From NCBI RefSeq assembly GCF_019649055.1, contig NW_026570266.1, forward strand, positions 930,001 to 994,000: a stretch of DNA of 64,000 nt, read 5' to 3'. Below, piece after piece: positions 1-64,000 of this stretch; position 1 is the first letter of the stretch; every line of letters starts with the position of its first letter. A program made the translations under genes and the position numbers. This DNA comes from Paramacrobiotus metropolitanus (lineage: Eukaryota; Tardigrada; Eutardigrada; Parachela; Macrobiotidae). The notes under the pieces were generated by a model. It did not search any database. It was given only the letters and a program-made list of their open reading frames with translations, and was not told where the DNA came from.

Positions 1-763
1 CGGTGGATTTCTTTGCAGATAATGTGCGGTGATGCAGATTACAAATCCATTACAAATTCCCGTTATTAAATAGATTATCTAACTGAGAAGCATTGTGCCG
101 TAACAAGACAAACTGATTGATTTGTAGCGTTATTTTTGGCACGACAGCTAAGCGCGCAAGCCAGTTTTCGTTCACGGAATGGCAGAACTACTGGTTTTTC
201 TTCTTTCTCCGTGTAAATTACTTTTATGTTTCATCTGAAAACAGAAAACCTGATTATACATTTGGTGCTTAGCTGAAAATTTTTTTTAGAGCACACGCAA
301 GATAAAAATTCTTATTGCTTTTGTGCTCTTTGCGCTGATTTTGAAACTGTCGGTTTAAAAGCACGATTTATTAGCTGTATAATGAACCTACACACTTCGA
401 GAACAGACAAATCCAAAGTGCACAACAAATTCTCAAAGTAGCCATAAAGATTGGCATGTTTCAAACCGATCTACCGCCTTAAGTTGCTCCTAATTCCCCA
501 TTTGTTCCTGTGAATATGCAGTAGCTATTTGTATCAAGTCATGAATGAGACATAATGGTATTAACTGGTGCTTTTTTAAACTTTGACATCATTCTATTAA
601 AAACGAATAAGTCAGAGGAAGAAGAATCCCGAAATTCTGCAAAATTAAAACACACAGTATTTTACCTGAAAACCGCCAGCATCTGGAGCATTCGAGTACC
701 GTTTGCAAACCTCCGCAAAAAAATGTTGCAGTCACACCGGCGTTCTCTTGATCCGCTCTAGTG

Positions 764-1520
764 TTAGGCCGAACACTTCCACGGGGAAAAACGGTAACGG
801 CAAGAATATCTGATCCGGCGGCCTGTTTTCACAACTAAGTAGAGATCGATGGTTAAAGGCCATTTTTCGAGCGCCAGGTATCTTTTACTATTGTTTCCCA
901 TTAACTCGCCACAAAAGTTCATGAAAAAAGCCATGACTAATGTGGGCGGCTCGCCCCATATAAATCGGTTCCTGTGGGAAAATGACAGCTCAGGTGGTGA
1001 CATTTTCCAGCTGTACGGCGCGGACAAATGTCGGCAACACATGCGGCAAAACCTTGGCCATAATTTCCACATTCTGCAGCGTCACGGTGAGCTCCCGGAC
1101 GCTGCCGTCGAGATTCACGTCCGCGTTCCCGGCGTACTGGGGATAGTAAACCATTTCGAGATAATACTTTAGCAGAGTCACTTGCAATTTCCTTGTCGGC
1201 TTGGCCGAACAGGAGCAGTAATGCGGACCGGGACGATCTGAGCGACGGGCGGAGTCGAGTCCCATGGCCAACGTAGGATGAAGTTGCGGGTGCGACCGGT
1301 GAGGAACCGCTCTAGGAGGCGTTGTGGCCATCGCTAAGGGAATTCAGATAAGAGTCTGCTCCTTGGGCATCCTGGGCGCCATCGGATGCCAGTTGGGTGC
1401 GCACCTGCTCCTTTGACACGAAACGGGATTGGCAGGTGTTCCATTTGCGGAGGTCGATAATCACGGTACGCTCCAGGCGGGCGTAACGGCTCACACGCTC
1501 CCATTGCTTGCACACGCTAT
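764..1520 (-). pseudogene. decayed F-box-like gene
   Basis: Read on the minus strand, the segment opens after a possible acceptor (..acatag) near 1520. Its first codons give VCKQWERVSRYARLERTVII, which resembles the end of an F-box (conserved Cys/Trp, then Arg-Leu-X-X-Thr-Val). The reading then has to change frame twice. Around 1325 it moves to a frame giving LLERFLTGRTRNFILRW, and around 1170 to a frame giving LEMVYYPQYAGNADVNLDGS and ending in a stop at 990. A third open stretch continues to 764. No plausible donor/acceptor pairs explain the jumps, so I read this as a frameshifted relic. The F-box assignment rests on one short motif and is tentative; no N-terminal exon was recognised in the window. 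Confidence 0.4.
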
Positions 1521-4500
1521 GTTATATGTGAAAGGTCACAAAGCGTCCAGATAGTTCTCTTGATAATCGCTTATTAATGAGAGCTTCCGCTTTATCAGCA
1601 ATTACGTACAGATACGTGTAGTAAGTAGCATTATAACATAACTTCAGGAAGTTTTTAATTTCATTACTTTTTCATATCTGCTTATTTTATGCTTTAATTG
1701 TCAATTAATTGTTTTATTTAATTGTTGTTAAATGAGGTATAATAGCTGTGCTGTCAAAAATTGTAAAACTGGGTGCACAGAAATTTGTAAAGCCTTACAT
1801 AGAACTATTGCTGAAATCAGTTATATCGAGAAATGAGAAGATATGCATGATAACTTCATCAGGCACATCCTGAACATTTGTTGTCAATGCAGACTCGGCT
1901 GGCCTGATTCCACTGAATCGTAGGTTTTTTCTGCCATTCTAATGTTTATGGCAAGGTTACCGACACTTTTACACAGTTGAGTCCAGTGCGTCCAGCAAAT
2001 TACAGTGGGAACGTGAAAAGGACAAAATCAAAGTGCTCTGTTATTTTGATACAAGTCGTGTGGAAAACGAGATGTATTTCGTTGACGATCTTAACGATAA
2101 AAGTTGACAAATAAAATTTAGTAAAATAATCGACAGCTAGTGACCTGCAGGGCAAAGATGAGAAAGTTTTCCTGATAATGGTGCGCGGAAGTCGATGCCT
2201 TATAATGTAGGATAGAAAAATACGTACTGGTATTGTCGACAAAGTGAAATTTTAATAATGCTATTAGTCTGCAAGCATGACATTGACAGATTCAGTATTC
2301 TGCGACATATAACATTGCACAAAATAATGTGTTGAGATCAGTATTATATTTAGTGTGGAAATCATAACACTGATAACCCGTAAGTTGTAAAACAAATTAA
2401 AATACTTGATAAATTAAATAATTATGTAATAATGTCATGCTAACAATCATATAACCCTGTTTTTTTTTTTGGTCTAACGCACATATGCGCGCTGGCCGTA
2501 TATACTCAAGCCGCAAGCAAACTATGGTGTCCGTCGGTCACCACCACCTAAGGCACACATACATGGTCTCCCTATTTATCAGATACATACAGAGATGCGC
2601 GCTGTCCGAACATGTCCAGGCCGCATCTAAATTTGTCTTTATTGGTCACCATCTCTTTTGATAAAATGTCCAGTGGTACGGTAGCCATTTACAAGTGCTG
2701 CCCTGCTTAATTAAATTTTCAGGGATATATTTCTTTGGTACCTCAATTTTGGCATTTCGCGTCACGATCTTAATCTTACGATCTAGCAGATAAGATTATA
2801 TTGCGTTGCCCGAAAGTACGGAAAAAGTCACAGATGCTCGATGTGACAAGCGCAATACCGGCATGGGTATCTGCGTCCTTACCTGACAGCAACTTCATGG
2901 GGTGGCTACAGTAGTCATTATTCTAACGTGCAAGTATTTCCAAAACCAGATTTTACCACCAGCTCGAGTTGCGACAATAAAATTTTGATATTATACCGGG
3001 AAAGCTATTAACTTCAATAGGGAGCAAGTAAAAAAATTAGGCTCGTGCACAGATACAACGTTATTCGATTCAAGTTTTGTACTGACATGCTGCGTAATAT
3101 GTTCATGGGACAAATCGCCACAAGGAGGGTCAGCCCGTTCCGGTTTTGAAACAAAGAAGGTAGAATCTACACACCAGATAAATTAAGAAATTGATTTTGG
3201 GAATTGATTACAATAAATACCTGTGTCGAAATACAAGAGGCGGTTCTTTGACCATATCAGGAAATGCACTCTTCATTTTTTGTGAAAACTGCGCGATTAT
3301 TAATTCTGTGACAAAATATTAACTTTGAAGAAGGCAGCTTTAAATGGTTCATTCCGGAAAAAAACCGTGATGCGAGCACGCTACGCTTCGGTCATGCAGT
3401 GCCCGCAAAAAGCGAGTGCACTTTCCTAGTATTGTTTGCATAATAAACTGCAAAAGCAGGATAACTAAATTTTCAGCTGAATTTCGTTTTAATCTTCTGG
3501 ACATACATGGTTGACGAACAACAGTGCAATTAAATGAATTAATAAGCCACGAAATAAAAAAATTGAAGTTTTAGATTTTAGCAAGTACTCAGTGTACTGT
3601 AATAAAATTTGCACTGCAATGATTGCATTGTGTACCAAAAAGAAATGCATTTAGTCGATAGTAACGCGTATAGTTTTCGAGTACTCTGTACATACAACGC
3701 TGTCGATAGGTATTAAATTTTTATGTTAGCCGTTAATTACTAAAATTTAATGATAATACGAGCATATTTTTTTTCATTCCCTACCTTTAATGGTGATCAT
3801 TACGTACAATACTGACGTATTGCACAAAGTAACGCACGAGTATATTGTTCTGCGGTTCTTCTTCGCTGGCATTTCCTAATCAGAATAATAATAGCCACAT
3901 GTAATATAGCTAACTATCTGTACGGGGATTTAATCGTAACAGCTATTGGACGGGCTTTAAAAATTAACACAACTCATAATTAGATTTTTTTTTTAATAAT
4001 ATAATTTGACAACTATTAATCCAAATTTAAATCCAACTAATGATAACAAATACATTTATCAGCCAACTAATGAATGGCGACATTGAAGAAGTAAATGTGT
4101 GGCATATTAGGGCATAACGTTCGGTCGGCGGTACCGGCTGCATAAGCCGGTACGAGAACCCCATTAAGGAATAATAATAATAAATTAATAAGGATACGTT
4201 ACGCACGCCGGTACTACTGCAGCAACACGTAAGCGCATATTACACATTTTCTCAGCACTCGGCATGCGCTTATGCAAATGGACCCGGAAGACATTGGACA
4301 AGCTCTAGACACCCGCGACGAGTACCTCCTCACAGTGCAATGGAAAAATGCGTTGTCTAAATAAATATTGTTGATTAGCTCAACATTGCGAAATTAGCCC
4401 GGATAAATATCATTCTCCGCATAAACGGTAAATATCAGCTGAGCGCGCGAGTCCGGCTGTGCGCAGCGTACGACAAAGAGGCTTTAAGCAGCCGAGTGCG

Positions 4501-4697
4501 AGTGGTCTATTACGTCCGTCGCCTGGCCTCATCAGCAGCGCCAATTAGGCCATCATTAGCATGTGAATTGTCATGCACGAGCTCATCCACGTATCTCACA
4601 CACACTCTCTCGTCTCTCACTCACACAGAGAGCAACGCAAATAGCCGCTGTACGAATTATATCACCACTTGGTGTCCGATCGTGCCGTAGCTAATCC
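1521..4697. other. spacer without a recognisable gene
   Basis: AT-rich DNA in which only short open frames occur, none with a recognisable motif or splice context. It contains an imperfect direct repeat at 2485-2653 and a perfect 9-bp hairpin at 4131-4153 (GTACCGGCT, 5-nt loop, AGCCGGTAC). Just before the glycine-rich peptide gene lies a CA/CT-rich microsatellite-like stretch (about 4589-4635). Confidence 0.6.
2485..2653. repeat. imperfect direct repeat, two ~60-bp units
   Basis: Units at 2485-2548 and 2595-2653 both begin ATGCGCGCTG and keep the order CCG.A..A.., CCGCA, GGTCACCA. They are separated by about 46 bp. No coding potential was seen in either. Confidence 0.6.
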
Positions 4698-4709
4698 TAT
4701 ATATTAAAA
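4698..4709 (+). promoter_or_regulatory. TATA box of the glycine-rich peptide gene
   Basis: TATATATTAAAA lies about 100 bp before the ATG at 4799, which leaves room for a transcription start near 4730 and a 5' leader of about 70 nt. Confidence 0.6.
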
Positions 4710-4798
4710 TCGCGCAGCCGTTGTGTGATTGTGCATCCGGCATCCATACAAGCATTTCCGTGCGGACATCAGTCTATTCTGTTCTAGTTATCGTTACC

Positions 4799-5026
4799 AT
4801 GAAGTTCACCGCTGTCGTCTGCGTCCTGGCCTGTGCGCTGCTGCTGTGCAGTCTGGAGGTGTCGGCCAATTATGGATACGGTGGATTCGGCGGATATGGT
4901 GGATTGGGGTATGGACTGGGATTTGGGTATCGGTTCCCATTCTTTGGAGGCTTTGGTTATCCCTTCGGTGGATTCGGGTACGGAGGATTTGGCGGATTTT
5001 ACGGACCGTTCGGTAAAAGGAAGTAG
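4799..5026 (+). CDS. secreted glycine-rich peptide with C-terminal amidation signal
   Basis: This is an intronless 75-aa precursor. Residues 1-23 form a clear signal peptide (basic residue, then a Val/Leu/Ala/Cys-rich core, cleavage likely near SANYG). The mature part is almost only Gly, Tyr, Phe and Leu in GYGGFGG-type steps with a central YRFPFF block, and the C-terminus is FYGPFGKRK. A glycine directly before Lys-Arg is the classical amidation and dibasic-cleavage signal, so the product may end in ...GPF-amide. Nematode NLP/CNC antimicrobial peptides have a similar build; cuticle or secretion glue proteins are the alternative. A TATA box lies at 4698 and an AATAAA at 5183. The start is the first ATG followed by the signal peptide; an upstream in-frame extension would bury it. 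Confidence 0.8.
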   Translation: MKFTAVVCVLACALLLCSLEVSANYGYGGFGGYGGLGYGLGFGYRFPFFGGFGYPFGGFGYGGFGGFYGPFGKRK

Positions 5027-5182
5027 GCCTGTGCTGTGACTGGTTTTTCTAACGGTAAATTATTGGAGATGATAATGGTTACGTTCGACTATCGTTAATG
5101 TCTGTACATCGCTCATGCTTTGTATTTGCTCGCTGTGCAAACTCCAGCTTAATGTCATGTTTGTTCTGTCATTCCACGACTG

Positions 5183-5188
5183 AATAAA
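5183..5188 (+). promoter_or_regulatory. polyadenylation signal AATAAA
   Basis: AATAAA occurs 157 bp after the stop codon of the glycine-rich peptide gene and fits a short 3' UTR. Confidence 0.5.
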
Positions 5189-6545
5189 ATGCGATATGAA
5201 AACTGGGAATGGTAATGTGCAAATTCGGATACTGGTTGCATTGGTCTGCACTTTACAAGCATTTACCAAGCCAAAAACAGTCAAAACTCGAAAGAAAAAT
5301 TAACGAAATTCGTCTTCGGCTTTGCATAAAATATTCTTTTATTACTCTAACAGCAAATTACGCATTAATACGATTCGCAAGCTGCCGACCAGCCAGTGGA
5401 CGGTACGGAAAAAGCACCAAAACTAGAACATAACATACCGTACTTTCAAAAGTGAATAACGGTTGCCAACAAAATTACACGTATCACACAATTTGGCATT
5501 TTGGCGTAATTTCTAATCGGCATACAGAGCAACAGCGCCGCAGACTAAAAATCGTAAAGTAACAACAACGATTATCTGAACGGAAGCATCAGCTAGCGAA
5601 AGGCTGACCGCTCCGTTGCTCCGATAGCTTGCCAGGTACCGAGAAAAGATGAGTATGGGATCTGATATGCGGGAAAAGCCGGGGAATGATCTGTAACCGT
5701 CTGTTTCGTCAGAGCGTCGTTGCTGACCTTAATTAATTTTACGTTTGCGACCCGTTATATACTGTCCTTGGGGGCCGCTTAATAGCGGCGGCGACACCTG
5801 GTTGGTCAGTGCCTCTGTTTTCGCGAACTGGAAGCCGGTGCCTGCGTGGCCATGTTCCGCAGTCTGTATACTGTGATAAAAGGTTTCACTATAGCACGGT
5901 ACTGTTAAAGCAAGCCTGCATGTGCCAATAAAAAAAATTGTACAACTCATCGCACATACATTAGCTACATACACTACAATCGTGTGGCGAACAGTGCGAA
6001 CGACGGAGCGAAATACTCTGGCATTTTTTTATATGGTTAACCGGAATGACGGGTAGCGTTAGTTAAGGGGATCACTATGAGATGACTTTCATATAAATGG
6101 GTTATCGATATTAACATCAGCTTGTAGGAAATTTTTCGGGCTTTCAAATAGTATGTCTCGATGGGATATATTGTATTGCGATCATAAGTTATTAGTAAAA
6201 AAACAAGACCGGGTCAGCATAGGCGAAGTAAGTGCAATGATGTTATCGGCTAGCCATGGCCAGCCGCATGGCAGATAGACCTGGACAGCAGAACAGAACG
6301 CCTCATGCTGTCCTGTGGCCGGAGCCAAGCTGATTCTTCCCTCTCTAGCTATGCTCTGTCTGATCTCTATCCTGCAAAACGCGGCCTTGGGTAGCCGGCT
6401 CTGCCACACATTGCTGCCGGTCAGTCAGCAAGCCTTTCATTCAGCTGCCGTTTTCCAAAAACTTGTGAAATGGCTTTAAAAATCGATAACTCCATTGTAA
6501 AACTTGCTACACTTTCCAAATGGGCATCAGATAATGTGTTATTTT
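5189..6545. other. spacer without a recognisable gene
   Basis: Only short open frames on both strands, with no signal peptide, motif or conserved splice pattern that I can defend. Confidence 0.5.
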
Positions 6546-6692
6546 CTAGAAAGCTTATATACCGAGACACTGCCATAGTCCAATAAGGCATGTTTGAATA
6601 AACTCAAAAAACACTTTTCAAAAGTGTTTTTCTCGATTTTTTGTAAACTAACAACATTTTTATTAGCATGTTGGAGAATATAAGCTTTCTAG
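6546..6692. repeat. nested inverted repeat, MITE-like
   Basis: The outer arms are perfect 15-mers: CTAGAAAGCTTATAT at 6546-6560 and its complement at 6678-6692. Between them is a perfect 12-bp hairpin (AAAAACACTTTT at 6607-6618, one C, complement at 6620-6631). Pairing continues more weakly outside the outer arms (..ATGTGTTATTTT before, ..AAAACACAT after), so the folded element may be longer. Confidence 0.65.
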
Positions 6693-7009
6693 GCTAAAAC
6701 ACATCCAATGATGTGTATCACATCTAATTTGAAAAAACTTTCTCATTCGACTTCTGAATTCAAAGTTTTTCCTTTGTTTCTTGAATAGCTCTGTCCAGAG
6801 AGAGCGTAGACAAGATCGCAATACACCATTGTGTAGCCAAACCCTTTGCGCATGCAGTCAGAACAATGGAAACAATGATCTTCCAGTTGTTTTTAACCTA
6901 TTCATGTTTTGCCAGACCCACTTTCATCTCATAGGGATCCCCTTAATCTCTTACGTTTTCTACCTGCCGTGCGAAGATTCGACGCGGGGTAAGGGGCAAC
7001 TATCCATGG

Positions 7010-7058
7010 CTAGATGGATACGCCCAGCAACAAAGTCGCAGCTAATATTTGTGTGCAT
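7010..7058 (-). pseudogene. exon-1 remnant of the gene A/B secreted family
   Basis: The minus strand from 7058 reads ATG..CAAATATTAGC..TTTGTTGCTGGGCGT and aligns with exon 1 of gene B (15395 downward). A deletion after the ATG shifts the frame, and a TAG follows. The family's upstream block lies at the expected distance (from about 7200). No exon 2 or 3 was found next to it, so this is a dead, truncated copy. Confidence 0.6.
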
Positions 7059-7199
7059 TCTATTTTTCGCGATCTCTGCAGGTGGCGAAACAAGGGAATA
7101 AACGCAATATTTTAAAAAAGGAAAATCCGATAGAGTAAGAGATGGTTGCCAAACTACACTACGAAAATCGTACAGAAACGGCAGTGTGTAATACTATGT

Positions 7200-7610
7200 T
7201 GCTCCTGCGCGCTTTTTGTAGCGGCGGACGACGTTTTCCTTGTGCTGAATATAATTGACAATTACACGGCAAAAGGCAAAGCAGTCGGGGTAATTGCACT
7301 TTTGCACACAGACTGTGACACAGTATGGTGCCATGAACGATTTGAAACGCCTCGTGTCGCACCGTTCGCAGTACGTCGTGATGCGCAGAGCTACTTGACC
7401 GTTTTGCTGATAAAGTTATCCCGCAGCCCTGTTAGCCGGTAATGACAGCCTGGTTTTTCGGCTTAAAGCACTCAACGGATTCGCAATGGGTAGCAAAATC
7501 TGCACATCCTCGGAATTCTCAGAATTATTAACTTTACACAGCATATTCAAGCAGCGGGCGGCAAACGTCCCTGGATGTCGCGGAGACAAAAAACAGCGCC
7601 ACACTGGTGT
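7200..7610 (-). repeat. copy i of the gene A/B upstream block
   Basis: It shares CCTCGTGTCGCACCG, TTTGCTGATA, GTTAGCCGG and TTCGGCTTAAAGCACT in the same order and spacing with 10735-11040 and 15540-15840. It stands upstream of the dead exon-1 remnant at 7058. The matching TATA position is mutated (CTTTTTGTAGC against CTTTTTATAGC in gene B). Confidence 0.65.
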
Positions 7611-8378
7611 TTAGTTGCTGCGCGATTACTACTAATCAATTCTTTTAAACTTTCCATTTATTTACTGTGGTTGGAGTATTTATTTTTGCGTTTTCAGATT
7701 AAGCACTGTTTATCTAGAAAATTAGAACCAAAGTTGGCTTAAAGTTACCTTAAGTTTGGTTTGCTAATTCCTTAAAGTTTCTTTTAACCCACGGAAAGAG
7801 ACTTATCTGTATGCTGCTTTTTCAATGTATGTATATATTTTATTTATGATGTGGTGCACCTTGAGTTATCTATTATTTTGATGACTATTGCCTATTAAAG
7901 GAAAATAATTAAAGAGTTCAATTTATTTTCCTAAGTACAATAACAATAAATCGACATTAAAGTCAAATAGACAGACAACTTTATTTTCCGCATGAAAGTT
8001 GCTTTGCCAAAGTTCTTTTAGGAAACTCATCATCAGGGTTTGTGCCGGTACATACGATATATTGGACATTCAAATTTGTCTGCAAAGTGAATTTTGAAGG
8101 ACATGTATGTATTAATCAGCCTAAAACTATAACAGTAAGCTTCTAGCCACTTGAGAAACTTCAAAAAGCTTGATAGCGAATGAAAGACATTAATGGTAGC
8201 ACTGCATATTAAGTAATTAATTTGTGAGACAGCTAACGTAAATAAGGGATCGCAGATATGTATCTTTCTACTTGGAGAAGGATGCATGCGCATTGCGCAT
8301 GTTTGTGCCGTACATCTCTGCAAAATTCAATGCTCTTCTGCTTTCAACGGTATGTGACGATGTTCACGAATGTGGCAG
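7611..8378. other. spacer without a recognisable gene
   Basis: AT-rich, with short open frames only. It includes the palindrome ATGCGCATTGCGCAT near 8285, which occurs again near 31345. Confidence 0.5.
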
Positions 8379-10572
8379 CTAATCGCAGTCCAACAAGCAA
8401 TCAATCAAGATTTTACGGGGCTGGGGTGTGGCGCGCAGGGTCACACCGGCGAGAGGCTGCTCCTTCAGGGACTTGTTCAGGGCTTCAATCACGTGAGCCT
8501 TGGCGATAGGCGATGCAGCCGTGTCATCCATGGTGAAGTCAACCTCGTACGTGATGATCCGCTGGTCCGTCGTGGTCGTAGATTTCGCTTCTTCATTAAG
8601 CAAATACATTCCGGTGGCTGTGAGGCCAAATTTCTCAGCTACAACGCGACACTGATAGTGACCAATGACGAACCTTTACATACGAGGGGATGTCAGTAGC
8701 GCACCTTGATAATCCTTGTACTTGCTGCCGTCAGGCGGCTGGAGTATGAGGTTGTCGCTATACATGGTGCTTATGTACCGCGCCAGACTTAGCCATATGT
8801 GTTGCCACACTCCAGGCGGGTGACGGCAGCAATACAGGGGATTATCTAGGTGCGCTACTGACATCCCCACTTATTACTGTGGTAGTAAAAATATTATAAT
8901 AGTATGTATACCGTAGTCGCACATGGTGAACGTATGTATCACAATTTTACAAACCAAGTATGTATCACAGTTTTTCTGTATGAGTGTATGTATCACGCAT
9001 GTACAAGCTTTTCCGGTAGTTTTCTACGTAAAGGTACAGCAAGCGCGAAGTTTGCGCTTATACATAACGATGGCCACTTCACTACGTTTATCAAACTGCC
9101 TGAATGCGCTCCGCAGTCAGATTGTCGCCTACTGCACCGACCATTTGCTAGCCATATTCCGCCAGGCAGTTACTATTATTCTCATTGAATTACAGTATAC
9201 TGCGTGCACCAAACCACCAGCCATCCAAATGCATGTTACGTGTTAAAACAGTGTGGCGTGGCGCGCCGTAATGTAAAGTTTGGAGTAGCACGCAAATTTA
9301 TGTAACTCGCTGTATTGATTCGTCAGAAATTACCGGACAAGCTTGTATGTATCATGTATATATAGTACTACATATATGTATCACAGTTGTGCCAAGCTAC
9401 TTCAAGTAGTCATAATATTTCATGTTTTTAAAATAATAAAGGTGAAGGCTCCGCATACCACCTTTATACCACCGTTGACTCCTAGTACCACCTTTCCCAC
9501 CACCTTTGGCTTTTAATACCACCTTTTGCACACCACTTTTGACTCCGCATACCACCATTTAATTTTAAAATTTTAAGCAGAAGTTAAACTGCTATCAAGT
9601 GAATTTTGTGGTATCAAGAAGCGAGATCCAAATCTTTTGGTATACCAGCTGCAAAAAGACGGCAGTTCGAAGGCGATCAGTAAGTACCGCAATCGACGCT
9701 ATGGAAAAACAGTACGAACACACACCGGAAGTTCTTCTTCTGGATGCAGTATATACTGTCAACGTTGCAAACATCGCACACTGAAAAAGGTATCCGAAAA
9801 TGGATAGTGGAGTGTTGTGAAAAGAAAGAACTCCTAACCCTTAAAACTACATAGGCAAGCCGGAAAAAATAAAAATCATGATTTAATTTGATAACCTCCG
9901 ATGCAGCATTATATGAAGAGCCGATCTTAAACTTGGCTGCACAGGTACACAAATCGGATGTCCCAGGCACCATTATTATTTCATAATAAACCAACTGGAA
10001 AAAAATTAAATGGTGGTATGCGGAGTCAAAAGTGGTGTACAAAAGGTGGTATTAGGAGCCAAAAGTGGTATGAAAGGTGGTACTAGGAGTCAAAGGTGGT
10101 AAAAGGTGGTATGCGGAGCCTTCACCAATAATAAAATGTGCAAGATGCAAGATGGTGGTGCTTCTACTGTACCAGCACAAAAGGAGCAGTAGTATAGCAC
10201 TTAATTCAAGATCTGGTTTCAAGGGCAATGAATTCTATTATCCTTACAAAGAACGGTCTTCCAGCGATCCAGTAGCAGTTGCATTACAGCGTGCTGCTCT
10301 TCCGGGTGGGTCCGATTCACGATGACCGAGTGTCGTATGGCTTTGGGACCTTTTAAAATCCAGTACTTAGTGAATCGTTTAAAGAGAATTATAGAACAGA
10401 GACGAAAGTTTATACTTGGGGAATAGGAGGCTTTCGGGGTTAAAAAAGGCAGCTTACCAGGTGTCTTGTCCTTGACAGGCGAAGAGCCGACGGTGGAACT
10501 GGCGTCAATCGTCAAGGACAAGCTGCACTCGCTCAACAAAAAGGTTACCGTTAAGATTTGCAGGAATTTCAT
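8379..10572 (-). CDS. gene A: secreted protein of a three-exon lineage-specific family
   Basis: Exons are 10458-10572, 10248-10349 and 8379-8638 (phases 1 and 1), giving 158 aa. Donors are G|GTAAGC and T|GTAAGG; acceptors are TAAAAG and TTGTAG. Exon 1 encodes a signal peptide (MKFLQILTVTFLLSECSLSL) and a short Ser/Thr-rich stretch. Exon 2 encodes KAIRHSVIVNRTHPEEQ and LLLDRWKTVL. Exon 3 encodes DQRIITYEVDF, the block HVIEALNKSLKEQPLAGV and a tail CLLDCD that gene B lacks. The same exon borders and phases in gene B support the model. The beta-strand-then-helix pattern of exon 3 faintly recalls SEA-type domains, but I do not claim the family. Intron 2 is unusually long (1.6 kb) because it holds two repeat elements. 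Confidence 0.75.
8686..8868. mobile_element. 183-bp hairpin (MITE-like) element in intron 2 of gene A
   Basis: Sixty-base inverted arms at 8686-8745 and 8809-8868 (about 85-90 % complementary by eye) begin GGGGATGTCAGTAGCGCACC, with a 63-bp centre between them. Part of the minus-strand frame is open, but this is explained by the inverted repeat. No clear target-site duplication was seen. Confidence 0.7.
8930..9385. repeat. dispersed GTATGTATCAC motif, five copies
   Basis: GTATGTATCAC or a one-base variant recurs near 8931, 8958, 8986, 9344 and 9374, all in intron 2 of gene A between the hairpin element and the Mutator-like element. Confidence 0.45.
9441..10126. mobile_element. 686-bp Mutator-like non-autonomous element
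   Basis: Terminal inverted repeats of about 120 bp begin GGTGAAGGCTCCGCATACCA on both ends. They consist largely of alternating ACCACCTTT and GACTCC/GGCTCC steps. The element is flanked on both sides by the identical 9-mer AATAATAAA (9432-9440 and 10127-10135), a target-site duplication of the size made by Mutator-like transposases. The centre has no transposase-like frame. It lies in intron 2 of gene A. Confidence 0.85.
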
Positions 10573-10734
10573 TTTTCTGTGGCCTTTACAGGTGGCACAC
10601 GGGGAACGAAGCGTGCTGCAGTACTTTGGTAAAGACAAAATACGATAGTATGGTAGACTGGCTGCAGCGTGTTGTCTCCGCGGATAGGGCGCGGCTTTTA
10701 ATGCGGCAGACCACGGTTTTCCACTGATTATGAA

Positions 10735-11040
10735 TTTATTGTGCCGCGCATCATTGCTAAATACACAGAATCGGCAACTTGAGTGGTTTGATGCTGATGT
10801 TGCCTCGTGTCGCACCGTTGATACTATGTCTTAATTCACGGAGCTACTTTACCATTTTGCTGATACAGTTTTCCACCCGTCTGGTTAGCCGGGAATGCCA
10901 ATAATTATGGTTGTTCGGCTTAAAGCACTTGACAGAATCGCATTGGGCGGCAAGATCTGCAAATCCTTGGAATTGTTAACCGCACACCGTATATTCAACC
11001 GGCCGGCGAAAAACGTTTCTGGATGTCACACAGGCAATGA
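10735..11040 (-). promoter_or_regulatory. upstream block of gene A (copy ii)
   Basis: It contains the shared string CCTCGTGTCGCACCGTTG at about 10804, then TTTGCTGATACAG, GTTAGCCGG and GTTCGGCTTAAAGCACT, starting 230 bp before the gene A start codon. Nearer the gene, an ATTAAAAG at about 10696-10703 stands where gene B has TATAAAAA. Conservation of order and distance between paralogues suggests promoter function, but simple shared ancestry would also explain it. Confidence 0.5.
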
Positions 11041-11747
11041 AATCTTAATTAGTAGCGGTAGATAGGGGGGTCTTGCTGCAAAATACTACTGGGGCCGCTA
11101 GATCAAGTTGAACCACAGAATCTGGTACATACATACAAAAAAATGTCGCACACATTGTTCGATGTTCTACGTAATGTGTGCGATGCCCGGCCGGGAGAAG
11201 GCATCAGCCGAACCTGACAGTGGTACAATTTCACTTAGTGGCTACACTAATATTCACTTAGTTTAAAGCAATATATACTTACTTTTATGTATCTGTAGTA
11301 TGAATTTGCCGGTAGATTTCGACGTGTAATGACCCATATGCATTTACCGGCAAGTGAAATTTGATGTTTATCACTCGCATTTGATCGCCCGATAAATCGT
11401 AGGACCGACACTGGCATGCTTTGGCTGGTAGTGAAAATGTAGCATTTGTAAATCCTCGTACATTACCGCTTGATTAAAAAATATAAGGAAGTAAGACGGA
11501 CCTGCCAGTCCAGCTACGCAATGTAATTGTAGTGCGTACAGATTTACAACATCAATGTAGATAAGCATATACTATGATCTGTTTTTACAATTTCGTGAGG
11601 AAAAGTGTTCGTGACTAAAGCGGCATCCATCGTTTATTTATCGTTTATTGCAAAAGTAGACAGGTAACCCTTACAATTAAGGGCTAGGACCGTCATCTAG
11701 CGTGGGAATTTAGACTTGGCTAACATAACAAAACATCCATTTCTAAA
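11041..11747. other. spacer with one small hairpin
   Basis: No gene was recognised. An 11-bp inverted repeat (TCGCACACATT at 11146-11156, complement at 11173-11183) is followed by a GC-rich palindrome CCCGGCCGGG. Confidence 0.5.
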
Positions 11748-12652
11748 ATGCTTCAGCTGTCATTCCTCCGTCAAGACCGTCTTGTGCTGGGTATTCTCCT
11801 GTGCTCCGCTCTTATGGTAGCCGTTTGCGGTCAAATATGCCGAAAAATTGGCGATGAATTTAGCTGCACATGCAAAACAGCCGCGCAGTGCGATTTTCCC
11901 CATTCCATCAACGTGGACGGCATTCCCGCAACGGTCAAGCAGTTGGTCTACAACTGTTCGCAGACGGAAAGGATACTCCATGACCACCGTCCCATCAACC
12001 GATCAGCTATTGTCTACTGCAATCTACTGCGAAACAATCACGACAGTATTTTCTATAGACAACATTTAACCGAGGTTTCGCTGTACAGGTTCGCTGGAGA
12101 AGCCAATCAAAGGGCGCCTTTCGGAAAGTTTCTACGCAATGTAGAGACTGACCTTGATTATGTGACCATTCGATTCTCCAGAACTGGCCGTTTGGATGCC
12201 GGCTGTTTCCATCCGTTCCTAAAGTTAAAAAATTTGGTCTTGTCGGATAACGATATTTATGACATATCAGCCGACACGTTTCAGTCTGTGCAAATGGTTA
12301 ATTCACCCCAGTTGTTTCGCTCTGGTAAACTGGATCTGGATAGGAATGCTCTACAAGAGCTTGATTGGATTGTATTTAAACCTCTCAAACAGTGGCTGGT
12401 AAGTGCTCGAAGGACGAAGACCACCAGGCAATAACTGTGCATTCGGCTCTTCCAACCGCATTTTAAAATATTGCTTCTTAGAATGATACTTTGTCCAGTA
12501 CCTAATTCGCTAAATCTGATAATCAACAGAATGGTTTTAATTCAGAGCTGTCGTATAATCGCGTGAAGAGCGTAACTCAGCGAAATGCCGAAGGGTGTAC
12601 GAGAAATTGGTACTATAGACCGGATTATTTCCATAACCCTCAAGCGCCATAA
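11748..12652 (+). CDS. secreted leucine-rich-repeat protein (LRR copy 1)
   Basis: Exon 1 (11748-12398) encodes 217 aa. A signal peptide (to about residue 28, ..AVCGQICRK) is followed by a cysteine-rich N-terminal cap (CRKIGDEFSCTCKTAAQC), then LRR-like strands including LKNLVLSDNDIYDISADTF and LDLDRNALQELDWIVFKPL. It ends at a strong donor (CTG|GTAAGT). The border matches the exon 1 end of LRR copy 2. A possible exon 2 (12530-12652, acceptor AATCAACAG, phase 0) continues with ELSYNRVKSV, a good LRR strand, and stops after 40 residues. Exon 1 is firm; exon 2 is a proposal, and the gene may splice on to 12885-13454. Without splicing, the frame reads 12 codons further and stops at 12434. Confidence 0.7.
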
Positions 12653-12884
12653 ATGTAAACATACTTTTGAGAGAAGTTATCCAAACAATATGCTGACCAA
12701 TGGTTTTCTTGGTCAGATCCTTATTAGAGCAATGGTGGATGGTTAACCTGAGACAAAAAACCAGTGGGCGGTTGACTAAGGTCAAGGTTGCAGTACAGTA
12801 CCTTTTGCGCATCTACGTAAAGTACTCTGTAGAAGTACTTCGACTGCGATCTTTTGTCTGATTTGAGGTCCTGTATGCACCCAG

Positions 12885-13454
12885 CCCGATCCGCTAGAAA
12901 TCCAGTGCAACAAAGGGATGCTGTCTTTATCGGAGTCGTGTACAATTCTTAAGGTTAGCATTCGTGTACAATTCTTAAGGTTTGTCAAGGATAATTTTTT
13001 CGGCGAAGTACCCACTGCGACAGTAGCCGTGGCAATAATTCCCATTAAGAAATGGGTCGACGAACATTTGGCCTGCCCACTGGGGGCGCCCTTATTCGCC
13101 AACTGTACGGCAGGAAGTGTGTCGTTTTCCCAGACACCTCTGAATTCTGCGAAATCAACGGTTCTCCATATTATTGGTGATGCATCGCTCCGCTGTCGCG
13201 AATTAGTAATTGGGCTGCACGAGCACTTGACCAACGATAAGGGCTCATCGGTCAAGCACGATGCAGCGTACAGTTCTACGCACGACGCCATTGTTGCCGT
13301 TTGCCAGCATGGTCAAATTGTTCTATCTGAATCCAGTCCTCGCACATCCACAAGGATGCATCTAACTTATTACGCAGCACCAAACGAGGCCTGTCAAAAG
13401 AAGTACCGAGAGTTCTTGAATCACATCCAGCAAACGCAGTCAGACCAGCAGTAA
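12885..13454 (+). CDS. hypothetical exon or gene, possibly the 3' part of LRR copy 1
   Basis: A 189-codon open frame follows a good acceptor (GTATGCACCCAG at 12884) and starts PDPLEIQCNKGMLSL, which loosely resembles the Pro-Leu-X-Cys start of an LRR C-terminal cap. It runs to a stop at 13454 with scattered cysteines. A 25-bp tandem duplication (TCGTGTACAATTCTTAAGGTT, 12934-12983) lies near its start and keeps the frame open. The opposite strand is also open for 169 codons, which weakens the call. I do not recognise the domain, and the phase of the link to 12652 is unresolved. Confidence 0.4.
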   Translation, partial: PDPLEIQCNKGMLSLSESCTILKVSIRVQFLRFVKDNFFGEVPTATVAVAIIPIKKWVDEHLACPLGAPLFANCTAGSVSFSQTPLNSAKSTVLHIIGDASLRCRELVIGLHEHLTNDKGSSVKHDAAYSSTHDAIVAVCQHGQIVLSESSPRTSTRMHLTYYAAPNEACQKKYREFLNHIQQTQSDQQ

Positions 13455-14506
13455 TTTTTATAATAATGCACTGATATTTTCTGTCGGTTTGACTTTGGCA
13501 CTATCTGCACCACTATAAATCACCATTTTTCCGCAGTGCTTTGTTGTTTTTTGTGCCTTGTTCATAAGAGCAATTCGCTTATAGGTGGAAGAAATACAAA
13601 GTTTTCGTTCGAAAAATCAACACCAAGTAAAACAAAATATGTACGGGTATGAAACGTACAAACATGGTAGTTAAAAACTTGAAATGTATGAACAAATAGT
13701 CGACACTCAATCCGTACGTACAGGCTTCTAATAGGGAAAAACAACTCATGTACATGCCGACACGAACCCAAATCAGACGCGCACACAGAATTGTTTGTTC
13801 TAATGTATTCCTAGAATATTCTGAAACCGGTTGCAGGTAAATAAAATCGTTATTACTCGCGTTTCTTGAGCAGCGAATTTTAGCTACAGGCTCCGGAATC
13901 GAGAAGCGCCAAAAGGTGCAGTGAGCTTCCCTAGACACATAGGTCAGGTGAAATTGGTTGGAGCATTTTTGAAGTTCCGTGTCAGTTTAAGTATCACCAT
14001 TGCGTATCTCCAGATACTCTGTACAGTCAACGGTATTCTTTTCGCTGACTTTCCGGTAGCCGGCAGGTGTCGCACCACTTTTTGCATGGTATGAGACTGT
14101 AAGTGCGCTTATGACTGGCAGTGCACAGTCAGCACAGATGAACACGCGATTTCTCCAAATGCTGAATATTTCTAAAGCTCTCAAATACTCGTGCCGTTAA
14201 CTGTCTACTGTGTCCACCAAATCCGAGACGAATTGCATTTGCCCTGTTCGGCAGTGTATTTGTTACGATTGGTGTTTTACAAAAGTGCAGTGTTAAGAAT
14301 TTAACTTCCTACGTATCCATGGAGCGTTTTGTTCTTTACTTGATCAAATTCAAATCTAAACAATAATATAACAAAAGCATCCTGTCTGTCTGGCATAGTG
14401 CATTCATGTGTTGCCGTGCATCCTGTCAAAATATTTGTAAAAAAGGCTGAGTGGGAGTTTTGGCAGGACTATCCCATCGCAATCAACCATTCAAGGCACC
14501 AAGAGG
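13455..14506. other. spacer without a recognisable gene
   Basis: Short open frames only. The minus strand around 13579-13938 is open for 119 codons but is hydrophobic and aromatic without a motif or splice support. Confidence 0.5.
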
Positions 14507-15395
14507 CTACAAGTGGACGCCGGCGATGGGCTGCCCCTTCATGGACTTGTTGATGGCTGCAACTACTTGGGCCTTGGTGAAATGCGGTGAGGCGTCGTCC
14601 GTAATGAAGTCTACTTCGTACGTGATGGTCCGTTGGTCTTTCATGTCCGTAGATTTCGCTTCTTCCTTAAGGAAGAAGATGCCTTCGGTTTTGCTGTGGA
14701 ACTGCTTAGCTGCAAGGCAACACACGTTACACCGATGGTGAGGACTAGGAGGGTATGTAGTCCATGTACTATATTATAAAAATCTCACAGCACACTGTTC
14801 TAAAGCTGTGAGCCTATACCTGCCAATTAACTGGGTAAAATATTAAATTATAGCGCCAATTAACTGCGAGTACCAGAATTGTAAGATTCAGATGCAAATA
14901 AATAAAAAAAGGAAGCAGATGCAAAATAGTAATTCTGTTAAATTATAATTATAGATACGTTTCTGTTAAAATTATAATTATATCTGTAGATAGTATAATA
15001 AAAAATTATAAATATCTTTCGCCATCAGCGGTACTCGAAATCTGGGTTTTCAGGACATTAGATCATTAATAACATTTTCCAATTTTTTCTTACAAAGAAC
15101 GGTCTTCCAGCGAGCCAGTAGCAGCTGCATTAGAGCGTCCTGCTCCTCCGGGTGGGGGTGATCCCTGATGACAGAGTGGCGGATGGTTTTGATATCTGTT
15201 GGAACAGAACGTAATAAGGAAACCGTTTTAGCAGAATCCCTTCGTAACAGAAAATAAAATTCATACAAGTGAAATAAAATCGTTCCGGGATTTAAAAAAA
15301 AGCAACCTACCTGGTATCTTATTCGCGCCTATCGTCCAGGATAAGCTGCACACGCCCAGCAACAAGGTCACGGCTAAGATTTGCAGGGATTGCAT
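14507..15395 (-). CDS. gene B: secreted protein, paralogue of gene A
   Basis: Exons are 15311-15395, 15094-15195 and 14507-14709, with phases 1 and 1 as in gene A, giving 129 aa. Exon 1 is MQSLQILAVTLLLGVCSLSW plus eight residues, a signal peptide. Exon 2 is KTIRHSVIRDHPHPEEQDAL and LLLARWKTVL, nearly the same as gene A. Exon 3 gives DQRTITYEVDF and AQVVAAINKSMKGQPIAGV and stops 18 residues earlier than gene A. The mature protein has no cysteine. Donors are CAG|GTAGGT and T|GTAAGA; acceptors are CAACAG and TTGCAG. Introns are short (115 and 384 bp), which shows what gene A looked like before its insertions. Function unknown; the secretion route is clear. Confidence 0.75.
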
Positions 15396-15516
15396 TTTCC
15401 CGTGGTAAAATGATAACGAAAATATAAGTTACGGTACTTCGAAGAAAGAAATTTAACCTCAAATGATCGATCGGCTGTAGATTTGTAGCGCGTTGGCACT
15501 AGTGAGTCGAGCGCGC

Positions 15517-15524
15517 TTTTTATA
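15517..15524 (-). promoter_or_regulatory. TATA box of gene B
   Basis: The minus strand reads GCTATAAAAAGCGC about 120 bp before the start codon of gene B. Confidence 0.6.
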
Positions 15525-15539
15525 GCGGCAGAAGACGCT

Positions 15540-16380
15540 TTTCCCAGCAAGCATGAATTCCATTTGCCGCGCATTCTTGATATTACACAAAACAGGCAAA
15601 TAACCGGAAAGGTTGGATGCTGTGGTAGCCTCGTGTCGCACCGTTGGTATACTCACTATACGGGCCCAATGCACGGAACTACTTGACGATTTTGCTGATA
15701 TCGTTTTCCCAGTGCTGGGTTAGCCGGTAACAACGACGGTAGCCCGGCTGTTCGGCTTAAAGCACTCGACTGTTTCGCATCAGGCAGCAAAACCTGCACA
15801 CACAATTTTGCATCAATTACGTTTACCGCTGCCGCGGTGCTACTGAAAACAAAACGATGCGATAGCGGCTACCTATCTGCTGCGAATTTCTATCAAGTAT
15901 TTCTTTGGACATTTCTGCTGTTATTTCATATAAAATTCACCGATGCGAATGTAATGCATCGCCTTACGGTTAGCAGTACTCTAGTTACTCTAGTAAGGCG
16001 ACAAAAAGAAAAGCAAACAGTCGTGAGAACAAAAAAAAATAGTCTGGAAAAGAAAAACAAGTGCACATGCTTATTGTTATTTTTGCAATAATTACCCACT
16101 ACTATCGTGTCGTTTTGTAACAAAACGCAGTTTCCGCGGCAGCCGGGGAGTTTTGTCGCCGGCTGTTTGAATAACTTTGTATTGTGAAATTTGATAATAC
16201 TGATTACTGAATCTGCTGCTAATTTTGCTGCATATTATGCGAAACAGTTAAGTGCTTTAAGCCGAACAGCAGGACGGTAGTTACCGGCTAACCAGGGGTT
16301 GGGAAAATGGTGTCAGCAAAATATTCCAGCAGTTCCGTGCATCAAAGTACATTACCAACGGTGCGGCACGATGCTTACGA
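15540..16380. repeat. inverted pair of the gene A/B upstream block (copies iii and iv)
   Basis: Copy iii (15540-15840) stands upstream of gene B. Copy iv (about 16110-16380) is its inverted image: CTGCCGCGG..CGATAG, AGTGCTTTAAGCCGAACA, TTACCGGCTAAC and CAACGGTGCGGCACGA appear as reverse complements in mirrored order. The two face away from a centre of about 270 bp. No exon follows copy iv on the plus strand at the expected 230-bp distance, so the divergent partner gene is missing. Confidence 0.65.
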
Positions 16381-17262
16381 TTTATATTACAGCAACATGA
16401 AGTTATATGCACAATTTGGGGAAGACAGGTGCATAATGAGACTTTTGGTGCACGTAAAGGCTTTAAACTTTTGGAATTTTCATGCAGCTGTGACCCAATC
16501 GGATGTTTTCACGCCAAAGTACACAAATTATCTGGCTACAGAGCAACAAATATCCTAAATTAAATGCAAAACAATGTTTAGGAGGGCGCAAAATTCGAAG
16601 TTTTCGTGCCAGTACATCAAATTGGTACCATGTATCGATATCGAATCAAAAAAATGGAGATGTGGCATCGCATACAAAATTATTGGGGGCTCCCCGTACT
16701 GACAATTTATTTTCGCTTCTACGCGCTGTGCTGCATTGAATTACCGGACAATTTCCTTGAACTCATACAACTGAAACTGCCGCATTAACCTATCGTGTTA
16801 TAAAGTCACGCTACTCTAAAGCAGGAAGACTGCTAGTTCACTCCACAAGTCTATAAACCCTGGTGCAGAGAATTATCCCTTTTCATGCAGTACTGGGTGA
16901 TATACCTTGACCAGTTAACACGGTTTATCATAATGGCACGGCGTGTAATCGGACTGTTTCTAAAGGATTTCGGACGTATTTTTAAAATGAAAACAGTTAT
17001 TCGAATATCATTGGTGCTAGTACAGTAGTACTTCATCCAATTTTTCATTTGTTATTAGTTTTGATTACCGGTGCCTAATTCAATTCGAAAGCTGTGATAT
17101 TCGTGTATTTATTTCACGTTTTCAGCTGAAAATCTGATACCCACTGGAAGCACTCGTTATCTTGTCATCGCATAATCACCATCGATCTTACTAACCGGTC
17201 AAAACAGACAACGGGAATACAGTTTTATATGCACAACAAAATAAATTTTATGCGCACTACGT
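16381..17262. other. spacer without a recognisable gene
   Basis: Where the partner of copy iv should begin (about 16600), I find no signal peptide and no family exon. The rest is short open frames. Confidence 0.5.
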
Positions 17263-18135
17263 TTATGGTTTGGAGCAGTAGCTGCTGCGTAGCTGCTCAT
17301 GCGCCTCCTTGATCGCTGTCACAGCGTCTTGACCACATTTCCCGCCAAATTCGACACCATCCGCGCCACTGATGCGTTCCACGGTTACTTTCAACTGCCT
17401 GAAAGGAGACCGGATAGAAATAGAGTCTAACTCCATTGCTGATGGATTCACGGAACAATAAATTTATTTAAAATTATGTGCGTAACTTGGTTTTAATTAA
17501 ACAGCCAGTTAAACCTTCTGTGCACTGCCCGCAACTTGTTGGGAACCTACTCGCAGATATTCTGATGGGCAACGGACGCATTTCCATTCTCTTCATGTGG
17601 AGCATACGGTTTCAGAAAGCAGCAGGAGAAGAACTTGGACTGATCTGGCGGAGAACAGTGTGTGACAGCGCGGAAGAATTTCACCGGTCCTACGGTTGTG
17701 TTGGACAGGCCACCGGTGACAATTAGCCACTCCGGTCCGTACCATCCGCGGTAAGTGTCCTTCTCGCTGTTGTATACCTCAGGACAACGGGAATATAGTT
17801 TTTTCATGCAGTTTCCCAGCTCCACGCCCCGACTACAACAAAGCCCGTTAACATGAAAAACAGTAAGTATTTCGTTACCGAGCTATGGTGGCAATGCTTT
17901 GGTTTACCGGCAGTAGGCGTCAGCAGACGGTCTGTATTGTTGGAGATCCGCCTCGGATACCGGCCACATGGAGCTGTCAGCAGTAGGAGGCAGCAGGCGA
18001 TTATGGTAGTCAGCGTCATCACTCATCACGGTGCAGTTCGTCGCATTGTGACTGGAGTCCATCGCAAGTTTCCCCAACGATGGGCGGGGCCAGGAAAACG
18101 AATATGATTAATGCTGCGACGATTGCCAGGTTCAT
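17263..18135 (-). pseudogene. 12-cysteine secreted family member G, frameshifted
   Basis: Exons are 17908-18135, 17551-17832 and 17263-17398 (phases 2 and 2). Exon 1 starts MNLAIVAALIIFVFLAPPIV, a signal peptide, then ETCDGLQSQCDEL. Here a 7-bp tandem duplication (TCATCAC twice on the plus strand, 18016-18029) throws the frame out. After it the family reading resumes as DYHNRLLPPTADSSMWPVSE. Exon 2 gives CMKKLYSRCPEVY, NTTVGPVKFFRAVTHC and CC. Exon 3 gives KVTVERISGADG and GKCGQDAV. One family cysteine (in LCNTT of member F) is serine here. Without the extra 7 bp the gene would be open throughout, so the break looks recent. A spurious signal-peptide-like frame starts inside exon 1 at 18022 and is an artefact of the shift. 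Confidence 0.7.
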
Positions 18136-19283
18136 GTTGTGCTACAGAAAAGTATGTTGTGCTGCAGTCGTGCTGGTAAACGGTGTATGTGCCCTTTCTG
18201 CGAGAATGGTACGACGAACGCAGTGTTAAAACCTGCGGAGTGCGGACTGTAATATAATATAAGTTAAACAGCTCTGATCGATTTTGCTGCACCAGCTGTT
18301 GCCCGACTTTTGTTATCTGTGCCAAAATAATAATCTCTGATTTTTGTTCCGCCTGCTACACATCAGGAATGTTATCCACACACGCACATATCGGCAGGCA
18401 TAAAGTTGTGTACTTTGTGTTACCAGTACGAACACTCAACACCTGCTAATCTTGATGCTATTAATTAGTGTAAACCTGCGCAGGCGAATTGTTAGCTATG
18501 CTGGCGGAGGCCGAATAAAACATTCACCTGCTAGTCTATGCTTGAAAGTACTTAACGGCGAATCGTCCACGGTTTACTACATATGCAGTACAGGTTGTTG
18601 CAAGGTATTTTCTTTGCCACACCAAACGATGCGGCGACGCTACTAAATTTAATCGTGTCTGCTGCGCTTTGCAGTCTGTCACAGACAAGTCGTCTGATAG
18701 CTGCCCCGTTACAGTTTTATCAAGCTGAAGAATCTTATGGGAAATCGCACTTTCGAGCGTCTTGTTTAAATTTTCCGGTCCGTGTGCTACAGCGGTCCAG
18801 GCCCAGGGACACTTTTCAACTGTCTTCGAGCAACTAACGCGGGACCAGGTAGCGACAGCAGCACGTGCATTGCGAAACCGTTTTAACGCTGAGATATCCT
18901 AATATTCTTCAATTGAAGAGCTAAAATAAGTCAGTCGGTCTGTGGTTCAAAATTTGATACTTAAACCAATAAACAACGAGTAATAGCAGCATCGGTAAAG
19001 TCGCGCTGTTACATAGTCGTATGGCTATTTCCGCTTATCGAGTGAGAAAAGCTAAAAGTTGTACAGTACGAAAGACTTCGTATTTAAACCCAGTCGCACC
19101 ATTAGCGCCAAGCTGTTATAGTAATCTTAGTAAGCGTCAAGCTGCCATAGTAATCGCAATAATGCCAATAACAAAGTATTCAACGAGCTAACATTGATTA
19201 AAGTTCATTGGTGGAGTTCTACTTGTTTTCAAGCCCACTTTCTGTGCAAACTTGTTACTTGTATAAGACGACTGCCGGAGCCA
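18136..19283. other. intergenic region between member G and LRR copy 2
   Basis: The genes on either side are transcribed away from each other, so this holds both promoters. A TATATTATATT-like string (about 18250-18262) lies 120 bp before the start of member G. No gene was recognised. Confidence 0.5.
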
Positions 19284-19290
19284 TATAAAT
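19284..19290 (+). promoter_or_regulatory. candidate TATA box of LRR copy 2
   Basis: TATAAAT lies 95 bp before the start codon at 19385, the same spacing as in the glycine-rich peptide gene. Confidence 0.5.
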
Positions 19291-19384
19291 GTTCAATTGC
19301 TTATTCCACCACTTCTTACATTAGCTAGTTGTACAATTATTCTGGCATTCTCGTGTAACGCATTAAACATAACTGCAGAGAACG

Positions 19385-20495
19385 ATGCGTCTCCTGATAA
19401 TAATCCTCTTAATACAGTCAACAAAAAGCCAATGGAACACGGAACCAGGCGATCCCGACGTTGCTCCTTATGCCCCACATCCTCTTTGCTACTTTACCGG
19501 GCCCAAAGAATTAACGTGCAACCTTGCAGATCTGCATATACCAGGGAACTTCAACTCGAGTGTTCTGTATTCCAACACCAGCCGCATTTATCCTTTCGTT
19601 AACAACCTCATTCTTGACTGTCCAACCAGCGCTAATCGCACCTACTGCAACACCATCGGTCCCAATGCTACCGCCCTTTCTTCCAAGATGTGGATGTGGG
19701 ATATGACGCTGATTGGCTTCCAGGCGGAAGGAGGCGGCCGAGCGCCTATCGACGTCCTAGTAGCAGAACTAGACAGTCTTCTCCATCTGCATGTACATTA
19801 TTCGAAAATCGGTACACTGGACCGACACTTTCTCCGACGTTTTGATGCCCTTAGGGAACTGGACATTCGCAACAATGATATCAGCGCCATTGAACTTAAC
19901 GCTTTAGAACCGCTGTTGGAACTTAGCAAGCTGAAGTTGGGCGGAAATGCTATGCAGGCGTTTGACTGGAGTGTTCTGCAACCGGTGGCCAAAAAACTAG
20001 TAAGCTCATGATGTGTTGCATAGCCGTAAGAGCATATTTAGTACAACGGATAACCTTTTTCATGGACAGCGATTACTGGAAGTCGATGCGCAAACTCCGC
20101 CCCTGCAGACTCTGCGACGCAGCGGCCCCTTGTTTTCCTTAAATATTACAACATTATCTTTGAACCGCAACCGTTTACCTTCAGTTCCCAAAGATATCCT
20201 TGACAGTTTGGATATTGGGCAATACGGTGACGTGACCTTCGATATCCGCCAGAATCCAGTGTGTCCGGACAAGGCAGACTGTTCGTGCTGTGCCCTGAAG
20301 GGCCTGGCGAACTGGTTCGCTAATCACAGTGCTAATCCAGCTTCCCGCTGGAACAATCCCGCTGGTGGTAAGAAGTGGACGATGACTGTGCAGGCCACAT
20401 GCGGAACGAATTGGAATGCTGGCAGGCCGGATGCAGTGAAAGAGTTTACGTTGTCCAATCCGTTGCTGCCAAGCTCATACGAGCCTTGCCATTAA
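19385..20495 (+). CDS. secreted leucine-rich-repeat protein (LRR copy 2)
   Basis: Exons are 19385-19999 and 20070-20495, joined in phase 0 by a 70-bp intron (CTA|GTAAGC ... CATGGACAG|CGA), giving 346 aa. Residues 1-16 are a signal peptide (MRLLIIILLIQSTKSQ). An N-terminal cap follows, LCYFTGPKELTCNLADLHIP. LRR strands follow: LHLHVHYSKIGTLDRHFL, LRELDIRNNDISAIELNAL, LSKLKLGGNAMQAFDWSVL and, after the intron, TLSLNRNRLPSVPKDIL. The C-terminal cap is NPVCPDKADCSCCALKGLAN. There is no transmembrane segment, so the product is probably secreted. This copy is intact, whereas its close relative at 23016-24097 is broken. The ligand is unknown. The intron end was fixed by alignment with copy 3. Confidence 0.85.
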
Positions 20496-23015
20496 TATGT
20501 CTTTCAACAAATCTTGCCTGTAAAGATATACGGTACTTGAATAAGCGAAGCATGTTTAGGTTTCAACCGCTTTATTGGGAACTTGAAGAAAACGTATACT
20601 GACGCAGCAACAAAGCAAACGTTTCCCATCCCAGAAATACGTTTCAGTTTTATGCGTTTACATTTCTTGTCCATTGCATTTAATTTCTCCACTTTGTAAC
20701 AAGCGGCTGTTGCGCGTAAAAACGCTTTTCCGACAGTATAAATAAATAATTAAGCAGAGGCAACCAACGATATAGGCAAAAAAAGTAATTATCTGTAGGT
20801 AGAGGCAGCCAAAAATGGATATTTGATACAACCCCCCTGGTGAAGTTATCCCCTTAGCAGTTCATTCCCCTTCAGCGCTGAGTAAACCATCCTACCGTTA
20901 CTTGTTTGGTAACCCGATAGCTGTTTAGGGGGAAAGTTGACGCTCCGCCGACAAAGTGCGGACCGAAGTTACCGAACAAGCCGGCAATGTTTGAACGCTG
21001 TCGCACGCGCGCTAATGCAACAGTAACCTTTACCATCGATTTCTGCTCGTGTAGCTTGTTTGTGTACTGTGTGGCAGGAAAAACCGGTACAATCGACGAT
21101 GGGTTTGCCTCCTAGGCTTCCTGTTATAAAATCTTATTAACCTATCGCCGCTTCATCGATACATTCAGGGCACGTTGGTTTATTGTTTTCTGCTTATTCT
21201 CTGGTAAAAGTGTGACTTAAGCTTCCTAGTCAACATGTTAAATTCAGTTATAAGCTTATAACAGAGAACTCTCATTGATCTGTGATAAATTATCACTGCA
21301 GTGAGAGCATACGTCGTATGTACTCATTGTACTGTCACTGCCAGTACTGGTAATTTTGCATTTATTTATTCATTTCTGCGTCAAGGCGATTTCATCTTCC
21401 ATCTATGAACGTACGTCGGCTCGCGTATCCATTAAGAAAGGTTGCCACTGCTGAGGGTGACCTTTCATCTTGGCCACGCGACTGCGAATTTCAGATGACT
21501 GTTAGTAAGGACGACCTTTCTCCAGTTGGCGGCATGTGTCTGATGGACGATTTTCGAAGCCTACGAAAACTGCTTTTCGCAGGGTCTGCCAGTCGTCCAA
21601 CAGACACCCCGAAGAGCAATCTACGCAGAATAAAAAAAAAAGAAGCGGAAAGATTTCCACCACACCACGACATATTTTATAACCAGTGTAGAGTCAGCGA
21701 TTTATTTTCTACTTGTACCGGTGTACGCTGTGAGTCACCACGTCCGTCGTGCCGCGTACTCTGTGTACGAGGTTTAACAGACGCACTGACGGCAGACGTG
21801 CAAGGGGCAAGAATGTGGAGCTTGGATAACTCAATTACGCTGCCAGGTATAAGTTATACCTGCACGTCACGATATGTGAAGTAGATTGGCACGGTACGAG
21901 CTTATACCATATAAGCTCGGGCAGTGTCGACATACTTCAAATATCGTGACCTCTTTTCCGGTTATAATAGTGAATCAGCAACAGAAGTACGAGTGTAGCA
22001 GGAAAAGTAAAGCCACATTATCAATATTAGTGAAATGTTAGTATTAGTGTAGTGGTGTAGTTAGTGTGAGTGTTATATTAGCTGCCTCCAAAAAATTTTT
22101 CGATCTTTGCGTTCTCTTCGAACTTTCTCGGTGTCATGAGTAATTAGCCGATGCAAGCGTTAACAAAACAGCAATCGCCACGTTTTAAATATATCCCAAA
22201 ATGGAGTGTTTGACAAACACTCCAGCTTGGGTTATACTAGAAAATTTTGTTCAGACTCTCGGTGCTCGGAATTCAAAGGCAAAGTTTCTATTTCCGGAAT
22301 GTGACAGACATTGCTCTGTTGACTTTTATCCACTGCATTACTCCATGCGACTCCAGTAGTCTTCCCAGTCGAAATACATCGCGCTCAAATGTGCGTACTT
22401 CAGATAAAAAATGTCTCTACTAACCCCTGCTCCTGCTGTGCACGGCGCATTGTTTGATTCTCGCAAATTAAGAATTTAATTACAGTTGCTGTTTTTTCCA
22501 AATAGTTTTATTAAAAATGTTCACTTGGTGCCCGTTATTTTGACTGTAAGAACAGAAAGGTGGGGTATCCGGAGACTCCGTAGAACGGAACTAGATCTCC
22601 CAGTCCTCACATTCGAAGAGATATACCACTTCGTTGCCGGGAATTTGTTACTGTACCAGGTGCTCGGAATGCAAAGACATAGTGTGCAAAGTTCGAAATG
22701 AGAAAATCATCGCACTGCTGAATTTGGTCCACTGACTTATAGATCGCACAATAACCACCAGTAGGTAGCCTTATAAAAGAAAACCGCGTTGTAACTTTGC
22801 GACTATGAGGTAAGAAACATAAAGGTGAATGTGCGTTCTTCAGTTTACTTCCGAAATCATTAACCTGAACAATGAACGAAGAGCCGAGTTGGAAGCTGAT
22901 ATCCACACCACCACACGCGGTCTGTCCGGGATGCGTTGAAAATTTTGTTAGCCATGTTACATACAAAGTGATACAAGTATATAGACTATAATATCATTAA
23001 CTGTAAAAAAGACGA
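20496..23015. other. intergenic stretch with decayed repeat DNA
   Basis: A 159-codon plus-strand frame (21405-21884) has no recognisable domain. The DNA from about 21710 to 22450 resembles 30330-30610 (shared CGTACTCTGTNNACGAGGNTTAA, TATCGTGACCTC and GTGCACGGCG in order), which suggests two old copies of a repeat rather than a gene. A minus-strand frame at 22607-22966 is also unsupported. Confidence 0.5.
21867..21949. repeat. 83-bp imperfect hairpin
   Basis: Thirty-nine-base arms (21867-21905 and 21911-21949) pair closely at both ends: TCACGATATNTGAAGTA outside and CGAGCTTAT inside, with a 5-nt loop. A separate 8-bp hairpin (AGGTATAA, G, TTATACCT) lies at 21845-21861. Confidence 0.65.
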
Positions 23016-24097
23016 TTACAGACAGTGCGAATACTTGCTAGGCAACAAGGGATTCACCAGCGTAAACTCCTTTACTGATTCTTTACTCCCGATATTCCAG
23101 GTCGGTCCGCATGTGGCCGTGACGATTAGCGTCCAGGGTTTCTCCCCATGTGCGGCCCCTGCAGTCCGATGAGCGAACCAGTTGGCCAGGTCTTTCATGG
23201 CGCAGCACGAACAGTTTACATCGTCAGGACACAGTGGGCTGCGGCGAATATCAAAGGTCATATCGCTATGATATCCGGTACCCAAGGTGTCGACGATGTC
23301 CTTGGGAATAGATGACAAGCGGTGTGGTTCAAAGCTGATGCTGTGATATTTACGGAAAACAACGGTCCACTGCGCCGGACAGTGTGCAGTGGCGGCGTCT
23401 GCCCACTGACTTCCAGCAACCTCTGGCCAAAAAATGCACAAAAAATGTGGAGATTATTTTACTGCGATAAGGCAGCTCATAAGCCTACCAATGTCTTGGC
23501 CACCGGTTGCAGTCTAACGAACACTCCAGTCTAACGTTTGCAAAGGGTTTCCGCCCATCCTAAGCTGGACAAGTTCCTGAAGCGGTTCTAACGCGTCAGT
23601 TTCCATAGCGCTGATGTCATTGTTGCGAATGTCCAGTTCGCGAAGGAGACCGTGTCGTTGGAGGAAATGTCGTTCTAGTGCGCCGATTCTGGAATAATGT
23701 ACTCGCAGATGGTAGAGGCGTGGCAACTTCGCCAGCAGAACGTCGATAGGCGCGCGGCCGCCCCCTTCCGCCTGAAAGCCAATCAGCGTCACATTGACCA
23801 TCCAGTAGCTGAATGATAGGGGAAACGCGTTCGGGCCAATGCTGCTGCAGTGGGTGCGGTTGGCACTGGTAGGACAGTCCAGAACAAGGTCGTTGATGTC
23901 GTACGATACGAGGCTGGTGTTGGACAGAGTACTCATTTGGAAATTCCCCGGTAAATGCAGATCCGCACGGCTGCATGTTGCTCAAACTTGGAAAAGTGGC
24001 AGAGCGGGTGTGGGAAATACGGTAGATTATCGCGGGGCACTATGATCGTCAGGCCTTCTGCCGATTTCATAAGAAAAATTAAAACTAAGAGACACAT
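23016..24097 (-). pseudogene. secreted LRR protein, frameshifted (LRR copy 3)
   Basis: On the minus strand from 24097: a signal peptide (MCLLVLIFLMKSAEGL), then the cap PYFPHPLCHF. A 1-nt loss follows before ATCSRADLHLPGNF, and then the long match to copy 2 (TLIGFQAEGGGRAPIDVLLA, LRELDIRNNDISAMETDALE). A 7-nt insertion after DWSV repeats nearby sequence (CAGTCTAACG at 23510 and 23527 on the plus strand) and creates a stop. The intron is kept (ends in TTTGGCCAG). A 1-nt loss in exon 2 near 23320 shifts the frame before SIPKDIVDTL, which runs to the stop at 23016. Three independent frame breaks make it a pseudogene. Confidence 0.8.
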
Positions 24098-26012
24098 TGT
24101 TCTCTAAAATATCGGTTTATAATGCTACAATAAGGTAATGTCAGACCGTGCAAGTAAGTAATAAAAAGTACGAGTGATTCCAAAAGTAAAGCTAACAGCC
24201 GATCGGTTCTTGCAGGTGTGTTAGTTAAAGTTTGCAATCAGAGGCCTCACTGTGAGGCTTGCAACAAAAAATTTACAATCCGCGACTCCAACATTTAGTG
24301 CCAACTTCAAAGCTTAGTTTACGCTTGAAAAGGAGTGCCTAGTGCTTTGAAGAGAACAAACGGAAGCGAAGTACAATGTCTACCTCCACAAACAAGCGGC
24401 ATTACTGCAGCCAACCACAATCCTTCTACGTACGCGCTTCCACAATCGGCCGTTCAGGTAGTACGTCCAGCTGTAACTTTGAGCAAACCAGAATCAGTTT
24501 AGTTTAAGGAAATTTCTTATCTGTTTTTCACATCCGGTTTGTGTACGGCTGTGTGCGTCAATATCTGATTAGAATCGTTTTCAAACATGTTAAACGAAGC
24601 AGGACTAAAAACATGGGGACTTGGCCAGCCGGTCACGCGCGGTTGAGAAATTTATATACCGGTACATACTCGCCCATTCAACGAAAAGTGTATAAGAGAC
24701 ACATTTAAAGCGCATATTCGTGCAAGTACGTTGTAATAGCAAATCACCAGCAAAAGGTTCACACAGAGAAACCTTGTTTGTGCAACATGAGCTAAACTCA
24801 AAGCATCCACATTTTTTAATTGGAAATACCGTATCTGCATACAACTAAACTTCATCAACTGAGTCAGTTGATGCTGTGTAATAAGTGAAGTTTCTTGAGC
24901 GTTTAAAATGAAGTTTTAGTGAATGAAAAAAATAAAAAAACTAAACTTCTAATTTGTTAAGTTCACACATTTCGGCATTTGTACTTGTAAGTTGTAGTGA
25001 ATAATATTCTTTTCGGGTTCTAGTACTTGTAACACTAGTAATGCCATAGAAAAAGAAGGCTTACATTATCTATTTTTGACAGTCCACCCGCATAACGAAA
25101 GTAAAACGCCTTTAATATTAAAGAAAAAAGGAATTCAAATCTTGAGTTTCGACGGGCGCATGTAACCGTCTAAAACGTTACAAAACGTCTAAAACGTTAC
25201 AAACGGGCGCATGTAACCGTCTAAAACGTTTTAAACGGTTACTGACGCAGTACCAAATGTGGGCTCTTACACAGTAAATAGCTGCTATAATTATGTGGTA
25301 CTACTTGAACAGTTACCGTTCGGCCACTAAAAACAGTGCCTTTTTGACAAAGGCTTAGTCTGCGTAGAAGTTAAAAGGGGGTCAGAATACATTAGGTGAC
25401 CGATCTCCAGCATCACGTGTAAAACGCGACAACGGCAGGGGGTTTCCCGGCAACCGGCAATCGGCCGGAATTCCGGATTAACAGCCCAAAGGATCCATTC
25501 CATGCACGTGTTCATTATGCGAAACACGCATTGTACAAGTGTGCGATGTTCAGTGTTGCTTATTTTCTAACAGGCTCTTACGGCGTTTTACTAGGTTCAA
25601 ATGAATATAAGCGCCACTGTGTAATGCGTCTCTAATTTATTTAGATGTATAATTTATAACGATGATAAAAGTTTTGCCTCCGCAACCCCGCATCCACTGC
25701 TAATACGGTACACAGCAGAATGTCAAGCGCTGCAATATCAACGTCCTTCACGCGAATGCAATGTGTCAAGATGGATGTTAGGAAAAACGAACTCTCTCCA
25801 GTTGTGTGATGCGATCTCAAAGCCTCCACAACCATTGTCCTCCAGGTTGGCTTTGCCGTTACGTCACTCGATGCTGCTTGCCGTCTTTATAAGCCGTCTA
25901 CCACTACAGTATCATCTCATTCGATCTTATTGAAAGATTCAAACCAGACCAAACGAACAGCTAATAAAGCGCACAATTTCATCAAATTAGTTTTAATGTT
26001 ATGATTCGCCGT
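24098..26012. other. spacer without a recognisable gene
   Basis: Short open frames only. It contains a tandem/palindromic repeat at 25150-25242. The segment at about 25465-25560 resembles 27500-27590 (AGCCCAAAGG..CCATGCACGTG, GTTCAGTGTTG). Confidence 0.5.
25150..25242. repeat. tandem repeat ending in a near-perfect 30-bp palindrome
   Basis: GGGCGCATGTAACCGTCTAA occurs twice (from 25155 and 25205), separated by CTAAAACGTTACAAA steps. The segment 25213-25242 (GTAACCGTCTAAAACGTTTT, then AAACGGTTAC) is self-complementary with one mismatched pair. Confidence 0.65.
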
Positions 26013-27133
26013 CTATGGCTTCGAGCAGTAAGAGGCGCGTAACTCCTGATGTGCCTGCTTCAACGTCTCCATAGCATCTTGACCACATTTGCTGGCCATT
26101 TCGGTACCCTCCGCGCCGCTGGTGCGTTCCACGATTACTTTCAGTTTTCTGAAAGGAAACAGTAGAAATATGTAAATAACTGCCTAAATGTGAAGCTTGT
26201 CATAAGTATCTTATGGCACCACAGCTGAATAATTATTGTGTTATGCGACATACGTCGCCATGAGCTATGTTATGCGTCGCCGCAGTGCAATGTCGCATAC
26301 AGATCATTATACGAATTTACGAATTTCGTACTAGCTGGTTTATTACGAGTACCGGATGAACTGCGGTGTTTAGTACTTAAAATAATGTGAATAATCATAA
26401 TCCCGAAACCGGACTGTGATACTAAAGCAGATTGTTGTATACCGATGCTAAATGTTAAGAACGTACTCGCAAATATTCTGTTGGGCAACGGTCGCATTTC
26501 CGTTCTGTTCATGCGAGGCATCTGAGCTCAGAGTGCAGCAGTCGGAGAGCTTGTGTCGATCTTGTTGCTCGCAGTGCATTGCAGCGCGGATTAATTTCAC
26601 CGGTCCGATGGTGGTATTGCACAGCTGGCCCATGGCAATGTGCCATTCCGGTCTGTACCATCCACCATAGTTACTTTTCTCGCGGTCGTATACCTCGGGA
26701 CAACGGGAATACAGGTTTTTTTATGCAATTTCCCAAGTTGAATGCCCGGCTACAACAAAGGCAGCTCATACAGTATTGCATACTAGGTAGTACTGTATCA
26801 AGGGCTGAAATAGTGTCTGTATTGTATTGTACTATATGAACATAATACAATACAACCATAGTATTGTGCTATATGCAGCTGGACGAGCCATAAAAAATAC
26901 CGGCAAAAGGCGTCGCCAAATGGTCGATATTGCTGAAGCTCCGCCTCGGTGATCGGCCACAGAGTTTGGTTGGCACTCGACTCGCCCGTAGGGGGCAGCA
27001 TGCGACTGATGTAGCCGTCTTCAACGCGGCGCAACTCGGCATATTGTGCCTTAAGTTCCTTGCAGGTATCCGCGAGGACTGGCGTGCCGAGGAACGCACT
27101 CACAGTTAACGCTACGATAATCAACAGGTTCAT
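26013..27133 (-). CDS. 12-cysteine secreted family member F, one extra base
   Basis: Exons are 26901-27133, 26467-26749 and 26013-26148 (phases 2 and 2). Exon 1 begins with a signal peptide (MNLLIIVALTVSAFLGTPVL) followed by ADTCKELKAQYAEL; the tyrosine stands where the other members have cysteine. Exon 2 reads GNCIKK, then a single extra base in or beside a T7 run (plus strand 26714-26722), then YSRCPEVYDREKSNYGGWYR and CNTTIGPVKLIRAAMHC. Exon 3 reads KVIVERTSGAEG and SKCGQDAM. Without the extra base the product would be 216 aa. The homopolymer position makes an assembly or sequencing error possible; otherwise this is a second broken copy. Confidence 0.65.
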
Positions 27134-27947
27134 GTTTTGGTATAGAAGTACCTTGTGCTAAAATGTGTGTGCGACGTTTTGCGAGAATGCGGTGAGCATC
27201 TAGACGCTGTGCGTAAAATGCAAGGCTTTTTGGTCTTCTACATGAGCAGATAGCAGCATGAAGAATTTTTGCTGCAACAGATCCTATCTGTGGTGGAGTA
27301 ACGGTAATCTCGATTTATTATCCGCTAATGCAAACGGATGGTCATGTGAACGAAGTAGAGATACAAAGTACAGTACATAAGTACTATCGATGCATAGTGC
27401 ATACTATCGAGTTTTAATAAATAGTACAATTACAAGTAAATATTTTTTCATAAATGCTTCTGATCAAGATTAAAGAAGATTTATACAAAACACTGTCCGC
27501 GTGGCTTTAATTCTCCGCAGCCCAAAGGCTCCATGCACGTGTACGTGCACGTCCACGTGTTCAGTATGTGAAAAACGTTCAGTGTTGATGGTTTTTGGCT
27601 CGCACTAATGCGCTCCCGGGTTTGTCTGTTCTTGAATAAACTAACATGTAAGCTAAGCGACAGACAGGCAGAGACATCGAGTATCTGATTTTGATTTTGA
27701 GTTAACAAGTGTAAGGATAAAACCTGAACAGCGTTTAATTTTAAATGATTATGTAAGGCTGTCGCACCTCCTGGGGTTTAATTAGCGATGACACCGCGTT
27801 TTCGCCGCATTAGGAGACCGAAAACCGGCTTCAACAAAAGCTCCGCAGGCAGTTTATGCAGTTTTATTGTAACCCAACTTATATAATCATGGCACGAACG
27901 GTGGACACCAAACCATTTTAACTACGGTTATAAATTTTAACGCCTCT
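27134..27947. other. intergenic region between members F and E
   Basis: Upstream DNA of both F (minus) and E (plus). It includes the second copy (about 27500-27590) of a short segment also present at about 25465-25560. No gene was recognised. Confidence 0.5.
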
Positions 27948-27955
27948 TATAAAAG
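27948..27955 (+). promoter_or_regulatory. TATA box of member E
   Basis: TATAAAAG lies 77 bp before the start codon of member E, leaving a short 5' leader. Confidence 0.65.
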
Positions 27956-28024
27956 TGCACAGGCACAGCATTAAAGGGGAATAGTATTAGTGACCGACCA
28001 CCACAGCTTTTGTTTGGGGAGAAA

Positions 28025-29125
28025 ATGCACCTTCCTATAGTAACGTTAACGGCGTTGTTCGCCAGTGCCGTAGCTGCTGAAACTTGCGAAGAGCTGAAGG
28101 CCCGCTGTGACACGTTGAGCGGAGATGGAGAGGCTTATTTTCAACGCATGGCGCCATACAACGCGACCGTATGGCCGGTATCCGCCGCGGATCTGAAGCA
28201 GTTACAAGCGACTGGTGAACAGTTTTGCAAGTATGTTATACAGATAAGAAGCGGCTGACTTCCAGCGCAGTAATAGCGCGCCTGTATTTCCTGTCGTACA
28301 GGGACGTAGGCTAATCCGCTAATGATCATTAATCAATCGTGACGGAAGACGTCAAGGCCTACGGGGACCAATCAGCTGCGCAGTTTTTTATAGCCGCTTG
28401 TAGCAGCAAAGGCAGTTTGCCCACCTGATGCTGTTATTGTAGGTGGAACACCGACTCCGCAAAATGCATCCAGTCCGTGTATTCCCAGTGCTCAAAGGAT
28501 GATGTGGCTTCCGCGGGTGGATGGTATGATGCTGAATATCGGCTTTCCTTTGGTGCGCTGTGCCGTACAGCGGTGGGACCGGTGAAATATTTACGTGCTG
28601 TCCGACATTGTATTGAGAAAGATGAGGATGCGCTGGACGCCTGTTGTAATGGTCTCGATGCTGCTGGCGACAACGAAAAGGACGAAAATGCCACCGACGC
28701 CCATAAAAGTTTTTGCAAGTAGGTTCCAGAAACCGAATTTCCATGTCAGCACTTAAAACCGGTTGATTCAGAACTCGGTATTAATATTCCGAACAACATC
28801 ATTAAATTTTGCGTTGGTTTCGTCATAAGTTGTAGACACTTCGTGTGCGGCACTTCTGCACTGCGCAGGACACAAGTTAATAATTTTTAATCGTAAGGTA
28901 GAATATTTCAGATTTATTTGCTTCTGATATTATGTAGTATTCGACTGCGTGTGCTACTGTGCGCGAAAGGGTAACATTCTGTCTTTTTTCAGCAAACTGA
29001 AAGCGACTGTGAGTTATTTCGACGGCAAGGGCTTCCAGAACGTAGCTGGAACATGCGGAGCAGACGCTGCCCAAACGTTTAAGGACGTATATAAGCAGCT
29101 GCTTACCGCACACTGCAAGAAATAA
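28025..29125 (+). CDS. 12-cysteine secreted family member E (intact)
   Basis: Exons are 28025-28230, 28443-28718 and 28993-29125, both introns in phase 2 (AA|GTATGT, AA|GTAGGT; acceptors TTGTAG and TTTCAG), giving 204 aa. Residues 1-18 are the signal peptide (MHLPIVTLTALFASAVAA). The mature chain has twelve cysteines, at about 21, 28, 68, 77, 85, 109, 125, 136, 137, 160, 182 and 202, and ends AHCKK. Conserved family blocks are TAVGPVKYLRAVRHC in exon 2 and a C-terminal GTCGADAAQTFKDVYKQLL in exon 3. The spacing loosely recalls the nematode DUF19 (T20D4.11-like) secreted domain, but I cannot confirm this. It is the only member of the three with an unbroken frame. AATAAA occurs at 29394. Confidence 0.85.
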
Positions 29126-32100
29126 TCACCTAACAACTTCTTTAATCTTTAAAAACTTCTTTAAAAAACGTTTCTGATAAGCTCCACGGAGTGCCGTGGA
29201 AATGATGGCGGCTGCAAATAATGGAGCTTCCAAATTCCGATTGAGTCTCCAACAATGTAACGAACGGCTTAAACAAAACTCAAGCAACTTTCTTAACGAT
29301 TCAACGGTGTTGATTTCGTGTTTTTCGCAGTGCAAGTCTGTGTCACAAAATACTGGTGCTATTTAGTAACCACAGTCTTGCGGATCGCACATCAATAAAA
29401 AATCCAATATATTACCGAAACGCAGGGTCTCGTGCCTGCCGATAACCAAAGCGGACTGCAGGCAGGGCTACCTAACGTGCATCCCCTTGTAACATTCCAA
29501 AAGACAGGAACGGAGAGTGTACATAGAAGAGAAGTTTCGATGTCTTCGGTGTTCTCTGGGGTGGATTAGCAGTTTTAGTAGTAATCTGCAATAACACAAA
29601 CACTGATCAGCCGGAAATGGACATGACATAATCCCTCGGTCGCCAAACCCGCTTCACCGCTATGTAAACCATGCACTACTGTCGTTACTGGATCCTTGTT
29701 TGACAAACGGATACAACCATGTGGTGCGACAAGTGGGCATATTGACGGACCCCCGTTAAAACAAGCCGACATTGTGGAGAACAGCATGAGCGTACCGGTA
29801 CGCCGGTGTACGCGCTGTGTTCTCGCAACTTGCGGGTAGTATTTTATTTAGGTACAGATACGCGATCGAGCTCGATATTTGCCTGGAATTTACTTTCTCG
29901 CTGACTGGTTGTGGAACGAACATCGGCTGGCGTGAAAGACTTCTAGTACCGTTAAATGGAATAAGTATCACGGAACAAGTTGGTTAGAACCCGCATTCAC
30001 AACCGGCACTTCGGACCAATCGTTTCTCAGGGATCACCGGGACTCAGCATCTTGACGTTATTGTAATAGTAATACTGCCGTTGCGGCGTTCGTGATGGTA
30101 CTGCCTAACCCTTATCACGGGCATGACCTCTAGCGGTATATGTCACTATAATGTCAGATGAGCGACTTTCCGAGCCTGTGAAAACAGTCATCTTATATAG
30201 GCCCCATAAACCGACCATCAGGCATATAGAAGAAGAGCAATCACTGTAGGATAAAGAAGTCCGCGTAATACGATCTGGAGTCTGTCAGTCTGGAGGCGGT
30301 GTTCTGCACGTGCTTCCTACGTGGACAACACGCGTAAAATCAGCAGACTCAGCACGTACTCTGTAAACGAGGCTTAAAAGGCCCTGGCACCAAGCGTGCT
30401 AAGGTGAGAAAAGAGGAGCATGCCTTTGATCACTCAACCCATATTCGTGGAGTGTCAGCCTACTGCAGTATCGTGACCTCTGCCCTTGTTGTAATGCTAA
30501 ATCCAGCAATACAAGAGGGAAACTGCAGAGGCATCTGCTAACAAAGGACACTAATTAACCACTGCTAGTGCTTGCAGTGCACGGCGTGTTTGTTTGGTTC
30601 TTGGTAGTCTACTCGTGGATTTTGTTTGCTGTTGATGTTTTTTTCTGATCCACTAATCCGGTTAAAACAGCAGCCGGAGCCACACTAGCGTCGCCCGTTA
30701 ATTGCTCAACCATCCGTTCACGCCGTTTACGCGTGAGAAAAATACTATACGGCCATACTATACGGCCAAGCCATTACTATACGGACAACGGGGTGGCGCA
30801 ACCGGGAGACCAGATAGAAAAAAAAACTAAGGTTTCGCAAATTGTATGCCATGCACAGGCTGCATCCGATTGCAATTAATTCTTGGAGTTAATAACCTTG
30901 TAGGCTTTTGCACCGACTTTGCAAGGAAAGAGTGCGTTTCAAGATGCAATGTCCACTGTCCAGATACAAGTCATAATGACATTTTTCATACAAGAAATAA
31001 TATGCTGCGGTACAAGGTACTGATTTCATATGAAATTTGTATGCATATAAATATAATGGTGCATCCACAGATCCGCTGGAGCTTTTGCAAGGAAGAAAAC
31101 CGTTTGTGTGCGCAACATCCGGTTACCGAAATATATTACCAAAAATTAAATAACAAAACATCTGAACCCAATATCACGTATAAATTTTTAGTCTTAGGTG
31201 TTATTTGATCACGTCATTTTCGGTCGGATGCCACTGATTAAACGGAACGGTTTTGTGAAATGCGGACTTGTGACGCCTCGGAAACTGTTTTTTTTAATAG
31301 TGCGTAAACGGTGAAATTTGTACGAGGCGCACAAGTACGTATATGCGCATTGCGCATGCAGTCGAGATGTGTATGTGACGTGTGCCTGCGTATGTTCCCT
31401 GTGTACACTCTAGCTCTTGTTTCCGGATGGGCTGTACATAGCAGCACATTCATGTTGTGGAAGTTTTCTTTGTCATAAATTTCTTGTATCGAACTACGCC
31501 ATAGTGGCATAGTGCACTTCAAAATAGAATTACACTAAAATATTGAACGTTTAGTGTTTTTGGAGAATAGAACTGCTCGGTGAGAATTTTTGAAAATTAC
31601 TTATGCGCCGAAAGAGAAAAAAAATAAGATTTTGCAGAGAAAGTATGTCGTACGCGTATGTCTGGTCATTAAGCAATATACGTACTATTGTACAGATAAA
31701 TAAGCTTATTTTCCTTATACGGTTGTCAAAATAATTATAGCGTTAACACGAGGTCCCCAGTGGTACGGTCATTCTGCGGCAACTGACGCAATGCCGTCAG
31801 CATATGACTTTGTGTAGCATAAAGTTAAAGATATGTCAGAAAAATGATTTTACTACACTACTACGTTGATAAACAGTTTATTTTACGCGGCGTTATCGTT
31901 AATAAATTTACTGCCGGGTCACGCCGGTTCCGGCGGCCACTTGCATGCCCTTCCTGTTCGTTTTCCTCATGCAGTACATTAATTTTCATGTCAGGCTGCC
32001 GAAGCGGAAAGCCGATTCGCGCTGTTGTTATTGTTACTTACAACTCACAAGGACCATTGCATCAACAAATATAGTAGATCATTGCATTTCTACAAATTCT

Positions 32101-32200
32101 ATGTTTGCAGGCCGAGACCAGAGACCGAGGATTGCCCTGCATAATTAATTATAATATAATAAATGTTATTTTCCTTTGTACAGATACATAGACGATTCAA

Positions 32201-32259
32201 GTCCTGACCCATTTGTTATGGTGCAGCTACGCCCTGAACCATTAGAAATGGGTCAGGAC
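32201..32259. repeat. perfect 14-bp inverted repeat
   Basis: GTCCTGACCCATTT (32201-32214) and its exact complement (32246-32259) are separated by 31 nt. Confidence 0.7.
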
Positions 32260-33596
32260 CGGCGCGAACACGTCCGCTGCAGTTAACTGGAACGTTTTTA
32301 CCGTATTCATTCCACCGTCGCAACCAAAACGGTAACACCGCTCCAATGAGAGTGCCAAGGTAAGAATGAAAATAAACCATAGAGGCACGGTTATGCTGGT
32401 GGCATGGCAGCTGCCGCTGGCATCACTTATTCGACGTACCGTCTTCCCCTTCGGCAGGCGGGGTCGCCGCCGGGGTAGCTGGCTGGCTGCTGGCTTTTTT
32501 CGGTCCGTGGTGCGGATACGGTCATGGTTGCGGGTGTCGCTTACACGTTGTCATACAATCTTATCGATCCGTAAGACAACGTGTGCGACATCTGCTACCA
32601 AGATAACCCGAAAACAACGAAAAACATCGTAACGTAAATTTGGGAATGAGTATGACCGGTATGTCTGTTGGGAAATTTAGAAAAACGGAAGAAGGGGAAC
32701 AACTAGCTAGAAAAAGCGTCGGCGATTTCTTTATATATACAGATAGGCATTCTGAACCTTACAACACAACGCTTTGTTTGTTCACAGATGTGATCATTAA
32801 TTGAGTTCGCTCGGCTTCTTCTGAATGGAACGTACATAGTTCTGGTTACAGTCAAAATGAACGTCGATACTTAACATGTAATCGTCGTAACCTGAGATAT
32901 TTTAGCATTGGTCAAATTATGAGAAAACAAACATTATGAATTAGTCAACAGCCAGTACCGTTCTTTCACTATAAGTACCCTGGTACAGTAGTCTGCATCA
33001 GCATTTAACCGTCCCATGACCAAGAATAATGGAACCGGCGAAACTGGTGCTGTCATGCTTTCAGTGTTGACAAAAATGGATATGACTAAATCCGGACAGA
33101 AACCACGGTTGGTCGTCCTTAGGATAACTCAGAGAACGACTCATTTGATCAAGGAAGATCTGTGAAACTCGATAAGGAGCGATATCTTGTATCCAGAGAT
33201 GTTAAACAATAATAAACTGAGTATATCATTACAGTAATTTTGGTTGCCGTGAAACTGTCGGGTGTTCCACATATTAATATGGTGGCTTTACAAGCCACGC
33301 ATGGATGAATAATGGCTTCTGACTCTTAACTCTAAAATAAATCCTAACCAAAACCACGTTAGTAGAATTTTCCTGACATTATTCAAAATTTTTGTTAAAT
33401 CTCTGAATTTCATCTCGAAGAACGACAAAGTGCCTTTAAATTAGATTTAGTTGAAATCTGTCGGACGATGTGTAGTTTTTTATACGAATGTATCGAGATG
33501 CACCGTACCATTTTCGCTTCCCTGAAATCGCAAATCTTTCCGACAGTTTGTATTACTGCCCGTAGCCGAGTACTCGTAGATAGACCGCATTTAAAT

Positions 33597-34010
33597 AAAC
33601 ACTATGCTATTATCAGCATCAAAAAATTAATACACTCATTATTATAGCAATACTGGGCATATAATTTTTTTGGACTAGCAGTAAAGATTCTTCTGGATTT
33701 GTCCCGCATAGGCCCTTTAGCCACTACTCTACGATCGCTAGCTCAACTTCTAACAACATTAGCCGGCTCCGTAGAGCCGCTTATTGCATCAATGGCAGTT
33801 TTTTGTTGGCCTTTATTTATTTGCGAATGATGCTATTAGTTATTAGCTACAAAAAATTAATAGCAACAATGCCGATAATAACTTTTATTGAGATGTAGTA
33901 GTTAGTCCAGTGCGTAAGGAAGTTCCTTGCCACTACTCTACGATCGCTCTTATTTCTAAAAACTTTAGCGAGAGCCGCTTATTGCATTAATGGCAGTTTT
34001 TTCTTGACAG
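33597..34010. repeat. two decayed tandem blocks of about 200 bp
   Basis: Both blocks contain, in order, ATGCTATTA..CAAAAAATTAATA, CCACTACTCTACGATCGCT, and AGAGCCGCTTATTGCAT followed by AATGGCAGTTTTTT. The first runs from about 33602 and the second from about 33828. A related TTCTACGATCGC string occurs near 41819. Confidence 0.55.
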
Positions 34011-34310
34011 CTTTTGCTGGTTTGTCAAGCTGTAATTACGCGCGTCTATAAGAAAATGCGATGGATAGTAGGATATTTAAGCAACATTTTCTCCATTAGT
34101 CGCCGAGTTTTTTCGCATAACCAATGCGGAGCACAGTGAATCCCTTCCCGACATAATAATCAGACGAAAATACCAAACCAGCCATTTCTCACTACACTAC
34201 TGCCGGCAAGAATCGCGGAGCAAGAGCAGAACAAAACCAGAAAAACATTTTGGAGATTTTTTCTACAAAAAAATAATCCACGCCGTAATACGCTGTCCCA
34301 TTCCTTCTCT

Positions 34311-35938
34311 TTACGAGGCGTGCGGGTGGTGGTTGTGGTGGAGATGCGCGTCGGAGTCGCGGCGGATGTGGGCGGGGATCTTGTTGCAGAAGGTGATGAG
34401 CTTGAGATGCTCGTGCTCAATGTGCCCGCCGACGAAATCCTCCATGCTGATGTCCAGCGCCACGGGCGTCAGCCATTCGCGCGGTAAACAGCGCTGCAGG
34501 AAGGGCAGCCGGGCCGACATGTTGGCCACCCGGTTGATCCACGCTGGCACTTCCTGGCCGCACAGGACGCGTCCTAACATTAACGCATATTATGTTAACA
34601 TAATTTCGCAGCTAATTAATCACGAGCTGAATTATTACTTCACTACGAGTACTGCTGGTAGTTCTCGGATCGTACGCGTTCAGTTTTTAATCACGCTGAA
34701 CTAAAAAACAATTTTATCAGATTTTTATTTAATTTCTCTCGAGCTTTCAATTTTTCCATTCACGAAATTTAAATAAAATTATTAAATTTAAAAACTGGAC
34801 AGTGTGAAAAAAAGACAAAATAAGGCACTTTGTAATCTTATTGTAGTAAATCGTTTACTGCTCTTCACTAAGACAATGAATCACTCAAGAGTCAAGTGAG
34901 CGCTCAAAAATACTGTTCAGGAAAATGAAAATCTATGACTTCGCTCGGTATATCGCACGCATGTGAAGTAAAATGTAAATCAAGCGGTGAGTCAGAAACT
35001 TAAAAGTTTGGCTGCTAAAGTAACCCTTCCAAATCACCATTTCAAACTGTTCGAGGGTAATTATTTGCAACTGTTGTTCATATTTATTTTCCGCACAATT
35101 GTTGTTTATAATATTCATTTTTTGTATACTTATTTACTGCACTTGTCACTTGTGTCACTGATTCATTGTTCCACCGAATACGAAAAAGTGCGGACGGAAT
35201 AGTAAACATTCTATACACAAACATACATTTAAAAACACGAAAAATCTCCAAGAATTAGCCATAATAATTATGAAAATTAATGATGCGGTTTTAATGCAAT
35301 TATCAGCGTTTTTTTTCAGAAGAAAATACAAAAATCAAATCGCAATAGCTGCAAAGTTTCACTGAGCATTAACAGCCAGTAAATAAAAAAAAATTAATAT
35401 CATGCAACTGTGAGATCATCCGCTTATGTTATCTTAATGAATTTATTCTCACAGCCTTTCATAATATGCATAATTAATTAGCCATGAATAATACAAAGAG
35501 TTTCAATGAATTGTTTCTCGACAAGTACTGCACAACTCCTGCTAAATGAGATAATTCCCAAATTCCGTCAGTCCGCGGAATTCCCCTGTACTCACCCAGG
35601 TGGTCGGAGAAATGGTTGCAATTGCGGGTGACCAGATGGTAGGAATTCCCGTGCCACTCCTGCGACAAATGATGCATCATCTCATCCACATCCCGCTCCG
35701 AGAAGTCCGTATAGCCCAGCAGAATCGTCTCCTTGTAGCGAAAATTCGGTCCCAGTTCATCAATGTCTTTGGGGATCTTCTCGAACAGTCCACTAAAGGC
35801 GAACGGATGCCCACCGTACCCGAACTCCTTCCCGTATACTTCAATCCCGGAATGATAGAACCCCACACCCAGATTGTACGTGTAGTTATTCGTCCAGTAC
35901 AGATCGTAGATGTGCACGTAAACCGGAGAACGGGCCAT
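34311..35938 (-). CDS. DESI2: PPPDE-family deSUMOylating isopeptidase (DESI2-like)
   Basis: Exons are 35596-35938 and 34311-34573 (phase 1; donor CTGG|GTGAGT, acceptor ATGTTAG), giving 201 aa. Family members are papain-fold cysteine proteases that remove SUMO (and, for DESI2, ubiquitin) from substrates in cytosol and nucleus. The catalytic histidine is in GFYHSGIEVYG (about residue 29) and the catalytic cysteine in RNCNHFSDHLG (about residue 107). The family blocks YGGHPFAFSG and PAWINRVANM followed by CLPREWLTP are present in order. The first ATG before the conserved VYVHIYDLYW strand was chosen; an in-frame ATG 16 codons upstream is possible. The C-terminus is a histidine-rich tail (DAHLHHNHHPHAS) not typical of the family. 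The 1.02-kb intron separates the catalytic cysteine region from the WINR block. Confidence 0.92.
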
Positions 35939-37164
35939 GGAGACGCAAAAAACAACACAGCGCAGACGGCCACTCCCCGTTAACAATACAGCACAGTCGC
36001 TACAGAGTACAGATTATCACGGTAAACACGGCGAGATTAACGAGTGAGATTCGTTCGAGATCAGTTTTGGACAGGATGTGCGGCGCACGCGGTGGGAATG
36101 GGAAGTGCAGAACAAGGGAATAAAACGGCAAAAACTATACTGGCTAAAAGATCAGTATCGAGGGAAGCAGCAGCGGGGAAAGTTGATCCAGACGGGGCTG
36201 TGCTGTATCGATTGACAGCGCAATCTCCGTTGCTCTGCTTCCTGTTGAGCAACGCACAGTCACACACATCGCCACAGCAATATTGATATTCCCCCCATAT
36301 AAAGTATTAAACCACACACTCCACTCCACCGCTACATGGCCCTGTGGATCAACAAACACGGGAACAAGGCAGTGCTCGACGGCGGTGGATGGGTGCTGTT
36401 GGCCAGTTAAGATGAGATTAATTACCTCTGTTCACTCGCTGTTGAGTTGCTAAAATGCCTGCCAGTGTGCAGATGCGTGGGACGGATTAGCACACGGTCG
36501 ATTTATTGCGGCGTCGGTTCCAATTCCAGCGGAAATTCCATCGCGGCAGTTACACTGTACAAGAAATCGCCAAGACGCTTGGGCGCCCAAGCGGCCAAGC
36601 CTATACACTGTACACTGCAATTAGATTTCTTCTTGGACAATAAATTTATTTATAATTTAAACTTTAATATTTTAGATGAATTGTGTGAGAAATATATTTA
36701 ACTAATAACTAATTGATTATTGGCCACTGCACACGAATCTGGGGTCTTTTCCAGTCCACAGTAGAGCGGTGGAAATGGAAAGCCGTAGATGGAACTCCCA
36801 TTGCACGGTTATCGGCCTAGTTGGCATCAGCCGAATGAATCGGGGGAGTGAAAACTGAAGCCAAAAATTGGCAGTCGATAAAAATTAAAAACCGCAGTTC
36901 ATATTTTGGTTTCCTTCGTTTCCGGGTTTGTTTCCTCCTGAACGCGGGGTAACTTTATCGACAGCTGAAATCGCAACCTGTATTTAATCCGTATAATCTG
37001 TGGTGTTTTAATTTGTTGTCCAAATGCTTTCGGACCTGCGTCTGCTCATTTCTGCGCTCTGCAATTTATGAACATTTTCCAGTTTTTGTGACTTTCTTTA
37101 CAAAATTCGGATCCATCGTCTGTTTCGGTTATTTGACTGGATGCGTTAGTATATTGTCAGAAAA
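35939..37164. other. divergent promoter region between DESI2 and AP2B1
   Basis: The two housekeeping genes are transcribed away from each other. No TATA box was recognised near either start. A 16-bp perfect palindrome (GCTTGGGCGCCCAAGC, 36577-36592) lies in the middle. Confidence 0.5.
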
Positions 37165-40100
37165 ATGTCGGACGCCAAGTATTTTACCACGACGAAGAAG
37201 GGTGGGTTGCGGAATTTCCGTTTTTCGAGCTCACTGTTTTGTGTTGGCAGTTTTTCGACGGTTTTCCACATTTTCCGTGTTTTCAGGCGAGATCTTCGAG
37301 CTGAAGAGCGAGCTCAACAGCGACAAGAAGGAGAAGCGTCGGGAGGCGGTGAAAAAAGTGATCGCCAGTATGACCGTGGGCAAAGATGTCAGGTAAGCGC
37401 GGAAATAACAGAAAACTGACAAATTGAAAAATGATAGTGTGCTGCAAATGTGTTGATGTGGAAATCTGCAGTGCTTTATTTCCGGATGTGATCAACTGTA
37501 TGCAGACGGATAATTTGGAGCTGAAGAAGCTGGTGTATTTGTACCTTATTAATTACGCCAAAACCCAGCCGGATCTGGCCATTCTGGCTGTCAACACATT
37601 CGTTAAGGTAAACTATAAACAGAAAAATTTTGAAAAAAAGCGCAAGAATTCCCAGAAAAAAATATTTTGGTCGGATTACGATATTATGCATTAACTTTTC
37701 AATAAATTTTTTTAAAATAACTGCTTAGTAATTTTTTAATGTTCGAGTCGAAGAAAATATTACTACTTATACTAAGTCAAAATGAATATTCGACAGGCTT
37801 AATTCTGGAAGTCAGTGTGTGGCAAAGCCGTTTGTGTTGCAATCTGGCGACAATCGTAGTGCAGTGGAAAGACAGCATTTTATTAGATTGGGAAATAAAC
37901 TGAATTTCAGCCAGTTACAATGAATTTCCGGTGTAATCATGTGAATTAATATGAGCAGGTGCATGTTCACTTTTTTTAATCGATTAATTTATTAATTATT
38001 TTCATTTATTGGTTTTTTAATTAAGGCTATTCCGCAGTTAAGGATTGTCAATCGGTCTTTGTAAATTCTAAAGAATTTTTTTGCGTATTTTTGTTAGAGG
38101 AATGTTGTTGTCTGTGATAGGACTGCGATGATCCGAATCCGCTGATCCGCGCCTTGGCGGTGCGGACGATGGGCTGCATCCGCGTGGACAAGATCACGGA
38201 GTATCTGTGTGATCCGCTGCGCAAGTGCCTGAAGGACGAGGATCCCTATGTGCGCAAGACGGCGGCGGTCTGCGTGGCCAAACTGTACGACATCAACCCC
38301 ACGCTGGCCGAGGACCAGGGCTTCCTGGAGGCCCTCAAGGATCTCCTCTCCGACTCCAATCCCATGGTTAGTACTCACACCATGCTTTCTCTCCCGTACA
38401 TACGCATTAGAACGCTGAGTCAGTATCCAGTGTACGATTAAATTTTGAAATTTATTTATAGTTATTTTGTATGAATTAACTCAGTTTATACGAACTGTTT
38501 TATTTATGCAATTTTCGGTTTATTTTTATACAATTTATGTAATTATTTTATTTAATTCGATTCAGTATCTATATTTTTCATATGTTAATTCAGTTTATAT
38601 TCAGTTGATTCGCTTCAGTTTTTCTCGTATATGGAACGGCGTCAGCTAAATTATGGATAAGTCGTTCTAGTCTGTAGATGTATATAATTTGACAGGCGAT
38701 TGTAGTGCGTTGGCGGTTGGCTCAGTCCAGAAGTATCCCAATGATTATACAGTGTAGGCAAACAATATTGATAATAAAATGAGGGTTGCTGTTTCTTATG
38801 GTTAGTGGTTATTGGTGAATAATTTTTGTTTGATTAATGGCCATTTTGTTATTTGTGTGCGTAGTTGTGATGGTGGATTGCGTTGGTGTGATACGATCGT
38901 TCTTCTGGAAAAATGCGAGAATTTGTACACGAACTGGTGGCATTTGGTTTATTATCATCTGTAGGCTAGACGCCGTTGGAGATGATAACGTTTCACAAAA
39001 CACATTTTCTGCGGATATTCTGAAAAAATTACCCTAGTCTGTCTATTTACTGAATGGATTTAGTTGGATGTAGGTTTAACCGTTTATGAATTAGGAACTG
39101 AATTTTTTTCCGTTTAAAACATCCGGCAAGGGTTAATCAAAGCACAGATAATACTTTGATGGCGTAGGTTTGAGTAGTATTATCAGTGGACGCTGAAGGA
39201 TATTGGAAATTATGTTCAGATTGAGACTGCATGGAAAATGTCTGATTTTTGCCAAACAGGTGGTAGCCAACGCCGTGGCGGCGCTGGGCGAGGTCAACGA
39301 GACCTCCCCGCATCCCATCATCGACATGAACACGGCCATGGTCAATAAACTGCTGACAGCCCTCAACGAGTGCACCGAGTGGGGCCAGGTCTTCATTCTG
39401 GACTGCGTGGCCAACTACACGCCCACCGACGAACGCGAAGCACAAGGGTAAGAATTCATTAAGGAATAATTTATCTTCGAGAAAAAAGTGCGCCGTTTTC
39501 CATGCGCTGAAGCTTGACCGTCAGTTTTGTTTCTTTGGATAAAATTCGGTGTTAATAAAAAAATTTCTGAGCGTTTTCGCTTTGCATATTCAGTGTAGGC
39601 TGTCTGGTTTTATAGCCAGCTGTACCGTATTAAGGGTTATGAGGAAGTGTTGCAGCCATCGTTCTACGATTGTGGTGTTATTTGTATATAGTGAGACGGG
39701 TTACGGAGAGTGTGTAGTTAATTGTTGGCAGTTTGATGTGGGAATTTAATGGGAAACAGTCTGTTTATGTCATAATCACCTGGCTCTGGTAGAAATAATT
39801 AAATCATTTACTGGTATGATAATCATAATTAAATCATTAATAAATCATTTAATTAAACGAAAGTGCTATGCGCCCGGAAAAATTCCGGGCGCATAGTTAA
39901 TTTGCTATGCGCCCGGAAAATTTCCTGGCACGTAGTTAAGTTGGTCCAGTGTCCGAGAAAAAGAAAGACCACCTGGCACCGGCCTCGGGTTTTATCAGAC
40001 GCAAGGGTCACAAGCGGCCAGAACACCAACCGAGCCTCCAGTCAAGCATATGTCTAAAAGAAGGAGAACAATCGGTGATTTTCCGCAATCACAGCCCTCA

Positions 40101-43100
40101 TCTAACCAACCAGAAAAGGTGATGCTGCAGGGAGAACATCAGCTGCAAACAGTCAAACGAGTAGGTGAGAAATGGGCAATTTGTCGGTGGATATACTTTA
40201 CCTCAGCAAACTGGCTACCCTTTGATGTCCGCGTTCTCGATGTCATCTGCTACCTCTGTCGCAGTTTGCTCAAAATAACAAATTAACTGGCCTCCTTGCA
40301 CTTGGATGGGTAATTATGCCACCGGCAATATCGTTGTGCAGCAAGTACGAGCGGACTTAATGAATGGGGCGACACTAATTCAACCACTTTATGATCCAGG
40401 ACACCACTTTGCCACCCTAAAGACGTGTTGGGTACCGGAACCGAAGGTTACGATCTTATATAGATTCTCTTGGATGGGAGCTTACAGATTGGACAACGCT
40501 GCAAGCTTGATGCTTATGCAGCCAAGGGGAATTAAGAAATGCGAATGATCTTCCATCTTTTCCCCGGCAAGCACCGGGTTCGAGCAACTGTGGTGCATAC
40601 TCGGCGGCATTTACAGTTGATCATGTAATGTCAAAAACACCCGTCGAAACCGCAAACTATGCCGACGAAGTTCAGTTCAGAGGCTGGTTGAACGAAATTA
40701 TTCAAACCGAAAAATTAACGAAGCCACCCAGGAAACGGGGCCCGAATAGCCACGAGAAAACAGAGCGCCGACAAGCGGTTGTGGTGACCACCAGCGAAAG
40801 AGAGAAAATTCGCAAACGACGAAACATATCTCAGATAATGCGATTGGATGAGAAGGATGGAATCCCGATCATAGCCTAAATGTTACAACTAATAATAAAT
40901 TGTTTTCAAATCCATGAAGCCTTAATTAAACCACGAATGCGTTCAGCTCAATACGAAATCAACTGTATTGAGAATTGCAAAAGTGCCAATGTACTGCTAC
41001 GAATGTGCGGTTATTTAACTAATAAAATTTGTGAACTTTCGCAAGCGAAAAGCGATGGCAATTAGGGCAAACAAAATTACGCGGACGAATTTCCGGGCGC
41101 ATAGCAAAATAACTACGCGCCAGGAAATTTTCCGGGCGCATAGCAAATTAACTATGCGCCCGGAATTTTCCGGGCGCATAGAAACGACCTTAATTAAATA
41201 TGGAAATACTAATAATTAAATGATAAATCAAGAAATCAATCTGGAAATAATTAAATCATTTACTGGTATGACAATCATAAGAAAATCATTAATAAATCAT
41301 TTAATTAAATATGGAAGTAATAATTATTTATTAATAATTGAATGATAAATCATTAAATCAGTCTGGAAATAATTCAATCATCAAATTCCTTCCATTGTCT
41401 GGTCTCCTGTTAAATAACTCTCGGTTATTGCTGTAATCTGGCGGTATTCGAACAGGATTTGCGAGCGTGTGTCGCCGCGTCTGGCGCACGCCAACGCCGC
41501 CGTGGTGCTGTCGGCGGTCAAGGTGCTGATGAAGCTGATGGAGATGCTGCCGGCGGAATCCGGGGAATTCGTTGCCTCCTTGTCCAAGAAACTCGCGCCG
41601 CCGCTGGTCACCCTCCTCTCCGCCGAACCGGAAATCCAATACGTCGCCCTGCGCAACATCAACCTCATCGTCCAGAAAAAGTACGCTATTATATATATAT
41701 TGGAGGGTGTTTTCTTATTGCCGCTTTTATAAAGGTGGTAAAAAAAGTTGGATTTTGTGCAATTTTTTCAACGTTTTAGTGGTACAAGATTGTCAGAGTG
41801 TCACTACTGTAGTCACTCTTCTACGATCGCCCTACGCATGTTCTCCAGAAAACATACGAGATTCTGTAAAAACGATTTATATTTGTGTAAAAAAATTTAA
41901 TTTGAAAAATCTAGATTAGTTGTTGTATTAAAAATTAGTTAGAATCATATCAAATTTGTTTTGTGTTATATTTTACAGCGAAATCAAACAACCAGCAGAA
42001 CTCAAACCTTTTTAACAAGTATTTTCATTTCTACAAATTCTGTTTACTGCAAATTTTTCATTTTGTTTTTTATTTTTTCATTTTCATGTTACATTGTTTT
42101 CTTTTTCCCTGCGAGGTTCAGTTTGGTGGAACGGGACAATTTTTTGATAGCCAGTAACGCAATTTCGTATGTTTATTAATTTACTGCATATTTGTTCTTT
42201 GTGAGGTATTATTTCTGTGTAGGCCGGACATTCTGCAGCACGAAATGAAGGTCTTCTTCGTCAAATACAATGATCCCATCTACGTCAAACTGGAGAAGCT
42301 GGACATTATGATCCGCCTGGCCTCCCCGGCCAACATCGCCCAGGTGCTGGCCGAACTGAAGGAGTACGCCACGGAAGTGGACATTGATTTTGTCCGCAAA
42401 TCAGGTCCGATTTTTTTCTTGCATTATTTTTAAATACAAAAATAAGCATTATTTTTAAATACAAAAATAATTAACGGCGATTATATTAATAGTACGGGCC
42501 ATCGGTCGGTGCGCCATTAAAGTGGAACAGTCGGCGGAACGCTGCGTCAGCACGCTGCTGGACCTCATCCAGACCAAGGTCAACTATGTCGTCCAGGAAG
42601 CCATTGTCGTCATAAAGGTGAGATCAGTTTTTTTCCATGGAATATTTCGCTGTTTATATGCTTACCGCTCATTTTAATGTGCTCATTTTACAGTATTTTT
42701 GTACCGGTAAATTTATCAGATTTTTCTCTGCGATTGGTACTTTCGTTGATCAGTTTTTCAAAAGAGCAAACGGGAATTTCTGTAGGATATTTTCCGGAAA
42801 TACCCCAACAAATATGAGAGTATCATCTCCACATTGTGCGAAAATCTGGACACGTTGGATGAACCGGATGCCAAGTAAGCAGAACAGTGTTGCTCGATTT
42901 TTAATGGAAGTAATAATAATTTTTAATTGTTTAGTAATTTTAAATGATTTGCTTTAGTTTGCTTTTAAATGATTTGATTTTAGTGAACAATATTTAACGT
43001 TAATTTTCCTTTGATTTAATTGGTGATTAAATTTAAAAATATTTATACAGGGATGGACCTTTATGCCAGGACGGCAACAGTTTAAATGATTGATTTTAAA

Positions 43101-46100
43101 ATTATTAAATTAATATTATAATGATGAATTCATATCCTCTACTACTTTAAATTAATTCAGCGTTTTTTTGCGATGTATAAATTCGTAATTTTGTTTTAAA
43201 ACCAGGCCAGTGTAGTGATTAGTTTGATTGTGTAGGGCGTCGATGATCTGGATTATCGGTGAATACGCGGAGCGCATTGAGAACGCCAACGAGCTGCTGG
43301 AGTCCTTCCTGGAGGGCTTCGCCGACGAGAACAGCCAGGTGCAGCTGCAGCTGCTGACCGGCATCGTCAAGCTCTTCCTGAAGCGGCCCACCGACACGCA
43401 GGATCTGGTGCAGAAGGTGCTGACCCTGGCCACCCAGGAGAGCGACAATCCCGATCTGCGCGATCGCGGCTATATTTACTGGCGGTTGCTGTCCACCGAT
43501 CCGGTCATTGCCAAACAGGTCCGTATTTTTTCGGATAATATTTTTTCTGGAAATTGCTTTATTCTGTGCGTCGTGTTTAAAAGTGATAGGCAATTAGTAT
43601 AAAAAACTTTTGAAGTGTGCTTGTACTTACTGAATTAGTTTATTTTTTGGTTCTAATCAATTTTTCTGGTACTTACACCGTTTGAGGTCGTGAAAATGAG
43701 ATGATTTGCTGATATCAGATGAAGAAATGCAGTGATTTGTTGGAGCTGTTAAGCATTTTACGTTTTTATCAGAATTAGTACAGAGAAAAAAATTTTTTCC
43801 AGAACATTTTTAATTTCAGAACTTTTTTTAAAGCAATTCCAAAACATTGTCATTTTTTAACTGCCTGAGTGAAATTAAGTAGTTGGTTAGTTAAACCGCG
43901 CACATATGAACGCATCGTAGTGTAGTGACTCCACTAGTGGTGACATGGCGGGTACTAAGTACTAACTGACCAGGTGGTTCGCGTCGTTGAGATTAAAATT
44001 GCACGCTGCAGTTACATAAGATTTGTAGTATATTTTTGCTGTCAAATGCTGTATTGAAAATCCTTTAATTTTGAATTTTTTTTAGTAAACTAGCGTGGCA
44101 CGTAATATGCTAGCGTGGCACGTATATGCTAGCTCAAACGATCTGCAGACATGTAAATTAAAATTGACATTGAATTGGGAAAATTAAAATGGAGATGGAA
44201 TGTGCTGGTTGCGGTAGGTGGTGTTGGCGGAGAAGCCGTTGATCTCGGAGGAGACGGACTGTCTGGAGCCGACGTTATTGGACGAGCTGTGCTGCCACAT
44301 CGGCACCCTGGCCTCCGTGTACCACAAACCGCCGACGGCCTTCATCGAGGGCCGCACAGCCATCACCCGCAAATCCCTGCCGGCCCGCGTGGCCTCCACC
44401 AACGGCGGCCAGAGCCCGGGCGACGCCGGGGCCTCCCCGCAGCGCCCCTCGGTCATTCCCAACCAGGATTCCCTCATCGGTGACCTCCTTAGTCTGGACC
44501 TGGGTTCACCCGCTGGACCGCCGTCTATGGGCGGCTTCGCCATGGGCGTGGGGGTGCCCAGTGGCCCCACGGGGGCGCAGGGGCTCCTGGATGCCGATCT
44601 GGACAGTCTGGTACGTTGGGACAGATTTCGTCGTGATTTGTAGAATTAACTATCATTTAATATGAATAAACAGCCGTTTTATTATTTATTTTATTGGTGT
44701 GTAAATAATTTTTCTCTGCATTTATTTTTTGTTGTTGCTTGAAAAAAAGGAGTTAATTTGATTGTACGAAGAGAATTTTAATCCGTTTTCTTTTCTATAG
44801 TTAGAATAATTTGATTGTACGAAGAGAATTTTAATCCGTTTTCTTTTCTATAGTTAGAATAATTTGATTGTACGAAGAGAATTTTAATCCGTTTTCTTTT
44901 CTATAGTTAGAATTGACTTTTGTTAGAAATGGAACGTATCTGTAAAAGTACTTTTACCGTAAGCGTGTTGCACGTGGTGCAATCGTAGTGTATGGGTTTA
45001 CTGAGTTCCGGTACAGACAGAGCGTTGAACGTCTTTCGTACTGATAAAAAAGTAAACGTTTTAAAGTATTGTTTTTGATATCTGGTTTGTTTTTCTGATG
45101 AACGGGGCGAAGGTGTTTAGAAAGGTGAAATCAGCCAGCAGTGATTCAAGATAATTTGAATTTTATAACAGCTGTTTTGTACAAACGTATGAGATGAATA
45201 AATCGTTAATACAAGGCATGATTTTGCTATATTGATTTGTTTTCTTGTTTCGTTAAAACGTATTCGGTTTTTGGTTTGGCGCTGACGTTTTCTCTTATGC
45301 ATGTGAACTTGCAGAAAAATGTGTGTTAATTTTACAACGGGAAGATAATATTTACCAGAATTTCAAACGGCGCGAGTTCCTGTTGATAACTTACTCCGTG
45401 ATTCGACGTTTCTGTGTGTGTTTGACAGCTGGGACCGTCGGAGCCGTCGAGTGACCCGATGAGCGGCAGTTTAGGTGGCGCCAGCAGTCAGATGGGCGGA
45501 TTCGGCGGCGGCAGTGGAGGGCTGGCGGATCTGGTGGGATTCGGCGGCGGTGGACACACCGGACCCGCTGGCAGTGCCGGACTGCTGGGCGACATCTTCG
45601 GATTGGCGCCCGGTGCGCCCTACGTGGCGCCCAAACAGGTGAGCCAACAAATTTATTTTAATACGAAATTAATGTTTATTTGCAATCGAAATTCAGTGCG
45701 GTCTGTAACGCGTTTTTGCTATCTTGGTAATGTGAGAAATTTTTTAATAACTTAATTTTTAATAGAACCAGTCGATTCTTTGTATTTTATACGAATTGTA
45801 AAACTGACCACAGGGATTTGCCAGGATTTCCGTTTGATTATTTACTATTTGATTTTATTTATTGAAATTCATTCTGGCATTGGACATTTTTTTACTGTTT
45901 TGTTCATACAGCAAATTCTTTGTTTATTTCCCAGCGAAGCCAATCAAGGGATCCCTAATTTATAAAATTATAGAATTGACCAAACACGGGTTAGCCGAAA
46001 TTTCCTTGCAATTTATTTTTATTTAAGTATTATTTATTTTCTTGAAATTTATTCCGCCTTTGGGCGCTTTTTTGCTGTTTTGATAGTGTGAAAAAATTTT

Positions 46101-48599
46101 GAAGGTATTTTTATGGACATCAAGCGGTGCTCCTTTTTCACTAAAATTGTAAAATCAACCACAAGTGTATCAGGAATAATTTTCCCTTGCCATTAGTAAA
46201 ATGAGCAGTAATTTCTGAATACATTATTATTTTTAAAGTTTCTTGCCTTGTATTTTTCTTATTATTTTCGGTCGCTGCGAGTGTAACGGTGGATTTCGGT
46301 TGACGTGTGTAGGTGTGGATGGACCCGGCCAAAGGCAAGGGCCTGGAAGTGCACGGGACCTTCGCGCGCCGCAACCGGCAGGTGTGCATGGAGCTGACGC
46401 TGAGTAATCGCGCCATGCAGGCTATGAGCGACTTCGATATCCGCCTGAATAAAAACAGGTAAGAATTGATTTTTCTCGTACATTTTCACACACCAACATT
46501 TTCGCATACACGTATTTCAACCTGTGGTGAAGACGTATTTCAACCTGTGGTGAAGACGTAGTGCAAGGGCGCTGTCAAAGCCATCTATTATCTGTTGTTG
46601 GCTGGGCTTTTCCAATGAAAACGATAATAATTCATGATTAATGTACGTTTGTTATACTCTAATTTTTTTACGAATTGGCCGTCTGGCGTAGATTTGTGAA
46701 CATTTTAAATCAAAGTGAATGTAACAGAATAATGGCGTTACCAATTTTCTCCGTGAATGAGCGGTTTGGCCGTTTTGACTTGCTTTATATCCTTACAAAA
46801 TGCATGGCCCGTAGAAGATTGTAACGATATCGTAGTGTATGACTGCAAGGGCGTAGTGTTGCGGAGTTGGCGGGCTGTTCGTGTAGTTTCTTTAAAGATA
46901 ACCACGTTAAATGTTCAGTATGTATTTTTACTATGTTTTGCTCTGTTCAGTCTCTTGACGGAAATAATTGGTGGAGTTCCTATGGGGTTTTAATCGTAGT
47001 GATAAAATGGATTTATTTATGCGGTGGAGTAATTATTTAATGCATGCGGCACTGGTTGCAGTTTCGGTCTGACGCCCTCGGCGCCGCTGGTCGTCCGCTC
47101 GCCGCTGCCGCCCAATCAGAGCGCCGAAGCCAGCCTGGTCCTCAACGTCACCGGGGAGATCGCCAAACAGACTCCCCTCACCAATCTGCAGGTATTCTTC
47201 AATAAACGGGCGTTTTGTGAGAATTTTTCCTAGTTTTTTGTAATTGAAGCAAGCATCTGCTGCGTTTTTTACGGACTTAAATACATAAAATGTATCACTA
47301 ATTTTAATGATACATAGATAGTGTTTTGGTAAATTTTTTATAATGCTGTAAATTGACCTTTTTTGTTATTTTTTTATTTTTATTTAATTTTAACCTTTTT
47401 TGTTATATTTTTATTGTGATTTTCTTATTTGCAGATGCATATAATAATAACATTGTTAGTAATTGTTGTAGCATGTTGTTTTAGTAGAATAACCTGTTTT
47501 ATAATGTTGTTTTAACTAGTACGTTTACATTGGTGTAAGAATGAACGTCCTTTGCTAATTAAATTTTTTCTAAGCGGGAATCTGACTGCATTAATTTTGC
47601 TTTTAATTTTTTCCAGTAACGGAATTTTTCTTGCGTATTTGTTTGTGAAGAATAATCGATTGTGGAAATAAATGTCGATATGTGTATTGACCGTTGGCCG
47701 GTTGTCCTCTGCAGGTGGCGGTGAAGAACAACATTGGTGTGCACTACTTTGCGTGTCTGGTGCCGATGCACGTGTTCTTCGTGGAGGATGGGTTGATGGA
47801 GAAGGGCGTCTTCCTGGCCACGTGGAAGGACATTCCGCCGGAGAATGAGAAGCAATTCGAGATACACACCGCCATTCAGGATATCGGTGGGTTTCTGTCA
47901 TCGTCTCATCTTATCACATTTTTGAAAAAACAAACGGTTTAATGAAACATTTACTCGTTAAAATCAGTTTTCTTGCAGATTTTCTTTCTTAGCTGTATTA
48001 AAATAGTTATTTATCCATTAAGAAGGTAAAATTCATGATTACTCAGAACGTAATACAAAGAAAAACCCGAAACCGCTTTAATAAAAATTGTTTAAAACTA
48101 AAAGATAGTTGCAGAAAATAATTTGAACGATAGGAAAGTGTTAAGAAAATCATGAAAAATAACACTTAATACAAAGTCCATTAAGCTTTCTGTTTTCTGC
48201 CGGCGGAGTTTTGAATCAGTGGAGTGAATAACGTTTATAAAAATAATCAAGTTAATATTTAGCTTAATAATAAATCAATTCAACCAAATAATTCTTAAAT
48301 GAATTAATTCTACTGGTAGTAATAAATTAATTGAATAATTGTATTGACTGGTGTTTTTTTGTGTGGCAGAGACGATCAGCGGTAAACTGCAGGCCAACAA
48401 CATCATGACGGTGACGAAGCTGACCACGGACGGGCGGCAGTTAGTGTACTTATCCCTGAAACTGACCATCGGCATCTGGGTGCTGTGCGAGCTAAAGGTC
48501 AACGCCATCGCCAGCGGCCACACCCTGGCGCTCAAATCCCGCGTCCCGGACGTGTACGGCGGCGTCGTCGAGACTTTCCAGGGCATTTTATTATCCTGA
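37165..48599 (+). CDS. AP2B1: AP-1/AP-2 clathrin adaptor complex subunit beta
   Basis: Sixteen exons give 965 aa: 37165-37201, 37287-37392, 37472-37607, 38121-38366, 39260-39447, 41456-41680, 42223-42404, 42493-42617, 42786-42874, 43236-43518, 44218-44610, 45429-45638, 46313-46458, 47062-47191, 47715-47886, 48370-48599. All phases agree. The trunk (residues 1 to about 590) matches animal beta-adaptin, for example [18 protein letters not shown] and [17 protein letters not shown]. The Ser/Gly-rich hinge holds a clathrin box LLSLD (about 629-633). The ear (from about 741) keeps [10 protein letters not shown] with its partner-binding tryptophan. The protein links cargo to clathrin; most invertebrates use one beta chain for both AP-1 and AP-2, so the symbol is approximate. 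Two donors are weak (GTCCGA after exon 7, GTCCGT after exon 10). Confidence 0.97.
39791..41395. repeat. AT-rich tandem repeat (~110 bp unit) interrupted by an insertion
   Basis: AAATAATTAAATCATTTACT followed by GGTATGANAATCATAA and AATCATTAATAAATCATTTA occurs at 39793-39857 and again at 41243-41308. A third, shorter copy begins near 41371. The 1.3-kb element at 39866-41181 sits inside the array, in intron 5 of AP2B1. Confidence 0.6.
39866..41181. mobile_element. 1.3-kb element with palindromic terminal inverted repeats
   Basis: Both ends carry an inverted repeat of about 75 bp built from the palindrome CTATGCGCCCGGAA..TTCCGGGCGCATAG, followed by GTTAATTTG and a second CTATGCGCCCGG copy. The right end has one further half-copy. 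The interior has three open stretches on the plus strand (40050-40286, 40306-40548, 40628-40879) with no domain I can name. TTAATTAAA lies outside the element on both sides (39850 and 41190) and could be a 9-bp target duplication, but 8 bases at each edge do not pair. It lies in intron 5 of AP2B1. Confidence 0.65.
42421..42470. repeat. 25-bp tandem duplication in an AP2B1 intron
   Basis: Two exact copies of a 25-bp unit beginning GCATTATTTTTAAATACAAA lie directly after exon 7. Confidence 0.85.
44755..44913. repeat. three exact copies of a 53-bp unit in an AP2B1 intron
   Basis: Units at 44755-44807, 44808-44860 and 44861-44913 are identical. Each contains ATTTGATTGTACGAAGAGAA and CCGTTTTCTTTTCTATAG. 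They lie between exons 11 and 12. The CTTTTCTATAG end of each unit resembles a pyrimidine tract plus acceptor. Confidence 0.9.
46510..46555. repeat. 23-bp tandem duplication in an AP2B1 intron
   Basis: ACGTATTTCAACCTGTGGTG followed by AAG occurs twice in direct succession after exon 13. Confidence 0.8.
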
Positions 48600-48661
48600 A
48601 CAGCCAGGACCCGGTCGGAATATACGCCCCCCGGGGTGGGGATAATTTCCGGAATTTTTTG

Positions 48662-48667
48662 AATAAA
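48662..48667 (+). promoter_or_regulatory. polyadenylation signal of AP2B1
   Basis: AATAAA occurs 63 bp after the stop codon and is the first such hexamer. Confidence 0.6.
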
Positions 48668-50667
48668 ATTATTGTCGTTGATTGCGCGGTTTTGTCGCTT
48701 GGAAGGTGATGCGGGGACCGGCGGGGATTTATCCCCCGGGGATTATTAACGTAGGTGGTGTGGCACCTCCAAGCGGTGATGTTTTGTTTGTCTTAACGAT
48801 TTTATTGTCTCAGCGGAGGATGATGTGTGTACACTGATTTCTGATGCGAAATTCCGTTTATTCATTTGATTTCCGTTGACGATTAATTTATAAAAATGGT
48901 ATTAATAAAAATTGTGCTAAACTAACTTAAAATTGTTAAATTAAATTGTATTGATGAAAATTGGTTTTGTAAAAAATGGTAGGAGCACTGCTCTGTTTTG
49001 TCAAAAAATCCCATTTAATTGACGCAATAAATCATGCAAAATTTGACTAATTCTTGAGCGTGTATGTTCGCTAAGTAATTTTGCGGCAGTCCGTTCAATA
49101 TTATTCAGTTCCGCTTATTAATGTACGAAAAATAAATAAAGTTATTTTTTTGGATCAAAAAATGAAATTCACGCGCGCCGTTTACTTGTCGTGTCACAAG
49201 GGAATAAATTGTGCAGCATTTATTTTGCGGTTTGTCTTGTTATTTCTGTTGAATAGGAAGGAAGTTATTAATGTAAATGAAAAACCTGCAGGAATACAAA
49301 ATAATGCGGAAAAAAATGTTAGACATTAATTACTGCCAAATAAACCACCGCAAAGCGGTATTGTTGATCACAATACATTACTGAGCACGATGTTCTGATG
49401 AGGACACGTTGCATACAATAATCCACTCTACTACGCTAGCTCCAGTATTACCATCTGTCTACGCGACCAAGTATTTGTAAACAGACAGAAGCGGATAAAA
49501 CTGCCCATTATTTTGGCTGCCCGTACATACATACGTACCGTAATGTCCGTACGGCATTATATTAACGCGCACTGAATTATATTCACTGAATTATTGAATA
49601 ATTATACCGGCGCAAGTCCGTGCGATATTATTTTCAGTTCCCTGGATTGTTAAGCTATTTATGAAACGTGTAAAATTATTGGTACGAAAAATTATACGGT
49701 AAAAACAGGGAGATATTTCGGTTAACATACAGTACAGTTTTCACAGCAAAGGATTTCGCAGAATATCCCTTTCAATATTTTCTCCCAATACTTCTGCTGA
49801 TTATCGATTTTATTATGAAAAACCGGAAAAAGAAAAACTTATACGGAAAAACATGATAACACGAGGATTTTAAATCACAGTCGCTGATTACCACGAAACA
49901 GCAAAGTGGTATCATGCAAATATGCCATTGTACTACGCTAGCAGATATAATCCGTGTAAATTTTCAGTTTAGGTGCCGATAATTTTAATTTACTGTATTT
50001 AATGCAATTTAGACGTCAGCATCGTCTCATTACATCCAAAAAGCGGTATAAAAAACCCCCTCGATAAATACAACAACGCACAGATTCCCGGGTACATCGT
50101 TCCGTCTCATCCAGCCAGAAAAATCAACCAAATACAGATCAAAAAACAACGCCCAACAACGCCGCTCTCAGCCGCGAGAGAAAAAACTACCGCAGTTGCT
50201 ACAAAAAAAATCCCCAACAAACCAACCCACAAAAAAGATCAAGGGCGGAGATAAATCCACAAAACACCCAACCACGAAATCCTCCAGAAAACGCTCCACA
50301 CGAGCCCGTAAATAAATAGAGAATAAATAGAATAAATTTTACAAAAAAACAGGGGGCAACCAGCACGATTTAAACGGGATTTTTTAGATGAATATTCAAA
50401 AAAAAGCCAGTGCTAAAAAAAAGGATAAATCAGGGAGAATAAATAAACGCAAAAAAAACGGTATAAAAAATACGGGATGGAATTGCAGGATAGGGTGAAG
50501 GCGCGAGGGAGAGATTGGATCGGGACAGAAGAAACAGGCCGGTGGCGGCGATGGGCGGGTTCTTCTGCGGGGCGGCGACATTTGCTGTGCAAAGGATTTG
50601 TCTTTTTGTAGAAAAATCAACAAGGCAACCATCTTCCAAGGCACACTGTGCGGATCAGCATGACTGC
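48668..50667. other. convergent intergenic region between AP2B1 and PTBP
   Basis: Holds the 3' flanks of both genes. The part from about 50040 to 50480 is A/C-rich on the plus strand. A minus-strand AATAAA is visible only near 49810, so the PTBP 3' UTR is either long or uses another signal. No gene was recognised. Confidence 0.5.
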
Positions 50668-53600
50668 TTAATCCTTGATCAGGGCTTTCGAGAACGACAC
50701 CCGCAGGTGGGTGTTCTCGTTCAACTGGAAATTGTGCATTTTCTGCAAATGAAAATAAATCAAAATATTATTCAAAGTGAATTCGCCGGAGAAACAGCAA
50801 TTACATCATCAATTAAAAGGAACAGGAAAAAACACAGTGTACTTAATTCTGATCAACTGAAGAAATATAATATGTAACACACAAGAAGAAGCAACCATAT
50901 TTTATTATTGTGTACAAATTAACTGCAGAAGCAGGCAGTAAAGCAAAAAAACAAATTTTAAGAAAAACAGTTCGTTTTAAATGAACTGAGTTCCCGGAAA
51001 TGAACTGCAAAATTATACTGGAAGTAATTCTTACATTTAGTGGAAAATGCATAAAAATCGACTTACAACAAGGGCTTCCACGGCCTCGTCCACGCTGCCC
51101 AACTGCACCAAGGCCATCTTGTGGTCCTTCCTACACAGCCAACCAAAACAACCAATTAGCCGACCAGCGTTTCTCACGATTTCCAATGCTCAAAATTAAT
51201 TACGAAATATTAATGTAGAAATTTTTAATAAAATATATTTCACGCTAATTAATAATCAAAGGCCAATATTTAATAATAAAAACACCAGCAACTGTCTGCT
51301 GGCGGCCGTACGTACGGGAAGAAGCGGAAATGTTTAACGGCGAATCCGTTCTGTGCAAAGTAGTGCACCACGTTCTCCTCCGTGATCGTCGGCCTGCAAA
51401 ACCACACAGCATTCACAGATCAAAATCCATAGAAGAAAAAGAACAGATAATACGATAAAAATTAATTACCAATAAATAAGAAGAAATACGATAAATATTA
51501 ATTAAGTACATAAATAAAGCAATAAAGGTCAATTAAGTATACATAAATAAAGTAATAAGTACAACTGTCAATAACAGTATGCCGATTCGAACGCGCGTTC
51601 ATCAATAACAGTATGCCGATTCGAACGCGATACTAACGGGAGATTGGAGAGATGCAGGGTGGAGTTGGGCGGGTAGATGTTGAGGTAGTTCTTGGAGCCG
51701 GGTTTCTTGAAGCGGTGCAGCGGAGAATTGGAGAAGTCGCGCGTCAGTCCGCAGTCGGGCTGCGACTCCTTGGGCAGCTGCACTTCGCTGTGCTTCGAGC
51801 TGGTCACCTTCAGCGCCTTGTTGAACAGCCGCACCCGGTCCAAATGCACAATCGCTACACCAACAATGCCCATCGCCATGATTTTTATACAGCAGCAATA
51901 CAAAATAATAAATTATTAAAAATATATAACTGTAAAAAAATACAATATAATAATAACTGTCACTGTATTTAAAAAAAATTATTAAAAACTTCTAATTCAA
52001 CGTCAAAAACTATGCAACAGCAGTAAACAGTAGACATGCATAAAACGGTGAAAACGTAGTACAACGGGTCTAACGACAGCATTGTACTTCGTTTCAGCAA
52101 TGTGAAATCCACACGTTAGACGGCATGATATTATTAGAATACTCAATCAATCCTTTTTTTATGTTTTTGGACCGAATAAAAACACCGAAACTAATGAATA
52201 AACACAGCCCAATACCGGATCTCAAAATTTCCCGCACAGCCCTGCTAAACTGCTTGAAGGAAAACACCAAAAAAGCATTATTTCACCTGGTATTTATTCA
52301 GTACGTATGCACTTCCTTACCGAATTTAGTAAAGATTGTACACGAATTTTTAATGCAACGTACCGAGCTGCGCCTGCCGCGGTTCGGCGTACTGGATCAG
52401 CGCCGTGTCCTTCTTGTTGAAAAGGATCTTCACTCGCAGCACATCACCATACACGCCTGCAAAATTTCACAAATTTTCAGAAATTCCCGAATTTTCAGCG
52501 GATATTTTTTCCACAAAATCCCGCATTTTTTAACGGACAATTTCACTTCACAATTATGCATAGATTAATTATACAGCAGCAGAAAAATACCAGTTATATA
52601 GCAGCAGATTTGGTAAAATATAAAATAAATCAGACGGGTGTGAGTCGAAACAACCAGAGTGCCGCCAAATAGAAAATAAGCTCCGAAAAATACAGTATAC
52701 CACAGCGAAAATAAAATAAAAATCACGGTTGAATAATACAACTTGTCAGACGTACCAAAGAGGATGAAAAGGATTTCTGGCGTGACCAGCTGTGACGAAA
52801 AAAAAAACAACAAGAGCCACGTGAGAGAAAGCCTGTGTCTGTGTTCGATAAAAGCAAAAAAATAAAAATCCAAATTCCAACACAACCACACCGGCCTCCA
52901 CACTTCCAGCCGCCATTATTATTCGGATAAATCAAAAAAAGAATTACTTTCAAAGCAGAGTCAAACAGCACACACTCAGATGCAACAGATGCGAGGATCA
53001 GCAAGTGTGTGCGGCAAATAAAAACAGGAGACAAAGCGCGCAGAGGACGGAATAAAAGCCGAATGTGCTGTGTGTGTTGGAAATTAGAAGGGGAAATTTT
53101 TAGGGGTTATTGTGCGATGTGTGCATACCTCTTCGTTGATATTGCTGACCAGGACGACGCTCGCGCCTTGGGCTAACCGGCCCATATTGCCCAGGGCGGC
53201 GTTCAGCGAGTTGGCCGTCAGTCCAGCTGCAAATCATCAATAAAGATAAACGCACTAAACTAATAAAATCATAATAAAACAATACCGAAAAAAATATTAA
53301 AATTAAAACCAAAATAAAATAATAAAATTCAAGGACCAAAGTAGCAAAATAACTAATACAATCATAATAAACAAATATCAGAACTACAAATTAAATGCAA
53401 GGACAACTGAAGTAGTAATGCGACTAATTACCAAATAAAGACTATCGACGGTCTGCGGCGAATCCGCTTGACCGTTTACCGCCCTGCAATGTCTTACGAG
53501 TTACAGTTGAGATCGTAGAAAAGTGGCAAATGATCTCAAATAGATGGCTACGCTACAATATATGTATCTGGCAGAAAACTTAGAACGCAACCAGAAGCAT

Positions 53601-56600
53601 TTGCTTAGATATTAAACTTGTTTGTAAGACATTTTAAACTTTTTTTGTAAGAAAAAGGAATTATTAATTATTTTGCACATTGGTACCATGCAAGAGGGAA
53701 GCGCTGTAGGGATGGCCGGCCGCCGTGTTGAGGCCGGGAATGTTATGGGGCGACGCGGCGCCGAGACCATGCAGGAGGGAATGCGGCGACAGCGCCAGAC
53801 CGGCCGGATTAAAGCCTACCACACCACACCAACGCTCTATTTCACCGCACACGCCAATCAAGAAAAATCGAGCATTTCACCAACAACCATTCCCAGGGAT
53901 TAGGAGAGCCTTACCGGACAGATGCAGGGGATCCGGGAGGACGGTGGCCTCGCCCGAGGGCAGACCGGGGTTGGTGTAGTCGCGGCTCTTGTCGTTGTTG
54001 AAGGTCACGCGCAGATTATCCAGCCGCGAGTACTCGATGCGCAGGGTGCAGCAGCCGGCGTAAATGTTCTGTCCGTCCAGTGACTACACAGCCAACAAGT
54101 TCCAACAATTAAAAATACAGAATAATAATATAAAAACATAATATTAAAAAAAAATTAAACAAAAAATACAAGTACGAAAATATTACCATCTACAAGCTCT
54201 CTGATTCGGAACCGTCTGATTATTGTTAGAAAACGACGGACAAATATATGTACATATTTCCCCGGTTGAGAAGCAACCCTTCTCGTGCGTATTGTTAATT
54301 CTACTTCCCGTTAATTCCACTAATAATTATTAATAATGATCATTAATTTATGAGAGAGTGCGGGAACAAAAAATTAGAGGAAAACAAATCTGTTTTATGT
54401 TTCCGTTTGTCCAGCATGTGATTGCGAAAATTTGCATCCAATGTGAAAAAAAAGGAAATTTCTGTTAAAGATCACACACCGAATTCACATTTTTCTATTT
54501 ATATTGTCAACTGCCGTTCGTTGGTACAAACTTCAAATCACTGTGAGGTCGGGTCTGTGTGAACCACTACACTACACGATCACACTAGCTGCTACTAACG
54601 TCCACCGTCAATACTGTGTACAAAGCCAAATCGGTAGAAACAGTCAATTATATAAATACTAACGCAAATTTCACTACAGAGCTGATATTTCATTCATACA
54701 GCTGCAGATGCTGTGATAATTCGCAGAAAAATAAATACACCGTATTTACTGGAAATTAAGGGGGAAAACTGTGTACAGTACCTGCTTAGCCAGCGACGCA
54801 CTTTGACGGTCGGGATACTGAATGAGCGCTTGATACTGCTCTACAGGAACACAATAATCAATAAGCAAACACCGTAAATACTTTACTGTTAAAAGAATCA
54901 GTAAAGAAAACAGTGCAAAAACACAGCAACGAACTTACGATTCTTGGTGAAGGTGATGATGCGTAATACTTTGCCGAATCGCGAGAATATCTATCCGAAA
55001 AAGAAATCTCATCACACCCTATCCAATAGTCCGTTAAGCATCACAATAAAAATGAGTACTAATTTCTAACCAATCAATTTACCAAAATAATTAATTATTA
55101 CAATAAAAACGTTTTCAATTAAATAAATAAAATAAAAACATTTTCTCACGTGAAATGTCACCAAAAAAATACCGAATAAAATCAATAAATCATCATAAAA
55201 ACCAATATTAACTTAATATGAATTTTCGACACGCTAATATAGAGCATTTTCACCGCTCACCCCGTGGAGGACGTCGAGGGGAATGGGATACATCATGTTC
55301 TCGACGACCACGCGCAGGATGGTGTTGATGCCGCCGTACTCGGCGTGGCCGCCGTTGACGCCGGTGGGCGAGGACTGCTGCTGCTGCTGTTGTTGGTGCT
55401 GCTGCTGCTGCTGATGCAGCGCCGCCAACTGGTGTAGACCATTAGCGCCGGCCAGCAGCGGGCTCATGCCGGCCATTAGGTTGGGCGCCGCCATGTTCAT
55501 CATCATGTTCATCGGCAGGCTGGCCTTCATCAGGGACGCCGCGTTGTTCACCTGTCCATGTTCAGTTCACAAAAACACCGTTAGCTGTGTTAATTCACCA
55601 CGCCACACCATGTCAAAAAAATCATAACATTATACGGCGAAAAATCAGATAACAACACTAGCCAAAATAAAGAAATTTTTAACAATTTTTAACAGTTTTA
55701 ACAATAATTTTTAACAATTTAACAATTAATAGATAATTTTTAACAATTATTATGTGTTTTAAAAACTAAAACATGCATGCATACCGGATAAATTACGACG
55801 AATTATTATCACAAATAAATTCCAAGAAAACGTAATGCACCTGATAAAATTACAACAAACATTAAATAAGAATATAATTTATATAAAGAAAAATTACGAA
55901 AAACCGCAAATTACGGAGGTAAACGAAATGCCAATTATCTACACAATTTCCCGCAAATTACCAGCACTGATGGCAAAAAATTCAAGCAAAAAATAATATA
56001 AAACCGAAAATATGACCATATATAAATTTTTTCATTTTTTATCGCCTCAATTCACTCGATCTACCGAGCTTCGAAAAGAAGCAAAACGCCAAACAAGCGC
56101 AGCGAAATATTCATATGCAGTCAAAATTTCTCCACCACCGCGAACACGCCCCACAGCCGCATTCAGTTTCAATATTTTCGCAGGGAACATCAGCGATAAA
56201 AGTGCGCATTTGCATTCCGCATTGGGGCGCGATATCACTTACATGGTTGGCCATGTGATTCTGGTGATCGGTTTTCAGTTCCTTGTGCGTGGAATGCTGC
56301 ACAAAGCATTGCTTGTTCTTGACCATGCAGGGGAAGCCCGAGTTAAAGTAGTTGACCATCTGGATGGCCGACACTTCGTCCACCATCTCCAGAAACGCCT
56401 GCAACAAAATGACAGAAAAATGCAACTTCCACGCCACAACTTAACAAAACTACCGGATAAGATAGCACTTAACAAATAAACGATCCCAAACGTAATGGAC
56501 AAATAAAAGATCTTAATACGCTCGAACAGGCAAAAGCAATAAAATAAAAAAAACATTTCTGGAAAAATAAAAAATCCAGAAAATGGATTAGTAAACGAAA

Positions 56601-59600
56601 AGAAATACAAAATACCCAAACAAAATCATGAAAAATATAAGCACAATATCCGCAAATTTAAACAGGAAACAGGCGAACGGGGTAATAAAAAAAGCCTGAG
56701 AAAATGCAAGAAAATTATAAATAAGACTTGAAATACGAATGAGATCCCATCAGGGCGGATTCGGACAAAAAACTGTATTTTACCGCAGTCAAGGCAGCTA
56801 ACCGATGCTCGTACCGCAGTGCAAAATCGAGCGAAGACCACAGTTAATTAAAATTTATTAAATTATTCACAAACTAAATTAGTTCAGTCAAAACTGGCTC
56901 GAAATCTCAATTATTTCAAGTCCGCCTGAAATTGTAATAAAGTTTTCTAGACATTTTACCAGCAGATTTTATAGCGGAAAGCAAATTAGTACTACAAAGC
57001 GAACTTTATCAGACGAAATGAGCGGCTGTGCTTAATGAGTAAGACGCGGCTGAAGGGAGCCTGTCAAAAACAGCCCGATAACGCCGGTTCGTCATATTTC
57101 CCAAAAACACCCGTTCGGCACGTACTGGAGATTTATCGGCTTTACTATATGCTGCACAATATCATTACATCCACCGCCAGCAAGTCTTGCTTTGCCTACA
57201 CCGCGCTTATCAAACCGACAATTCAATCACACCGAACAGCTGGAATTCATCAATTTTTCACAAGGAGAACGCCGCGTTTACAGCCGCACAACAAAAATAA
57301 ATAACAGAAAATAATTTACTGTATTTATATTTCTTACAATTTCAAACAAATTAATTTTGGAATTACGTACGCAAATTTTCGTAATAAAGCACCGAATTAA
57401 AAATCGAAAATAAAGGAAATTTAAATTATAAAAAGACCTCTTACTATATCGTATTAATTTTGTAATTTCAAACAAGTTATTTCCTAATTATGCAAGTTTT
57501 CATAATAAAGGGCCGAGCTGATAAAATAAAATTTTCAAAATTAAAACAATTATTTATTTTTATAATTTCAAACAAATTAATTCCGTGATTATGCAAACAG
57601 CACAAAAAATATTTGCAGTAATTGCTGAAAAATCTGTATACAGCCCAGTAAATCAATCAAGAAGAAAAACATAAACAATCGATTTTTAACCAGCCAGTCA
57701 CACACATTACAACCATTCTTATCCGTCTGTGTTTACACCAACGAACAACACCTTGCACTGAATAATTGCCAAGCCATTTGCCGCGCAAAACGTCTGTCTA
57801 TTTCCGGCACACAACGTTATCAATGGAAAATGCTAATCATAACAACAGCCACGCAGAGCGCCGTTTCCCAGCTCTGGTTTTCTGCACAGCCGTTGAACTG
57901 ATTTCCTTGCAGCGCGCATTTTGAGGCCGCACACTGGCACACACTGAACCGGGTTTAAAATGGTGTCAGACTGTTTGCATAAGACGCAAACGCTGCCATA
58001 AAACATCACCAATTATACACACACAAACTACGCGCATACTCAAACATCAGCGCTGCTGCATTGTGCTTCCAAATAGAGCAGAAAATTTCGCGGAAATTTT
58101 TTCCTCTACTAACATAGGTTTTTCAAACTTAAATGCCACACTGCGAGTTTTTAAAACATCGAATATGAATTCACTTTCAATCCTTTTAATTACAGGGATC
58201 AATACATATTCCGTAGCATAACTAAAAACGACAGCTGAAATCGTAGAACACTGGCGGATTATGGCGTTGTAAAAGAACAAATATCAGAGCCAAAAAAAGT
58301 ACTGTTATTACAAACCACTGTTACGAAAAACCAAAAATTTTCATTTTTTTCCACTGGAAATTTCTGGATAACGGTGTTACAACAATGACATCACAATCTT
58401 AAATCTTCACAAAAAATATGCCGAAACCTAACAAAGAAATAGTGCTTAACAGTTCGTTCGAAACATTTTTAAATACGTACTAAATTTTTTAATATTAATT
58501 TGCTAATAACGATATAACTGGCGTCAATGAAACTTGAATGGAGGGAATATTTATTTGCGTGCGGTACTGTACCTGATTTTTGCCTTTGAGAATGAGGACA
58601 TTGTTGATGCGGCCGAAGGCCAGGCCCACCGCGACAATGTCGGCCTCCACGCAGTCAGCCGGTACGCCGCGGATGTGGACGACCTTGGAGGGGGAGGTGG
58701 CCGTGGTGTGCGCGTGGTGGCCCATGCCGCCACTGCCGTTGCTGCCCGCGCCGTTGGCGGTCCCGTGGTGGTGGTGGTTGTGCGTGCCGTTCCCGTTCAT
58801 CACCGTCCCGTTGGTCCCGCCGGCTGACCCGTTCGTCAGGCTGTCATGGCCGTATCCGCCGGCTGACTCATCCAGTTTCGCCTGTCCAACATTCAAAAAA
58901 TACTCAATACAGCAGACAGACTTTTTTTATATTTTATACTTTTTTTCCCCTTTTTTACAGGAATTTTAATATTTGTGCCCCTGTTTATTATAATAAAATT
59001 CATTTATTTATTAAAAACAATATTCTAAAAATCTGCTTGACCGTTAATTTTTTTACTAATTTTACATAACAGTAAAGCAAATGTTCAAGTCTAAAAAAGA
59101 ATCAAGAAGGTCACAAAAAATTTAAAAAAATGAAAAACGTTCATCCCATATCAGAAACCTACGAATTTGTTGACTCAAAACGACACTCGAAATAATTCCG
59201 AAAGGAAATTAAATGCTACTGCTTGTCTAAATTTCACACAAGTAAGTATTCGTAGCTGCACTGTTTCTATCGATGTTTACGGTTTCTTTGCACAAGATTA
59301 ATCTAGAAGATGTCTGCATTTTATCGCTTCTTATTTTTTTTCGCAGACAAATAATCGCCTGAATCACTCACTTTGGCTTGCGGGCATCAAACACAAATCG
59401 CAATCAGCGTGAACGTGCCCAGATAACGCTTTTACGTGCACTTTTTATGTAACTTATTGTCAAAAATGATATCACTGCGATTCCTCATAACAAACGCCAG
59501 GCTGTCATATTAGCAATAAAAATTAGATAATCAATAAAAAATTTCCCAAAAATGAAAACGCAACTATAGAGAAAAATATTACTGAGTGAATCTCGATCAT

Positions 59601-61294
59601 AAATTTTGTCTTAATTATTTTGATTTGATCCTCAAAGCTCCGGTAACTTTTTTTAATAATTCGTTTATGATTACTTTTTTCGGAAAATAACTAGCGATTT
59701 AAATTTCTTTTAATAATTACATTTTTTGGAGGAAATATCTAACGATAAAAATTAAAATAATGCAACGCCGTGTCGTCGCGCGCCGTTGGAAATCGGAAGC
59801 ACCTTTTTGATTTTCAACCGGCAGCGACACCTGTTCGCGGATCATTTCCGTATTGAACTGCAATATTTTTTTTGCTTGATCAGCGCAACACCGCCGAGCA
59901 GGTGGCTGACATTCTGAATTAACCCGCGATACAAACTGAAAATGCGATCAACAAGTGTTGTTGAACCAGAACACGCGAAACCCAATCGATGGAGAATGCA
60001 TTTTGCGCGTCGCTGTCTACCGGAAATATGAATGTGTATCGCCTAGTTCATTCGCCGTGAATCACAGCCAATTTGGCCGAATAGTCACGCTCCGGCATAT
60101 CGCATCGCGTTTAAAAGCTGATCAACGATCAATGTCAATGCACATCAGTATATGCCATCCAATTATTGCGCCAACCAAAATATATGACTCAATTTGCGAT
60201 ACCGATCGTCAAAATCCACTAAACAATGCAATAACTTGAAACACAACTATTTTCAAATACTTCCCAGCTTTATTCTCAAAATTTCAGGCAGCCCAAAAAA
60301 TTCACAGACAAACATTTCAACTACTTATTTGTTTTTAACACATATTTTATTTTAATTATTTATTGTTTAGCCGTCATTAAAAATATGAATTGAATTAGAA
60401 AAATCTCAAAAAAACCTTTTGGAACTACAATATTCATTAATCTACGGCTTTTTATATGCATTTTCTTGAATAAATAAACTTCGCTGCATTTCAAATTTTG
60501 ATTCCGTCGCGCGTGGTTCAGAATACCAACGCAATTTGGAATTTTCGATAAAACTGAAAACCATAAAAAATCAGTAATTACAGTCCTATTCTCAAGAACC
60601 GAAATTTTAGCAATTTAAAGTTATGTTTCAATTAAGTATTAATCTATTTTTACTTATTTTATTGGTGCTGTATCACAAATTTTCCCTATTTTAAAGCAAC
60701 GAAAGAATGTCGCCGAAAAAAATTCGCCAAATACTTACATAACGTACCAAAACTCAGTGAAATCCAAAAAATACAGAAACATGTTATCAAACTGAACAGC
60801 CGGAAAAGTACTTTTGCAGCTGTCCACAAAAATCACCATGACAACTGCGAAAAGGATCAAATTACTTACAAAAACGCTATCGTTATAATCGAATATTTTT
60901 CAAGCAGAAGTTGCTAAGTGACCGTGGACCGAACGGCAAAAACAATATTCAATTTGGAAAACTGATTAAATAAAATATAAAAAAATAGCAATAAATGCGG
61001 CACACCACTGACCTTCTTCAATTCGGCTTCGGAGCCCATGGGAGCCTCACCCGCGGACAATCCGTTCATCGTGGCGCGTAAATCTGGCTCATACACCTCC
61101 TCCAGACTTCTCTGCAACGGCAACAAACCGCAAAAACCCAATCAATCCGGGAATTCCACAAAAACCAAATTAGCGTTACACTAACGAAAATCTTCAACAA
61201 TTCGGGTACGCGACTGCACAGTAACCATCAACCGGATCTCGCTCACCATTAAGAACGCCTTCATCAGGTCGGTCGAGCGTGGACAACAATAGGG
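50668..61294 (-). CDS. PTBP1: polypyrimidine tract-binding protein, four RRMs (5' end not located)
   Basis: Sixteen exons in agreeing phases give 656 aa: 61247-61294, 61013-61111, 58573-58881, 56243-56398, 55261-55551, 54939-54990, 54782-54840, 53915-54083, 53687-53815, 53129-53226, 52756-52789, 52364-52456, 51638-51854, 51316-51393, 51067-51130, 50668-50742. The protein binds CU-rich RNA and represses splice sites in the nucleus. RRM1 runs from [11 protein letters not shown] to LKGKNQ and HKEL; RRM2 from [17 protein letters not shown] to [16 protein letters not shown] and [19 protein letters not shown]3 from [10 protein letters not shown] to [19 protein letters not shown]4 from LHLSNLPPTITEE to [10 protein letters not shown]. 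The RRM1-2 linker has Met-rich and poly-Gln stretches. The first exon seen ([14 protein letters not shown]) lacks a start, so an upstream exon is missing. Hephaestus is the fly orthologue. Confidence 0.93.
51568..51629. repeat. 28-bp direct duplication beside a PTBP donor site
   Basis: TCAATAACAGTATGCCGATT followed by CGAACGCG occurs at 51568-51595 and 51602-51629, ending 8 bp from the donor (CCC|GTTAGT on the minus strand) of the exon at 51638-51854. Confidence 0.8.
52756..52789 (-). other. PTBP1: 34-nt frame-shifting exon of PTBP (RRM3)
   Basis: This exon encodes [12 protein letters not shown], the equivalent of VTPQSLFILFG in vertebrate PTBP1/PTBP2. It is 34 nt long with start phase 0 and end phase 1, so leaving it out shifts the frame. 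The intron just upstream contains CTTTCTCTC (52822-52830) and CTCTT (52811-52815) on the transcribed strand, followed by a T-run, which are PTB-type binding sites. In vertebrates the corresponding 34-nt exon is skipped by PTB itself, leading to nonsense-mediated decay. Confidence 0.75.
55375..55414. repeat. CTG/CAG trinucleotide tract coding for poly-glutamine
   Basis: The plus strand reads CTG/TTG repeats; the minus-strand PTBP frame reads two glutamine runs separated by a histidine in the linker before RRM2. Confidence 0.85.
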
Positions 61295-61322
61295 CTGGAG
61301 AAACAATAAAGGGGGGCACCCG

Positions 61323-61490
61323 TCTCTCTCTCTCAACGCTTAATCCGCTATCATCGTTCGCCAAATCAAACCGTTTTTCCCCAAAAATGTTACCAACGAG
61401 TTCCGTATAATGTCTCTCTCTTTACTCGGTGAAGGCTAACTTTTCCACTTATCAGCTCGGCCTGCGCGGTGCCTCTCTCTCTCGCTCGCT
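61323..61490. promoter_or_regulatory. three CT/GA tracts upstream of PTBP
   Basis: CT repeats at 61323-61334, 61413-61420 and 61473-61482 (GA repeats on the PTBP strand) lie within 200 bp upstream of the first PTBP exon seen. They could be GAGA-type promoter elements, part of the missing 5' exon, or plain microsatellites. A minus-strand open frame of 84 codons (61452-61706) covers the last one and ends in a stop before 61294. Confidence 0.35.
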
Positions 61491-63728
61491 GCTGTCTGAA
61501 CGGTTTTCAGGGCTGGCATGTGCTAAACGATTTTCGAGACTGCTCTTTGCTCTGGAAATTTGCTTCATCTGTTCAACGACGATCGGTGTACTGTAGTGAA
61601 ACGGCAAGCCGCAGTCGGTTGGTAAAAATGGCCGTTTGGAACATGTGCCGGTTGACCACGCCCCCGTGCTGCTCACCGGGGGCGGGGCCAACTGACCACT
61701 TGTCAAAACCGGAAATTGCAGTGACTCAGTGTGCTAACGTAACTCCATTAAACTCCCCTGGGATTCACAACGCAACCGAAAATTACATTTTATTATAAAG
61801 TTAATATTACTGCATCTAATTTACACCCAAAATTTAAAAAATTACCAAAAAATTCCAACAAAAACATGGGATTTTTTGCCAATTTTTGTTAAATTCTCCA
61901 ACCACGTTCTCAAAATCACCGTTTTTAAAGTAACAGGGAAAAATTAAAACAAAACAAAAAATATTTTAACAACATCACAAAATTTTTACAACAACAACCG
62001 AAGAAATAGAGAATAAAAAATAATCGGAATGATTTTGTGAAATTTTTTTGTGGAAATTATTGACAAATAAATTCGATAATTATTAAACTTTAAAATTATT
62101 AGCATACAAAATAAATACTTATTCATCTGTCAATATATATCTTTGAAACTGAAAGAATCAGATTCGATAAATTCATTTTTGCATCGGGCTATTTTAAAGA
62201 CTGAGTGGAAATGGAATATTATGTCCCTAAAATTATTTTAATTTATTGGTCAGTTCGATCATTGCGTCACTGCATTTTGGATGATCCAGGAAGACAATAC
62301 TGTGTTTATTGAACCTCTGGAATGTCAACACCACCGCCTTCACCGGAAAACAAACCGCAAATGTTGCCGATAAGGTCGCTTAATCGTTAATCAGCGATGA
62401 GCGCTGATGACGCATTCGAAACTGTTTACGGCGACAGCCACTAATCACCCCCTGTCTGCCGATTTCCCTGTTCACGTCGGCTACTCAACTAATAACGTAC
62501 AGGGAGCACACCTGACTGTCCACGCGCGACAGAACAGTCAGAAGCGTCATGCAGCAATTAAAACAATATTTTCTCTAGGCCAAACCAAAACAAAGTTACC
62601 AAAAATCCTCACCTTAGACATAATAACCCCCAAGCCTAGATTTCATGCAACATTAGGGAGAAGAGTCCGCGCGTGTGAAACATCCATTAAGAGAAGCGTG
62701 GGGAGAGATGCGAAATTTGCGGGTTCTGAGCACAAAAAAAAAACCAAAAAAAAACACCACACGTTTCCAATCATGCAGGGTTATCAATCAAGGCCACAAC
62801 GGCAGCGGAAGAAGGGGAGAGTGTGGCACTTACTCGGAATACTGCGAACACAGGATCACATGGGAGAGATCATCGGGATGATGGAAGCACAAAATAACAC
62901 ACGGACGGAACGGTGAAAAACCAGGGACGGAATAAAACAGAAAACACGCACTTGTACAACACAAGCTAGAAAAAAAGAAAAGAAAGAGAACGTAAGTGAG
63001 ACAAAACGCACGAAGAAAACTGAGGAAACAGAAATCTTCCTTGTTTTTTATCGGGATGACATGGTGTGTGCCGTGTGGGATGATTTTTGTGTTCGCTGAC
63101 GAAAGCGCACTGCGCACCTGAATGAAAAAACCAGCGTCGTTGCTGTGTGTGCTCGCGTACGCAAGTTCGAAGATCGTAATCGTCATTCGACGAATGCAGT
63201 GATGCGCGGCAAGAACATCGCCGAGGGAAACTACGACACTTTTCCGAGCTAACAACAAAAATTACCAAACCGAATTTAGTTTTCTGATACAAAACTGTAT
63301 TATTAATAATTTTAGCAAAATTTATTTCTTAGAAAAAGCAAAATTTGCAAATCTTTACGGACCTGTAAAAAATAAATAAAAAATCTAAAAGCTCCGGACC
63401 GCCATTGAATGACGGCGTAACGAACGCATTTTAGCCTGCAAAAGTGTGCATTTGCAGACTGGGCGGAAATCGTTTTTTAGCCATTTTGGTGAGCCGTCTT
63501 TTTCTAGAAGCGACTGCTTCCACACAACCCAATATTTATTACCAATTCTTCAAATATTTCAATCTTGGTCATTTTTAATCAACAGGAAACTCGGTTGTCA
63601 ATCGCGATGATATGCCAGTTACTAGGGGCTTCAACCACAAGCGAAATTTACCCCAGCGTATGCCTCGTGCCGCCTCGCCACACTGCTTCACTGCGCATTC
63701 GTAGGAAAAAGCCAAAGGCCGGGACTGG
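61491..63728. other. divergent intergenic region upstream of PTBP
   Basis: The 5' exon(s) of PTBP should lie here or just before, but none could be recognised. A 169-codon plus-strand frame (62407-62916) is Lys/Arg/His-rich and low in complexity and is not accepted as a gene. Confidence 0.45.
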
Positions 63729-63735
63729 TATAAAG
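63729..63735 (+). promoter_or_regulatory. candidate TATA box of the gene at 63888
   Basis: TATAAAG lies 159 bp before the ATG at 63888, in a stretch otherwise without signals. Confidence 0.4.
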
Positions 63736-63887
63736 CCAGCGAGCGATCAGACCACAATCACGAAATTTTGACGTGATCGCGCTGATCAGCTGTTGAGAAG
63801 ACGCACTGCATTTGCTCCTTTTTCTTTTTCCTCGTTCCTTATTGAAAGAGGATTAATTTCGTGATATAGTGGGAAGATTTTGCAGTG

Positions 63888-64000
63888 ATGCCTGCCCGCG
63901 GAACCCGATCGGAGATGAGCAGTCAGGAGGAAGGCGACGCCGCTGATATCAGTGCCAGCGTTTCCGACGTGCCCGACATCGACAACCTCTTCAAATTAGA
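63888..64000 (+). CDS. 5' end of an unidentified acidic protein (partial)
   Basis: The window ends after 37 codons. The start MPARGTRSEMSSQEEG is followed by an acidic, Ser/Asp-rich stretch (DISASVSDVPDIDNLFKL) with no signal peptide or membrane segment. The frame is open to the edge and codon use is GC-rich, like the neighbouring housekeeping exons. The ATG is preceded by GCAGTG. Family unknown. Confidence 0.6.
   Translation, partial: MPARGTRSEMSSQEEGDAADISASVSDVPDIDNLFKL

Follow-up and report, generated by a model that had tools for sequence, protein, structure and literature searches.

A 34-nt frame-shifting exon in RRM3 of a PTBP gene is a candidate member of the PTB autoregulatory switch family

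Introduction

The locus described here raises the question whether a PTBP gene outside vertebrates and nematodes carries the short exon through which PTB proteins control their own mRNA, and whether this exon is likely to be used as a switch. The switch at mammalian PTB exon 11 reportedly goes back to an original report by Wollerton in 2004. Several features of the system are described in the literature cited here. The counterpart exon in PTB and in nPTB/PTBP2 is 34 nt long. Mammalian PTBP1 and PTBP2 use it as an autoregulatory switch, in which PTB-driven skipping is coupled to nonsense-mediated decay (NMD) (PMC6547761 for PTBP1 exon 11). In one dataset, human PTBP1 exon 11 showed little and insignificant change upon depletion of UPF1/XRN1 or of PTBP1, with values of -0.04 and 0.03 (PMC6547761). 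The vertebrate exons are preceded by long AG-free zones: 381 nt in human PTB exon 11 (verified branch point at -351), 438 nt in nPTB (predicted branch point at -389) and 590 nt in Fugu (predicted branch point at -566) (PMC1431707). Exon 10 of the paralogue ROD1/PTBP3 is the vertebrate counterpart exon as well, with a conventional branch point near the exon; there is no EST evidence of its skipping.

Among invertebrates, C. elegans ptb-1 has in exon 11 a cassette exon of 34 nt that belongs to RRM3; smg-2 and ptb-1 mutants showed that skipping of this exon is PTB-1-dependent and leads to NMD (PMC4876481, 2016). A C. elegans splicing array contains a ptb-1 event, exon unspecified, that is marked as having no premature stop and hardly differs in smg-1 (ratio 0.06 on a log scale; PMC2265522). 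The accessible parts of PMC10342978 and PMC4477659 hold nothing on invertebrates. Among the matches listed in the open-licence literature, covered by title and start of the abstract, there is no report of a 34-nt PTB exon in a tardigrade or an arthropod.

Results

A single PTBP locus found in the genome

The window analyzed is a stretch of 64,000 nt. The gene on its minus strand belongs to the PTBP family by RRM architecture and sequence. The predicted protein contains the Pfam domains RRM_5, RRM_1, RRM_8 and RRM_occluded. RRM3-4 align with the human PTBP1 structure 2adc at E 2.3e-81 and match the PTBP2 structure 2mju at E 3e-79, while hnRNP L is a far weaker match (best E 3.1e-13). In our model the coding exons span 61111 to 50668, the first of them containing a candidate start ATG, and any exons further 5' lie outside it (Table 1). 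A search of the animal's own genome (169.8 Mb, 533 contigs) identified a single PTBP locus, with five out of five matches falling inside it; no PTBP relatives were found in viral_contigs and genome_contigs. The genome also encodes a UPF1-type zinc-binding domain (best match 87.2 bits, cut-off 25). A convergent neighbour gene on the plus strand, at about 44200-48600, resembles by eye the large subunit of an adaptor complex (adaptin).

Table 1. Positions in the window of the PTBP gene and of the features around its 34-nt exon
Feature	Position	Strand	Remarks
PTBP gene, coding exons 1-15 as modelled	50668..61111	-	exon model; 14 GT-AG introns; sole stop ends the joined frame
Exon 9, 5' flanking exon	53129..53226	-	ends in phase 0 (...NINEE)
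Intron 9, 5' of the 34-nt exon	52790..53128	-	339 nt; AG-free zone 41-43 nt
CTTTCTCTC tract, candidate PTB site	52823..52831	-	overlaps candidate branch point CTCAC (-33); shuffle P 0.022 in last 60 nt, 0.066 in whole intron
T10C polypyrimidine tract of exon 10 acceptor	52797..52807	-	run of 11
Exon 10, part of RRM3	52756..52789	-	exactly 34 nt; phase 0 in, 1 out
Exon 11, 3' flanking exon	52364..52456	-	93 nt; carries the frame-shift stop upon exon 10 skipping
TGA reached upon skipping	52430..52432	-	66 nt before next splice junction; four junctions downstream

Exon 10 and the consequence of its omission

The preliminary description had proposed a 34-nt, frame-shifting exon in RRM3, and this is borne out by the exon model, in which exon 10 occupies 52789-52756 in phase 0/1. 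The gene thus has a 34-nt exon in RRM3, as is characteristic of the PTB autoregulatory exon. The splice sites are ...ttttttttttcgtcacag/CTG at the acceptor and TTG/gtacgt at the donor (the slash marks the exon boundary). Exon 10 codes for 12 residues of RRM3, whose equivalent in human PTBP1 is RVTPQSLFILFG in the 2adc alignment. The residues first given as SLFILFG read EILFILFG in this protein. We presume from length and domain that the exon boundaries coincide exactly with those of the vertebrate and worm exons.

The exon, its phase, the frame-shift and the position of the resulting stop are observed directly. The skip junction predicted earlier, 53129 to 52456, proved right: on the exon model, this join adds eight foreign codons (ACMVMCCE) followed by TGA at 52432-52430, which ends 27 nt beyond the junction. 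Skipping therefore shifts the frame and produces an NMD-type stop, a feature that is not specific. An early stop with junctions downstream also results from omitting exon 5, 6, 7 or 9, so that five of the 13 internal exons behave in this way. Furthermore, when exon 11 was recoded synonymously 20,000 times, 90% of the versions had a stop in the skipped frame, since the protein sequence makes one all but unavoidable.

RRM3 of the hnRNP L-like gene lacks the two framing introns

An hnRNP L-like gene of the same genome (G000:C129:143919-145072; L006, L007), located with a human fragment, has an RRM3 without either of the introns that frame the 34-nt exon of PTBP and reads straight through the corresponding stretch (GAVVMLYGLNMDKFNCDRLFNLFCMYGNVMRVR). 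An intron pair common to PTBP and hnRNP L was thus rejected for this genome. In this genome the exon pair therefore belongs to PTBP and not to every RRM3 in the superfamily.

Intron 9 has a short AG-free zone and one UC-rich tract

Intron 9 shows neither the extended AG exclusion zone nor any sign of the remote branch point of the vertebrate form. Its nearest yUnAy site, CTCAC, is a candidate branch point at -33, and with an AG-free zone of 41-43 nt no distant branch point is indicated. Longer AG-free zones, of 73-169 nt, precede the acceptors of five of the 13 other introns (6, 10, 11, 12 and 14).

CU-rich, PTB-like motifs had been claimed immediately upstream of the exon. This holds for one tract, CTTTCTCTC at 52831-52823, and fails over intron 9 as a whole, where PTB pentamers are not enriched (9 vs 10.7 expected, z -0.42, 300 dinucleotide shuffles) and their density ranks fifth among the 14 introns. 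The hexamer set behind the shuffle P values of Table 1 was picked post hoc, after inspection of the sequence. Within the last 60 nt, two of the 14 introns contain tight UC-rich hexamers (TTCTCT, TCTCTC, CTCTCT, TTTCTC): intron 9 has three, overlapping one another at the candidate branch point, and intron 14 has one. When the hexamer set is widened, introns 9 and 12 are equal over this stretch, with 4 each. CTTTCTCTC stands out weakly, and post hoc, near the candidate branch point. We tested and rejected a synonymous-codon preference for PTB motifs in exon 10 (pentamers 2 vs 1.16 expected, P 0.40); of the 14 remaining exons in the same test, exon 12 alone gave a P below 0.05 (0.04, uncorrected).

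The exon 10 acceptor is strong. Intron 9 has the longest pyrimidine run within the last 40 nt of the 14 introns (11, followed by 10 in intron 4), and its acceptor is the most pyrimidine-rich of the 14 (16/20, the next being 15), which fits a constitutive exon too. Two further properties of intron 9 were recorded. Its C content is 0.23, whereas the 13 remaining introns taken together have 0.139 (z 4.7); we dropped this as evidence because one 339-nt window of intron 1 is as C-rich (0.233). Intron 9 also contains a 120-nt stretch on the minus strand (53067-52948) that is open in phase 0 and could be an in-frame cassette exon, with a plausible acceptor (ttccaacacacacag) and the donor AAA/gtaatt. 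It may well be a chance occurrence, because an open frame starting at the first base is seen in 704 of 6884 intron windows of 120 nt.

Discussion

We propose that exon 10 is the orthologue of PTBP1 exon 11, PTBP2 exon 10 and C. elegans ptb-1 exon 11 and that it serves the same negative feedback, a reading to which we assign a probability of roughly 0.65. Abundant PTB protein would bind pyrimidine sites around the exon 10 acceptor, for which CTTTCTCTC adjoining the branch point is a candidate, and this binding would block inclusion of the exon. Exons 9 and 11 would then be joined, translation would end after the eight foreign codons, and the skipped mRNA would be destroyed by NMD. By analogy with the known systems, PTB binding, skipping, decay and feedback probably occur in this animal as well. 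The 34-nt length, the place in RRM3, the frame-shifting phase, a stop that precedes four junctions, the first by 66 nt, and the presence of a UPF1-type domain all speak for such a switch. The tight UC-rich hexamers at the candidate branch point and the finding of a single PTBP locus are further points in its favor. The balance in favor of regulated skipping, which we rate about as highly as the switch itself, comes mostly from the evolutionary bracket. The exon is autoregulatory in mammals and in C. elegans, hence the most economical assumption is a loop passed down from a shared bilaterian ancestor, and mammals and nematode bracket the lineage studied here if it is that of a tardigrade.

Comparison with the known exons reveals both likeness and difference. 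As in PTBP1 exon 11 and PTBP2 exon 10, a 34-nt exon in RRM3 causes a frame shift and a premature stop when skipped. Unlike in these vertebrate genes, the AG-free zone is short and the candidate branch point lies close to the exon. With C. elegans ptb-1 exon 11 the locus shares a 34-nt RRM3 exon of an invertebrate PTB gene whose skipping shifts the frame; in the worm, however, dependence on PTB-1 and NMD were shown experimentally, whereas the likeness here consists of length, domain and frame shift. ROD1/PTBP3 exon 10 is likewise a counterpart exon, and its branch point is conventional and near the exon.

This last paralogue lends color to a different account, which has a real chance of being correct, although a clearly smaller one than the switch. 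The flanking introns could be old and conserved, the 34-nt exon always included and the stop on skipping no more than a consequence of the protein sequence. Among the vertebrate paralogues, exon 10 of ROD1 seems to fit this description, and its persistence without detected skipping counts against the switch, as do the short AG-free zone, the candidate branch point at -33 and the lack of pentamer enrichment in intron 9. The ptb-1 event of the C. elegans array and the small response of human PTBP1 exon 11 to depletion of UPF1/XRN1 or PTBP1 also weigh against it. A constitutive exon would also agree with this conventional candidate branch point, with the strong acceptor of exon 10, with the stop in 90% of the synonymous recodings of exon 11 and with the four other internal exons that give an early stop if skipped. 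Against constitutive inclusion stands the use of the exon as a switch in mammalian PTBP1 and PTBP2 and in C. elegans ptb-1. The overlap of the tight UC-rich site with the candidate branch point, a post hoc observation, points in the same direction.

Two other accounts are far less probable. Exon 10 might be skipped alternatively but mainly under another factor, or PTB might autoregulate elsewhere in its gene. The modest content of PTB motifs around exon 10 and the unexplained in-frame open pseudo-exon of 120 nt in intron 9 would agree with this, but PTB itself is the demonstrated regulator in mammals and worm, and we judge such an arrangement improbable. We give still less credit to an independent origin of the exon boundaries with a length of 34 nt by chance. 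The sole point found in its favor is the absence of both introns from the hnRNP L gene of this animal, so that an RRM3 does not need them, while length and RRM3 residues are the same as in PTBP1 and an RRM3 exon of the same size exists in C. elegans. Such a coincidence is hardly credible.

Returning to the autoregulatory switch, how it might operate with a branch point near the exon is a more tentative matter. The loop could run here by PTB masking the branch point via CTTTCTCTC. In that case the feedback would date back to the bilaterian ancestor, and vertebrates would later have elaborated an older, simpler switch by adding the remote branch point and the extended AG-free zone. We regard this scenario as possible, but rather doubtful.

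The preliminary description had also held that the switch, if the exon is used, would be far older than vertebrates. The homology of the exon, the logic of frame-shift and NMD and the pre-vertebrate age can be retained. The locus is, however, not what establishes this age, because a 2016 paper had already described the switch in C. elegans ptb-1 (PMC4876481). Thus, the locus is probably best read as a further candidate member of a known autoregulatory switch. If the exon is used in this way, it would add a further lineage to a feedback circuit shown in mammals and nematode, which fits an origin predating the split of protostomes and deuterostomes. Such use would further suggest a conserved core of the circuit that comprises the exon and the frame-shift, with the distant branch point lying outside it.
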